From contig JAALGY010000043.1 in NCBI GenBank assembly GCA_032358165.1, positions 806,001-870,000 of the forward strand: 64,000 nt of DNA. Reading direction: 5' to 3'. Positions 1-64,000 of the stretch are shown here, one piece after another (position 1 is the stretch's first letter; each line of letters begins with the position of its first letter). A program made the translations under genes and the position numbers. A model generated the notes under the pieces. That model did no database searches. It was not told where the DNA came from and saw nothing but the letters and a program-made list of their open reading frames with translations. Origin of the DNA: Diplosphaera chodatii. Taxonomy: Eukaryota; Chlorophyta; Trebouxiophyceae; Prasiolales; Stichococcaceae.

Positions 1-3000
1 ACCTGTGCTTCTTGAGGCGGCCTGCGCGCAGCACGCCATGAACATTGGCCACTGAATTGTCACGCTCTTCTGCCAGCCCGCACTGCTTATCCGAAAAGAC
101 ACCGAAAAAACACCCGAAACATTAGCCCCATTGCCGTGCCCACATACTGACAGCAGCAACTTGTCACCGTCTTGTGTCCATGTGCACAGCCACTTACTGC
201 GGATGTCGTCTGTCTGGCCACAGTATACAAAGCCATCATCACGTACGCAAATGTACACACACGAGCGGCCCACTGATGATGCTGGCGGGTTCCGACCGCT
301 CTGCACCACCTGCATCATCGTAAGGCCCATCAAGGTAATGTAGGTGCATGCCACCATACCTCAACTGAAAGGCTGAGGGGCCAAGTGCAGGCCACAAACC
401 TGATATGGCGGCCGAGTCGAGGTACATGCCAAAGCTATATGTTGCAACGGACATGCCATGCTGATCCGCCAAGGGTATGAAGGACAGCACATCCTCAGGC
501 CTTCAGACATTCCGGTGAGCGCAGCCAGTGCATGCGAATGCGCACCCGCAACTTCAGGGTGCTGGCGGCCTCAGACCCGCCGTTTGCCCCGCCGCTGAGC
601 ACTGCCGCCGCCGCGCGCTGCAAGATAGGGCCTGCCGACAGCAGGACATCTGCCGGCTCTTTGTCATTGCGTACGGCCCTGCATATAATGGTGGTCAAAT
701 ACATCAGGCGTTCCAGAGGATTGATTTGGAGAAGAAGCAGACGCAGGCTGTCATTGCTCTACGATCAGTCAACATGCCAAGTCAGGGACACCCAAGTCAA
801 CTGACAGCATGCATATGTGCGGCATGTAGCTCGGCCACCCACCTGCCACTCGACAGTGGTGAGTTGTCGAAGACCATTTGGGTCACGCTGCCCTCTCTGC
901 TGACCCTGCCGTTGGTGCTGCCGTTGACCTGCGTGTGTGGGAGGCCGTGCTGGCTGCCGTGCCCACCGTCGTGTGCAAGCCAGGCTGAGGCGAGCCCCGC
1001 TGTGCTGCCAGCGTGGCCGTTCAGACCGCTGCTGGAAGCTGTGAAGTCATCCCAGGGGCAAGGCTGTGCGCCCCCGCTGCCGTTGAGGCTGGGCTGCTGC
1101 ACCAGCTGCTCTGCTTCTGCCAGGCCTGGCGCATGTGCCCCATTGCTGCCGCTGCGGCCTGCGAAGCCCGCGGCAGCTGCCGCCAAACTGCCGTCAGCCT
1201 GCGCCGCCGAATGGCCGCCATCCCCCCGCAGCCGCTGCGCCATGACATCCAGTGCCTGTTGTGCAGTCGCTGCTCATTCGTGAACGGGTGCTGCCTCTCA
1301 CACAGTCTGACGAATATGTTTCAGCTGTGGTGTGATGCAGAGGTCGAATGGCGGCGGCGGCGGCAGCAGCACCAGCAGCGGGAGGAGGTATGAGGAGCTG
1401 TGCGCACCGCATAATGCTGCTCCGCACGGGCGACCACGGTCTCCGGCACGCGGCAGGCTGCGGCCACCTTCAGTGCCAAGCTTCTGCATGGGCGCACGAC
1501 ATGTTCGTGCTGCAGCTTGATTTCCAGGTATACTCATCCGCCGTGCACTGACCACAAGCAGAAGCCACTGGTGTCGTGAAGGAGAAGGTCAAGGGAGCAT
1601 CCTGCAGCGGTGCCTCACTCTGTGCACTGGCCGGGCAGCATGCGCATGGTGGCCCGGATGAAGCGCCCGTCTTCAGCTGTCTCCATGCGCATGCGCACCA
1701 GGCGCCGCGCACCCAGGTCCATGTCCAGCAGCGAGTGCAGGTGCGTCGCAAAGATGCCCTGCGGCGGCAGCGGGTGGGAGCTCACTGCGCAGCGCTCGGC
1801 GGAGGCCATCACCAGCATGAAAGCTCTCAAGCAAGCACCGCACGAGCTCCAGCCGGTGCAAGTGACACTCTGGTGCGGTCTCAAACCAAGACATCACTGT
1901 GACGTGCAGACACGAGGAAGCTTCACGAAGTACGACTGCAGCACACCTTGCATCCGGTGGCGTCCAGGGCCTCCAGCACCGATGCGGCGATGGCGGCGCC
2001 GGCGCGCACCTCCGTCCCCTTGCCCAGCTCGTCCACCAGCACCAGGCTGTCCGCTGTGGCGTCCTCAAGCACATACCTGCAGTTCATATCGGGCACCGCG
2101 CGTTCGACATGTACTGAAGTGGTGGTGATTGACATGGTGGTGATTGACAAGGGTGCACAGGCAGCAAGCCGCAGCCAGCTCGTATCCCATTTTGGTTCAT
2201 GCCTGACCATGGACAGCAGCACCCACCGCATCTCCGTCATCTCCACAGCGAAGCTGGACTTGCCCTCCAGCGGGCTGTCGGCGCTGAAGTTGCGCAGCAT
2301 GAAGGCGTCGATGTAGGGGATGGTGGCCGAGCGGGCGGGGGCGTGCAGGCCGGCGGCCGCCAGCAGCGCGACTGCCGCCGTCGACCGCAGCACCGTGCTC
2401 TTGCCCGCCATGTTCGGGCCTGCAGAATGGGGAGGATGCGGCCGGTCTTTGGGGGTCGTCGTTTGCCATCGGTGGTGTGCCTGCAGTCTGGCGTGCTCCG
2501 CCATGGAATGCAACTGCGACTGACGAGTATCCGGAGTGCCATCTGCTGCGTAGCTCGTTCAAGCTGCAATATCCAGCCACCCAGCAGGTGGTGCAACTGA
2601 TTGCCTTCGAGCGCACAGCGCCCAATGCACCTGTCAGCAGGTACATGGAGCGCATGGCGGCCAGGTCGTTGTGCACGGTGCTCGGCGACCGGCCGCACTC
2701 CTCCAGCCAGTACGGCCACATGCCCTCCACATTGATCGGCACCGCCTGCTGGCCAGGACCTGCGGGGTGCACCCAGCGGCTCCTGTAGGTTCAGCTGACC
2801 TGCGCCAAGCCAGCAGGAGCAAGCGCCCATGCTTCGGCAGGACCCAGGTGGCGAAGGTGCGCACTTTGTCAGTCTGGCGGCAAATGAGTTCGGGCCCCAC
2901 CTGCGACGACCTGGGTGGGCAGGCACCAGCCCTTGCGGCGCGCCTCCGTGACATGCGCGTCCAGTGCCGCTGCGATGGTGCAGAAGATCGACGCACCCAC

Positions 3001-6000
3001 CAGCGGCGTCAGGTCACCCTGCCACGGCCAGTCAGCTACTTATGACAGCCACGTAGTTGCTGCTGAAGAGTTGACTGCAGCCAGTGTCAGAGTGAAATTG
3101 CCAGTGATGGACACTCAGCGCAGTCGAGCGGTCCTTGGCAGGCAGGCGGCAGTGGAGGCATCCTCTTGCCTGGAGCTGCTCAGACAGCTGCCGCAGCCGA
3201 GCGCGCACGGCGACACTTGCGGCGGCGCAAGCAGATCGAAAGTCCTCCAGGGCGTCCTCCAGCTCCGGGGTGGCGTACCGCTCAGACAGCACCCTGCCAT
3301 TGCGGTCGCGGGGGTGCAGCAGCCCCGCCTTCTCCTTCTCATTCATGCACTGCACGCATGGCAGCATCACGAATGGTGTTCTGAACTTGCTCATGATGTG
3401 CACGAGCGCTGAGTATGAGATCGCTGCTTGCTTGGCTCGTAAATGCTGGCCAACCTTGAGCATCGGGCAAGGTGTCGGCACACTGCAAAGCAATGGACGG
3501 ACGGGGGCGGCAGGTAGTTGTCGCACCGGGCTGCCCTTGGGGATGCGTATCCACACGGCGTTGTTGGAGCGGTCGTGCACGACCGAGGGCTGGTACTTCA
3601 CCGGCATCCTGGCCAGGGTGGGCAGGTTGACGGCGTTAAACGCTGCAGTCAGCTCACGCTCAACCCGGTCGCTGGCCGCCTCCACCTGTGCGCAGCATGT
3701 TTGTGATGAGAAGATGCAGCGTGCGGCGACGACTGCATGCCCAGCAGCAGGCGTATCGAAGGACAGAGGAACCTGCTGGCATGTTCAGCGCGATGTTGTG
3801 TAGACATCCAAGGCCTTGCAGAAGAGATGCTGACAACAGCCTCCGTTCGCACCGCTTGCAGCTCCTGGTCGATGAGGTCGCGGTGCACGCGGCCCTGGAT
3901 GGGCCCCAGGTTGCGGCGGATCAGGAAGCCCAGCTGCTCGACGCCGCCCAGGACATCCTTCTCCTTGCCGCTCGGCTCCAGCAGCTCTGCCGGTGCACAC
4001 TGACTCGTGACTGCACTGCTGCAACGGCTGCAAATCTGAACATTTCGCACACCTTACCATGCCTAAGCTTCCCTCTGTCTGCTGCAGTAGCTGCGGACTG
4101 TGGAACGTAGGCTGTAGTTACGTGGCAAGTGTCTGGCATGATATCGATGCAGCTTCCAGGTAGGAATCTCACCAGCTACTTGCACTGAGCGCCCATGCAC
4201 ACACTTGTGCAATCACTATTCAACCATGCACAGCGTGCGAACGAGCCCGCTGATCACCTTCATCAGCAAGCGCCTCTGGGTCGTCATCGCTGCTGTCTGT
4301 CAGCGGCCGCTCGGACTCGTCGTCCTGCTGCGCCCGCAGCGACGACGCATCCGACACGACTGCTTCGATGGCCTTCATTGCATCCCTGTGTCAACAGCAA
4401 GCACGTGGCCGCGGGGCTGGCCGTCCAGTTGCAACGTGCTGGTCAAGGAAGGCGCATGTGAGGCCCGATGCAGTGGATACAACAACACACCAACGTCATC
4501 CGTGCCACCCAGGACACTCACCAGCACTGCGCCATCAGGAGGTCGCCGTCCAGAGGCACGCCCATCTCCAGCGCCGTGGGCGGCAGCAGCGCATCTGCCA
4601 GGGGCCGTAGGCCGGACTCTGACAGCGAGGCATGCGTGGCTGCCAGCACGGCATGCAGATCCCGGAAGAAGGGCGCGCTTGCCTCCTTCTTTCGAAGCTT
4701 CACAGAGATGCTGGCCCCCGGCAGCCCCGGGTATGCTGGCAGCGCCTCTGGAAGCTCTGAGAGTATAAGCACACCGGACACGTGATTGGACGATGCATAG
4801 ATTGATGTGAGGTTCGAGATCTTGGCCAGAGGCACCCACAAGGGGCAATACCGCGGCAGATGCTGTCTCTGGCCACTACATGGAGGGCCTGCCAATGTCA
4901 AGCAGATGCGCGAACCCACCAGCAAGCAGGCGGCAGGCGTGGCGGATGGATGCGCCCACGGCCGGAGGTGGCGGCAGCAGCAGCAGTCGGCGCAGGAAGC
5001 GACGGCAGGCGACCGGTGTCCCTGGATGTTGGTTGCAGAGTCTGTTATCACCCTTGAGTAAGGTTCAATGATATGTAACTTCCACTGTATGCTGGTGTGC
5101 AGCGTCTGTAAGCACCCGCCAAATGAGCTATGTCAGACATATCGATGACATTCACCAGACGGTGGAAGGAGCGCGTCCAGCAGCGCCGGCACGCCGCGCG
5201 TCTTGTGGAAGCCCAGCTGGCTGGCGGTGCTGAAGTACAGCGGCTTTGGCCGGTCGCCGACCTGTGCACGCACCTGCAAAGCGACCCAAATGACGTGGCA
5301 CTCAGACTTGAACCATGCTGGCATCCCAGCCTGGCGCATCTGCTGCTCATGACATCACTTGAGCAACATTGACTCCATCGCTGGCTGATTGATCTGCAGC
5401 CTCCGCGGCGTTGCCACTGCTGACCTGCGTGAAGCTGGTGCCTGCGTCGAGGCCGAGGTCCAGGCTCGCGCGGTGCAAAAAGCCGGCCACCGGGTCCGGG
5501 CTGCTGTACTTCTGGACCGCGCCCACCTGCGGCTCACCAGGTCTGCACCATCAACCAGGTGTCTCAACTTCTCAACGTGCACCTGGCAGCAGCCTGACCT
5601 GTTTGCACAGGCATGGACCCTCACGAAACCTGTAGTGAGTCAATAAGCAGGTGACACTGCAGCTGGGCATGGGTGGGTGGGCGGGCAGCTGACCGTGGTA
5701 CGGAACAGGGCCTGCACGCGGTGCTGCCACTCGCGCTCAGGAGTCATCTCCGCCAGCGCCTGTGCGCTGCTGCCGCCGTCGCTGATCGTGGTGTGCATGT
5801 ACAGCGGCGGCTCCAGCCCGCCTGCACGGTCGGCATGCGTGTGCTCCATGCAGACGGTCGCTGGTCAGGCAGGTGTCGCGGCGCACAAAGTGCGTTCCGG
5901 GGCGCATGAATCTGCGGCTGACTTGATGAACGTGGTTGCTACGCACAGCATGTGATCGTGGGCGGCACCGCACTGAGCACAGCGCTCGCAGAGATGTCAA

Positions 6001-7800
6001 GCAAGAGCAGGGCAGCTGGAGGAACGGGCACCCTCGTGCAGGCGGGCGGTGACGGCGTCCTCCGTGAGGCCTTCCGTGATGGACACCGTCAGCAGGTCCT
6101 GGTTGAGCTCCATCACCGTGTAGCCGCCGACTGCGGCAGCAATGCCCAGCACCGGCGCCACACCCTCGAGATGCTCGTCCTGCAGATTGAAATGTGTGCA
6201 CTGGAGGGTTCTGCAATGTGGCTGAATGAACACTGGCCTGGATCAGGGCATTGGCAGTACTGCCACATCCCCTCAAAGTGGTCTGCGGCGGCTGATGTGC
6301 ATGCATGTAGCGAGTTGCACACCTGTGTCTCGTTGATGAGCCCGTACACATAGTGCGGCGACGCAGGGCTGACGATCCCGCTCTCAAACCGCCTCTTGCC
6401 CTTGTTGATGGTCCCATAGCGGTACGGCTCCTCCGCCTCCTCGCATACGACCTGCACAGCCAACCCTGCTATCAACAAGGGTGTTCTGCTCAGGAGAAGA
6501 ACTGCCAGGACACGCTGTCAAAGGCGCTCAAGCAGCTCGGTGGGCTGCCAGGCTTAACTTGACATTGAGCCAGCAGAAGTGACATGGACTGCACAACTTC
6601 CTCGACCAGGCGGGGCAGCATAGCCCCAACCTTCTGCTCTGGGCTCGCAGCAGCTGTCGGCTCCCTTGTCAGCTCACAGCACGCACTTGAATGTCAAGAT
6701 GGCTACCAAATGGACCTCACCACAGACAGCGCGGCATTGTCTATCAGGTCTGCCAGGACGCGCCGGATGTTCTGCTTTGGGCAACCAGCCTGTGGCGGCT
6801 GCCGCCTGCCCATGGGGTTGAGCCCAGCAAACTGCACCAGCAGCACTGCATCGATGCCGATGGCCTCGTAAAAGTCGCCACACTGCATGGCAAGACATAG
6901 CACGGTGGCTGGAGGGGTTTGGTGGCCGACGTTTAGGGGTGGGGGCTCAGAGGCTGCCGAGTGACGCTCCAGGGCAGAAGCCCCTTGCATGCCACTTCTC
7001 GCAGTTGGATTGCTTCTATTGCAGCATGAGCATCGTGTTCACACCCGCATGAGCAGCGCCTTGGTTGGATGCTTCCTTTTGATCTCCTTGAACTGGCGCA
7101 GCATCCCGGGTGCCTTGCGCCGAGGCTCATCAGGACCGGGTGCCTGTAATTGTCGTTGGACAATTGTCAAGCGTTATGCATCAGCTTGCCAAAACCTCCG
7201 ATAACACAGACCCCGTGCGAATGTATGTGGTCAATCAGCCGTCGTTGAACAGCATGCCGGTGGCGCACCGGCAGCCCCATCAGGCGGCTTGTGTCCAGCC
7301 CTGCCAGCATCAGCTTGGCGGTGGGCTTTGTGACATTGTCCAGCACGCCCTCCCAGTAGCGCTGCACCTCGGGCTCCACGCGCTGCAGTGCGTGCATGCA
7401 TGCGCCTGGCGATCAGCCCATGCATGCATGATGCAAACAGGCACCCCAGCGTCAGCAGGTGTGAGGCTGTGAGCGATGCCATGATCACCTCGTCGTCCGG
7501 TGCCTTGGCGGCAGTGCTGCTGCGGCGGGCCGCCTGGCAGCTGATGTACTGAGCCTGCCGTATGCAAGGCTGCTGCTGATGGAGCGACCGCAGCGACAGC
7601 GGCCATGGCAATGCTGGCAGGCTGCAAAGGGCCCCTGGTAACTTTTGTGGCCGTGCACCGCTGTGAAGTGCTCTGCTGCTGACACCGCAGACCCCTGCGC
7701 CACACAGTGTAGGCTGCGCTACATGCATGCCGGCCCCTATGGGCGCGGACCGGAGGGCCTGCTGTAGATAGGCTCGGACCGACGCATGCGCACGCCGCAT
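1..7800 (-). CDS. MSH1: MSH1-type organellar MutS homologue with C-terminal GIY-YIG domain (3' end outside window)
   Basis: Mismatch-recognition ATPase acting on plastid and mitochondrial DNA in plants, where it suppresses recombination between repeats. The ATG at 7800 opens an Arg/Ser/Ala-rich leader of about 100 residues that looks like an organelle transit peptide. Exons then match plant MSH1 in order: RVEPEVQRYW (about 7380), KRKHPTKALLMR (about 7060), CGDFYEAIGID of MutS domain I (about 6880), SPHYVYGLI (about 6350), RPKPLYFSTASQLG (about 5250), Walker A GPNMAGKST (about 2420), Walker B LVLVDELGKGTE (about 2040), ATHLHSLLD (about 1750) and a helix ending VVARAEQHY (about 1420). A low-complexity linker (about 1240-800) leads to a GIY-YIG core, CVYICV...VYCGQTDD (about 265-205), which is diagnostic of MSH1 rather than other MutS proteins. 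The final exon runs off position 1. Most exon joins are placed by homology from memory, and only a few were phase-checked. Confidence 0.9.
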
Positions 7801-8427
7801 CTCATCGTGATATCCTCATGTCAGCATCGCAGATCAATCGCAATGTTGGGTACTGTGCTGACGATATTGAGCAAAAGATTGGTGCTTGTACCAGGCAAAA
7901 GCCGGATGCACAGCACTTCCAGCTGCGCCACTGTTGCTGCAGACCCAGCACTGCCAAGCAAACAGACCAGGATGCTGCTTTATCTGTATGCATGCATGGG
8001 CCGCTCGCAATTGCATCAGCAATGGTGAGACGCTCCCGCTTGCATGGTCCAAGGTGCATCAGGTGTATGCCCCTTGCATTCGGTAGATCGGGATTGTCAC
8101 TGGGACATAGTTCCCAACAGTGGGGCATGCTTCCGTCGAGTGCATTGCACATGTTCTGCACCACGTTGCCCATCAGATAGCCAAACGACTGTACAAGACA
8201 CACATGTCAACAAAACCACTGTTGCGGTACTGCCAGCTCCGCTGCGTACACACGCGCTTCTGGATCTCGGTGTGTAGCCCTCAGGGAACCATGCACAGTC
8301 CAACACTCAGGGAACGCTCGTCTCATTCAAATTCATAGCAACGCTGCTGAGCAAGCGAGTGAGTGTAGGGCAGTCTTGGACATGACCCACGTGTGTGCTC
8401 CGCTGCGACGCACCAACGGATGCGGTG
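7801..8427. other. Intergenic: 5' flank of MSH1 and 3' flank of the DUF1295-like gene
   Basis: Lies between the MSH1 start and the polyadenylation signal of the next minus-strand gene. Open frames of about 120 codons occur on both strands but have no recognisable domain and no consistent splice context. I see no convincing gene; it probably holds the MSH1 promoter. Confidence 0.5.
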
Positions 8428-8432
8428 TTACA
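8428..8432 (-). terminator. TGTAA polyadenylation signal of the DUF1295-like gene
   Basis: TGTAA on the minus strand about 73 nt past the stop at 8505. TGTAA is the usual chlorophyte polyadenylation signal. A pentamer can occur by chance, but the spacing is right. Confidence 0.45.
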
Positions 8433-8504
8433 TGGCCACCGTCGATTGCTGTGGTGCTACATGGCCACCATCGTTACTGCGTGCTGCATGCGGTGCTGGA
8501 GTCC

Positions 8505-9736
8505 TCAGCCTGCCTTCTTCTGGGCACCGCCGCTCGCCGCTGACATTGAGACGGCTGGCCACAGGCCCGGCACCACCGCCGGCACGCTGGAAGCATAGTC
8601 AGTGAATGCGGCCCCATAGCGCTCCTTGCCATCCTTGACCAGCTTCGCCAGCTGCGCCGCGTTTGAGAGCACCACGAAAGCCGGCAGCAGCAGCGCCAGC
8701 GGCCGCCCGGTCACCATGGCGAAGCTCAGATACCTGCCGTGGGACATGTCACAGGATCAACACTCCATTGCTGACGTGGTGACTTGACACTATCAATATT
8801 GCAGGCACAAAACCAAACTGGTGTGGTAAGGAACAAGTTTGGTGTTGCACTTGCTGTGTGCCATGGCAGCAGGAGTGCATGCCATCAACGTGCTGCCCAA
8901 CCTGAGCCAGTCGCCCAGGAAGTTGGGGCGCAGGCTCCAGCTGTAGGGCCCCGTGGTCACCAGACCGCCGCCCGCCGCCTTGGCACCCGCCTTGTACCAG
9001 TCGCTGCCGGAGTTGAGGGCCGTGCCTGCAGGACAAGCAGCTGTCAGCACGTGCTGGAAGCTCAGGAGCGGCACAGCCATTTACTGAATGCCACTGCAGA
9101 TGGACAGGCAGACATCGAGCGCACCTATGACATTTGCGGCTATGCACAGCACCGCAAAGTACGGGCTGATCTCATGAGGGTTGCTGAACGCGAGAAACAC
9201 TGGGAGCGCATACCTGCAGGGCATCTGGTGATGTCATGTACCATATTGTGAACAAGCAGTTGTTATGGACAAACATCAATGCCTGGCATGCGCACCAAGC
9301 AGAGGGTGCGAGATGCATCTGCTATAATTTGCCTACCCAACACCAATGAGCCCGAAGGTGATGATGACGATTGGCACATTTGCTGGATCCTGGAACGGAT
9401 GCCACTCTGGTACGGCGAACTGGTGGATGTACCAATACATCAGGTAGCTCCCATGCAGTCCAACATAGAGCGTCTGCATCACAATCAACTTCAGCAGGTA
9501 AACGAGGTGGCACGCTCACAAGGTGCCGTCATGATAGCCCAACCTGCCGCATGCTGTACATTTTGCGAAGTAACTTGGGTCGCACAAGTGATTGCGAGGT
9601 CAATGCCAGACGCACGTCGCACCTGCCGCATGTTGTTCAAGCCCCCATGCTGAAGCACGCACAGTGCTATGGTTGAGATGGTCAGGAACTTGGCCCAGTT
9701 GATGGCTGTCAACGCACTCCATCCGAACACACCCCC
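8505..9736 (-). CDS. DUF1295 / steroid-reductase-like multi-pass membrane protein
   Basis: Unnamed integral membrane protein. The C-terminal half has the signature shared by DUF1295, steroid 5-alpha/delta-14 reductases and ICMT-type methyltransferases: TTGPYSWSLRPNFLGDWL (about 8970-8920), a hydrophobic stretch (FAMVTGRPLALLLPAFVVL) and a closing ERYGAAFTDYASSVPAVVPG. Upstream exons are hydrophobic: one ends LCVLQHGGLNNM (about 9640), one reads SYLMYWYIHQFAVPEWHPF then VPIVIITFGLIGVG (about 9450-9340), and one reads YALPVFLAFSNPHEISPYF (about 9210). The last exon starts after an AG at about 8733 and stops at 8505-8507. The first coding exon was not identified; the most upstream supported exon starts near 9736 after a TGTGCAG acceptor, so the protein is 5'-incomplete here. 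Substrate cannot be inferred. Confidence 0.65.
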
Positions 9737-9799
9737 TTTGTCTGCACAGCCGAGTCCATTAGAAGTGACTTGGGCGCTGCAGAGTCAGCATGCGCACTG

Positions 9800-10278
9800 A
9801 TGCCACTTCGTTTGTTGTTTGCCAACGCACACACCATTCCAATCAGAAGCTTGTACTCTGAATGCATACTTGCAGCCATTCTGTCGCTGTAGATGCTCCT
9901 GCGCCGATGGAGATGTTTGGTTGGCCACGTCGACTGGATCAATGGATTCCACTCGCCGAGGCCCGTTTATGGCTGATGTACGCGACTGCAAGCTTGTGCA
10001 ACGATGCGCTACCAATGTAAACGTACAATTGGATGTTGCCCTCGTGGTCGGGCAAGCCCGTGGTCCTTCGATACGCTGCCTGCTGCAGGGCGGTGGTGCT
10101 TGAGAAGCGAAATCAGACGAGTAGCAAGTTACCCTTGTGCTGCCGCAGCTAATGCCAGCAGCGTTCGGGTAGGGACGACAAACAAATTATACCAGCCAAG
10201 CCAATATGAGCCTCATTATCAGTCACGCATGCTATGCCCCAAGTGCTTTGCCATCACACTGATGTTGTCCGTCAACAA
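9800..10278. other. Spacer between the DUF1295-like gene and the epoxide hydrolase 3' end
   Basis: Probably contains the missing first exon and promoter of the DUF1295-like gene (minus strand) and the 3' UTR of the epoxide hydrolase. No ORF here has a recognisable domain. Confidence 0.4.
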
Positions 10279-12659
10279 TCAAGCATCATTGTGACGTGCT
10301 AGCCAAGTGCGCATGAGACGATTGACCTCGTCTGGCCGATCTTGCTGCACGAAGTGAGAGCAGTCTTCCAGGACATGCAGCTCTAGATCTGACACATACT
10401 TCTCTGTGCCCTGCATTCATAGACAGGCGGCACGTCAGTGTTTCAGCTAACCCCTTAGCACTTGCATAACCTAGATGCACAACGGCATGTCCAGGAGCTA
10501 GAGCAGTTGACTGCTCCCAGTCTGACCTTCAGCAGAGGCAGTCCCAGCGCTATGTCTTTGTCTGCATAGAGCATCAGTGTAGGAATGCTAATGCCGGCTT
10601 TCAGCGCAGCTTGCTGCCTGCAAGCATGAACACAGGATCAAGATGAGTGAGCAGAAGACGACAAATGCATCAGATAGGCCATCTAGACCTACTATCATCC
10701 GCGCCATGCACCTCTGGTAGAAAGCACTGCCAGCGCCGCCACGTGTCATATTGTCAAGCAGATTACGGTACAGCCCCTGCAAGCGCAACAGCGTGCACGA
10801 AGTTGCTGGGCATGAACATGCACGGCCGGAATCAGGGCAGCCTAGTGACTGGAACAAAGACAGGCTCCCAAGCGAGTATGCCCATAGTACCATGTCGACA
10901 TGTAGGCTTTGGTGCTGTTTGTCTTACCAGCGGGCCAGTCCAGGCGCCTTTCCCTGAGAATGCCTGTTTGTACCTGCGCAAACATCAGCGGAATATGCAT
11001 ATTCCATGCTTGCATAAAGCGTGGATGAAGACGGATGCCAAGAGCAGCTGGCTGAGCGCACATGGTCATTTACGAGACGGCACACATGCCACAAACACCT
11101 GTCTATTTCCTCGGGGTCCAGTGCCCTGCGTCGCATGCCGGTGGCCGCTTCACCAGCAGTGGCAAACAGGTCATCGAAGATCTGCGTTGTCCACAGCACA
11201 GGAGGACCCTTGACATCATCCTTGCGCATCTGCTGCTCGGGGATAGCGACGGAATATTCCCCACTTGTGCGTCGAGGCGAGGACAACATACCTTGAGGTC
11301 ATCTGCTGGCAGAAGCCGCTCTGGCAGCAGCGGCGCATAGAAGGCAGACATGTACCACGACTTGCGCATCTGCAACATCAAAATCGTCAATTTGGTCCCG
11401 GTCACCAGTCTGGCGAAACTCCTCCACAGAACGCGCCGTGTGACACGAAGCCATGCAGCAAGATGCAAGCAAAGGTACCTGCGAAAAGCTCATGTTGTCG
11501 GTCCATCCGATCGGGTGAGGCAGGCCAACCACGACCAGGCGTTCCACCAGTTCAGGGCATGTCGCGGCCACTGCCCTGTGTGGACATCCAGTAACAGCTC
11601 CAGCAAGCACTCGGTCGCATAATTGTGCCACCTGCTGCCAACAGGCGTGTGACAGCCGACACGCGGCACACGCCCATAGAACCGCAGACCATTTGCCTCT
11701 GTCCGGTGCCAGCACATGGCTGGCGTGGCATTTAAAGCACACAGGCGATGTAGATGCGGCGCACCAGCCAATCAGGCCGCCCCAGTCGTGCACCACCAGC
11801 GTCATCTTATCGTGACCCAGCGCTTCCATGACGGCCACCACATCCGCCACCACTTTCTCCATGGTGTATGCAGCTTGGTCCTGCAATGCGGACATACGGC
11901 CCTGCGGCTCACCAACACATGCGACTGATCAGCAGGCAGTTAAGGAACAGACTATGCTGAGCACCTGGGGCTTTTCTGAGGCGCCATACCCCCGCATGTC
12001 AAATGCTGCCACATGGTAATCCTCCTGAAACTCAGCCAGCTGGTGCCTCCAAGAATACCACAGCTCGGGGAATCTGCACGGCAAGCAGTGGGTCACCCTC
12101 TTCTTGGCTGCTGAGGTGCATATCATTGACCACCGTTTGGCCATCACTATTTCGGTGCCATACCCGTGGATGAAGAGCATGAGCGGCTTGTCGGTGGCGC
12201 CATTGCTCACACAGTGCAACCTGCGCAGAAGCCAGGTTCAGCATCGTCCACGTGTACTTCGGCATGCGATGGCACAGTGCTTCTCATCAACACAGCGACA
12301 CCAAGCTGAAGGGAAGCTCCCACTTCAGGCCATTGATGTCTAACGTCTGGTGCTGCAGACCAGGCGGGTCTGAAGCTGTGAAATTTGAGCGGTCCTTCTG
12401 CCTGAAAAAGCTCTTTGCGCTGCAACATACATGCAAACAAGCTGGGAGTCAGTGACAATGATTTGGCAGCAGCTCGGCAAGTCGAAAATTCACAACAAAT
12501 GTGTGCAAGGAATTGTTGATCATGCAATTCCGCACCCGACAGTTGCGGCGATAAGCAACAGTAGCGCCTGAGCTGACCAGACGAACACTAGGGACCCGAC
12601 CACCAACAGCAGCCACTTCAGGTGGCCTACAACAACGTCCCCGAGGGATCGCTGCGGTG
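10279..12659 (-). CDS. Membrane-anchored epoxide hydrolase (alpha/beta-hydrolase fold)
   Basis: Opens epoxides by an Asp nucleophile and ester intermediate. Exons joined in phase give, N to C: a single membrane span (WLLLVVGSLVFVW then ALLLLIAATVG, exon 12659 to about 12550), LDINGLK, LHCVSNGATDKPLMLFIHG, FPELWYSWRHQLAEF with A-F-D-M-R-G-Y-G, the nucleophile elbow VVHDWGG (about 11780), a cap region with GLPHPIGWTDNMSF and MRKSWYMSAFYAPLLPERLL, then YRNLLDNM, the acid loop LMLYADKD (about 10575) and the catalytic histidine in DCSHFVQQDRPDEV (about 10340). The stop is TGA at 10279-10281. The N-terminal anchor before the hydrolase resembles animal EPHX3/EPHX4 rather than soluble plant epoxide hydrolases. 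The initiator exon lies upstream of 12659 and was not resolved. All catalytic residues are present. Confidence 0.85.
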
Positions 12660-12679
12660 CTGCAGTTCACCAGCCAGCT

Positions 12680-13560
12680 TGAGGCGATGTTCAGTGGCTT
12701 TCTGAACAAGCGCATGCTCCCAGGCAAAGCCTGACGGGCATCGATGGTCACTTGAAGGTCTTGCAGAACAGACAACCGGCCTTCATACCTTCTTCCAAGG
12801 CAGCTGTGCTATTGCGTGATGCTGCTGCTGCTGGGGATGGACCCCTCAGCGCGCTGCTGTGCTGCTGCAGAGGCTGCCTGCGTGCTGTTGATGAGTGTGC
12901 AGGCGGCCTGATGAGGCCACCTCCGATGTCATGCAAGGTGCATGCATGAGCCGCGGTGCTGTCCGCACGCAGTGCTGAGCGCAGGGCACGGTGCCTGAGT
13001 GCGCATGTGCTTTTGATCAATGCTGGCTCACATGCATGATGGGTCCCTGGGCACCGCTGTCCGGACACCGTCAGCCGAAGCATGATCGCTTGAAATGTGC
13101 GGGCCAGATGAGAGAAGCTTATGCGGTATTCATGCACCTGTGCACCCAACACTTTGGTTCTCTTGTGCATGATGTCATGTACGAGCCCCGTGCTGATAGT
13201 ATTAGGGCTTTCCAAGGGAGTAAAAGTAAACTTTTACTCCCCTTGGGGCTTTCAATCGATTGAACAGTTGTATCTGCGCACAGACATCTGAGCAACTGTC
13301 ACGCTGCTGCTGGACCATGTCATGTCGGCCTGCAGGCTGATCCGCCATGCCGGCGCGTTCTGCTGCCATGCATGTCATCAGAGCGCAGTGCAGCTTGCAA
13401 ACTTCAGCTGTGCGCCTTGCAGCTGTGCCTCGTGCTTGGCCAGCAGAGTCGTCCTCGACTTTACTTTCTGTTACGGAACGTCCTCGTGAACAGTGGAACG
13501 AAGGTGCAAGCTTGATTTAGATTGCTGCTACCCATGCATCAGACACACATACCCAGAAAC
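12680..13560. other. Region upstream of the epoxide hydrolase, no firm gene
   Basis: Holds a minus-strand open frame (12748-13215) rich in His/Ser/Ala with no domain, which could include the missing first exon of the hydrolase but shows no convincing splice link. It also contains the perfect-stem hairpin at 13212-13246. Otherwise nothing supported. Confidence 0.4.
13205..13252. repeat. Hairpin (15/16-nt stem, 4-nt loop) flanked by GGGCTTT direct repeats
   Basis: Left arm 13212-13226 and right arm 13231-13246 are reverse complements except for one extra G in the right arm, with a TAAA loop. The heptamer GGGCTTT occurs directly on both sides (13205-13211 and 13246-13252, sharing one base with the stem). 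The layout resembles a very small hairpin insertion with a 7-bp target duplication, but a chance palindrome or regulatory hairpin is possible. Confidence 0.6.
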
Positions 13561-13801
13561 GAAACAAGTCAGCGCTCATACCGCCAGGAAATCAGAACAG
13601 CTAACAAGCGGTTTCTGAAAGCCCCACGTGGCCAGAAGTTCCACATGCACCAAACATCTCGCATCACTCCCTCAGCGGCAGTGGCGGCTGCCGCCCAGCA
13701 AATGTGCGCCACAGCGGCTGCTGCAGCAACCCCAATACCAGGTCCGCCACAGGTCTGTGCCAGCACAGAGCTCCCGTCAACCTCGCGACCGGTGCAGTGC
13801 T

Positions 13802-14474
13802 TCAACAATTGAAGCAGCTCCTGTGTGAACATGTGCGTTGCAAGTGCGGGGACCTGTGTGGGTGGTGGCGGAGAGCCTGCACGATGTCTGCCAGCCGTGT
13901 TTGCCTCAGCACGTCTTCGTCCACTTCTCGATACGATAGGCTGCGCACAGAAGCTGTGATGTACTCAGTCACGCACAACAACCAAACATCTCATTACGAT
14001 GACGAGTGCACATATGCTCAACACATGTTGCAGCCATGTTTGCATGCATCACCTGCACAGCAGCATGTGAAGGGCTGCGTCTGTATCATGCGACCTGCAG
14101 AGGCATCGGCTGTCGCGCATCGGCACATGCATGGAAACATTGCCATGGTGGTTACCTGAAGACTGCATGCTGCACATAGGGTACAAGCCTATGTGCAAGG
14201 ATGCAGATAAGTGTCCATGCAGCCAGCACAGCATAGCAGAGACCAGTAGGGACAAGCGGCGGATCCATAGCATGGGGCACCTGCTGTCTTTCTTCAGCAG
14301 GACGAGTGCCATCAGCAGACTGCGTCGGTGCAGCAGTGCCTCGTCAAGTCCCAGCTTGTTGCTGATCGCTGGCGGCTGATCTGCCGCCGTATCAGGTGCT
14401 GCAGAAGTGGCTGGGCCAGCCTTCACGCCTTCAGGCTGCAATGCCTCGGCTTGGGCGGTTTCGGCATCTGCCAT
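13802..14474 (-). CDS. Small unrecognised protein gene (tentative)
   Basis: An ATG at 14474 opens a good-looking exon: an acidic/Ala-Pro-rich start (MADAETAQAEALQPEG) then an amphipathic helix (LDEALLHRRSLLMALVLLKKD), ending at a GTGCCC donor at 14280. A second exon-like block reads EYITASVRSLSYREVDEDVL and TRLADIVQALRHH (about 13965-13880), with a stop at 13802-13804. I could not find a phase-consistent acceptor joining the two, so the model is incomplete. No family recognised. It may also have exons in the 13570-13830 Ala-rich frame. Confidence 0.35.
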
Positions 14475-14950
14475 GCATGCACTTGAGGATCTAGGCTGAC
14501 GACCGTTGATGACGCGCTGTGAGCCAGCTGCTAATCTCTACGTCACAGCCGTTCAAACGGTGTCCAGACGGCACAGCTGAAGCCCATTGACACTGGCCAC
14601 GGGCCACACCGCCCTCCGAAACATCAGCCCCCGCCTGCCTCTTGATCACATGGTTGATGTGGCGAACCTCTTGCCGGCGAGGTGCAGGTACATCTTATAT
14701 GATATATTACCGTTGTGACCGGAGTAGGTGCGCAAATGCGAGTGTTTGGGTCGCCTGCACCTGAGGCCTTGCTGATGAGATCTTGCGTGTGGTCGGCCCT
14801 AGATCGTGAAAGGGGTTCCCTCTACATTCGCTGCCTCGGAGAAGGGGAGAGCAAGAACGATGTGCCGGCATGATCAGTCAGTGGTTTCCATGGCAGCAGA
14901 CGGCCACATCCACACAGCTGCCGGCGCTGTCATGATCAGGCAGAGGCCTG
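14475..14950. other. Intergenic
   Basis: Between the start of the small unrecognised gene and the stop of the anticodon-binding-domain gene. AT-rich patch around 14695-14710. No ORF or domain worth naming. Confidence 0.5.
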
Positions 14951-17021
14951 CTACCATGGGAATTTGACCAGCTTTGCCGCGGCCTTTTTGCCGGGTGCCG
15001 CTGGCTGAGCAAAGGGGGCCTTCTCTAATGGCGCTGCTGTTCGCTTCTTCTTCGCCTTTGCTGTGGGCTGCGGCTCTGGCTCCTGCACAGGCAAGACTGC
15101 ACCCTTGGACGGAAACAACCATGACATAGCAGTTCAACACTGCATACCACGAGCCCAATCTGCCATGTGAGGACCCACAGCACGCCATGTGAGCCCAAGA
15201 CGTATCACCCCGCACGCGCACCGGCGCCTGGAAGTCATCATCGAGGTCGTCGCCCCCGAACACCGTGTGCTTGCCCGCTGGGCCGGCATCCCGGCCCTTG
15301 CTGCCTGACAGCCGGCCTATGTTGAGCTGGAGTCCATTGCCGCTGCCGCCGCCCCTGCCGCCAGACCCGGACCCTCCCGACGCTGCTGCTGGCCTCCTGT
15401 GCTGCTGCAGCACAGCCGCATCAGCTGCGGCATCGCCCGCTGGGAGCTTCAGCTGCTTCCGCACTGCATCCAGCAGCTCCTGGCTGACCTGCATGGCACC
15501 GGTTGGCCTGCTTCCGCCTGGTGTACGGGATCAATTGCTGGCCATGGGGGGCCAACAGCTTCGGCATATCCACCTGACCAGCAGCAATGCTGATCGATGG
15601 GCACGCCGGTGCGAGGCCCGGTGTCAGCGCCGCTCCAACAGCGCACCTGCATCGCCGCCTTGGTGGCAACCTCGCCGGGCTTGGACGACACGCTGAAGAT
15701 GCAGCCGCCCTCCTGCGCCTCCTTCGGCCCCACCTCCAGGCGCACCTTCACCCCCTGCATCTCCCTGCAAATGCGCATATTATGTCAGACCGTGGCTCAT
15801 CTGCATATGTGGGTTGCAAATTATATCCTGTATTTCCAACGGGTGCGCACCAGTAGCGGTACTTCTGCCCCGGCGACATTGGAGTGGTCGAGTCAACGCC
15901 CACATCAATGTCGCTCTCTGCATGGCAATGGAGCACACTTGGTGCGATGCACTGTATGCATGAGTCCCTGGGGCCTATCAAGCTCGCTCAAGCTGTCGAT
16001 GCTCTTCAAGCTTGCACGTAGAGCCAGCAGTTCTGCAGCAGCACCTGCAAGTATTCTCCTAATGGCGTCAGCAGCCTGCAGAACCTCTTTCATCTCATGC
16101 TCACGCTTGAGCCAAAAGATCTGCAAACAGGAACACGGTCGGAATTGACGCGTTGCATACTGATTCGTAGCGTCAAGTACATGAAGTTGCTGGTCAGTGA
16201 GAGCATGCCTCTGTGTTGTCGACCGCACCGGCACGATGACGACAGCCACAGGGTGGACCGGCCTCTCGCCGGTCTCCCACGGCGCCTCCCTGCTGCCTCT
16301 GCCTTTGGCACCCTGCCCGCTGCCAGGCTGTCCACTGCCGCCCAGCTGTTTGCTGCCTGCTGCGCCATTCGGCTGCCTGGCGGGCTGCGCCCCTGTTGCA
16401 GCCTGTGCCTTTTGTGGCTTCTGCCGCTTGTATGGCCGCCCTGCTGTCTGCAGCCGCCTTGCCAGCTCCTGCAGAGGTCTATGTCAACATCAACAACCTG
16501 TCAGGTTATGAGAGTTAACTGGGACCTCGCCAGTAAATCCGGCGGATCCAGGGGCTGCGTCAACGGACACCTCACCTGCCGCTCCCGCTGGTAGGCTCGG
16601 CGTGCGAGCTCCTCTGGGGTGGCGTCAGCTGGCGGCGCGTCATCCTGCTTTCTTTTCCTGCATAACCGGCGCCATTGGCCATCAAGTTGCCCATGTTCCG
16701 CACGATCGGCACACACGCATACACGGAGGGGCTGAAAGCTATATTACATGCCTGTTCATCCTAATGGCAGGGTACAAACCTTCGGCGCTTCTTGTGCACA
16801 GTAGGCTCCTCTCCAGCTGCGCCCTCTGATGTGGGGGGTCCAGCAGCCGCATCTAAGTTTGTCTGCTGCTCAGATTCGACTGCCTGCGTTTCATCTTTCG
16901 CCGCACGTTGATGGTCTGGGCCTGCACTGTCCGCTACATCCGGCGCAGCACCGCCGGCTGCCTTGACCTTGCGCTTCTTCTTTTTGGCGTGGGGATCCCC
17001 TGCCATCCTTGCGGCTGCCAT
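14951..17021 (-). CDS. Basic nuclear-type protein with an isolated HGTP (class IIa tRNA-synthetase) anticodon-binding domain
   Basis: Eight exons (17021-16780, 16657-16576, 16468-16229, 16120-16045, 15917-15851, 15764-15647, 15488-15222, 15082-14951) join in phase at every intron to 407 aa. Residues 1-110 carry strong nuclear-localisation-like clusters (KKKKRKVK, KKRRR, RKRKQ). Residues about 180-275 read like the C-terminal anticodon-binding domain of prolyl/threonyl-tRNA synthetases: VAVVIVPIFWLKREHEM, a helix DAIRRILAG, then DVGVDSTTPMSPGQKYRYW, EMQGVKVRLEVGPKEA and a closing beta strand. There is no catalytic synthetase core. A helix VSQELLDAVRKQLKLPAG, a glycine-rich stretch and a basic tail (KAKKKR, GKKAAAKLVK) follow. 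An anticodon-binding fold without a synthetase is known from animal NCOA5 and POLG2; which, if either, this parallels is unknown. Divergent from PEX4. Confidence 0.8.
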
Positions 17022-17493
17022 GCGTCGAGTATCAATCACGAGCTGAACTCGGTTGATCAAGCGCGACTGAATCGGGCAAGCGAGTTGATGATTTGCTGGA
17101 ACCACTCGCGCTTCAGGTGTGTGCCGCACGCCGCAGGACCACAATTGGCCAAACCATGTGGTGCAAGAGTGCCATGTTGCTAGGAATGCAACCTACGGTG
17201 ACAAAGGTGCGAGTCAAGTACAGGTCGCATGTTGATGTGGAAGCATGTGCATGACATGCTTCCGGAATGCTGCCCCCAAAAGCTTGGCATGTGTCAGCAT
17301 ACACATTGATATCTCATTTGCATCTACGTTCGTCTCATCAAACCTCGTCATCTCGCCTTTGCACGATAGCTTCGGTGAGCCGCTGACCGTTTGCCAGTTT
17401 GGAGCTGTATGCGGCGCTGAGTCAGTCCTTCGAGCCATCGTAGCTGGCACATCACGGACGCCAGGCAGTCCTGCCGCAGCAAGCAGTCAGTCC
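17022..17493. promoter_or_regulatory. Bidirectional promoter region, HGTP-domain gene / PEX4
   Basis: 472 bp between two divergent start codons. The PEX4 frame stays open upstream of its ATG, but the conserved family start is at 17494. No TATA element at a convincing spacing. Confidence 0.45.
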
Positions 17494-17949
17494 ATGAGCG
17501 GCCGTACTAGACTGTTCAGGGAGTACAAGGAGGCAGCCAAGGCAGAGTCAGAAACCGGCATCCAGCTCATCCCTGATGAGAGCAACATCTATGTGTGGAA
17601 GGCCATCATCCAGGGGCCCGACGACACTCCGTTCGCCGGCGGGCGCTTTGAACTGGCAATCCGGGTCCCAGAGCAGTACCCGCTGGTGCCGCCCACAGTG
17701 TCCTTCCGCACCAAGATCTTCCACCCCAATGTGCACTTCAAGACTGGCGAGATATGCTTGGACATTTTGAAGAATGCCTGGAGTCCAGCTTGGACGCTGC
17801 AGTCAGTGTGCCAGGCAGTCATTGCCTTGATGCATGACCCTGCAGCAGACAGCCCGCTGAACTGCGATGCAGGCAACCTGCTGCGAGCCGGGGACACCGT
17901 TGGATACACATCTCTTGCTCGAATGTATACAATGGACATGGCCTGCTGA
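17494..17949 (+). CDS. PEX4: Peroxin-4, peroxisomal ubiquitin-conjugating enzyme (E2)
   Basis: E2 enzyme that monoubiquitinates the peroxisomal import receptor PEX5 so that it can be recycled. The 151-aa protein is a complete single exon from ATG 17494 to TGA 17947-17949. It aligns end to end with plant PEX4: RLFREYKEA start, YPLVPPTVSF, the E2 HPN motif in KIFHPNVHFKTG, active-site Cys in GEICLDILKNAWSP, then TLQSVCQAVIALM and SPLNCDAGNLLRAGD. The stretch around the active site is nearly identical to the Arabidopsis protein and separates it from other E2s. The frame is open further 5', but those residues are not family-like, so I chose the conserved Met. An intron-free gene is unusual among its neighbours. 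Confidence 0.95.
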   Translation: MSGRTRLFREYKEAAKAESETGIQLIPDESNIYVWKAIIQGPDDTPFAGGRFELAIRVPEQYPLVPPTVSFRTKIFHPNVHFKTGEICLDILKNAWSPAWTLQSVCQAVIALMHDPAADSPLNCDAGNLLRAGDTVGYTSLARMYTMDMAC

Positions 17950-18122
17950 GCAAGAGATGGCAGCGGAGCTCATTGCTGAATTGTAGAATATGCTACAGTT
18001 ATACTGCCTTGTAGCGGTGTTTGTCAAGGTGCCACAATTTAAAGCTCCCTTGACTATGTGCAGCTTGTTTGCTGGCGCTTGCATGAAGGGCAACAGTGCC
18101 AACTCTTGGCTGGTCTCGACTC

Positions 18123-18127
18123 TTACA
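18123..18127 (-). terminator. TGTAA polyadenylation signal of THI4
   Basis: TGTAA on the minus strand about 100 nt beyond the THI4 stop codon, the spacing expected for a chlorophyte 3' UTR. Confidence 0.5.
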
Positions 18128-18226
18128 ACTTTGATAGGGCCCTCAGTCACACTATCGCCAATCTGATGTACAAGGTACTATCGATAGCACCAATGCATGG
18201 AAGCTGGCATTCGTCAAAGACGCTGC

Positions 18227-21009
<2,783 letters not shown>

Positions 21010-24000
21010 ATGTGGCGCCGATGGATCCCATCGCTGCTTTTGGGCCTGGTGCGCTGATCTGTCAGTCGACATTGACTACCACTCAAGTGCCTCAACAAGC
21101 TTGAAATTTGAGTGCATTCGCTGTCACCGCAGGTAGTCTTGGCCTGTCAGGATGCAGCGGCAGCAGAGGCGCAGGACGCTAGCAGCAGGAGCAGCGGCGC
21201 CACGTCTGGCCCCCAGCAGCAGAGCTCTGCTGCGGTCGAGCAGCAAGCGGGGTCTGCCCAGGAGGCAGCAGCTGCTGGTGGCGTAACAGTTGGCAGCGTC
21301 GCAGCAGATGCAGGCGCCACAGGTGCAGCTGTCAGCCATGGGTCGGGCAGCAGCGGCGGCGGAGCAGGCAGAGCGGGCAAGCTGCCAATGCAGGACTGCA
21401 GCAACGACGACAGCGGGCTGCCGCTGGCCAGCCTCAAAGTGGAGGCTGCCTGGGAGAGCCACGGCTTACGGGAGGGCAGCGACATCACCATCGTCACCCA
21501 GATGAGCCCCAGGAGGTGCCCTCAAACACCCACACAACCCCTCTTGCAGCAACCTGCTAATGGTGGTCTGCATGTGAGCTTCCTCACTCGGCTGTCGTGC
21601 CCACATGTGTCCTCCACCATGGCACCTGCTGGCAACAGGGCAAGGGCAATGACGGAGCTGTGCTATCAATGGGGCGGCATGGTGTCTGTTGCAACATATG
21701 TGCCGCTGCTGAACGGCACGCTCGTGGCTGAGGAGGGCGCGCCCACCGACTGGGCGGTGCCGGATGTGATCCGCCACCTGTCAGCATTCCACAAGCAGAT
21801 GGAGACCGAAGGTAGGATGCAGGAGCCAGCTGTTGTTGCACCGCACTGTGCACAGACTGCTGCTGCTTGACATCGCTCATTGCTCTTTGCAGTCTGGTGC
21901 AGCAGATGCACCGCGTACAAGGCGCAGCATCGCACTGCAAGGGTCAAAAGTTCTGTACCTGTGCACTCTGGGCACCTGGACCGTCACCGCCCTGTTGGGT
22001 TTTGCAGGCCCGTGCAAGATGGACATGGTGCTGTACAGCGAGGAGGTGGACAGCGCCACCATGGCGGCCTTCTACCCCGTCAATGCGCTGCGCAACCGGG
22101 CACTTGCGCAGGCCAAGACCGAGGTACGGCGGAACCACGCCTGTCCATTTGCAGCCCTCCTGCGCGGAGTTGCTATGCGCAGGTTCACACGGCGCAATGG
22201 GGCAGCCTCAGCCCACCTGCAAGCGCAGGCTGTCGCGTGAGATTCCACGCTGCTGCACCCGTGCAGCTGGTGATGCTGGACGATGTGGACTTCATCGTCA
22301 GCGGCGGCCTGTCGGACCCGGAGCACTACCCGGCCATCCTGCGGCTGTGCCGCGCCGGCAAGGCGGTCGTGCTGCCTGCCCTGGAGCCAGCGGACGCTCT
22401 GGGCATCAAAGAGGGGACGAAGGTGGCGCTGCGGGCTGTGCAGGGTGCGCATCACACCTATCCACACTGGATGTGTTGTTCAGTGGACTAACCGAACTTT
22501 GTGGTGCTGTTGAGACATCACCCTCTCGACCACAAACTCATAGCATGGCATGACTTTAGCTCTGCAAGTGAGACCATCACACAGACCTGTGGCCAAGTGT
22601 TGCAGAGGGCAAGCCGCGGGCGGCTGCGCAGTACAAGAAGAAGCGGCTCAAATCCTTCCACGTTGAGCGGTGGGATTTGGCGCACCGGGCAACAGACTAC
22701 GATAGGTGGACCACTGCCAAGGACTTTTACGACATAGAATACGAGCATGTGAGCTAATCAAGCGACTGCACTGGCAATGGCCTTGTCATTGTAGGTTGTA
22801 GCACTCGTGCAACCAACCGGTGTCTAGGTGGCCAGTAGTGTGCTGACCATGTTAACTTGCGTCCTGCCGCAGCTAATCAGCACTCGCTGCACAAACATCA
22901 TTGCAGACGCTGCAGTGCGTGTTGGAGGTGTCGCACGACGGCAGCAGCATGTGAAGTTGCAGACCACATGCATCCTGCAGGACTTCGAGCCGTACATCGT
23001 GGCACAGCGGCAGAAGCTGCCGGCCTATGATGAGCGCCTGCGGGGCTACTTCGAGAACAAGGCAGTGCACATCCGCCATCTGGCCACCCTGGGGTATGCT
23101 TGATACTGCTGGGTCCTCACCTTCTTGGCAACACCGAAGTCTGACTGTCCGGCACTTGCTTCTTATGCCATCAGGAGTGTTCAAGGTGCACGCTCGTGCA
23201 CATACAGGATGAAGTTCGTGGTGCACCCGACCGAGTTCGTTGTGCACCTGCCTCACAAGGAGTCGGCTGCCCGGCTGATGATCATCGACCCCGCCAACCT
23301 TGCGCTTCGTGACAAGGTAGGCCCTGCATGTGTGGTTATAAATTGAGGCTTCACACATGTTGAACATGCTGACCTGACGGTTGATGATGTTGCAGGCCTT
23401 TTATCCAGTGTAGGGTGATCACATGTAAGGATGCTTGTGCTGTTCACTTGCACATGTAACACTATACAGTCTGACCACTTACAGGTTCAGGGCCTGGGCC
23501 ACCGCATGCGGGAGTGGATAGACGCCGGCGCCTACACACCCATGACCACCGACAACTGCACAACTGAGCAGCTGCAGGCAGCTGCGCAGCGTCACAAGCA
23601 GCGTGCAGCCACGGAAGCAGCGGCAGCAGGGGTGGCAGAGCAGCAGGGGCCACAGGCGGAGGCGCAGGCAGCAGGTGACAATGCCGGGGCTGGGGCAGCT
23701 GGAGGTGCGCAGCCAGACGGTACTGCACAGCAGCAGCAGGGCAGCGGCGGGGGCAAAGGGGCAGAGTCACAGCCTGAGGAGGCCCAGCGTCAAGGTGCCA
23801 TCAGCAGTGGCCAGCAACAGGACGCAGTGGCGGCAGCGCACGGTGCAACAGCCGGCGGAACAGACATAGTGTCGACCGGGGTGAGTGAGACAGTAGCTGA
23901 CGGCATTGGGAAGTCAGTAGCCGGCGGGGAGATGAGCCTGCCGAGGCGTGGTGCTGGCAGCGATCCCGTGCAGCCCTCGACCACAGCTGCGGGTGGCGAC

Positions 24001-24138
24001 ACTGATGGTGCAGCATCTGAAGTGTCCCGAGATAGAGGCAGCGATGGGCATAATGCGGGCGCAGGTCACGGCAGTGATGAGTCGCAGTCAAGACAAGGGG
24101 AGGGTGCAGAAGCTGCCATCCAGCAGGCACTGGATTAG
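21010..24138 (+). CDS. LARGE/B4GAT1-like glycosyltransferase, family GT49, type II membrane protein
   Basis: Golgi-type glycosyltransferase. Nine exons (21010-21048, 21133-21515, 21639-21811, 22008-22123, 22267-22444, 22606-22748, 22981-23093, 23208-23316, 23485-24138) join in phase to 635 aa. The tiny first exon supplies MWRRWIPSLLLGL, which with VVLAC of exon 2 forms a signal anchor. After a Gln/Ala/Gly-rich stem, the domain runs DITIVTQMS, MTELCYQWGGMVSVATYVP, MDMVLYSEEV, FYPVNALRNRALAQAKTE, the metal-binding D-V-D in LVMLDDVDFIVSGG (about residue 244), DFEPYIVAQRQKLPAYDERL and FVVHPTEFVVHLPHK. These blocks match GT49 (beta-1,3/1,4-glucuronyl and xylosyl transferases). The last exon adds about 195 residues of Gln/Ala/Gly/Ser low complexity with no domain. 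Acceptor glycan in algae unknown. Confidence 0.9.
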
Positions 24139-24449
24139 ACAAGCTTGGTGTGCATTTTAAACAGACCGCTGCACAACAACTCCTTACTTAAGGAGCACCA
24201 GCATTGCAATGGTGCCAGTGAATTGCGTCTACAGAAACCGTGCGACGATCCCACATGTGTCTTCGACATGCTGCTGCCCACCATCATGTCAGCCTCGAGC
24301 ATCAAGAACCACACCTGCCTACAAATCACGCTGACAACACTGCAATCACCATGAAACGAACCCCTGCAGCATGCCAATCCAACGACTCACCACTACGTGC
24401 CCGATCACTAGGCAAACTGCCACTCAAAACTGGTCGAGTCGTGAAAATG
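24139..24449. other. Convergent intergenic gap, GT49 / ALG5 3' ends
   Basis: About 310 bp holding both 3' UTRs. No clear TGTAA signal and no ORF of interest. Confidence 0.5.
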
Positions 24450-26934
24450 TTACTGGCGGACGCATGCTGTCCTGCTGCCTGGTGGCAAGATTGTCCAGAG
24501 CCGAGTCCACCTGCATGGTGTGCAATCACCATCTGTCAGCCCGCTACTGGGGCTTGAGCATGCATGGTGCTCTGTGTCCGTGGGGATCAAGCTGCAAGGT
24601 GAAGGATATTGAGGTGGGTGTGACCTGTACCTGTAGCCTGCAAGGATCGCAACCAGCTCCCACGCCATGTGCACGATGCTGGACGGCTTGATCTTCGACC
24701 CTGTATCATGACATCGAAGAGCCACTGTGGAGCGGAGCACTGCTGACATGGCTTGCGAGAAACACATAGCAATCATTCACTTTCAACACGACCACAGGCG
24801 AAGCATCAGCCTGGCGTCGCCCACTTGGCAGCCTTACAGCCACCGAACGGTCTGTGAGGAACATCGAGCTTGAATGCTGACACAAGGGACCAATTGAGGT
24901 CCCATACCTTACCTGGAATCTCGGTCCAGTCGACGGGCACCTCCACCACGGGGATGTGCAGCTCGTTGGCCAGGAAGATGAGCTCCACGTCGAAGCACCA
25001 CCGCTGCAAGCGCGTGTTGCTGAACAGCTCACGAGCTGCGCTGCGTGTCATCAGCTGCAGGCAGGCAGGCGACATTGCCCGTCATGGTCCATTGGGCCGC
25101 TTCTGGCGGGGCAAGCGTGCTCAGAGTGACACAGGTTGTCAACATTTTCTCAGACCTGCCATTTCTGCCTTTGATCTCGTGTTGGGATGCAATGGAAGAG
25201 AGCCAGACACAACCATGGCATCGTCTCGGAAGTGATACGTGCAGAGCACCATTTGAGCAGCTTGGCATCATTAGCACGAGAGCCTAGCAGCACCCAGCCC
25301 AACGCCTGCCGGAATGTAGCCCACCTTGAAGCCGCACTGGGTGTCACGAATGGCGTTGCCCACCACCAGCATGACCAGCATGTGGAAGCCGTGCATCAGG
25401 AAGTTTCGGAGCGGGTGCCGCCGGTTTTGCGCCTGCAAGGGGAGGTGCAGCCTGTGTCTCGGCGCTCACTGTCAGCACCACTCGTTGTGTGTTTGACCCT
25501 CTTCGCGATGTCCAGATAGCAGCTGCACAGTTGGTCCAGTATAGATGATTTCGACAGGCGTCTGGCCAGCAAAACATGGGTGTGGAGTGTGGAAACATAC
25601 GCACCTCCTGCTGCATGTGGGCTCGGGAGCCGACTGCGAGGCCGCGCCCATTTTTGGCTGTCTCGTCCAGCCGCTGCTCCAGGGCCTCCACGCCAGTGAT
25701 GACCGTCGCGCCGTCAGCGTCGGCAAACAGCACACGCTCCCCACGGGCGCACAGCACGCCCGCCTTGACTGCTGCGCCCTGCAAACTCCAAGGGCTTGGA
25801 TGTATGAGAGAGCATCACCATTGGCAGGGCAGCCAGGCGCATGCCAGCAGTACATGACCTTGATCTTGAACAAAAATAATCCAGCAGAGGTCAACAAAGC
25901 ACATACAATCCAGTGGGCTGTGTCGTGCTATGGTGCCATGTATCACCTTGCCCATGTTGGCAGGCTGCTGTATGAGTCTGATTGCGTCCAGCCCCTGCTT
26001 GCGGATGTAGTCAAATACCACACGGCGCGTGCCATCGCGGCTGCCATCGTCCACCACGATCACCTGGAACCGCGATCGTCTTGTTGTCAGGTCGCATGAG
26101 ACATATTTCGGGTAGTGCCTATCGCGTGACCATGTGTGCAGTGCGGTTCATCAGCCCCTGTCAGCTGCCTGACACTGACCTCATAGGTAAAGTGTGGGCC
26201 CTGCTTATCCCGCCGCTTTTGCAAGTACCTACATGCCAGCACATGCCCCGATGTCAGGACAACAACAGGGTCATATTACCAGGCAGGACCATGCGACATT
26301 GGAGGTTGACAGCCCACTCCACACATGCCCCAGTGTGATTGGGCATCAAGAGCCAGGTGTGCATCGGTTCGAGCGCACGGCTGCGTACCCAAGCGTCTCA
26401 TCGAGCATTGGCGCAATGCGCTGCTCCTCATTGTAGGCGGGCACCACAATCGAAAGTGATTTGGTGGCATCGCTGAAGAGCGAGGGCGCAACTTGCTGCA
26501 CAGTAATTGGGATCGGTTCTCATCATTGAGTCGGAATCACAAACATGAACAGTCAGCCATATTCGATTGCGCGGCTCCATGTGCCTTCATATGCATTGCA
26601 CCCACAAGGGTGCTAGGATATGGCATGGCATGCAAGCACCACACCACCTTCTGCAACGAAGCCGGGTCCTCTAGAAACCGATCTGAAGACGACTGGGCGC
26701 TGGCCACATTAAGGGTTCCGAACCATTGCAGCACGCGCTGCAGCACCCAGCACAGCAGCAGCGTCTGCGGGGACCACAATGAGAACACTGTCAACCGCGG
26801 CGTTCAGATCAAAGCATCAAATGCTTGCTGTCTGTCCTTCATGCACGCATGGTACGTTGCCTCATTGATCGCAATGCTGTGCAGCTCACCCCAGCTGCAA
26901 TGAAAGCCCACAGCAGCCAATTGCTGGGCAGCAT
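24450..26934 (-). CDS. ALG5: Dolichyl-phosphate beta-glucosyltransferase ALG5
   Basis: ER enzyme that moves glucose from UDP-Glc to dolichyl phosphate, the donor for the last steps of N-glycan precursor assembly. Exons 26934-26890, 26764-26648, 26495-26389, 26228-26180, 26063-25947, 25778-25605, 25432-25325, 25054-24913 and from 24700 join in phase. An N-terminal anchor (MLPSNWLLWAFIAAG then LLLCWVLQRVLQW) precedes FLEDPASLQK, the GT-A start SLSIVVPAYNEEQRIAPML, IVVDDGSRDGTRRVVFDYI, the metal-binding loop LFADADGATVI, GLAVGSRAHMQQE, GNAIRDTQCGFK and RWCFDVELIFLANELHIPVV. The last exon begins GSKIKPSSIVHMAWELV. The 3' end is uncertain: reading through gives a stop at 24450, but a donor after LAGYR may shorten the tail. 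A transposon sits 320 bp upstream of the start. Confidence 0.93.
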
Positions 26935-27254
26935 CTGCAACTGTTGCGCGGTGCCCAAGCCTACGCTGCGCACTGCAGGGCGTAGTAAAATGGAGAGGCT
27001 TGTGCGGGTTTGCCTACTGTCCAGCGATCCGAATCATCACGGACCTTCAGTCAGAATGGCCTGCTACACAACGCACGCAGGACATCTTCAGGCACCAGCA
27101 TGCACCTTCGGCATGCAAAGTGAACACCCTGTATGCAGCAAGATCTGCCGCAGCGCACTGTCACGAGACTTACGCGAAAATGCTGCGATGCGATCAAGGT
27201 CACATGATGGCAGCCTGCCTTTGTGCGCTTGCTGCCAGGCAGAACGTCCGACTC
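26935..27254 (-). promoter_or_regulatory. ALG5 5' flank, left of the transposon
   Basis: What remains of the ALG5 side of a divergent promoter shared with DCP1 before transposon insertion. The last 7 bases (27248-27254, CCGACTC) are one copy of the target-site duplication. Confidence 0.5.
27248..27254 (+). repeat. Target-site duplication, left copy (CCGACTC)
   Basis: Seven bases immediately outside the left inverted repeat, identical to those immediately outside the right one (36033-36039). Confidence 0.85.
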
Positions 27255-27431
27255 CAGTCATGTAGGGCACCTTAACACTAGGCAAGAAAGGGTGGTTTTG
27301 ATAGCAGAATTTCAGTGGGGCTGTGCCGATTGATAGCTGGTCCAGGGCAGATTGATAGCTGCGAACGCGGCTAAGTGCGGCCAGCACACAGCACCCAAAC
27401 ATGCGCAACCAAGCTCAAAACATTCTTTGAC
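27255..27431 (+). repeat. Left terminal inverted repeat (177 bp)
   Basis: Reverse complement of 35856-36032 with two mismatches (near 27347 and 27427). Inside it the 11-mer GATTGATAGCT occurs twice, at 27328-27338 and 27350-27360, 22 bp apart; these are candidate transposase-binding sites. Confidence 0.95.
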
Positions 27432-27475
27432 GTTACTAGCACATATTGTGGGCTTGCTCCACATGCGTGTTGCCG

Positions 27476-30403
27476 ATGCCTGACGCTGTGCCGTCTGACA
27501 GTGCGGGCCCTTCGGCACCTGAACTGACGGCTCCAGAGCCTGGCACTGCGCTGCAGACCTGCGCGCCTCGTGCTCCTCGAGGTCTGATCGCCAACAAAGC
27601 AAAGCGCTTGGAGTTCTGCAACGAAAACCTCGAAATAGCAGTAAAAGCGCTGGAAACGTGTTCTAGGCGGTGTGGTGCAAACTTCTTGCTCTGCACTCTT
27701 GATATAGACGCAGCCGGCCATCAGCGGGTTCTATCTCATGCAACGAAGTCACTGGAGGGCTTGCTCGATGATATACAGCCCAAGACAGCGTTGCCAGCTC
27801 ATGTGCGAGCAGCGGAGGGTGCTCGACGCCTGGCGAGGGCTCGAGCTGCGGACTTTGGCTCTCTGGACATCAAGCTGTTGAGGCGTGTAGTCTGTGAGCT
27901 GCTGGATCAGCTCATGCCGGACCGCAAGGGCACCCTGCCCTACAGCGCCTCAGGCGAGGCGATCACTCCGGAGGATGTGCAAGACATGTACAAATGGTTT
28001 CCTGCGGCAGCCATTGACAGCTGGCGATCGCCAACCGCCTGGTCCGGCTCAGAACTCAAGGCAGTTGCCGCTGCGGCGGTGCGGACAGCGGGGTTCATGC
28101 GGGTGGCCTTGCCACGACTGCTGCGCAAGCTGCGGCTGCGGATCAAGGATGAGGCTGAGGTAGATTGCGCGCTGCAGCAGTTGGCCCGCACGCCAGCGCA
28201 ACCAGCAGTACCGACTGTGGAGCAGATACAGCAGTCAGATGTCCCTGAGGCACAGGACCAGCCAGCTTCGGTGCCGCCTGAGATCCTCAACGGTGTGCCC
28301 TGCATCTCCTGCTGCCATTCAAAATATGACGTGCAACTGCATGTTTCGGGCATGGCTGATGCTCCAGCATGTTCAGGGTTACCGGCTGCGGGTGTGGCTT
28401 CCAGCCTGGAGTGCGCATCCTGCTACAGCCATGCATGTGTGCATGCCGTCAAATAGTACACTTCGGTCTCAAGTGCGCGTTTCAAGTCATGTCTCGAACG
28501 GTGCAAAGCATGGTGTGGCTGCTGCATGTAGGTTCTGGTCATGAGCTGGTGGAAGGCGAAGGGGGCTTGCTGTTTTTGGGTGCAACAGCCAGCATTGGCA
28601 ACATGCAGCGCGTTCGGGAGGCCGCCAAGCTGAGGCCGACTATCAACTTCACGATCAACAGTCGTGCAGTCGCTCTGAACGCGTTTTACAACGCACTGCA
28701 GGCCTGCGGTGGTGCGGTTGATGCGGTGAGGCATACTGCCAGAACCCTGAGTTGAGGCCATGTTCCTACAGCTTCTTCATGCCTGCGGCGGCATAACCCC
28801 ATTCTGATCTGTGAACTGCCAGCTCCTGTGATGCAGACGTTCGAAGTTCGCCATGGGGCTGCAGACCCGCTTCGCAAGGTCGCTGGATTGTTGGGCGTGG
28901 AGTGCAAGACTACATGGCGTACACGTCTGACCACGCTTTGGACCAAGGAACTCCGACAGTTTGTGCAACATCCAGGTGCAGTGTACTTGTTGTGTGTGCA
29001 CGCCCGCTTGACACTTGTGGGTCGTCTGCCTATGCAATTCTGCTGCTGACACGTACATTCGTGCTGAAGCAGGTGCACCTCGGGCCACCGCTGACGATGC
29101 TGCAAGGCAGACATCGAATGCAGGTGCTGACAGCCCAGCACACTTTGCTGTATCAACTCTTACACGCTGGCACTATTCTCATACAACCATCTGGTGCATA
29201 TGGATTACCGTTGCATGGAGTGTGTCCTTCACATCACGCTTGCACACAGGCACGACTGCCCAGGGCGAGCCGCAACCTACCCCACAACAGGGTCTTGCTG
29301 CTCTGCCGCCATCTGATGTCCTGGCTGGTGACGCCAGTGGCGGGGCTTCAGCCATGCACGGCGGGGAGGCAGGTGCGCAGGATCGCCTGCAAGGGAGCGT
29401 ACCTACTTTGACCAGCTGTATCCTTGCTCATGCAAACAGCGATCATTCACTCTTGCAGGCAAGCTGTCTCTGCTTGCAGGGCCACAATGCAACGCTGCAC
29501 AAGGAGAGGATGAGGTGCTGGCTGCAACGTCTGGATCAATGACAGCAGCAGCGCATGTCGATGTCTTGACAACAACAGCGTCGGCGGTGGCAGCATGTGC
29601 AAACAGGCCAGTCAATGACATCTCAGCACTGGCAGCGCTGCCTGCTATGCGACGTGACATGGCAGGAACAGCAGCACCTCGGCGTGCAGCTGTGGTGCCT
29701 GCTGTCGCTGTGCCAGATGCAGCTGCGCCAGGCCCTCATGCCGCTGCAGGCATGCCGTCAGCAATGCAGCCACTCACTGCATTCTTGACGCAGCCCAACG
29801 CTTCAGTGCTGATAGCGGCAACAGAAGCAGCAGCTGCAGTGTCGCTGCCGCTGACCGCACCAGACCCAGCATCTGCTGCACCAGCAAGCCAGTGTACACC
29901 ACCAGGTCAGCAGCTGCTATCTATGTCACACCGCTACCACACTCAGCAACAGTGCATGCTTGAAGTCGACGTGCCATAGCTGAACCTGACGTTCTGGCTG
30001 CGCAGAGCGTGCCGCAGGACTGCATGTCTCGTGGCCTTCCCCTGTGGTGACTGGCTGCTCGTACCTGCAAGAGCAGCCGCAGCCACAGCCGCAGCCGCAG
30101 CCGCAGCCACCGCCGCAGCCGCAGCAGCCGCAGCAACAGCGCAAACGCAGCCATGTACTCCAGCTTCAGTCAAGTAGGCATTGTCTGCAGGCGTGCTGCC
30201 ATACCCATCAGAACTTGAGAACTGGGCTCCTCTGAGGCTTTGCATCATCAACCGACGATTACTCGCAACTACAGGCTTACAGCACCTGCTATGCCTTTGC
30301 AGCACGGACATCGCCTAGGAAGCGCCCGCGTCCACCGGAGACGGCTGGGGTAGTCTCGAGAAGTGGTCGTAGCGTGCGGCCGCCGCCATGCTATGACCCT
30401 TGA
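27476..30403 (+). CDS. Transposon accessory gene, unrecognised multi-exon protein
   Basis: The first exon (27476-28292, ATG at 27476) encodes 272 aa: a Pro/Ala-rich start, then helical sequence with KAKRLEFCNENLEIAVKAL, LLRRVVCELLDQLMPDRKG and VALPRLLRKLRLRIKDEAE. Phase-consistent exons follow: 28532-28725 (HELVEGEGGLLFLGATASIG, INSRAVALNAFYNALQ), 28837-28975 (EVRHGAADPLRKVAGLLG, WRTRLTTLWTKELRQF), a short exon near 29072, then Ala/Ser/Pro-rich exons (about 29250-29365, 29481 on). The C-terminus is inferred: a Q-P repeat exon (about 30010-30176) spliced to a last exon starting at 30315, with basic TSPRKRPRPP and RSGRSVRPPPCYDP, stop 30401-30403. No homologue known to me. It starts only about 45 bp inside the left TIR, so the TIR is probably its promoter. 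It could be a DNA-binding or regulatory partner of the transposase. Confidence 0.6.
30060..30140 (+). repeat. CAGCCG/CAGCCA hexanucleotide repeat
   Basis: Imperfect tandem hexamer encoding Gln-Pro in the frame that splices to the last exon of the transposon's plus-strand gene. Simple-sequence tract; length may vary between strains. Confidence 0.7.
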
Positions 30404-32237
30404 TGGATACAATTTCAACCTGCACTGTGCATCGCAACACTACTGACATGCAGCTTATATCAGATTTTCGTTTATCAAAGCACAGATACAAAATTGGTAA
30501 AGTGCAGAGTACGGTCAACGCATTGCTCCTGTCTTCTCGCATCACCCAGATGCAGCCGTCTAATTTGTCGTTGCTGCGACCGGGAAGCGATGTAGATATC
30601 ATCACTGCCACTGCAGAGTGTGGCTTTCAAGTCAGACCAGCGCATCCATATGTACATGGGATGCACTGCACAATTGCAAACATGACTTTGCATGACGAGT
30701 ACAGTACCTGGACTCCCACTGTTGTGAAGAGGACAGCCTGGTGCATAACCTTCGGATGATGGCCTGTGCAGATACATCAAACGGTTCTAATGCATACGAT
30801 ACCGAGGTCAGTCCCCCTAACAATCGAGGCTTGGCGTTTGCAATGTGACACCAAGGCTCCCAGGCTGCATCCGCCATGTGGTGTGCACCAAACAAGATGG
30901 CATGGCGGTCATTTGATGACACCCCTGTACAATGACACTCTGGCATTGCATCTCGGTGACAGCACTAGAACCGTGAGCTCTGCAGCCAACGCTCTGCGTT
31001 AAGGAACAGCCACATGAGCTCACTGGAACCCTGATGTCAATGATTGTCCCCCTAGCGCTGCATGGGCGTCTGATTGGCCGGCGTACTCAGACCATGTGTT
31101 ACTGCTCGCTGCCTTCTGTCTCCATCACACTGATTAAGAAGCTGCTCCTCCTGCAACAGGTGGCTTTGCCTGGCCCTGCGGCTAATGTGCAGTTTGTACG
31201 CTGCTGCAAAGCCAGCCAAGCATATGCATGCCAGAGCGGTATCAGCATTTCAGCATTTGAGGTCAGTGTACCGGTTGGCCTCAGATATTGCAATGTGAAT
31301 ATCCACTGCGAGTCCAACTTTGTAGTGTCCTCCCAGGCCAGGCATGCCATCTGATCGTGAGCCTGCATCAGGCAGCCTGGGCAGACTTGGAACTCACACA
31401 ACAGTAAGAACACAACAAACGTATCGCATGCATGAGAGCCACATGTTAGTCGTGATACATGCCCGGCGCTCGCTATTGTGTGCGCCTGAAGACTTGTCAA
31501 GTGAGGCAATGACTGTATCAGCCACATAGCACAATCCAGTCAACATTCAACTTGTTACCATCAACGGCGCAATGTAGCAGATGCAACAGATTGTATCCTG
31601 GAGCAAGTGGCTATGAAAGTCTGGACTGGCCGTTGATGCGCACACAACTCACCCTGCGTCAACCGTAACCCACAGTCAGTATCCCCAGCACTTGAACCTT
31701 TGTCCAGACTGCTTGCGATCTTTGTTGCCACCGTGAAAGCATCTGTAATTGGCTGGACACTTGCCTGGAGCTGCGGGCATTGCCGCTGCGCAACTGCCTG
31801 CCATCTGCTACCAACCAGATAGATATTGACAAGAACTAAGTGGGCCTTCGGCTGTTGTTGCAGGACACGACCTCGAACGGTGCTTTGTCTTGCATTCACA
31901 GCGTTGTGGCCGATGATGCTGGTCACAATGACTATGCATGCATGTGCAGGCAGGGAGAACACTGCAACTTCTGGGATGTGCATGGCCATGCACTCACCGC
32001 CGAATTAAGCATGCGATTCATGTCGGTGCACACATATTGTAGTATTGACAGTCCATGAATGTCACCAGAACGTAGTAGTATCAGAGCAGGTGCAGTGATT
32101 TGGCTTGCTTCATCAGCTCTTATGTAGGTTAGGTAGATACTAGACATGATGTCAGGTCATCGAGTGCGCTTGCTTCGTGTATTGGTAAACATCATCCGTT
32201 GTAACTGGGTCATCTGTCGAGCAGTGTCGAGCAGAAC
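30404..32237. other. Interior of the transposon between the two convergent genes
   Basis: 1.8 kb with lower GC than the flanks. Several frames of 100-140 codons occur on both strands (for example minus 31561-31989 and plus 30400-30759), but none has a domain, a start in context or a clear splice link. Could contain 3' UTRs or extra exons of either gene. Confidence 0.4.
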
Positions 32238-35200
32238 TTACACGAAGGTCACACCCTGCTGCAACAGCACCTGTGCACGGTTCATTCTGTACAGCCTGAA
32301 GCGCATGAACCGCATGAAAGTGATCTGATCCATGTAGGCAACCTGATACTCCAGCCGCCGCAGCGCCGAATTCTTCTGCTCTGCCAGCGGCGAGTTGGTG
32401 ACCTTCGGGTAGTTGCCTGAACGGTAACCCTGGGAGCAGTTGGTGTGGTCACGGTAGTGCAACTCGTCAATCAGGAACTGGGTGCGGCTGAAGTGCTGTG
32501 GCTCGCGCCCTTGACGAAGAGGTGCACGTTGCAGCCGTTGTCCATCATGAACAGGTCTGGCGGCTGCTGCAGGTGGGTGTACAGCAGCTCGAAGATGGTG
32601 CGCGGCGACTCCGAATCTGGCATGATGGCAAACATCAAGCACTTGCTGCAGTGCATGCACCACAGAAGCATGATGCCAGGGATCAGCTGCATGGTGCTGC
32701 GCTGCCACTTGTTGCAGCTGCTGCCGACGGACATGCCCATGCTGTACTGATCAGCCATGTACAGCCGCAGCCGCCGCGCCACCTGACTGCCGCCATCCGG
32801 ACTGTGATGCCATGGTTCAGCATATGCGCCGCTGCAGATGCCGGTCCGCAGCATCGACTCCTCATTTGACCACAGGTGCGGTGCCCTGCTGCCAGTGCCC
32901 CTCCTGCCGTTGGGCGCTGGCGGCGGGCGCGGCTGATCGCCACGCAGGTCAAGACGTGTTGCTGCAGCAACACGCACAAGATCTGGCTCCACAGACCGCC
33001 GCGCCACCTGCATCATAGGGACAACGGATGGGCCAGATCTGAGGCAAGATTTGACAGAACTGCATGACCAGAACAGGTCTCAACAAGCCCTAGTATCGTA
33101 ACTTTTCTTCAGCATCACACCGACCTCCAGCAGGGCTGCCAGGAAGTCGTGGATGCCTGCCGGGAGCTCCGCATTGCCAAGGCTGGGGCGCACCGCGTCA
33201 TACAGCAGCGGGCTCTGGTGACGCAGGTGACGCTCGTGCGCTGCGCTGAGCATTGTGCCCTCAAGCAGTGCGTCAATGCTGTCCCACAGCGCAGGTGGCA
33301 GCAGCTGGTCTGCTGGTGCTGTGCTGCCAAGGCTGTGGAGGACAGGCCGCCAATGCTTTACTGCCAGCACCTTGTCGTTAGCGGCGGACTCTGTCGTCTG
33401 CAGGAATGGCAGCAGGGTGCGCTGCTGTGAGGTGTCTGGCAGCGCGCTGATGCTGTCTTTGAGCTGCTGGAGGGCAGCTGGTGTGAGGCCGCCGCTGGTG
33501 GAGCTGCCAAACAACAGCAGCTGCTTACGAATTGATGGCTGCACCACAAAGAGCCGCGTCTGCAGTGTGTTGCCTGCCACTCTACAACTGTTGGCGGCAG
33601 TCTCATGCGGCCGCTCAATGAAGCAGTGCTTTGACTTCATGCCAATGGCAATGGCGTCAGCTGTGTACCAGCGTGGCGCGCAGCTGCAGCTGTAACCACC
33701 GTGCCAATCAATCTGCATGAGGTCCATGAGATCGAAGCAGGCCTGCTGGAAGGCGTGACGGAAGCTGTCCAGCCAGTGCTGCAGCTGTGCCCGAGGCGCG
33801 CTGCACAGCACACATGCATGTACTGTAAGTGGCATGTGGCTGGAGCAGCGGCAACTCGTCGACCTCGATTGAATGCACTGTGCCAGGCTTCATCAGGCTC
33901 ACCTCTTGTATGCCTTCAGTGCCTCACTCCAAAAGCCATGGAATGTGACGCTGCGGTGGCTGCTGCAAGCGTCCACCCAGGCATACATCAGGTCATGGCC
34001 GAACGCCAGGTGGGCTGTCTTCCGCAGCACGCCATGCTCGATGCCGTCCACCTCCAGCACGCCATCGCAGCCATCGGCTGTGCACAGGTAGTCCATGAAG
34101 GCTGTTTCGATGGCCGCGCCGCGCATGAAGACGAGGCTGCTGACCGGCTGCGGCTCACCCCAGCTGACAGTGCCACAGCTGCCACAGTGCTGCGACGTGT
34201 CAGGCTGGCATTGCTCTGGCAGCGCTCTTGCGCCGCGTTTTCGCTCTGCAGCCACCAGACCCCGAATCAGTGGAGGATCAGCAGCACCTTGTATGATGCA
34301 CTGCTGCGAGCACATTCACAAGCAACAATCAGCCACGATAGGAAGGATGCAAATATCAGAAAGGGCTAGCTTGCTCACCCGTGTCAATGCTCAGAAGGGC
34401 GGCATCATCACGGAGGTCCTCCGGCAGGCGACGTCTGGACAGGCAAGTGCTGCGGCGCTGGCCGGTAGCATAGTCGATGTCCTTTTCGACTTTGGCATCA
34501 TAGCTGGACCAGTCGGCAGCCGCTGGGGCATTGTCGGCCGCATCGGACTGCGGGGCGACGTGCTGGGCATGGTTGCAGCGCCAGTTGCCATTGGCGCAGG
34601 TGCAGCAGCGGCCGTTGGCATCCACAATGCCCCAGGTCTCAAAGCTGCTGCCAGGGCGTACAGCTCGCATCCCATGCTGTGGCAGCTCTGTCACGATACT
34701 GCCGCCGTTGCACAGAAGCGCATCGTTGGCGGCATTCATCAGCTGTCGCAGGTGTTCCTGCCCTCCGAGGCTGTGCACAAGGTGCTCGCTGCATGGGCAG
34801 AGTGGTGGAGTATCGCCAAGCCAGGCAGCTGACTGTTGATCAGGCTTGTCGACGCCCTCCACCAGGTCATACAGCCATTCATCGCTGCCAGTGCAGCTGC
34901 CGCCTTTGCACCAGCCCAGCAGCTGCTCGCGGTCCGCAAACTGGACAAATTGCAGGCCAATTACGGCCCAGCGCAGCTTGCGCTGCGGACCGGTGCGGAA
35001 GCTGCAGGCAAAGTCTGCTGCTTTGCGATTGGCGCTGACACGCACGAGCGGGCTGCTGGAGTGCTCGCTGAGTGCCGCTGCTAAATGTAGCGAGCCAGGC
35101 AGCTGCTGCAGTGACGCTGTGTGTCGGGCGTCTGTGCTGCTGCTGCGGTCTGCATCGTCGATGCTGCTGCCACCACCGCCGCCGCCGCTCGCAAAGAAGT

Positions 35201-35681
35201 CTTGCCATCGGTCGTCATCTGACTCGTCCAGCTGCATCTGCAGCGGCTCTGCATCTGAGTCTGCATCGCCGAGCGGTTGACGGCTGTCAGCTGCACTTGG
35301 GGCTGGCGCGGCTGCATGTTCCAGTTGTTGCCTGATCACGGGTGGGACGCCCGATGTCGCTTCTGGCGACTCGCCAGCCGCTGGAGCTGCTACAGGGAAG
35401 TCTTCAGCGGCTGCGTATGCCTCAGGAAGGGGTAGCCGCAGGTTGGTCGCCGGATCGTACACCCATGCGGATGCATGGCAATCAGGCTCGGATGCAGCAC
35501 ACATCAGCCTTGCAATGATCCGCGGCGTATCCTGCACAGGACCCGTTATATGATATGAGAGATGCACAAGATGTGTCGAATCCACATACGGATCGGCCGT
35601 TCGCTGCCAACAGCCTTGCTTCTGGCAGAGGAGCATGCACACAACCTGCTTTAGAACAGCCCGCGGGGCAGGACGCACCAT
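32238..35681 (-). pseudogene. KDZ/HMGXB3-like DDE transposase with SWIM zinc motif, apparent frameshift
   Basis: Exonic blocks: 35681-34380 (about 430 aa) with an Asp/Ser/Gly-rich linker and a SWIM-type zinc motif C-x-C...C-x-H in CTCANGNWRCNH (about 34600); about 34300-33911 with QHCGSCG and FMRGAAIETAFMDY; 33798-33100 with SCSCAPRWYTADAIAIGMK; and 33016-32238, the catalytic part. Its key residues are CNKW, LIPGIMLLWCMHC, MMDNGCNVH (acidic), DELHYRDHTNC (His/Cys cluster) and NSPLAEQKNS (Glu), ending at a TAA. This D..C / H....H..C / E pattern is what I associate with KDZ-type and HMG-domain-protein-3-like transposases. At 32508/32507 the conserved reading changes frame with no room for an intron, as if one base were missing, and the first intron does not phase cleanly. 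Hence probably inactive, unless these are sequencing errors. The N-terminal start is unresolved and may extend toward 35850. Confidence 0.7.
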
Positions 35682-35855
35682 GCTGGAGTGCTGTGCTGGG
35701 TATGTGGCCTGATGCCTTGAAGTGCATGACGTGTCGGCACGAATTAGGCCCCGTAAGACGCACAGGCTGCCCCCGACCCGGTGCAGGTAGAGTCCTCAGG
35801 TTTGCTGCAACGGCTGCGTGTGCTAGCGCACCACGGCACAAACTGCGTCTTGGAT

Positions 35856-36032
35856 GTCAGAGAATGTTTTGAGCTTGGTTGCGCATGTTTGGGTGCTGTG
35901 TGCTGGCCGCACTTAGCCGCGTTCGCAGCTATCAATCTGCACTGGACCAGCTATCAATCGGCACAGCCCCACTGAAATTCTGCTATCAAAACCACCCTTT
36001 CTTGCCTAGTGTTAAGGTGCCCTACATGACTG
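35856..36032 (-). repeat. Right terminal inverted repeat (177 bp)
   Basis: Reverse complement of 27255-27431. Carries the matching inverted copies of the repeated 11-mer at 35927-35937 and 35949-35959. Confidence 0.95.
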
Positions 36033-36039
36033 CCGACTC
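36033..36039 (+). repeat. Target-site duplication, right copy (CCGACTC)
   Basis: Identical to 27248-27254 and in the same orientation, directly outside the right TIR. Confidence 0.85.
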
Positions 36040-36271
36040 AGCTTGATATTGCTACAGGGTCGCCGAAAGCCCTCGCCGTGTCCACCCCCTGCTCTGCCTT
36101 GCTGCCTGAGACTTGTGCATGTAGCTCACTCGGAAGACAGTAGTGCCAAATAACAAGAGCAGCAAGGCTGGCGGCAGCTGCGCCTGGCAACGCTGGTGCT
36201 GGCGCCAGGGCCACGCGTATGCAAGCTGCACGAACACCCCGCTTCTCGACACCTTGATCAGCCTTGCAGAC

Positions 36272-38721
36272 ATGGCGCCTCATGTCCCGGCCCCGATGAA
36301 CCCCCAAATGACGGAAGAAATGAACCTCAGGGTCATGACCCGGATTGACCCTGCCACAGAGGAGGTGCAGCGTCCGATGTCCAATGCAGCGCCTGCGCTT
36401 TGCTACTCTGAAGCATGCAGGACATGCCGTCACACGCAAGTGCCAACCCCGGCCACGCTCTGCTCTCGCTGTTTTTATCGACCTCATGCGCATCGCCTGC
36501 ACAGTCTCTCAGGGCCCATGTTCAAAGCTCTCTCCACATACCTGCAGATACTGGCGGCAGTGGGTCATGTGGCTCTGTACGAGTTTAACACTGACGGCCA
36601 GACCTGGGTGAGACTGCGCCTGGTCCAGATGTATTGTCTGATAGAGCACTGGATGCGCAAGCCCTGCGCTCGGAGCGCCCATAAGCATATTGACTTCAGT
36701 GCGCCGATTTCATTGTAGACCCGCAAGGACGTCGAGGGATCCCTGTTCCTCCAGAGGCGACGCACCACTCCCACCTACCAGTTCACGGTCCTGAACAAGA
36801 AGAGCCAATGTGCGGTGAAATTTCGTCAGTGCTCACACTTTGTAAGGGTTGCAGCAATCCACTCGGAGCTCATGCAGCCAGATTGTGACGATTGCTGCCA
36901 TGCTTGCACAGGCAACTATACCGAGGAGATATCACGGGCCATGGAGTTTGAGCTTCAGAACGAGAAGTACATCTTGTATCGTAATGTCCACGAGCAGGTG
37001 TGATGCATCTCACTGTACCAAGTGAGTCACAGCCATGTGTCTGTTGTGCTGTCATGATATTCATGTTACTGATCCTAACACCACGCATGTGCGAGTCGTG
37101 TAGGTGTTGTGCATGTGGTTCCACTCAGCAGAAGACTGCACGAAGGTTGCGACCCTGCTCCAACGCATGACCAGAGGCGACTTGGTGAGCCCGCTTGCAC
37201 GGATCAATGACGAATGCCTGAACCACAGCGAGTGCACCCTGCCAATGAACGTACTCTGCTCGATGTTGGATGTCAATTGCAACACCGTCAGAGGGCAGCA
37301 TCAAATATTGGTATGCACATCATCTTGCAGGCTCAGCCTGGGAACGTGCAGCCCTCAGCCCAGCCCAGCAGCACTTCGGCCAAGAGCGCCCCAGCTTCTG
37401 CAGCTCCAGCTACAAACGGCAGCCGGCACGGCAGCGATGACAGCTTCTGGGATCAGGCTTCCTCATCTGTACAGGTACTATTTCCAGCGGTTTGCGCGAC
37501 AACCTGCCTGCTACACTGTCATCTTGTAACACGACTAGAGGCTGGCAACCTTCTGCATGGCATGAGTTTGCACAACTGCAGTCACCGCTTGTTACTGCTG
37601 TGTTAGCATAAGTCACCAAGTTGGGTGTTTGCAACCCTGCTGAGTCTTCCAGTGTGCCATGCAGGCCAAGGAGCTGCAGTCGACAGACGCAGCATTAGAT
37701 GGCAGCTCTGGCTCCAGCACTGGCGGGCCCAATGGTCCCCTGCAGAAGCTGTTCTCCAACATCAAGCTGGCGCCAGGCGTCACGCCGCAGCGACAGCAGC
37801 AGCAGCAGCAGCAGCAGCCGCCGCCTCCGCCAGCAATTCCGTTGCCTCAGCGCAACACAGCTGTGACACCGCAGCGTCAGCAGGTGCTGGGGCGCCTTGC
37901 GAGTTCAGGTCGTGTTGCTTTTCCTTCGTGCATGTTTTCAGCGTCAAGGTGCTGACGTTCTCATGTGGCTGGGACGCAGCAGCAGGGCACTGCGGCCCAG
38001 GGCGGCCAGGCAGCGCAGCGTGCCCCGTCTGGCGGCCTCAGTATCAGCCCGCCGTCGCCTGCGCCGGCTGGTCTACTGCGCATGTCAGGTGCTGTCACTT
38101 GATGCGCCTCGGTGGTGGCATTTCGCTTTCCGTGAGTCAGCTGGTACAGGTTGTCATGATCAGGGTTGTGTGCAGTTGAGTGTCGGCAGAGGATGTGTGC
38201 GCATGTTGCGCAGGCAGCGCTGCGACTCCGGGCAGGGGCGGCCCGCCCTCAAAGCCGCAGCTGCTCACGCCCTCCTTCTTCAAGCAGTCCGCGCCCCAGA
38301 GTAAGGCTCCAGGCCCTTCGTTCATCTGTGCCGTCTCCCTCGAGACTGCAATGATGCCTTGCATACAAACACATGTTGACCGTGGTTATGCTTGCAGTTG
38401 CTGTGGGTGCTGAGGCTTGTGGGATGTAAGGTGTGGCTGCGGCTGAGCTGATGTGCAGCAACATCATATCGGTGCCACGGCTGTGCAGGAGAGTCTGCCG
38501 GCGTCGCCAGCCCTCTGCCGATGAACCTGGGGCCCGCCTCCGCTGGCCAGCGCAGCAGCGGCTCCGGCGCCACCTCCGGCGCCGCGGCCACCATGTCGAC
38601 GCTGGCTGCGGACCCGCAGCAGCGGCAGGCAGTCAGACGCGCGGTGCTCGCGCTTGCAGAGCAGGAGCCGTTCCTCGACATGGTTGCAGCCGCGCTGCAG
38701 CAGGCCGGCTACAAGCTATGA
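36272..38721 (+). CDS. DCP1: mRNA-decapping enzyme subunit DCP1
   Basis: EVH1-domain activator of the DCP2 decapping enzyme in cytoplasmic P-bodies. Ten exons (36272-36364, 36548-36607, 36719-36809, 36912-36997, 37104-37184, 37331-37474, 37665-37883, 37980-38088, 38214-38300, 38489-38721) join in phase to 400 aa. The EVH1 domain reads NLRVMTRIDPATEE, ILAAVGHVALYEFN, TRKDVEGSLFLQRR, YQFTVLNKKS, EKYILYRNVHEQ and VLCMWFHSAEDCTKVATLL. The low-complexity C-terminal half keeps short linear motifs: DSFWD, LQKLFSNIKL and LLTPSFF. It ends in a helix RRAVLALAEQEPFLDMVAA that fits the plant/animal trimerisation domain. A CAG run gives poly-Gln then poly-Pro (37795-37835). Its promoter is bounded by the transposon 232 bp upstream. 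Confidence 0.95.
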
Positions 38722-39850
38722 GGCTGAGGCGTGATCGTCGTGGACACGGCGCTCAGCAACAGCTGTCTGCCAGCTCTCGATCAGACGCTTGACCTGCAGC
38801 CCTACTGAAACATGGCTTCTGCCTCCAGGGGCGTCTGAGCACGCAGATGGCGTGTGACGCCAGCGCAATAGCTGCACCAGCACTGCGGTTGGGGCATCAG
38901 ACGGCAGGTTGGGGCGTGAGCTTCGTGAGAGTTGGGGCTGCCGCTGGCCCAGTCAAGGGCCAGCCTGCACACATTACATCCGTTCTGCGCAATTGTTGTC
39001 GGTCCACAAGTTATGGCTGCTTGCAGCTAGTGCATGGGAGCCATTTTTGCAGCGCTCGCCATGCAGAGTTGGTCTGTTCAGCGTCATTTTGGCACTGCGG
39101 CAGTTACGCTGCATAAGACAACAGGCTACAGGGCACCGGCAGCTTTGCCGAGACACCTGCATCGGCACTGGCATTGTCGTATGGGGGTGCTTTGCCAGAC
39201 CTAAGTTAGTGCACTGACAGCATTGCCTGGGCGGCCGGGCGTGATATACCGTGGCATACCTACAAGGTGGAAGCGAGTGCAGCGGGTCAAGAGCCTGCCT
39301 GGAGTTGACCATCGGCAGGGGCCGCGAGGGCGGGCCAGAAAAGGGTCCTTTGCGGCAAACATCAAGGAAATGGCAGCGCGACTGGAGGGGTTGCAACGAC
39401 AGCCACAAACGGCAAGCGGCACACCAAGAAGGCGGAACATCCAGCCGATGGCACAGGGGCTTATTGACCGTTGCTATCAAAGAGCCGCCACTGCCAGCCA
39501 TAGCAGCAGCGGTTTGACCGTTGTCGGACAGGACCATCAGCACCGGCTGCTGTCAGCTACACGATGACAGCATGCCCTCAGAACGGGTTTGATCTGGCAT
39601 GATACATCGGCATTCACACGACCTCATTTGGCTTGTGATGCCTCAGCTGCATGCTCACCATGTCACCTTACCCTGCCAGATCACATGCATACTTCCACAG
39701 CATCCTGTAAGCAGCAAGCACTAGCTGACTGTGCCTTTTACCATGCAGCCATCATATGCCTCTCACCAACACCGTCCACTGGCATGTGCCTTGCACATGT
39801 CATCCTGCTCGTACAGTGAGTACTTGTCCATCATGGCTTCGTCCAACTGC
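38722..39850. other. Convergent intergenic region, DCP1 / SYF1
   Basis: Contains a plus-strand frame at 39223-39567 (basic, Arg/Gly/Gln-rich, no ATG near its start) and its minus-strand shadow. Neither has a domain or splice support. Probably UTRs and spacer. Confidence 0.45.
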
Positions 39851-39855
39851 TTACA
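39851..39855 (-). terminator. TGTAA polyadenylation signal of SYF1
   Basis: TGTAA on the minus strand about 33 nt past the SYF1 stop codon. Close to the stop but in keeping with the signals after THI4 and DXR. Confidence 0.4.
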
Positions 39856-39887
39856 GCAAATGCTCAATCGAAGCACGAATGGCACAG

Positions 39888-42800
39888 TCACGCTTCGCCG
39901 GCCTTTCTCCTCTTGAAGCGCTCGGCAGCGCCCAGGGCGGGCTCTGCTGGCTTCGACTCGGCAGCTGCTGCCTCAGCTGCGCCGTCGCTGGCACCCGCGC
40001 CGCCAAACACGCTGGCTGGCACCGCCTGATACAGCAAGCCACGCCATGTAAGAGCAGGGGGCATCGTTGACAATTTCAGACACACGCCGCCCGCACTGTC
40101 ACCAACACATTGCAGGGAGGAGAGAGCAGGGACCGATAGGGTAGAATCAGGCAGCTGACTCCCTGCTATGCATACACCGGTCAGACCTGCTGCACCACCA
40201 CGTCAGCGTCGGCGTCGGCCTCCTCGTCCTCCTCAGCAGGCTCGTCCAGTTCGATGTCCTCAGGGTTTGCCGCTGCGTCAGCACACAGGTCACAGTCAGC
40301 ACCAGTTGCAGTGACTCTGCTCCAGGGCTGTGCAAGATGACCATCTGTGTGCAGTCTGCTGTGCCATGTGCAGTCTGCTGTGCTAAAACCAGTGCACGAG
40401 GTGCACTTGTCGGTCAACAAATGAGTGGCAAGTCCCAAGCAGACGCGCAAGCAGAGCGTGTCTGAAGGTGTGGACATGGGCAATTGGCGGTACCTGTGGC
40501 GGCGGCATCTGCTTCTGGCTGCTTCTCCTCGCCCTGCTGGATGACGCCCGCTGACACGAAACCGGGCAGCTTGGTGCCCGGCGGCTGCTGCGCCTGCTGC
40601 AGTGGCGCCGACGCAGCGCAAGTCAGGCCCATCAGCTCGATGTGGAGAAGCCACTCCACCACATGGCCAGCATATGCAGTTGGCCATCCACCACAGCAAC
40701 ACTTACACCACCGGCGGACCTTCCACACTGCATGAACCCAAGCCTGCACAAGTACATGCCAAGCAGGCGTACCTCTGGGAGCTGCGCCTCGAGGTCAGCC
40801 ATGTCATCGCGTTTCCGCTTCCCAATGCCTGCCTCCACTGTCCCTGCGCTTTGCAGACAGGACAGCTCCACGACAGGATACTTGACAGTCGATGCCCTGT
40901 CGAGTCCTCTTTCTGCTGGAGCAAGCAACGCCAATCAGACGAGTGAAGTGAGAGCTACACAGCGCCAGTACACAGTGGTTTCACACAAGGCTGGCATGAG
41001 AGCACTAGAGCTGAACGGTCAGTGCCTTGCTCCAGCATTGCACCTGAAGTGCCTGGCGCAGAGTCGATGATGGCAGTGTTGAAGTGCAGCTGGCTGAAGG
41101 ACGCAGCAACTGACCGCTTGATGCGCAGCATCTCCCTGAAGGTGTCCTCGTTGCCGTAGCTGACCTGCAGGTACAGGGGAGGCAACATGACCCTCAAGAG
41201 TATGCAGAGCTGCCTTCCCAAGATTGAAACGCATCTGCACAGCGCTTGCCATTGCCGGACGTCATCACTTTGCAACAGCAGATGAGCAGTATGGCACACT
41301 GCACACGACAGAGGAGGTCAATGGGGGACTGCCGCCACACCTCGAAGTCGTTCCAGTCCTTCCAGAAGCCGGGGTCGTTGCGCGGGTCTGACAGGCTGCT
41401 GGCGTGCACATAGATTGCACGCGCCCTATCCACCTCACCAACCTGCAAACGGTGTGTTCAAATCATCTAGGTTCTCCATGCAGCAATGATGGTGTCATGG
41501 ACTGGATGCAGCCACGGCACCGACTTGCTGCTTATTGTATAGGCTGCAGGAGAACAGCGCAGACTCCGATACTGCAGGGGGGCAGCCGACAGGTGTCGTG
41601 ACACACCCGGGTCTCCAGCTGGGCATAGCGGACGCACATCGTCTTGCAATCGCCGTCCGACAGGCTGTATGGCGGCTCCGCCTCCACCGCCATCTCGTAA
41701 ATCTCGCGCACCTGCAAATATGTGCACATCCAGGGTTGTTGGTACAGCCAAGATTTGACAGATGGACTGCAGCATGCACGCAAGCCCTCGACGTGGAACA
41801 GCCAGCGGGCACATGGGCGGCTTGTGCAGTCAGCACAGCAGGGTTCTCGACAGCTGCTGCGCCGGTGCTCCAAAGGTCCAAGGTTCACGCCTTTTCTTGA
41901 TGCAATCATAACAGCTGCCGCACACCTTGCCGATGCCGAAGAAGTCGGAGGCGCGCTTGAGGTACACGTCGTAGATGGGCAGCCGCTCGCCGACAGGCAC
42001 CGTGCGCACCGCCTAAGATGAAATTCAAAACAATCACTACAAGAGTTGCAACTGCGGAAGCATGCCTCTATGAACGGTCGACACACGCAGGCAAGCAGCC
42101 TGTCTTGCGCGGGGTTCGCCAAACGCCTGCATCCTGGCGCGAGCACGCACCTGGTCGTACACCGCCATAGCGGCGCGCGCGAGGCCGTGCTCCTCCTCCA
42201 GGGCCGCGTACTGCAGGAAGATGGGGCCCGACGCCTCCGGCGGCGTCTGCAGGCAAGACACAGAGACAGGGGTCGGCCACAGCTCGCATGCTATATGTTC
42301 CATTGTGACGCATTGAATTGCAAAAGGGCGGTGGCTGCAGACCGCTTTGGGGCGTGTCTGGCATGCACACACAGTGAAGCATCACAAATATCATTGCACA
42401 CGGCCAGGCTCGGGCAGACAGCTTTGCGCTTGCAAGTTCAACAGTCGGAGAGCGCAGCACCTCCCGCAGCGCGTGCCGGAACAGGTCGCGGGCGCGCTCC
42501 AGCTTGCGTCCGCCGTAGCGCGCCACGAACTTGGCCAGGTAGGCGGCCCAGATGTCCTTGGAGTGCGGGTACCTGAACAGCGCCACCCCCCGCTCGTACG
42601 CCTGGAACGCGTCCTCGAAGTGCTTGCTCTCCTGCGGCAGGGTTGCACAACATCGAGCTTCACGGCAGCTCGCAGGATGCGCTGCACAACACTGCATGAA
42701 CACAGGAAACTGAAACAGCCGTGCTGGCATGCTGCTTGCTACCCAGTCATGACATGCTGCAAGCCGGACCATCAAGCAGCCTGCAGTGATCGGGCAATGC

Positions 42801-45800
42801 AGGCAATATCTCCGCCGTGGTGTCCGATCCACGCTGCAGCCCCCCACCTCCAGGAACAGCGCGTAGTTGAGCACGATCTGGGGGGTGGCGATGCGCAGGT
42901 CCAGGATCTGGTCGTACACCGCGCGCGCGCTCTCCAGCGTGCCCAGCGACTCCTCCAGGTCGCAGTAGAAGCTCCACAGCTTCAGGCTGCGGTAGAGGCG
43001 GCCCTGCGGCACGGCGCGGGTGGCACGAGTTGCGGCGTGCGGATGCGGCAAGCAACACGCCAGCAGTACCGTCGGTGTTCTGTAACCCACTATCTCAGCT
43101 GCCATGATGATTCTGCAGGACGCCATGAGCGGACGCCACGCACTGTCTCGTGCTGCTGCTGTGCAGCAAGCAGTGCCAGGGTGGCAGACACAGCCGTGCA
43201 ACAGTCCACCTACGATCGTAAGCAGCAGCAGCTGCACACCAAGAGGCAACAGTGCAGATCTGCCGTGCGCTAATGCAATGAGCACGTCGCGCATTGCCAC
43301 ACGCGGACAAGCACCAGCCGGCTGCAGGGGGGGGTGCGAGGGAGGGGGCATGCCCGCGCTGCAGACAGGCTGGGCCCACCTGCACGGGGCCCTCCATCTC
43401 GGCCTGCGAGCGGCGGGCGGCGGCGCGGGCGGGCGGCGTGGTCGCCCGCCGCATCAGCTCCAGCGCGCGCCGGAAGTTCTTGTGGCCCAGCTCCAGCTCC
43501 GCCGCTTCGCACCACACCGACGCCAGGTCGTCCACGTACTTGAAGCTCGCCTGCGCACGTGCACCAGGCCCGTCGGGTCGGTGCGCCGCCGAGGCCGGGC
43601 GGCTGTGGGGCCTCGCGCCAGCCGCCGGCTGACACACCAGTTGACACTGACGGCATGCGTGCTTGTGGCCGGCCGTGGGGTGTTGCGACATCTTGTTGGC
43701 AGATGGCATCTGCTGCTGCGGCACCTCGGTAGCCTTCTCGAAGATGATGCGGGCGTTGGCGAGGTCCCCGTGGCGGTCGTAGAACTTGGCAAAGGCGCAC
43801 CACAGCGTGTGCGGCTTGCCGATGGCCTGCACATCAGACCACACAATGATGAGCTCGCCGCTCAGGCCGAGCAGGGGCGATCGTCATGCAGCACCATTCA
43901 CACTGCATTGTCCTGAATCTGGTACAACGGTGGACGTCGTGTGGCTGCATGGAGGCACCTTCTCGGGGTCCACCGTCTTGACGGCCTCGGTGTACGTCAG
44001 GATCTGCTTGTGCGGCTGGCCGGCGAACAGCCGCGCCCGCTTGTGCCACTCGTGCACGTTGTGCGGGTTCTGCCGCAGCATCACGCTCGAGAGCAGCTCC
44101 GGGCGCCGCGTCATCAGGTGCTCCAGCCGCGCCAGCCTGCATCCAGGCACTCGAAGATGCGGTGAGAGGTGACTGTGAACTGCAGGGACAGCTCCATGAG
44201 GGCAGGGCCAGTGTGGGGTCAACATGGACGCCCATGGTGCCGAGCCTGTTCGGTCATGTGCTTCAAGCAATAGCACTGGGGCTTAGCCCACCAGCCGGGA
44301 AACATGGCATCCAGGGGATGGCAGCACTATGGAGTGGGAGGCTCATGCACTCACCGCAAGTCGATGTCGCTGCCCGGGTCGTGGAGCATGAAGTCAGTGC
44401 CGTCCTCGGCCGCATCCGGATCAGGGGCCTGCACGGCCAAAGTCGACATCATCAATTGTCTTGACGATATGGCAGTTCATGTTGAGATATGAAACGAAGA
44501 CAGGTGATACTTCTTGGCAGCTAATCGATACAAAAGGCTAGGTATGGACCTGTTCGTCTGCGCCCATGCGCGCTGCCAGGAGAGCCTCCTCAAAGGTCGT
44601 GAGCGCATCAAAGATCAGCGAGAAGTCGCGAACGGTCACCACCTGTTCGTGGAGGCACGGACGGATCCGTCGAGCATGCCCACGCCCATGCTAGTTGACC
44701 AGCATCACAACAGACGTGCTTGCAGGCGGCAATACAATGCGCAGCTAGCGCCAGGCACTCGAGGGGGACAGCAGCGACTCACAGTGGTCAGCCCCTCCTC
44801 ATACACGTCCCGCGCCTTCTCGAACAGCGCCTGCCGGATGAAGAAGTCCGCCAGACTGGTCCACAGCCGCCCAACCTGCAGCCGAGCGTCATAAGCCTCG
44901 AGCTCTGCGCAGGCCTCTGCACGACAGTTACATCCTGCGGCAGTGGAAAGGCGCCCATGCTGCTATGGCCGCATGTCGCCTGCCGCCAGCAGCGTGGCCG
45001 ACTGCCGGCCGGCGTGTGCTGTGGCCACACCAGCTGTTACCCACCTCGTCGGTGAACTTGCGGATGCCGGCGCGCAGGATGGCCTCCACATTGAGGTGCG
45101 CGACCTCCAGCGGGTGGCGGGTGCAGATGTCGGCCAGCTCCAGCCACAGCGCGTGTTTCGACTTGCCCTCCAGGCTGCGGAACACTTCGTCGTTGACCAC
45201 CTCCGCCAGCCGGCTGGCTGCCTCGCCCCATTGCTCCTGTTCATGCCCAGCCGACCGCGTGCTTGGCAATCGGCTGTGGACCGGTGCCGGATGCGTCTTT
45301 CTGCTGTTTCTGATGTTGTTCCCGCACCTCCTCATCGGAAACAAAGCTGCGAAACACCTATGAGCCGGCTTTCGTACTGCATCCCTACCTGCTTTTTCAG
45401 GTAGGCGATGTACTCCTCAACATGGGTGGGCTCCAGCTTCAGGTACCGGCGGTACACCCGCGTCGCCGTCTCCACAGGAATGCCAGAGCGCATGACGAAT
45501 TTCTGCAACCCCCGAATTGCACGTCAACCCTGAGAGGGACAAGGGTTTGACACCCCGGCTGACAGAAGTGATGCAGCTCAGCGCCTTGACGGTGCGCTCT
45601 GCAATGAAAAGCCAGGCGCCGATGCATGCCGCTCACCAGGTACAGCACCCAGACCCGGTCATGCTGGGTAATGGGCAGCGCCTGCAGCGCGCGGTCAAAG
45701 GTGCGCCGTGCACGTGTCACTGCCCGCCGCTGGCCAAGCAGCTCCAGGTACTGTGTCCAGATGCGTGGCATCTTGTGCATCGTGACCTGCGCAGTGTGAA

Positions 45801-46447
45801 AGGCGTCGGTTGCCTGGCCAGCCGACTGTGCAGCTTCATGCCCCCAGCCGATGCCTGCCATGTCATCCTGAACGCAATGCAGACACTACGCGGTGCACCA
45901 CGGGTTGCTTGCAAACACAGAGGCCCTGTTGCTGCTGTGCTCAATGTTGCTCACCAGGGCACGCTCATAGGTGTCGCACAGCCGCTCAAGTGCTGGGTCT
46001 GTGACTTTCAATCCCCGGCACGCCAGTCGCCGCTCGCCCAGGTACTTGTTCCACAGCTGCGCAGCGTTGCAGCAGGCACGAGGTCAGTGCTGCTGTGCCA
46101 ATGCATGTGCACTGCGCGCTGCAGGTGCTTGCAAGCCAGAATCATGACAGATATCTATCAACTCTCCGCGAGTGTGCAAATGAGTAGATCCACGATGGAC
46201 GCACCTTGTAGCTGCCAGGCAGCGCCTTCAGAGCTCGCTCAAACAGCACATGCCGCCGGCGCTCTGCCACACCCTCCCGTGCATCGATGTACCGGGTCCA
46301 CATCTTCAGCGAGTAGGGGTTGCGCAGGAGCTCCTCCTCGTACAACAGGTCCTCCTCCGTCGGCAGCATGAACTCGTCCATCGCTGCCGACTTGGTGTTT
46401 GTGGGTGCCGCAGCCGGCTCTGATGGCACACCCGGCATGGCGGGCAT
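39888..46447 (-). CDS. SYF1: Pre-mRNA-splicing factor SYF1 / XAB2 (HAT-repeat protein)
   Basis: Scaffold of the NineTeen/Prp19-associated spliceosome complex, made of half-a-TPR (HAT) repeats. At least 22 exons; from 46447 down to 40773 all junctions phase (e.g. 46447-46205, 46056-45955, 45786-45637, 45502-45389, 45236-45045, 44875-44783, 44642-44550, 44428-44355, 44136-43959 and so on). The start reads [19 protein letters not shown], then [17 protein letters not shown], the family signature. Repeats continue with [81 protein letters not shown] and [13 protein letters not shown], ending with [25 protein letters not shown] and a basic [11 protein letters not shown] tail. The upstream frame to 46501 has no ATG, so I start at Met 46447. 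Divergent from the phosphatase gene. Confidence 0.95.
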
Positions 46448-47435
46448 TGCCACCCCCGCCAGGTGCGTCACGAGTCTTGCACCATAGACGTCCTCGATCA
46501 AAGGTACAAAGTTTGATCACCTTCCAGGCAGCAGCAAGACAAAATGCAAAGTTCCTTGCGAAGTGCCAATCCCGTCTAGAGACCTTCGAGCAGCCTGACA
46601 ATGGCAAGGCTGCGGCTGAAGCACTCAGCGAGCGATGACCCTTCGGTACTGTCTGTGCGTCGCAGTCTGCTTTGGTGCGATGCCGGATTGCCAGTAGACT
46701 TTGCATTGCTCAGGCTGTGCTGGGCCTACTCTCGCTAACGTGGGCAATAGGACCTGGGGTGTCAGAGATTAGCATCGAACAGGGTTTCTACTGGCGCGAG
46801 TTGCGGGGAAGGTGCAGCGCCTGCCGAGGACAGCATCCATACCACAACCCTGCCATGTCGGATAACATCTGCATGCGTGTTGTCTCGAAGACTGTGTTCT
46901 CAGCTGCAGCAACAATCTGATCACCCTCAGACAATCGCATTCACATCCGGTGGCAGCGAAGTCGAGGAACAGCCTCGAAGCATCCCCTGTGCACGGCACC
47001 CTCCATCATTGATGTCCACGACCCTTCTGCCAGCCAGTCCAAGCTCTCAGGCTGCCGGACCCGTGCGGCGCCGCTCCGCTCACGTTGCCACCACAGCGCG
47101 GCAGACCTACAGAGCGCCTGCGGCCTGGGGCAGCACTGCAAGGGGCCGCCGGTGCTTGGACTCCCGAATGCAACGAATGGGCGTAGCTTACAGCTGCGTC
47201 GAGCCCCTGGCCGCGTTGTTTGGTGTGCGTGCTTCTGTACCGGCTCTGCGGCAGCACTGCACAACAGCGCAGGCAGGACAGGCAGGTGAGCGCATGGCTG
47301 ATTGGCAGGTGATCTGCAGGAAGGCTAACCAAATGTTGTATCAGCACGAGATTGCTATGTCAGCTTGGGTCAGCACAGCGAGCAATCTGTGTGTCGCATT
47401 CTTGGCAGACACCTGGAAGTCTTGTGTGTGCAGTC
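46448..47435. promoter_or_regulatory. Divergent promoter region, SYF1 / tyrosine phosphatase
   Basis: 988 bp between start codons. A 200-codon plus-strand frame (46877-47479) without ATG context or domain is probably spurious. Nothing else supported. Confidence 0.4.
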
Positions 47436-49480
47436 ATGCCAAGGAAGGTGGAGACCGGTCAGCAGCTGCACAGGCTTGAGCAAGTGAACAACGCGCGTGA
47501 CTTGGCGGAGGCGTGTGCAAACATCCGGCCGGGGCTGCTGTTCCGCTCGGCGTGTCCCAATGCCGCTACAGCAGCGGACATCGAGATCCTGCGCGACCAG
47601 TTGAGGATCCGGCAGCTGGTAGGTCTGTTCTGCTGCGGTCACAGCCTCGCAGAGCACCTGGATCGGCTTTGTTGCCTTGTAATGTCCGGACAGAACACAC
47701 AAGTAGAAATGGTTGCGGATCTGGTGCAGGTCGACCTGCGGTCGGAGGTTGAGAGAAGAGAGGATAAGGAGTGCCTGCTGCTCAAGGACGCCGAGATCAT
47801 CAATTCTGTGACTGCAGGCCACACCACCCAGGTGTGTACGCAGCTGCAATGGTATTGGTCAGTGTAGGACCTCGGCATTTCTGCTATCTATCTTGACGAA
47901 TTGCATGGATGCCGGACTTTGGCCATCGCTAGGGGCACTGTGGACACAAGTGATCGACAGTTGTGGCTGGCTGCAGCGGGAGACATTCCGGCACGTTGAC
48001 GACTCTGCGGCTGACCCACGGGAACGTGGGCAGCGCAGCAACGGCAGCAGCGGCGGCAGCCGCAGCAACGGCAGCGGCCGCACGGGCAATGGTGCGGCGC
48101 CGGGGGTGGATGATGGGGCTGACTCACTGGATGAGCCCTCGCCCCCCGAGCGCCCGTCGCTGACTGTGCACCACGTTGCGCTGCTTGAGAAGTGAGTGCT
48201 GGCGTGCCAGTGCTGATGATGTCTTCGCCAGTAGCCTCTCATGGCATGGATGTGATGTGCCTTCGTTACGGTCGCAGGGTCGGGTGGTGTGGTGTCTGAT
48301 GTTACACCCGACTTTGTCTGCTGCCACAGGAACCGCTACTACCGGTCACTGCTGACAAGAATCCCCCGGTTGACGGGCGCATCTGCATTGTTCTGGTCGC
48401 TCATCAACTTGGACAGGGCCAAGAGCCTGGTGCTCAAGTGAGTTGGCAGCTGTAGCACAGTGCATGAATGGCCTGGATCATCAGTTGTCATGCTCGGGTC
48501 CAGAAAGCTTGTGGGATGCTCCTGATCATGATCTTGCATGGTACAGGGAAGTTAATGCAGGTGGTCTGCCACAGTTGTACGAGATCTTACTGGACTCTGC
48601 TATGAGGGAGCTTTGCCAGGGCCTGAAGGTGAGCCAGCGCAACACACATGGAATATGGAACAGCAACCACAACACGTCCTTGCACAGCAGCTGCAGCACT
48701 GCTGCATCCTCCGTGTGGCTTCTGCTTGATGGGCTGTTTCCTCCGCCGCAGATCATCAGGGCGGCGGCGGAGCGCGGTGAGTCGACGCTTTTCTTCTGCA
48801 AGATTGGCAAGGACCGCACCGGCCTCATGGCGGCGCTGGTGCTGGCCGCTTGCGGCGCCACCAACGACGAGATCATCTCTGACTACAACAGGTGCACTGC
48901 TTGCACGTGTCCTTGTGTACATGCCAAGCATGTTCATGCGGCGCCTCAGCACACTTGGGTAAGACATGTGAAAGACCGGGCGTTATTGCTGTATTTGTCA
49001 TGGCGAAGTCTAAACCGGCTGCTTGAGCACCGGCTGCACATGCAGCAGACCGAAGTGCGGCCCGTGCACGTGCGCAGGTCTGACGGGGCGGTGGGTGTGC
49101 AAGTCGCGCTGGGCGGCCTGGAGCACGACAAGGCGCTCAAGGACCTGGATGTGGCCGCCTTCAGCCGCGCGCCCCGGGAGGCCATGGCACGCAGCCTGGA
49201 ATACATTGAGTGAGCAGTTTTTGCCATCCCAGTCCTTCTTGTGTTGGCTGAGGGAGTTGTCTTACTGTTGTTTGTCGCATGCGTACTGTTCTGCTTCCAG
49301 CTACGGATGGCGTTGCATGGTCCCTGATGTGGTACGCTGCTGTCGCGCAGTGTCGCATATGGCGGCATGGAACACTATTTAGACATCATTGGGTTCAATG
49401 AAGACGAGCGCGACCGGCTGAGAGCAGCGCTGTCAGGCAGCCTGTCGACGCCCGATGTCAAGCCAGGCCATGTTCAATAG
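47436..49480 (+). CDS. Tyrosine-phosphatase-like protein (Y_phosphatase3 type, Cys-based P-loop)
   Basis: Eight exons (47436-47618, 47730-47831, 47977-48191, 48330-48437, 48547-48628, 48752-48891, 49078-49209, 49351-49480) join in phase to 363 aa. The N-terminus has the family opening NNARDLAEAC, then RPGLLFRSACPNAAT and VDLRSEVERRED. The catalytic P-loop is FFCKIGKDRTGLMAALVLA, with nucleophile Cys near residue 246 and Arg near 252 (C-x5-R). Then come NDEIISDYNR and a C-terminal MEHYLDIIGFNEDERDRLRAA. This arrangement matches atypical tyrosine/phosphoinositide phosphatases of the Y_phosphatase3 group found in bacteria, fungi and plants. Exon 3 adds a Gly/Ser/Asn-rich low-complexity insert. 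An in-frame upstream stretch from 47352 lacks an ATG matching the family start. Substrate not inferable. Confidence 0.88.
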
Positions 49481-49871
49481 CTTCATAGCTTCTCAAGACA
49501 ACAGAGCAGGTCTCACAATGCAACACTCAGTGAACTCAGCTCGCATCTATCGTCAAACTGGGACGTGTTGCTCAATACGCAGTAGAGTGTTCCACCGTGT
49601 GTATCTATCAGCTTGTATGTGCCGTCCCATTCTGCCTAGTAAACACACCACGCCGCTGCACAAGGACCAAGTTCAGCACACATATGTTTCTGGAGGCAGC
49701 GAAACATCACCGAAAGTCGTCGACGTCCAGTCAATACGTGCATGTGTATCACAGGCAGCCCACGTGCCATCTGACAAGGATATGTTCACAAACACAATCT
49801 CTTTGCTCACCGTATCCCACAATGTGGCAGAGCATACTGGTCAGTCGGTGAAGAATCAGCTCCAGCACAGC
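49481..49871. other. Spacer between the phosphatase and the small mitochondrial-type gene
   Basis: About 390 bp. The frame of the next gene stays open back to 49455, but its residues look like translated UTR. Nothing else seen. Confidence 0.45.
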
Positions 49872-50546
49872 ATGGCGACCAGAGTCATGGCAGGCAAGGG
49901 GCTCTGCTCTCAGCTGACCCAGTGCCGAAGCATGGCCACCGCCAGCAGCAAGCCCAACACTGCAGGGCCGTCTGCAGACAAGAAGAACTTTGTAGACAGA
50001 ATGGCAGCATCGTACAGGTCTGCTGCACATCTATGGTATTATGGCATCCTGCAGCTACTTCTGTGCAACCCAAGGGGCGCGGCCCACACCTGCGCTCTGT
50101 TGCCATATTGCCAGGCTAGTGGTAGCACTGCCAAGTCTGCTACATCCATGATGGTGTGTCTGCCAAGCAGCAACGACCCGTGGACATACTGGCTGACGGC
50201 GGGTGAGTCCAAAGAGCTGCATCTATGCATGTAGGAAGCACAGTACAATGTATGGTTTTGCACAACAATCTGATTGAAAGATGCACAATGAGAGATGCAC
50301 AAGCTGCCGTTGACATTGCAGGCCTGCTCGTGGCTGGCGCTTTCCTGGTGGCAGGTCAGTAATTTGCATAGAAGCAAGATCGAAATCAAGCCGGCCCATG
50401 CGATGTTATAGCGCTGGATTGCATGCTAATGCATACCCATGTCTCAGGTGCGTGGACATTCACAGCTTTTGCGGATCGCAGATCGGCGTGCCAACCAGAA
50501 AGCAGCTGAGATGCGCAAGAAGCTGTACCCAACAGAGAACCGTTGA
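49872..50546 (+). CDS. Small single-span protein with mitochondrial-type leader (unrecognised)
   Basis: ATG 49872 opens MATRVMAGKGLCSQL, an Arg-bearing leader like a mitochondrial presequence, then a Lys/Asn segment (ADKKNFVDRMAASY). A later block reads NDPWTYWLTA (donor at about 50202) and splices to an exon LLVAGAFLVAG (50321-50353), making one membrane span. A final exon near 50450-50546 gives either a basic tail (ADRRANQKAAEMRKKLYPTE, stop 50544-50546) or, in the frame that phases, a shorter unrelated tail; I could not settle which. Small size, presequence and one span suggest an inner-membrane subunit, but I do not recognise the family. Confidence 0.5.
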
Positions 50547-50887
50547 GTTGTGCTGCAGCAGGACGCTTGGGTCAGCAGCAAACACATGCAGCGCAAGGGC
50601 AGACATCTTTGCAAGTGACGGTGAGCATGCGCTTGTCAAACAGCGGGCGAAGTGCAAGTAAAGCCACACTAAGCCAGTTGAGGCACCCTATACCACGGTG
50701 TGCGCCCAAAAAGCGACGAGAGACTTCGCAGAAGCCAACCCATCAGTTTGCGGTCAGCTGAGTCGAACAACTATTGGAAGTTATTGGGTCGGCGGCAAGG
50801 ACAATTAGGATTAGCCCTCTGCTAGGCTTATCTAGCAAGCATGCGATCAGAACATGCTCAGCACGCTGTAGCAGGCAGTTTGCAAAC
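50547..50887. promoter_or_regulatory. DXR 5' flank
   Basis: 340 bp between the small gene's stop and the DXR start. No regulatory element identified. Confidence 0.4.
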
Positions 50888-53753
50888 ATGGCTCATCTCC
50901 AGAGCATGCTGCAAGGGCAGCTAGGCCCACAGCCAGTGTGCTCCACTTCTGGCAGATCTGTGCAGGGTCTCACGGGTGAGAGATGCCAGCTCCGACACCA
51001 GCGTGCGCACAGCAGCCGCCAGCAACGGCACATGCTGGTGCATGCAGAAAGCAGCAATGGAAGCAATGGCCACCAAGGGCCTCCCCCTGCGTGGCCAGGT
51101 CGCGCTGTCGCCCCGCCTGAGGCAGAGAAGCGATCTGGGCCTAAGGTGCATGCTTGCCTTGACCTTGCTTGACTCCGATGCACCCAGCGAGCTCGTGACA
51201 CTGTAATCAATACATTTGCTTCCACTTACGTACCGGTTCCAGCCCGTTACATCCGGTGTGCACTCTGGCTGCAGCGCTTTTCGCTACTGGGCAGCACCGG
51301 CAGCATCGGCACACAGACACTGGACATCGTGGCAGAGCATCCTGACCGCTTTGAAATCGTGGCGCTTGCGGCTGGCTCCAACGTCGAGCTGCTGGCGGAG
51401 CAGGTGTGCGCGCCGCATCCCTGCGGCCGGTTGTCAGCATGCACCTGCATCCTGACAAGCAATGGGACGCCCACTTGCTGCTGCATTGATATGATGCGCA
51501 TTATCCAACAGCATACATTCCGCCCTGCAGGTCCGGCAGTTCAAGCCGAAGCTGGTGGCGCTGCGGGACGGCAGCAAGGCAGACGAGCTGCGGGATCGGC
51601 TGAAGGGCGAGGCCATGCCGGAGATTGTGGTCGGCGATGCGGGAGCGGTGGAGTGTGCTGTGCACCCCGACGCAGACGCCGTCGTGACTGGTGGGCCTTG
51701 ATCATGAGAACTCAGCGGCTGCTGAAGGACGTCTGCAGCAGGTTTCACTGCATTGCTGCTCATAGGAGTGGCCTGGCCGCACATGCCGACGCTGCGGCAT
51801 GCAGCTTTGTAGGTGGCTGGGCTGAAGACCAAACAGTGCACCATATGTGCATTCCAGGCATCGTGGGCTGCGCGGGCCTGCAGCCGACAGTTGCAGCCAT
51901 CGAGCAGGGCAAGGACATCTGCCTGGCGAACAAGGAGACGCTCATTGCCGGGGGTCCCTACGTGCTGCCGCTTGCTGCCAAGTATGGCGTCAACATCCTG
52001 CCAGCAGACTCGGAGCACAGCGCCATCTTCCAGTGCATACAGGTGCAGTCTCACGGAACTGCACGTTGTGGGAGGACCGTGTAGGTCATGACCAAGGCGC
52101 CAGGGCTGGACAGGACGCTGCACAACGATGCTCCTGCAATATTGCACGCCTACAAAGCTCGGTTGTGCGCATGGACCATGTGCTTTTTCCGTTTGTGCTT
52201 GTCGAGTTGTTGTCATTTGCTGACGTACACAGGGTCTGCCAGAGGGCGGCATGCGGCGCATCATACTGACCGCCAGCGGCGGCGCTTTCCGCGACTGGCC
52301 GGTGGAGAAGCTGAAGACCGTGAAGGTGGCCGACGCGCTGAAGCACCCCAACTGGTCCATGGGCCGCAAGATCACCGTGGACAGCGCCACGCTCATGAAC
52401 AAGGGGCTGGAGGTGTGACTCTGGCTCGGGTGGAAGCCGCCACCATGCAGTTGTCAGCGCAGAGATATCAGTGCGTCGCCTACTGTTACCAGTTGACACC
52501 AAGTGGCAGCAGCACTGCTCAGCTCCCTCCTCTGTTGGTGCAGGTGATTGAGGCGCACTACCTGTACGGCGCGTCATACGACAATATCGAGATCGTGATT
52601 CATCCGCAGAGCATCATCCACTCCATGGTGGAGACACAGGACTCGTCCGTCCTGGCGCAGGTGTGTGAGAGCCCCTGCATTCTGCATGTGCTTTAGCAAG
52701 CTGCATTGTTGAGGCACCTGCTGTAAGAAGCTGCCGGCTGTGGTCATGCATGCAGTGTGGGTGATCCATGTATGGCATCTCGTTGCCTGGCACAGTGACA
52801 CACTGCACTCCGCTGTGATGCAGCTCGGGTGGCCGGACATGCGGCTGCCGATCCTGTACACCATGTCGTGGCCCCAGCGGGTGCCGTGCTCCGAGCAGAC
52901 GTGGAAGCGCCTGGACTTTGTCAAGATGGGCGACCTCACATTCAGGCGAGCTCGCTGGTCATGCCGATGTCTGGCTGCTACCTGTTCGCGACCTGATTGC
53001 AGTCATCGAGTGAGGGGAACACTCCATCTGACGTAGCGTCGTGCTGCTGTCCTGTGCGCAATCCAACACAGCGTCGCCTCCGTCTTGACTCCCCAGGCAC
53101 CCAGACAACGCCAAGTATCCTGCCATGGACCTGGCGTACGCAGCAGGCCGCACCGGCGGCACGATGACGGGCGTTTTATCTGCAGCCAACGAGCAGGTGG
53201 GTCACGCAACACGGCGCGTTGCCCGGCATGTGCTGTCCAAATATTTGTGTCCATAATGCCATCGCAGCACCTGCATCCAGTGTGCCTGCCAGGTGCGCCT
53301 GCGCTCAGGCTGGGAGTACAGCGGTCAGTACAACCAGCTGCCTCCTGAATGCAGGCCGTGGAGATGTTCCTGGACGAGAAGATCGGCTACCTGGACATCG
53401 TGAAGGTGGTGGAGGACACCTGCGAGACGCACAAGGCAGACCTCATGCAGCAGCCCTCCCTGCAGGTGCGCCCCGGCTGCATGTCATACATTTTGTACAT
53501 GGGCCATTCGCAGGCTTGTGGCAGAGGGCAGATTGTACTAGCACTGCCTGTGTCGCTCAGCTGACACGGGCATGTGACAAGGCTGAGTTCAGTAGAATGG
53601 TTGCAACATGCGGTCTCCTCTAGACTGCAAAGTGCGGTGACTGACTGTGTTACATGCGTTCGGCTGCTATCATAGGACATCGTGAACTCCGACCTCTGGG
53701 CGAGACGGCATGTGAAGGAGTCAGTGGACAAACGCGTGGCAGTAGCAGCCTGA
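50888..53753 (+). CDS. DXR: 1-deoxy-D-xylulose 5-phosphate reductoisomerase, plastid-targeted
   Basis: Second enzyme of the plastid MEP isoprenoid pathway: converts DXP to MEP with NADPH. Ten exons (50888-51145, 51275-51403, 51531-51690, 51858-52042, 52233-52412, 52544-52660, 52824-52945, 53097-53196, 53355-53465, 53676-53753) join in phase to 479 aa, the plant length. Exon 1 is a Ser/Arg/Gln-rich transit peptide. The mature part starts [20 protein letters not shown] (nucleotide-binding loop), then [86 protein letters not shown] and [14 protein letters not shown]. Intron 7 uses a GC donor (CAG|GCGAGC at 52945/52946). A 27-bp tandem duplication straddles the stop codon. Confidence 0.97.
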
Positions 53754-53791
53754 TTATCACAAATGGCCGTAGCAGCCTGATGATCACAAAT
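53738..53791 (+). repeat. 27-bp tandem duplication across the DXR stop codon
   Basis: Units 53738-53764 and 53765-53791 match at 25 of 27 positions. The first unit encodes the last DXR residues and the stop; the second is in the 3' UTR. Confidence 0.85.
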
Positions 53792-53965
53792 ATAACTGCC
53801 AATCCCGCCAGCAGCAGCCCGTTGGTCAATGTTGATCTTGCACAGGCCTGGTCGTGAGCAGAGTTGGCATTCTATCTTTCATCATGAGTGACCTTGATGT
53901 GCATTCGGAAGATTTACCAACTGGTTTCAGCAGCGTCACATTGCTCATGATGACGGTTTCTGAGA

Positions 53966-53970
53966 TGTAA
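53966..53970 (+). terminator. TGTAA polyadenylation signal of DXR
   Basis: TGTAA on the plus strand 213 nt past the DXR stop, just before the convergent PIN gene ends at 54072. Confidence 0.45.
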
Positions 53971-54071
53971 ACCTAAGAGGGCATCATACAGTACATGCAG
54001 CATTGCTGTTTGCCAATGCCGGCTCTTCTCGGTTGGGGCCCTCACCCGCCTTTGACACACACATGATGTGC

Positions 54072-57000
54072 CTATTGCTGTGCTGACTTCTGCAGCAGCT
54101 TTCGTGTCGTCCATATGTTGAGCACCTCTGAGTCTGCTGCCAGCGCCAGGTTGCGGTCATCCTGCACAGGCGATACGTACGTCGAGCACAGCAGAGGAAT
54201 TGCCAGCAAGGCACGACAGCATGCCCACACCAGGGCAGTCAGGCAGCACTGGCCGTGCTACCATCGGCTGCATGTAGGCCAGGAGGCGCCCTGCGACTCA
54301 CCGTCAGCAGCGTGACGCTCGCGCCGCCCAGCTGGAAGAAGCGCACGCAGTCCATGATGCGCACATCCCCGGGGCGGTGGCCCGGCTTTGCCGTGCTGCT
54401 CTGGGGAACCCGCTCCTCCTCCCGGCTGCAGCAAGATGACAAGCAGCACGGTCAGGGTGTGATGCGCATGCGTGTGCTACCACCTGGCTGTCCCGACTCC
54501 CGCAGCGTGTCCCAATGTGTCCTGCCGCAGCGGTGCACTCAGCACATAGCACACCAAATAACGGCGATCTGCCCGATAGAGGGGTCGACTGTGAGCTTTC
54601 TTCGGGTATGTATGATGAAAGTCGGATGTAACATGGGTATCAATCATCAGGCTTGAGGTCGGTGCCAACCTGGCAAAGCGCAGCGCCTGGCGGTCGCGGA
54701 CGGCCAGGTCCTCCAGGAAGCGCGAGGCCTCGCGCGAGGCGCACGCCCGGTCGGACATGCCCTTCTTCAGGCCGTCGAGCTCCTGCAGCACCACCTGCAG
54801 GGCGCAACACGCAGCTGTTTATCGTATAGGTCCCGCTTGCACCTCTTTGACTGCTGACAAGTAACCGCCAGGTAACCACAGCATAGCGCTGCGGCTGTCG
54901 CACGTGGGGAATGAGCAGCGCGGAGGCGCCATCGCTGTGCGCCAGCCAGGCTGCCAGTGCTGTTCGGCCGCTCCGCTCCATGAGCACATTGGTGTCCACC
55001 GCCAACAGACTGCGCCCTGTCTCGCTGCAGCGCAGTAGAGAGGCATTTGCTCCCAAAGCTGAGCGATAAGGTGTGCAAGATTGCGTGCGCACAATCTCGA
55101 GTGGTTATAGAGAGGAGAACACGAGGACGCTGCCAGGGAGAGCTACCTTTTGGCTGGCTTCGCCCAGACATGCGTCTTCCTGGGTGTACACATACTGGGC
55201 ACATGAGCCACCGGTATGAGTGTGCAGTTGTGGCAACATATACCCATCACTGAGGACTGCATGGGTCATCGAGCAGGTGCACCTCTTCATGGCCCAGCCG
55301 GCGGCGTACTTGGCGTCAGCAGACGGCAGGCTGCCCTTGTAGGGTGCCAGCTGCCCTGCCTCCACCATCAGCTTGTACTCCTTAAGCGTCAGGAACTCGC
55401 CCCCGCCTGCAGCTGGTGACAGCTCGGTGAGTGGGATACTGAAGCGTCTGACAGCGGATCTAAGTATATGTTCGCAAAAGCATTGCGCATGTGCAGCAAG
55501 CCTGGACCATATGTCTACAAAACCACGATGATGGGCGCACCTTCTCTGTGTGCAACCTGCGGCAGCTGCACACACGCTGGAGGGGATGCGCCCCGCTGTC
55601 GGCAGTCGCCCGCCGGCTTGTTGGCCGGCTGCAAGGTACTGCTGTTAATGCCACCCTGCTTGCTGATGCCCAGCCTTTGAATCCCGGCTGCAATCTGCTC
55701 GACAGCTTGCTTCGAGGATGCCCTGGCTGCTTGCACGCATGCTGCTGGTGACAGTGGGAAGGACAGCTTCCCCAAGCTTGCAGTCGCCTGCTTCTGCTGC
55801 TGCTGTTGCTTCTTCTGCTGCGGCTGCCCAGCAGCTGCATGCCTACCTGTAGCATGGGCCTTGGCCATGGCTTCCGCCTTCCTGAGCTGCTTCTTCCGCC
55901 GAGCACGTTGGCCCTTGGACAGCTGCACCCCAGCGGAGGCGGGTGCATGCAGCTGCTGCTGGTGCTTTGGCAGCGCCTGCAACCGCCGCCCGGTTTGGTG
56001 GACCCCGCCATGCTGCAGCGGGTTACACCCGGGGCTGCTGTGGGTGCTGCCCGCTGGACTTGTGCTGCAGCTGCGCTGCGGAGCCAGACGGTGCTGGGGC
56101 TGGGGGTGCTGAGGTTGTGCCTGGTGCAGCCAGGGGCGCCCCAGCACGGCTGCAGGTGCGTGCGCATGTGCAAAGGGGTACCCGGGCTGCAGCCAGGCGT
56201 CAAGCGGCCTCGGCGGCGGACGGGGCGGCGGTATCGGCGGCGGAATCGGCTGCTGGATGGGGGGACCCCAGCCGCCGACTGGTGGCAGGAAGTTCTGCAT
56301 GTTCTGGAGGAATGTGGGCGGCGACACCGCCGCAGGCTGCAGCCATGGTGGCGGGGCTGCAGCTGGCGCCGGGTAGGCATAACCACCATGACTGTACTGT
56401 TGGGCTGGCCATGCGAACGGCTTGAGCCTGCTCCGATCACAGAGGCCGCTGCTGCCGCTGCTGCTGAGCTGGCCCACCGCCTCTGGCGTGCTGCTCCTGC
56501 TGCGGTGGAAGCCGTCAGCACAGGAGGTGCTTGGTGGAGCCAGAGGTGGTTGCGGCGCTGTAACCTGCCGCTGGACCGCCTTGAGTCCCGGGCTGATGGA
56601 GAGCCGCGCCAGTGCAACGGACGTCGGTGACAGCAGCAGCTCGCCTTCCTCGGTCGCCGTGCCCGCTGGTGCATGCGGCTTTCCCCGGGGCTGCTTGCCT
56701 GCCACACGCTGTGCTGCTGGTGGCCCGGGGGGAGTGCATGCGGCGGCTGCCGTGCCGACTGGTTTTGTGGAGTGTTCCTGCTTGTGGAGCTGGGCTGTGG
56801 TCGCTGCGACTGGCGCAGCTGCTGTCGCCCGGCATGCGGGCTTGGGCAGCGGCAACTGGGCCGCCCTTTTCAGGATGTCTTTGGTGGCAGTGCTGCTGCT
56901 GCCGCTGCCGCTGCCTGCAGGTGCTTGTGCCGTTGGCCGCTGACCGACAGTGCCGCATGCAGGTCCTCTCGTGGCTGCGCCGCTCGCCTGCTTCGGGCGC

Positions 57001-57716
57001 ACTTGTGACACGTCCGATGGCTGTGAGGCGGCTCTTGCTACAAAAATGCGTTTGGTATCGCCCACTGTGGGTGCAGCCGCCCTGGGCTGCAGCGGCACGG
57101 GTGCTGGACTGTCATCGAGGAGGGAGATTGGCGGGCTGCCCGGTGGTGGCGGTGGAGGCGTCATGCCATGCGTTGCAGCAGTCGGCTTGGCTGCTGGCTG
57201 CTTCGATAATGCGGGCGCTGGTGTGCGCGGCAGCTGAGGTGGCCGTGCAGGTGGTTGCCGGGCTGCAAGTGATGTGCCGCCCGCACGCTTCAGTGACGCT
57301 GCAGGATCAACTGCCGACGGCAGTGCTGCTGGAGCTGCTCTGCGACCGCCACTGCTGCTTTGCCTGACTGTCGCGGCAGTTTTGCCTGTGGCTGCATAGG
57401 CCTGCATGCATGTTCAGGTCATGTGAACATGTGTTGTGTTACCGTCCCACACGACATACACGGCATTGTGGGCCGTGGCACGATCGGCGTATCTTGCTTA
57501 TCTCAACGAACGATAGCGCTGAGCAACCCATATATGCCAGGACACATCAGGGATACATGCCGAATCATGCGAGGCAAATAGACGGACACCATGCACGCGG
57601 GCAGCTGCACCACCGCGTACCTTGTTCGGCCACGAGAACTTGATGCCCTCATAGAAGGAGCGGTTGGCCACGTCCGCGAGGGCTGGCCTGTCCGTCGTGT
57701 CGCTGGTGTCGTGCAT
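54072..57716 (-). CDS. PIN-domain RNase-like protein with long Pro/Gln/Ala-rich N-terminal region
   Basis: Seven exons (57716-57621, 57401-55541, 55406-55283, 55024-54904, 54794-54670, 54425-54302, 54161-54072) join in phase to 846 aa. The C-terminal about 150 residues form a PIN domain: AVDTNVLMERSG (first Asp near residue 704), ALLIPHVVLQELDGLKKGM (Glu/Asp), RASREASRFLEDL-like helices, GDVRIMDCVRF, and DDRNLALAADSEVL (last Asp pair near 818), so the metal-binding acidic residues look present. The 1,861-bp exon 2 encodes about 620 residues of Pro/Ala/Gln/Ser low complexity, with PPPPPPG, poly-Pro/Ile repeats and a basic patch KGQRARRKKQLRK. This resembles PIN endonucleases of the SWT1/SMG class, but I cannot assign an orthologue. 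It overlaps no neighbour; convergent with DXR. Confidence 0.8.
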
Positions 57717-58250
57717 GGTATCACCAACGAGCAGTTGACCGCAGATGCGCCGACCTAGAGGGAAAAACGATCACAGGTGGTCATGCAGCCAACAAGCAAC
57801 CTTCAGCGTTCAGACGACAGCACAGCCTGCACAGGTGAACCTGCCGCGTACTTCTTGGCTGAACAGCTCAAGTGCTCAACCCTGTTTCGCAGCTGTCACT
57901 GAGCAGGGTTTACTTTCAACATAAGGTGCGTCCAGCTTCCTTACCTGCATCCGGGAGTGCTCGCTCGGCGACCCCAGAATGGTCCCCCGTCCCCACACAG
58001 TGTTGCAGCTCAACAGGCCGGCTGCCTGTCAAGAACGTTGCAAGCACACAGTTGTGTCAGTCCTGAGCGCTGTGGAGCGCTACCACCCCTGACGCCGGCG
58101 TGCCGACATGTTTTGTGCACCGCATCCTCACATCTTGGCCACGGCCTGGGCGTCGGCATGCTGACACCCCGCTGTTAGCTTGTCCTGATCATTTGGGTTT
58201 GTAGAAAGCGCCGGTGCAGGGACAGGCTCCCAGCCTGCCAGTCGCAGGCC
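57717..58250. promoter_or_regulatory. Divergent promoter region, PIN gene / Cys-rich gene
   Basis: 534 bp between start codons. No convincing TATA box or other element. Confidence 0.4.
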
Positions 58251-61182
58251 ATGTCGAACCTTGACTTACTGTCCGAGGAGGCGCAGCAGGAGTACCAGCA
58301 GCAGGCAGTGCAGCCGGTAACGAAGCGGACATCGCGTGCGGAGCCAGCATCGCTGCCAGCCAAACTGGAAGCACCTGTTGAAGCTCCGCTGAACACGCCT
58401 CCCGAGTGCGATGGGGACGAGCCTCCAGCCGATGCAACCAGCGGCGGGGAGGAGCCCAGCGCAGTGCAGGGCTTCAAGCCGCTGCCGCGCCGGCCGGGCC
58501 AGCAGCCGGCCTCGCCGGCAGCGTCGGACGAGGCCAACACGCCGCACAGCCAGCAGGGCGAGCTCATGCAGCGCACGCGGGGCATGATCGCGGCCGAGAC
58601 GGAGGCCGCGATGGCGCCGCTCCTGTCGGCCCAGAGCGACGCGGCGCTGGCGCAGTGGCTGGCCAAGCTGCAGGGCACGCTGGCGGACGAGGGCAAGCGG
58701 CACAAGGAGGCACAGCGCCGCCTCAAGCATGTGCGTGGCAGCCGCAGCGCTGGTTTCAGTTACCTCTGTTACCTCTGACCCTAGAGCGCAGCAGAGATAT
58801 GTATGTGACGCTGGACACGATAATCGGCGCCTGCAGCAAGCTGATGCTCTGCAGAATTTTGCCACCTCAACGACCATGCACCCGTAGAGCGCAGGCTCAT
58901 GCAGTGAAGAAAGGCGTGACCATGGAGTAGTTGCATGTCCTGCAGGTTGACAGGGAGCGGCACGAGGCGCGGCGGCGGTACCGCGAGGACGAGCGCAGCC
59001 AGGTGAACCAGGCCGCGTGGCGCGCCCAGGTCATCGCGCTCAAGCAGGCGCAGAGCGAGCTGCGCGCCAGCCGCGAGGCCTACTTCAAGTGGGTCCCGAA
59101 GCGCAGCTGAATGGTGCCAGTCGCAAGCTTCCGCAGGCGCCCTGCTGCTGCATTCTGCACCACAACCGCCGGCACTGCTCAGGGCTGTGTGCCTCACCAG
59201 ACCCTCAAATGCGATGCAGGGCATCAGCAGCAGTGGACATCGTGATGCGGGAGACGGCGGTGCGCTCGGGGCAGCCGCCGACTGCACCCAATAAGCGCAG
59301 GCGGGCCTCCGCGCCCGAGGAGGGCTGCCCCTACTGCAGCCACACCTACACCGTGCGTGACGGCCTCTCCAGCAAGATGGACGACGACGGCGAGCGGTGC
59401 GCATCATAAGCAGCAGCTCAGCCTGCAGCTGACAGCATTCTGATCACAAGTCATGCGCTGTTGGTCCCTACGTCCGCTTGCTGTATGGTGACCCCTACAT
59501 TGACGGCACAGGCTGCACCTGCGGAAGTGCCAGTGCCGGGAGAAGACGCCGCCGTGCCGCAACTGCCCCAAGTGCAAGGACAATGTCGACATTATGTCCC
59601 TATCCGACATCCAAGCGCAGTTCTCCGTCTGCCAGCTCAAGTTCCGCTGCGAAATCTGCTCCTGCAAGTGCGCTGCACTCTGCTCTCATGCCTACTGCCC
59701 GCTACACCCTCTGTGATGGATATTGTATGATATCCCTACTCCACACATGGCATGCATCCACATGGTGTCATGCCCAACTCAGCATTGAACGCTGCTGTGC
59801 GTTGCAGATGCCCTGGTGCCGGCAAGTGGATCGAGAACGACGACACCTCACGCCAGTCTTATGCGCAACGTACCAGCCTTCGGCACGACCAGCTGCAGCA
59901 GCTAGGTGCCATTTGCGTCCTGCCAACATGAAGCTCTCAGGCTCACGCAGTCTGTGCCTTGCCAGCACTGGAAAAAGTGCGAGTGCTGACAGTGCATCAC
60001 GCCGCATGCACAACCCTCCAGATTTCGTGCAGGCTGGGGTGGATCCATTAGCGTGTCCGCCACTTTTGGGGCGTCCATCGGGCCACAGTACATGCAGCAG
60101 CAGCAAGCAGACGTGCAACTGCAGGTGCTGCCTCCTCTCTGATCCAGCATGCATCTGCTCAATCAGAATGTAGGTTGCGGAACGACTTGTGCCGCCACTC
60201 TGGTCCTCGTCCAGGAAGTTTACTGCATGGGCCGCGGCTGCTTGCAGGGCAAGGCGAAGCGGCCCAGCCGGCGGACGCTGAAGCGGCTGCCGCAGGACAT
60301 CCGCCACCAGCTGGAGCAGCTGCAGGTGCCGCCCGAGCTGCTGGCCAACCCCAAGGTGACCATTCGCATCGGCCTCTACGTGCATTCTTCCGCAACTGAT
60401 GCGATGTGATGGGCCCGTCCCCATCGCGGTGCGGCCAGTAGTTGGTGATAGGCTGGCGCTTCACTTGACGAGTTTCAGGGATACTGAGGCTCAGCACATC
60501 TGTGCTGCGCAGGCTGCTCAGCACCAGACCAGCGTGCCGGTTCAGATGCAGCAGCACCCTCACCCGATGGAGGCGGCAGTCAACTCTGGGGCGTTGCCCT
60601 GTCATGCCATGCCAGCCGCTACTGTGCAGCCCGGCGCTGGCGCTGCAGCGATGCCAGTGCCCACCATGCAGCACGCACCGCTGCCTGTCCTGCCTGATGA
60701 TGGTGCGCTCTGCACCTTTTGTGGTCTCCACCGGCTCCACCGCTGTGAGCCCAGCTTACACCTGACTTTGCTCATCATGGACAATCATGCCGAGGTAGCC
60801 CATCGAGCAGTCCTTGTGTGCGGTGCAGTGGTGGCGCTGGTAGATGAGGTGTTTGCAACCGCGGCGGGGGCTGCAGCTGCGGCCGCAGTGCGCAACTTCC
60901 TCCAGGAGCAGCGCGTCACGGCGCTGTCCGACCTGCAGTACCTGGAGCTGCCATGGCTGCAGGTGCACTGCATAGCACGGGAGCATGTATCGATCGTCCT
61001 AGCCTGTCTGCTGCACTTGCTGTCATCGTCCTGTCCAGTCCTCGAACCGCATGTTCCTCGAACCGCATGTTTCTCAGCTGATTTTCACACATCCCATACA
61101 GGAGGCGCTGGTGCCTGTGGGTGTGACGCCGCTGCTGCTCAACAAGTTTCTGGGTGTGGCGCGGAGGCGCACAGAAGGCTGA
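58251..61182 (+). CDS. Unrecognised cysteine-rich protein with coiled-coil and Gln-rich segments
   Basis: Exon 1 (58251-58730, 160 aa, ATG 58251) is acidic/Pro-rich and ends in a helix (EGKRHKEAQRRLKH). Exon 2 (58946-59088) is charged coiled coil (ERHEARRRYREDERSQV, ALKQAQSELRASREAY). Exon 3 (59220-59396) has NKRRRASAPEEGCPYC. Exon 4 (about 59513-59669) is a dense Cys cluster: KCQCREKTPPCRNCPKCKD, then VCQLKFRCEICSCKC, and exon 5 starts CPGAGKW. The pattern (C-x2-C, C-x-C, C-x2-C-x2-C, C-x2-C-x-C-x-C) implies two or more zinc sites. Gln-rich exons follow, then a basic exon (KAKRPSRRTLKRLPQDI) and a last part (NFLQEQRVTALSDLQYLEL, VTPLLLNKFLGVARRR) that could be a small SAM-like helical domain, stop 61180-61182. 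Exons 1-6 phase; later joins are less sure. No known family matched. Confidence 0.6.
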
Positions 61183-61509
61183 TTTCGCAGCTGCATATAA
61201 GCTTCGACGAGGTTGTGCTTGCTTCTTGTTGGGTGGTGTCAGCACGGTTGAGCAGTGAGGTGGCGGTGGTCCTGTAAAGCTGTACCAGCTGACACGTTCC
61301 TTCAGCATGGTCCTCGGGTGATGACAGGCAGCTCCCTGATCTCCAGCCTGCTGACTGCGGCACGACTCCGCAGGGTCCTGCTTCCAGCACCTTCCTGTGA
61401 TGAAAGCGCGGCGACAAACCCTGCTGCATTACTGCAGGGTGACGCATCTGTCCACGTGTCGACCACGTCAAGCTCTCGCGACTTCGAGCCAAGGCTCATT
61501 GCACGTTTT
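61183..61509. other. Gap before the GATA gene, probably its promoter and first exon
   Basis: Several short open frames but no defended exon. The start codon of the GATA gene should lie here. Confidence 0.4.
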
Positions 61510-62514
61510 ACCTGCCCAGCATAGACGACGCCAACGTGCTGCTATTCTGCCACCTCAAGCTCCTTGATCCTGCACACCGCACAGCGATCGCCCTGCGTGC
61601 AGTGAGCTGTACCTCAGTACTGTTTCCACTTTTTCTGGTCGTCTCAGCAACGCATCGTGCAGCCGCCGCTGGCCGGATCGTGCTCCAGTGACCAGTTGAT
61701 GACACAGCAGTTCCCGCTGTTCCTTGCCGCCACCGCACAGCAGCAGCAGGAGCACGCCAAGGCAGCGCCTCGCGCGATGGGACTCGCCGTGACGCAGTTG
61801 CCACAGCTGCCCATGGCCGCGCCCTTCGCACAGCAGGACCTGATGGCGTGGCTGCTCGCGGGCAGCAAGATGGGCCAGCTCCCCGGCGACCTGCGGGCCT
61901 CGGGGCCGGGGCACCTCGCTCTGGATGCTGCTGGCCTGGCCACCGAGCTCAATGCCGGCCGCTGCGGCAGCCCCGACCACGTTGTGCCGCAAGCCCCAGG
62001 CAGCCCCTCAAGCACGCTGGATCGCGACTGGCGCTCGCCGCAGCTGCCTGCCGCTGCCAGCGGCGAGGAAGCCAGGGAGTCCGAGGCCCCGCACACGCCT
62101 GAGTTGCAGCCGCGGGATCCAGCGCCCACGCCGCCGCTCAAGAGGAAGTGGTTCGACTACGAGCACGCGCCGATCGCCCCCAGGACCCACAGGCGCAAGG
62201 CACTCCACCCCATGCGCGCTGCTGAGGCCGTGGCGGACGACTGGGACACACGTTTCAGCCCTGCACGCTCAAGCACGCCACCGCTGCTGGTCCGCAGGCA
62301 TGACCACCACCGGCGGTCGCCCGAGCGCATTCACCGCAAGCCGGCAGCGCCCAAGTCTCGCCCGGGCACGCCCGCCTCAGGCAGCGCTGGCAACGTCGCC
62401 AAGGAGTGCCACGACTGCCATACACTCAAGACCCCCATGTGGCGTCGCGTGGACGGGGTGACCTACTGCAATGCCTGCGGCCTGCGCCGGACACGCGCTC
62501 TGGTCGGTCGCTGA
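61510..62514 (+). CDS. GATA-type zinc-finger protein with a one-residue-short finger loop (5' incomplete)
   Basis: An exon ending about 61606 encodes LPSIDDANVLLFCHLKLLD and AIALRA, and splices to a long exon after the acceptor at about 61647. That exon encodes Gln-rich sequence (ATAQQQQEHAK), Pro/Ser-rich linker with KRKWFDYEHAPIAPRTHRRK and a His/Arg patch, and ends in a zinc finger ECHDCHTLKTPMWRR then VTYCNACGLRR. TP-M-WRR and CNACGLR are the GATA signature. The spacing is C-x2-C-x16-C-x2-C, one residue shorter than the usual x17-x20. The finger is followed by only about 10 residues before TGA 62512-62514. A downstream basic frame (SATPLPDQQRTYFKTPP to 62857) might be an alternative last exon. 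No start codon was assigned. Likely a DNA-binding transcription factor. Confidence 0.75.
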
Positions 62515-63629
62515 GCAGCTGCCAGCTGCAGAGCGAGACGCTGCCACTCTCAAGCCCTGTGGTCAGCGGGTTGCGACAACAACGACGCTGCCGGCCATGC
62601 ACCAAACAGATGGAACGAGCGTCCAGCATTGCGCATGCGTTGCAGCAGCAGCAGCACAACAGTGTGTCGGCAACAAACTGGCGGCCCCCGCAGAGGGGCG
62701 CTCATGTCGGCAACGCCGCTGCCAGATCAGCAGCGAACCTACTTCAAGACCCCCCCAAGACGCAAGACGCGCAAGTCACATCAAGCACAGGACTCCCGCC
62801 TCCTACGGCATGCTGCCGTGGGGAACTCAAGTATTCTCAGGCGGCGGGACGCCTGACCTATGGGTATCAAGACCTGTGGCGTGATGGTTTCAGATGGTTG
62901 CACCTCATTCGGTAACGGGACATTGCCCGGGGCACACATTGTACTATACTGCCTTTGTCTCGTTGATGATTCGTGGGCTAGCCTCAAGCAGCTTGTTCGG
63001 GTGCGTCCTTTGGCTGTGTGCCAGGCGCTGCTGTAGATAGTACAGACTCCAGGGTGTGGACACCGCTGGGTTTTTGGGATGTGTGAGTGCAGTTGTGGTT
63101 TGCTTGGCTATATGTGGGGGGCGCAGCGGCAGCTGTTCGGGCTTTGGGGCCTGACAGCCTCCTGGTCTGATGCAGTTGCGTGCTGTCGGCTTGCATGATA
63201 ACAGAAGTGTGAACACCTTGGGAGAAACCGGGTGGTGTCCCATGTAGACAGCTATGCAAGGTAGATGTGTCTCATCCTGACATTCACATTCATGTATTTG
63301 CAGCAGTGGTTTGGGTGTGGAACTCGATGGCTTGATGGTTGTGTGTCGTACTGCAGCTTCTTGTAAGCAGGCAACGTTGATGATATTCAGTCACAGTCCA
63401 GTTTGTGGTATCCACCCCTGGCGTTATGCTGGTCACTCATCCACTACAGTGGCACTGTACACCCTGATTACGCTGTCTACATCACTCTGTACAGTGAACT
63501 CAATACCTCCCGACAATACAACCTGACTCGTACATTTTGGCGCAGACTACACTCTATGACACACCAACTGTCGGATCTATACGAGACATATACACTACAA
63601 CTCCAGGCGGTGCAGAGTACAGCTGTGTA
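62515..63629. other. Intergenic between the GATA gene and the sialidase-like gene
   Basis: A possible alternative GATA 3' exon at about 62690-62857 (basic, stop at 62857). The rest, including a less GC-rich tract around 63240-63660, has no supported gene. Confidence 0.45.
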
Positions 63630-64000
63630 TCAACGCTGCTGCAACCCCGGCATCGGGTGACATGGGCCACACAAGCCACCCAGACTGCAGCACCGGCTCC
63701 CCCAGGCAAAGCTTGATGCTGCCTGCTGCAGCAGCGCCCCCGCAGCTGCGACTTGCTGCCGCAGCCCGCTTGCGCCCAGGCCTCGGTGTGGCTTGACTCT
63801 GCGGAGGTAGGCTGCACTCATCCCAGGCCTCGTCAGCATTGATCGCCAGCCGGGCACACGCATGAACGTCATGCGATTGCTGTTGTGGTAGCTGTTTGCG
63901 CCCCTGTACGAGGTGCGGATGACGCAGATGAGGTCATCGCCCTCAAACTGCCAGTCCACATACTGATAGCCTGTGTACCGCAAAGAGTCCACCCACTGGA
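63630..64000 (-). CDS. Sialidase-like (BNR/Asp-box type) hydrolase, 3' end only
   Basis: The window's last exon on the minus strand reads YVDWQFEGDDLICVIRTSY, then GANSYHNSNRMTFMRVPGW. This matches the C-terminal end of bacterial-type exo-sialidase/BNR-repeat hydrolases (typical pattern W-x-F-x-G-D-D, R-T-A, H-D-x-N-x-x-T-F-H-R-I). The reading continues about 60 residues of Ala/Gly/Arg-rich sequence to a stop at 63630-63632; the true end may be earlier if spliced. The catalytic region lies outside the window. Such genes in algae could be of bacterial origin, but this fragment cannot show it. Confidence 0.55.
   Translation of the reverse strand, partial: QWVDSLRYTGYQYVDWQFEGDDLICVIRTSYRGANSYHNSNRMTFMRVPGWRSMLTRPGMSAAYLRRVKPHRGLGASGLRQQVAAAGALLQQAASSFAWGSRCCSLGGLCGPCHPMPGLQQR

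What the first reader, a model, noticed from the sequence alone, without database searches (positions are those of the whole stretch)
27248..36039. Complete 8.8-kb DNA transposon with 177-bp TIRs and perfect 7-bp target duplication
Positions 27255-27431 and 35856-36032 are reverse complements with two mismatches, and CCGACTC flanks both ends. Inside are two convergent multi-exon genes. The combination of long TIRs, 7-bp TSD, a KDZ/HMGXB3-like transposase and an unrelated second gene is not an element I recognise.
Basis: seen in the sequence. Interest (0 to 1): 0.92.

Follow-up and report, generated by a model that had tools for sequence, protein, structure and literature searches.

The report
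Recently active two-gene DNA transposon family
An 8.8-kb mobile DNA element sits here between matching inverted ends and a 7-letter target duplication; three closely similar full-length copies lie elsewhere in the genome, and two of those lack introns with letter-perfect precision, which likely means that their genes were rewritten from spliced RNA copies.

Summary
In detail: 177-bp terminal inverted repeats (2 mismatches), 7-bp duplication CCGACTC, two convergent multi-exon genes. It is a recently active DNA transposon. Four full-length copies (8.1-8.8 kb; the closest pair differs by 1 base in 8,778) and 13 copies of a 5.5-kb element sharing only the ends were found in this 85.6-Mb genome. 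Perfect 7-bp duplications flank 12 of the 15 copies with both flanks readable. Uninserted paralogues with one target copy were read for 5 of 13 insertion sites searched, not for the window's own. The right gene is the likely transposase; it has no Pfam match, relatives only in unnamed public assemblies and this genome, and in the window copy is frameshifted before the presumed catalytic Glu. The new point: the C12 copy lacks exactly five introns of the left gene, the C21 copy exactly one of the right gene. Paralogues show introns at three of these six places, so this is loss, best explained by a spliced-RNA or cDNA template.

The parts
27248..27254 (.). left target-site duplication CCGACTC
27255..27431 (+). 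left 177-bp terminal inverted repeat, outer end CAGTCATG; TGATAGC at TIR positions 45, 77, 99
27476..28292 (+). left gene exon 1; Met start shared with P0002, similarity to P0002 ends at this exon's end
28293..28531 (+). left gene intron 1 (239 bp, GT-AG); exactly absent from the C12 copy, an intron stands at the same place in paralogues L026/L027
28532..28725 (+). left gene exon 2
28726..28836 (+). left gene intron 2 (111 bp, GT-AG); exactly absent from the C12 copy, an intron stands at the same place in L026/L027
28837..28975 (+). left gene exon 3 (the C21 copy lacks one T near 28960: left-gene frameshift there)
28976..29072 (+). left gene intron 3 (97 bp, GT-AG); exactly absent from the C12 copy; 8-bp microhomology
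29073..29123 (+). left gene exon 4
29124..29249 (+). left gene intron 4 (126 bp, GT-AG); exactly absent from the C12 copy
29250..29372 (+). left gene exon 5
29373..29479 (+). left gene intron 5 (107 bp, GT-AG); exactly absent from the C12 copy
29480..29979 (+). left gene exon 6 to first in-frame stop (607-aa protein); further 3' splicing to about 30404 is possible and unresolved
32238..33007 (-). right gene last exon in the frame of the C21 copy; frameshift near 32508 in this copy, stop codon begins 32473; second presumed catalytic Asp codon at 32542, presumed Glu codon at 32381 (out of frame here)
33008..33124 (-). right gene intron 3 (117 bp, GT-AG, predicted)
33125..33800 (-). right gene exon 3; first presumed catalytic Asp codon at 33658
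33801..33902 (-). right gene intron 2 (102 bp, GT-AG, predicted)
33903..34245 (-). right gene exon 2
34246..34378 (-). right gene intron 1 (133 bp, GT-AG); exactly absent from the C21 copy; an acceptor-like AG stands at the same place in paralogue L037
34379..35504 (-). right gene exon 1, predicted Met start; CxCx6CxH cysteine/histidine cluster begins at 34604
35856..36032 (-). right 177-bp terminal inverted repeat
36033..36039 (.). right target-site duplication CCGACTC

Best explanation
The window holds a complete terminal-inverted-repeat DNA transposon, one of four full-length copies found in this genome and flanked by a 7-bp target duplication, which is predicted to move by cut-and-paste with the product of its right-hand gene as the likely transposase, while intron-free versions of its genes likely arise in single copies by repair or conversion from spliced RNA or cDNA. 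Shown: the ends, the duplications, single-copy empty sites at other insertions, near-identity of copies, 13 shorter relatives with the same ends, and the exact absence of six GT-AG introns in two copies. Inferred: that the right gene is the transposase (position, size, D/D/E-like motifs shared by the relatives that span them, no fold evidence); that the left gene is an accessory protein that helps transposition, for example by binding the TGATAGC repeats of the TIRs; that the window copy, whose transposase frame is cut before the presumed Glu, was moved in trans by a copy like that on C21, whose own left gene is frameshifted; and that the 5.5-kb elements ride on the same machinery. Intron loss, inferred: a spliced transcript or its cDNA served as template when a broken element, perhaps an excision gap, was repaired; reverse transcriptase genes are abundant in the genome.
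For: TIR/TSD; 38 genome matches to the TIR; perfect 7-bp duplications in 12 of 15 copies with both flanks readable, all twelve different; empty-site paralogues spanning the junction for 5 of 13 sites searched (14 spanning matches; 40 of 45 candidates scored), the 9 matches read all holding one target copy with no gap at the junction; near-identity of copies; B elements share only the ends (no match of either A protein in 3 of 13 B copies tested). Six intron absences, each with exactly one GT-AG placement; 0.62% of enumerated deletions of the left-gene region have one (1112 of 178669). Paralogues L026/L027 have introns at the places of introns 1 and 2, L037 an acceptor-like AG at that of right-gene intron 1. 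The C12 copy reads as one open frame of 619 codons, 607 from the ATG. dN/dS is 0.44-0.56 in six of seven comparisons (two left-gene, three right-gene, one between paralogues) and 0.08 in the seventh. Reverse transcriptase domains: at least 151 matches.
Against: No family or fold evidence for the right gene being a DDE transposase: Pfam negative, PDB profile search negative, AlphaFold model poor (mean pLDDT 45) and without significant Foldseek match. The left gene's function is untested and its model is poor. The losses spare 3' introns (right-gene introns 2 and 3; any 3' left-gene introns), against the 3' bias expected of simple reverse transcription from the tail. Each loss has 1-8 bp of microhomology; intron 3 with 8 bp alone could be a simple deletion. 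Two of 15 copies (L018, L022) lack a target duplication and L021 has 6 of 7. No empty site was found for the window's own insertion. Both frameshifts are in short single-letter runs and only the assembly was seen.
Confidence: 0.8

Rival explanations
1. [quoted passage not shown]
For: Fungal Kyakuja makes 7-bp duplications and has CA..TG ends (PMC12730594, passages); KDZ elements exist in green algae (PMC10828217, passages; PMC8226300, passages) and in this genome. Cysteine clusters before the presumed catalytic part resemble KDZ-associated clusters (recalled).
Against: PF18758 matches neither the right-gene exons of the C21 copy nor P0001 though it works on this genome; the comparison with a local KDZ exon is negative, but that profile is thin; fungal Kyakuja has no TIRs while this element has 177 bp; the one algal Kyakuja passage reports an 8-bp duplication.
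Confidence: 0.4
2. The missing introns of the C12 and C21 copies are separate ordinary deletions or an assembly or polishing artefact, not RNA-templated loss.
For: Every loss has some microhomology (1-8 bp); only the assembly was seen, not reads.
Against: All six losses have a GT-AG placement, whereas 0.62% of enumerated deletions do; five neighbouring losses in a copy with a single other substitution against the window in 8,098 bp; the resulting frame is open throughout; one would not expect an RNA-polishing artefact to act on one copy of four only.
Confidence: 0.12
3. The introns were gained by the other copies rather than lost by these two.
For: Introner-type mass gain is known in some algae (recalled).
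Against: The more diverged C21 copy has all five left-gene introns, and distant paralogues L026/L027 have introns at the places of introns 1 and 2; the five differ in length (239, 111, 97, 126, 107 bp). Likeness of the introns to each other was not tested.
Confidence: 0.03

Closest known systems
Kyakuja (KDZ superfamily) DNA transposons
   Same: 7-bp target duplication and 5'-CA..TG-3' ends in fungal Kyakuja; a transposase plus a second gene there; present in green algae (PMC12730594, PMC10828217, PMC8226300, passages)
   Different: long TIRs here, no Pfam KDZ match, no TET/JBP domain found in the Pfam scan of the left protein; algal Kyakuja-3_cRei was reported with an 8-bp duplication
Zisupton and Dileera (KDZ)
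   Same: DNA transposons of the same size class with accessory genes (PMC12730594, passages)
   Different: 8-bp duplications there; 7 bp here
Dada
   Same: 6-7 bp target duplication; elements of 4.7-11 kb (PMC3706591, passages)
   Different: Dada lacks TIRs and targets small RNA genes; here 177-bp TIRs; the kind of target gene was not tested here
hAT7 (hAT families with 7-bp duplications)
   Same: 7-bp duplication (PMC12730594, passages)
   Different: no hAT domain match in the Pfam scans of this right gene and P0001
Reverse-transcriptase-mediated intron loss in plant CACTA transposases
   Same: whole introns lost in frame from transposase genes (PMC4158355, passages)
   Different: there inferred between families of many species; here between copies of one family, one of them one substitution away from the intron-bearing form

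Membership tests
TIR DNA transposon (class II) | terminal inverted repeats at both ends | tested here: met
   177 bp, 2 mismatches
TIR DNA transposon (class II) | target-site duplication of constant length at many sites | tested here: met
   7 bp, perfect in 12 of 15 readable copies, 6/7 in one, none in two
TIR DNA transposon (class II) | empty site with one target copy | tested here: met
   9 paralogous empty sites read for 5 of 13 insertions, incl. the C21 full-length copy; none found for the window site
TIR DNA transposon (class II) | active transposase protein | not testable with these tools
   right gene inferred; no domain or fold support
KDZ superfamily | KDZ transposase domain (PF18758) | tested here: not met
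   no match in the right-gene exons of the C21 copy or in P0001; the model matches 3 other places in the genome
Kyakuja (KDZ) | 7-bp target duplication | tested here: met
   yardstick PMC12730594
Kyakuja (KDZ) | CA..TG ends without TIRs (fungal families) | tested here: not met
   ends CAG..CTG fit, but 177-bp TIRs are present
HMGXB3-like proteins | sequence relation to HMGXB3 | not tested
Zisupton / Dileera | 8-bp target duplication | tested here: not met
   7 bp; the eighth base matches at 2 of 13 sites only
Dada | no TIRs | tested here: not met
   177-bp TIRs
Dada | insertion in small RNA genes | not tested
   insertion sites were not scanned for RNA genes
RNA- or cDNA-mediated intron loss | exact exon-exon joins at GT-AG borders | tested here: met
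   six of six
RNA- or cDNA-mediated intron loss | loss of neighbouring introns together | tested here: met
   introns 1-5 of the left gene in the C12 copy; only one intron in the C21 copy
RNA- or cDNA-mediated intron loss | 3' bias of loss | tested here: inconclusive
   losses are 5'; right-gene introns 2 and 3 are kept, and 3' left-gene introns are unresolved

The most novel reading that the evidence does not exclude
A previously undescribed algal transposon lineage, separate from all named superfamilies, whose copies shed introns in real time because excision gaps in the element are repaired on its own spliced transcripts; its copies are reciprocally defective (left gene intact and right gene broken in three copies, the reverse in the fourth) and so propagate only as a mutually complementing community that also carries 13 non-autonomous riders.
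Probability: 0.22. Interest if true: 0.86.

Novelty: new variant of a known kind. Interest (0 to 1): 0.6.

Why it matters
Intron loss is usually inferred from comparisons between old families or species. Here the intron-bearing and intron-free forms of one gene sit in copies that differ by a single other base, so the template question (spliced RNA or cDNA against plain deletion) becomes directly testable in the living organism. The element also adds a DNA transposon with long TIRs, a 7-bp duplication and a transposase-like protein without a Pfam match, with relatives found so far only in unnamed public assemblies and in this genome.

Tried and rejected
Inverted duplication or assembly repeat without transposition: rejected by different 7-bp duplications at each of twelve copies and by empty sites. 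KDZ membership by domain: not met. The CxC4 model (PF18717) found nothing in the genome or in the controls, so that search says nothing. Viral contigs: no relative confirmed. Solved structures: three weak hits with E 0.12, 0.15 and 0.71, not credible. Structure models of P0001 (mean pLDDT 45) and of left-gene exon 1 (mean pLDDT 42) were too poor to use; a Foldseek search with the first gave no match at E 0.001 or better among 344 at E up to 10. The protein searches scored only the roughly 7,990 candidates sharing most words each, so further relatives may exist. The 3' end of the left gene: 704 combinations of two GT-AG introns stay open to a later stop (longest 703 aa), none preferred. First multiple alignments with exon fragments were misplaced by the aligner and replaced. 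Repbase and Dfam could not be searched; papers were searched, so 'undescribed' holds only for these.
Full report
In the window, 27255-27431 and 35856-36032 are reverse complements over 177 bp with two mismatches, and CCGACTC stands on both sides; no other exact inverted 20-mer pair exists in the 64 kb. The 177-bp end has 38 matches in the 85.6-Mb, 55-contig genome of the window.

Copies. Four full-length copies of family A were read: the window (C37, 8,778 bp), C17 (8,778 bp, 1 substitution), C12 (8,098 bp) and C21 (8,651 bp, about 99.3-99.5% in two long pieces). Thirteen copies of family B (about 5.5 kb) share the outer 175-180 bp at 93% with A and nothing else detectable (compared with one B copy); B's own inverted repeats are about 555-564 bp at 96%; the copies L012, L015, L020 and L023 are identical over 5,542 bp. 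A search with part of B's interior found only these thirteen; one with its repeat found these, the A ends and four diverged places. Neither A protein matches B in the three copies tested (L012, L014, L021). Four further places, L025-L028, are diverged relatives of the end; L025's end starts 1.6 kb from a contig end in TTTAGGG repeats.

Target duplications. Of 17 full copies, two (L013, L016) lie at contig ends; of the other 15, twelve have a perfect 7-bp duplication, L021 has 6 of 7, and L018 and L022 have none. In the 13 aligned sites the first target base is always G or C and A at position -4 is common (9 of 13), a weak preference. Empty sites: thirteen joined flanks were searched in the genome in one string, 40 of 45 candidates being scored; 14 matches span the junction for 5 of the 13 sites (L011, L015, L020, L021, L023), and for the other 8, the window's included, none is in that list. 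The nine spanning matches that I read each hold one 7-mer with no gap at the junction, identical to the duplication in three of nine and differing at one or two bases in the other six. One of the five sites is that of a family A copy (C21).

Genes. The C12 copy lacks five stretches of the window's left gene (239, 111, 97, 126 and 107 bp) and has one other substitution. Each stretch has exactly one placement with GT..AG borders, and without them the gene is one open frame of 619 codons, 607 from an ATG. The start and the end of exon 1 agree with P0002, a 338-aa protein from an unnamed assembly that is 70% identical up to the exon border. The right gene, spliced from the C21 copy, gives 970 aa from a predicted Met; P0001, an uninterrupted 933-aa protein from an unnamed assembly, matches it at 40% over 838 columns. 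A profile search added 14 shorter relatives, P0003-P0016. In their alignment, by my count, TADG stands in 6 of 6 rows that span it, LDN in 8 of 8 (LDNGC in 7) and AEQKN in 3 of 3; this element itself reads TADAI, MDNGC and AEQKN. I read these as a D/D/E-like set, which is inference. A CxCx6CxH cluster resembles a SWIM finger (recalled). No Pfam family matches the four pieces tested or P0001 with a credible score. dN/dS is 0.44-0.56 in six of seven comparisons and 0.08 in the seventh, between two near-identical paralogues; dS is near or above 1 in the right-gene comparisons, so these values are rough.

Broken frames. The window, C17 and C12 copies lack one base relative to C21 near window 32508; the window's right gene stops after 893 aa, before the presumed Glu. 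The C21 copy lacks one T near 28960 and its left gene ends after 461 aa in another frame. Both sites are short single-letter runs, so a read check is wanted. If real, no copy has both genes whole, and the three near-identical copies would have moved with help in trans. Mobilisation in trans of giant elements with broken transposase genes has been proposed in Ectocarpus (PMC12477816, passages).

Intron loss. Besides the five left-gene losses on C12, the C21 copy lacks exactly the 133-bp first intron of the right gene and keeps introns 2 and 3. Introns stand at the places of left-gene introns 1 and 2 in the paralogues L026 and L027, about 72% identical over the longest piece, and an acceptor-like AG stands at that of right-gene intron 1 in L037; I did not test introns 3-5 in paralogues, but the C21 copy has them. 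So these are losses. Enumerating deletions of 80-260 bp (steps of 3) from every base of the left-gene region, 1112 of 178669 (0.62%) have any GT-AG placement; five of five by chance would be of order 1e-11 if independent. Microhomologies of 1-8 bp exist. A spliced RNA or cDNA template is the simplest cause. Reverse-transcriptase-mediated loss has been argued for CACTA transposases between families (PMC4158355, passages), and RNA transcripts as templates for break repair in human cells are the subject of PMC12065846 (search listing and start of abstract only). The genome holds at least 151 matches to a reverse transcriptase domain. Against the simplest version, the losses lie at the 5' side.

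Placement. Fungal Kyakuja has 7-bp duplications and CA..TG ends but no TIRs; Zisupton and Dileera make 8-bp duplications (PMC12730594, passages); an algal Kyakuja has been reported with 8 bp and imperfect TIRs (PMC10828217, passages). The present element has 7 bp, CA..TG and 177-bp TIRs. PF18758 matches three other places in this genome but not this gene. I therefore do not file it as KDZ, though a distant relation stays possible. Structure prediction did not help.

Verdict: a real, recently active, apparently unnamed DNA transposon family, new variant of a known kind, with exact intron loss in two of four copies as its most surprising feature.

Noticed in passing
G000 genome, e.g. C52:987504-1038481, C24:884682-929229, C15:1742513-1786886: Reverse transcriptase domains fall in clusters of tens of kilobases on many contigs, like the Zepp-type LINE clusters described at centromeres of Coccomyxa and Chlamydomonas (PMC8226300, passages).
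   Followed up: no
L053, L054, L055 (C38:10391, C39:8360, C37:1924465): A separate classical KDZ (PF18758) transposon family lies in the same genome, two of the three places near contig starts and one near a contig end.
   Followed up: partly
L033/L066 and L038/L067 (C38:29k and C37:1577k): A second family encoding a right-gene relative (about 45% identical) has two copies 99.2-99.7% identical in the compared pieces.
   Followed up: partly
L025:4517-6103 (C47 end): A left end 74% identical to the TIR starts 1.6 kb from a telomere-like (TTTAGGG) contig end; it reads TGAAAGC at two and TGCGAGC at one of the places where family A has TGATAGC.
   Followed up: partly
L065:1405-1441 (C29:842.8k): A weak match to TIR positions 116-152 lies upstream of the C29 right-gene paralogue, possibly the end of another family.
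   Followed up: no
C10:3078939-3131228 and L020: One 5.5-kb element sits in a sequence with at least five uninserted paralogues spread over 52 kb of the same contig.
   Followed up: partly
L012 (601-6142): No gene was recognised in the 5.5-kb element, yet nine of its 13 copies (L012 counted) are over 99.9% identical; part of its interior has no other match in the genome.
   Followed up: partly
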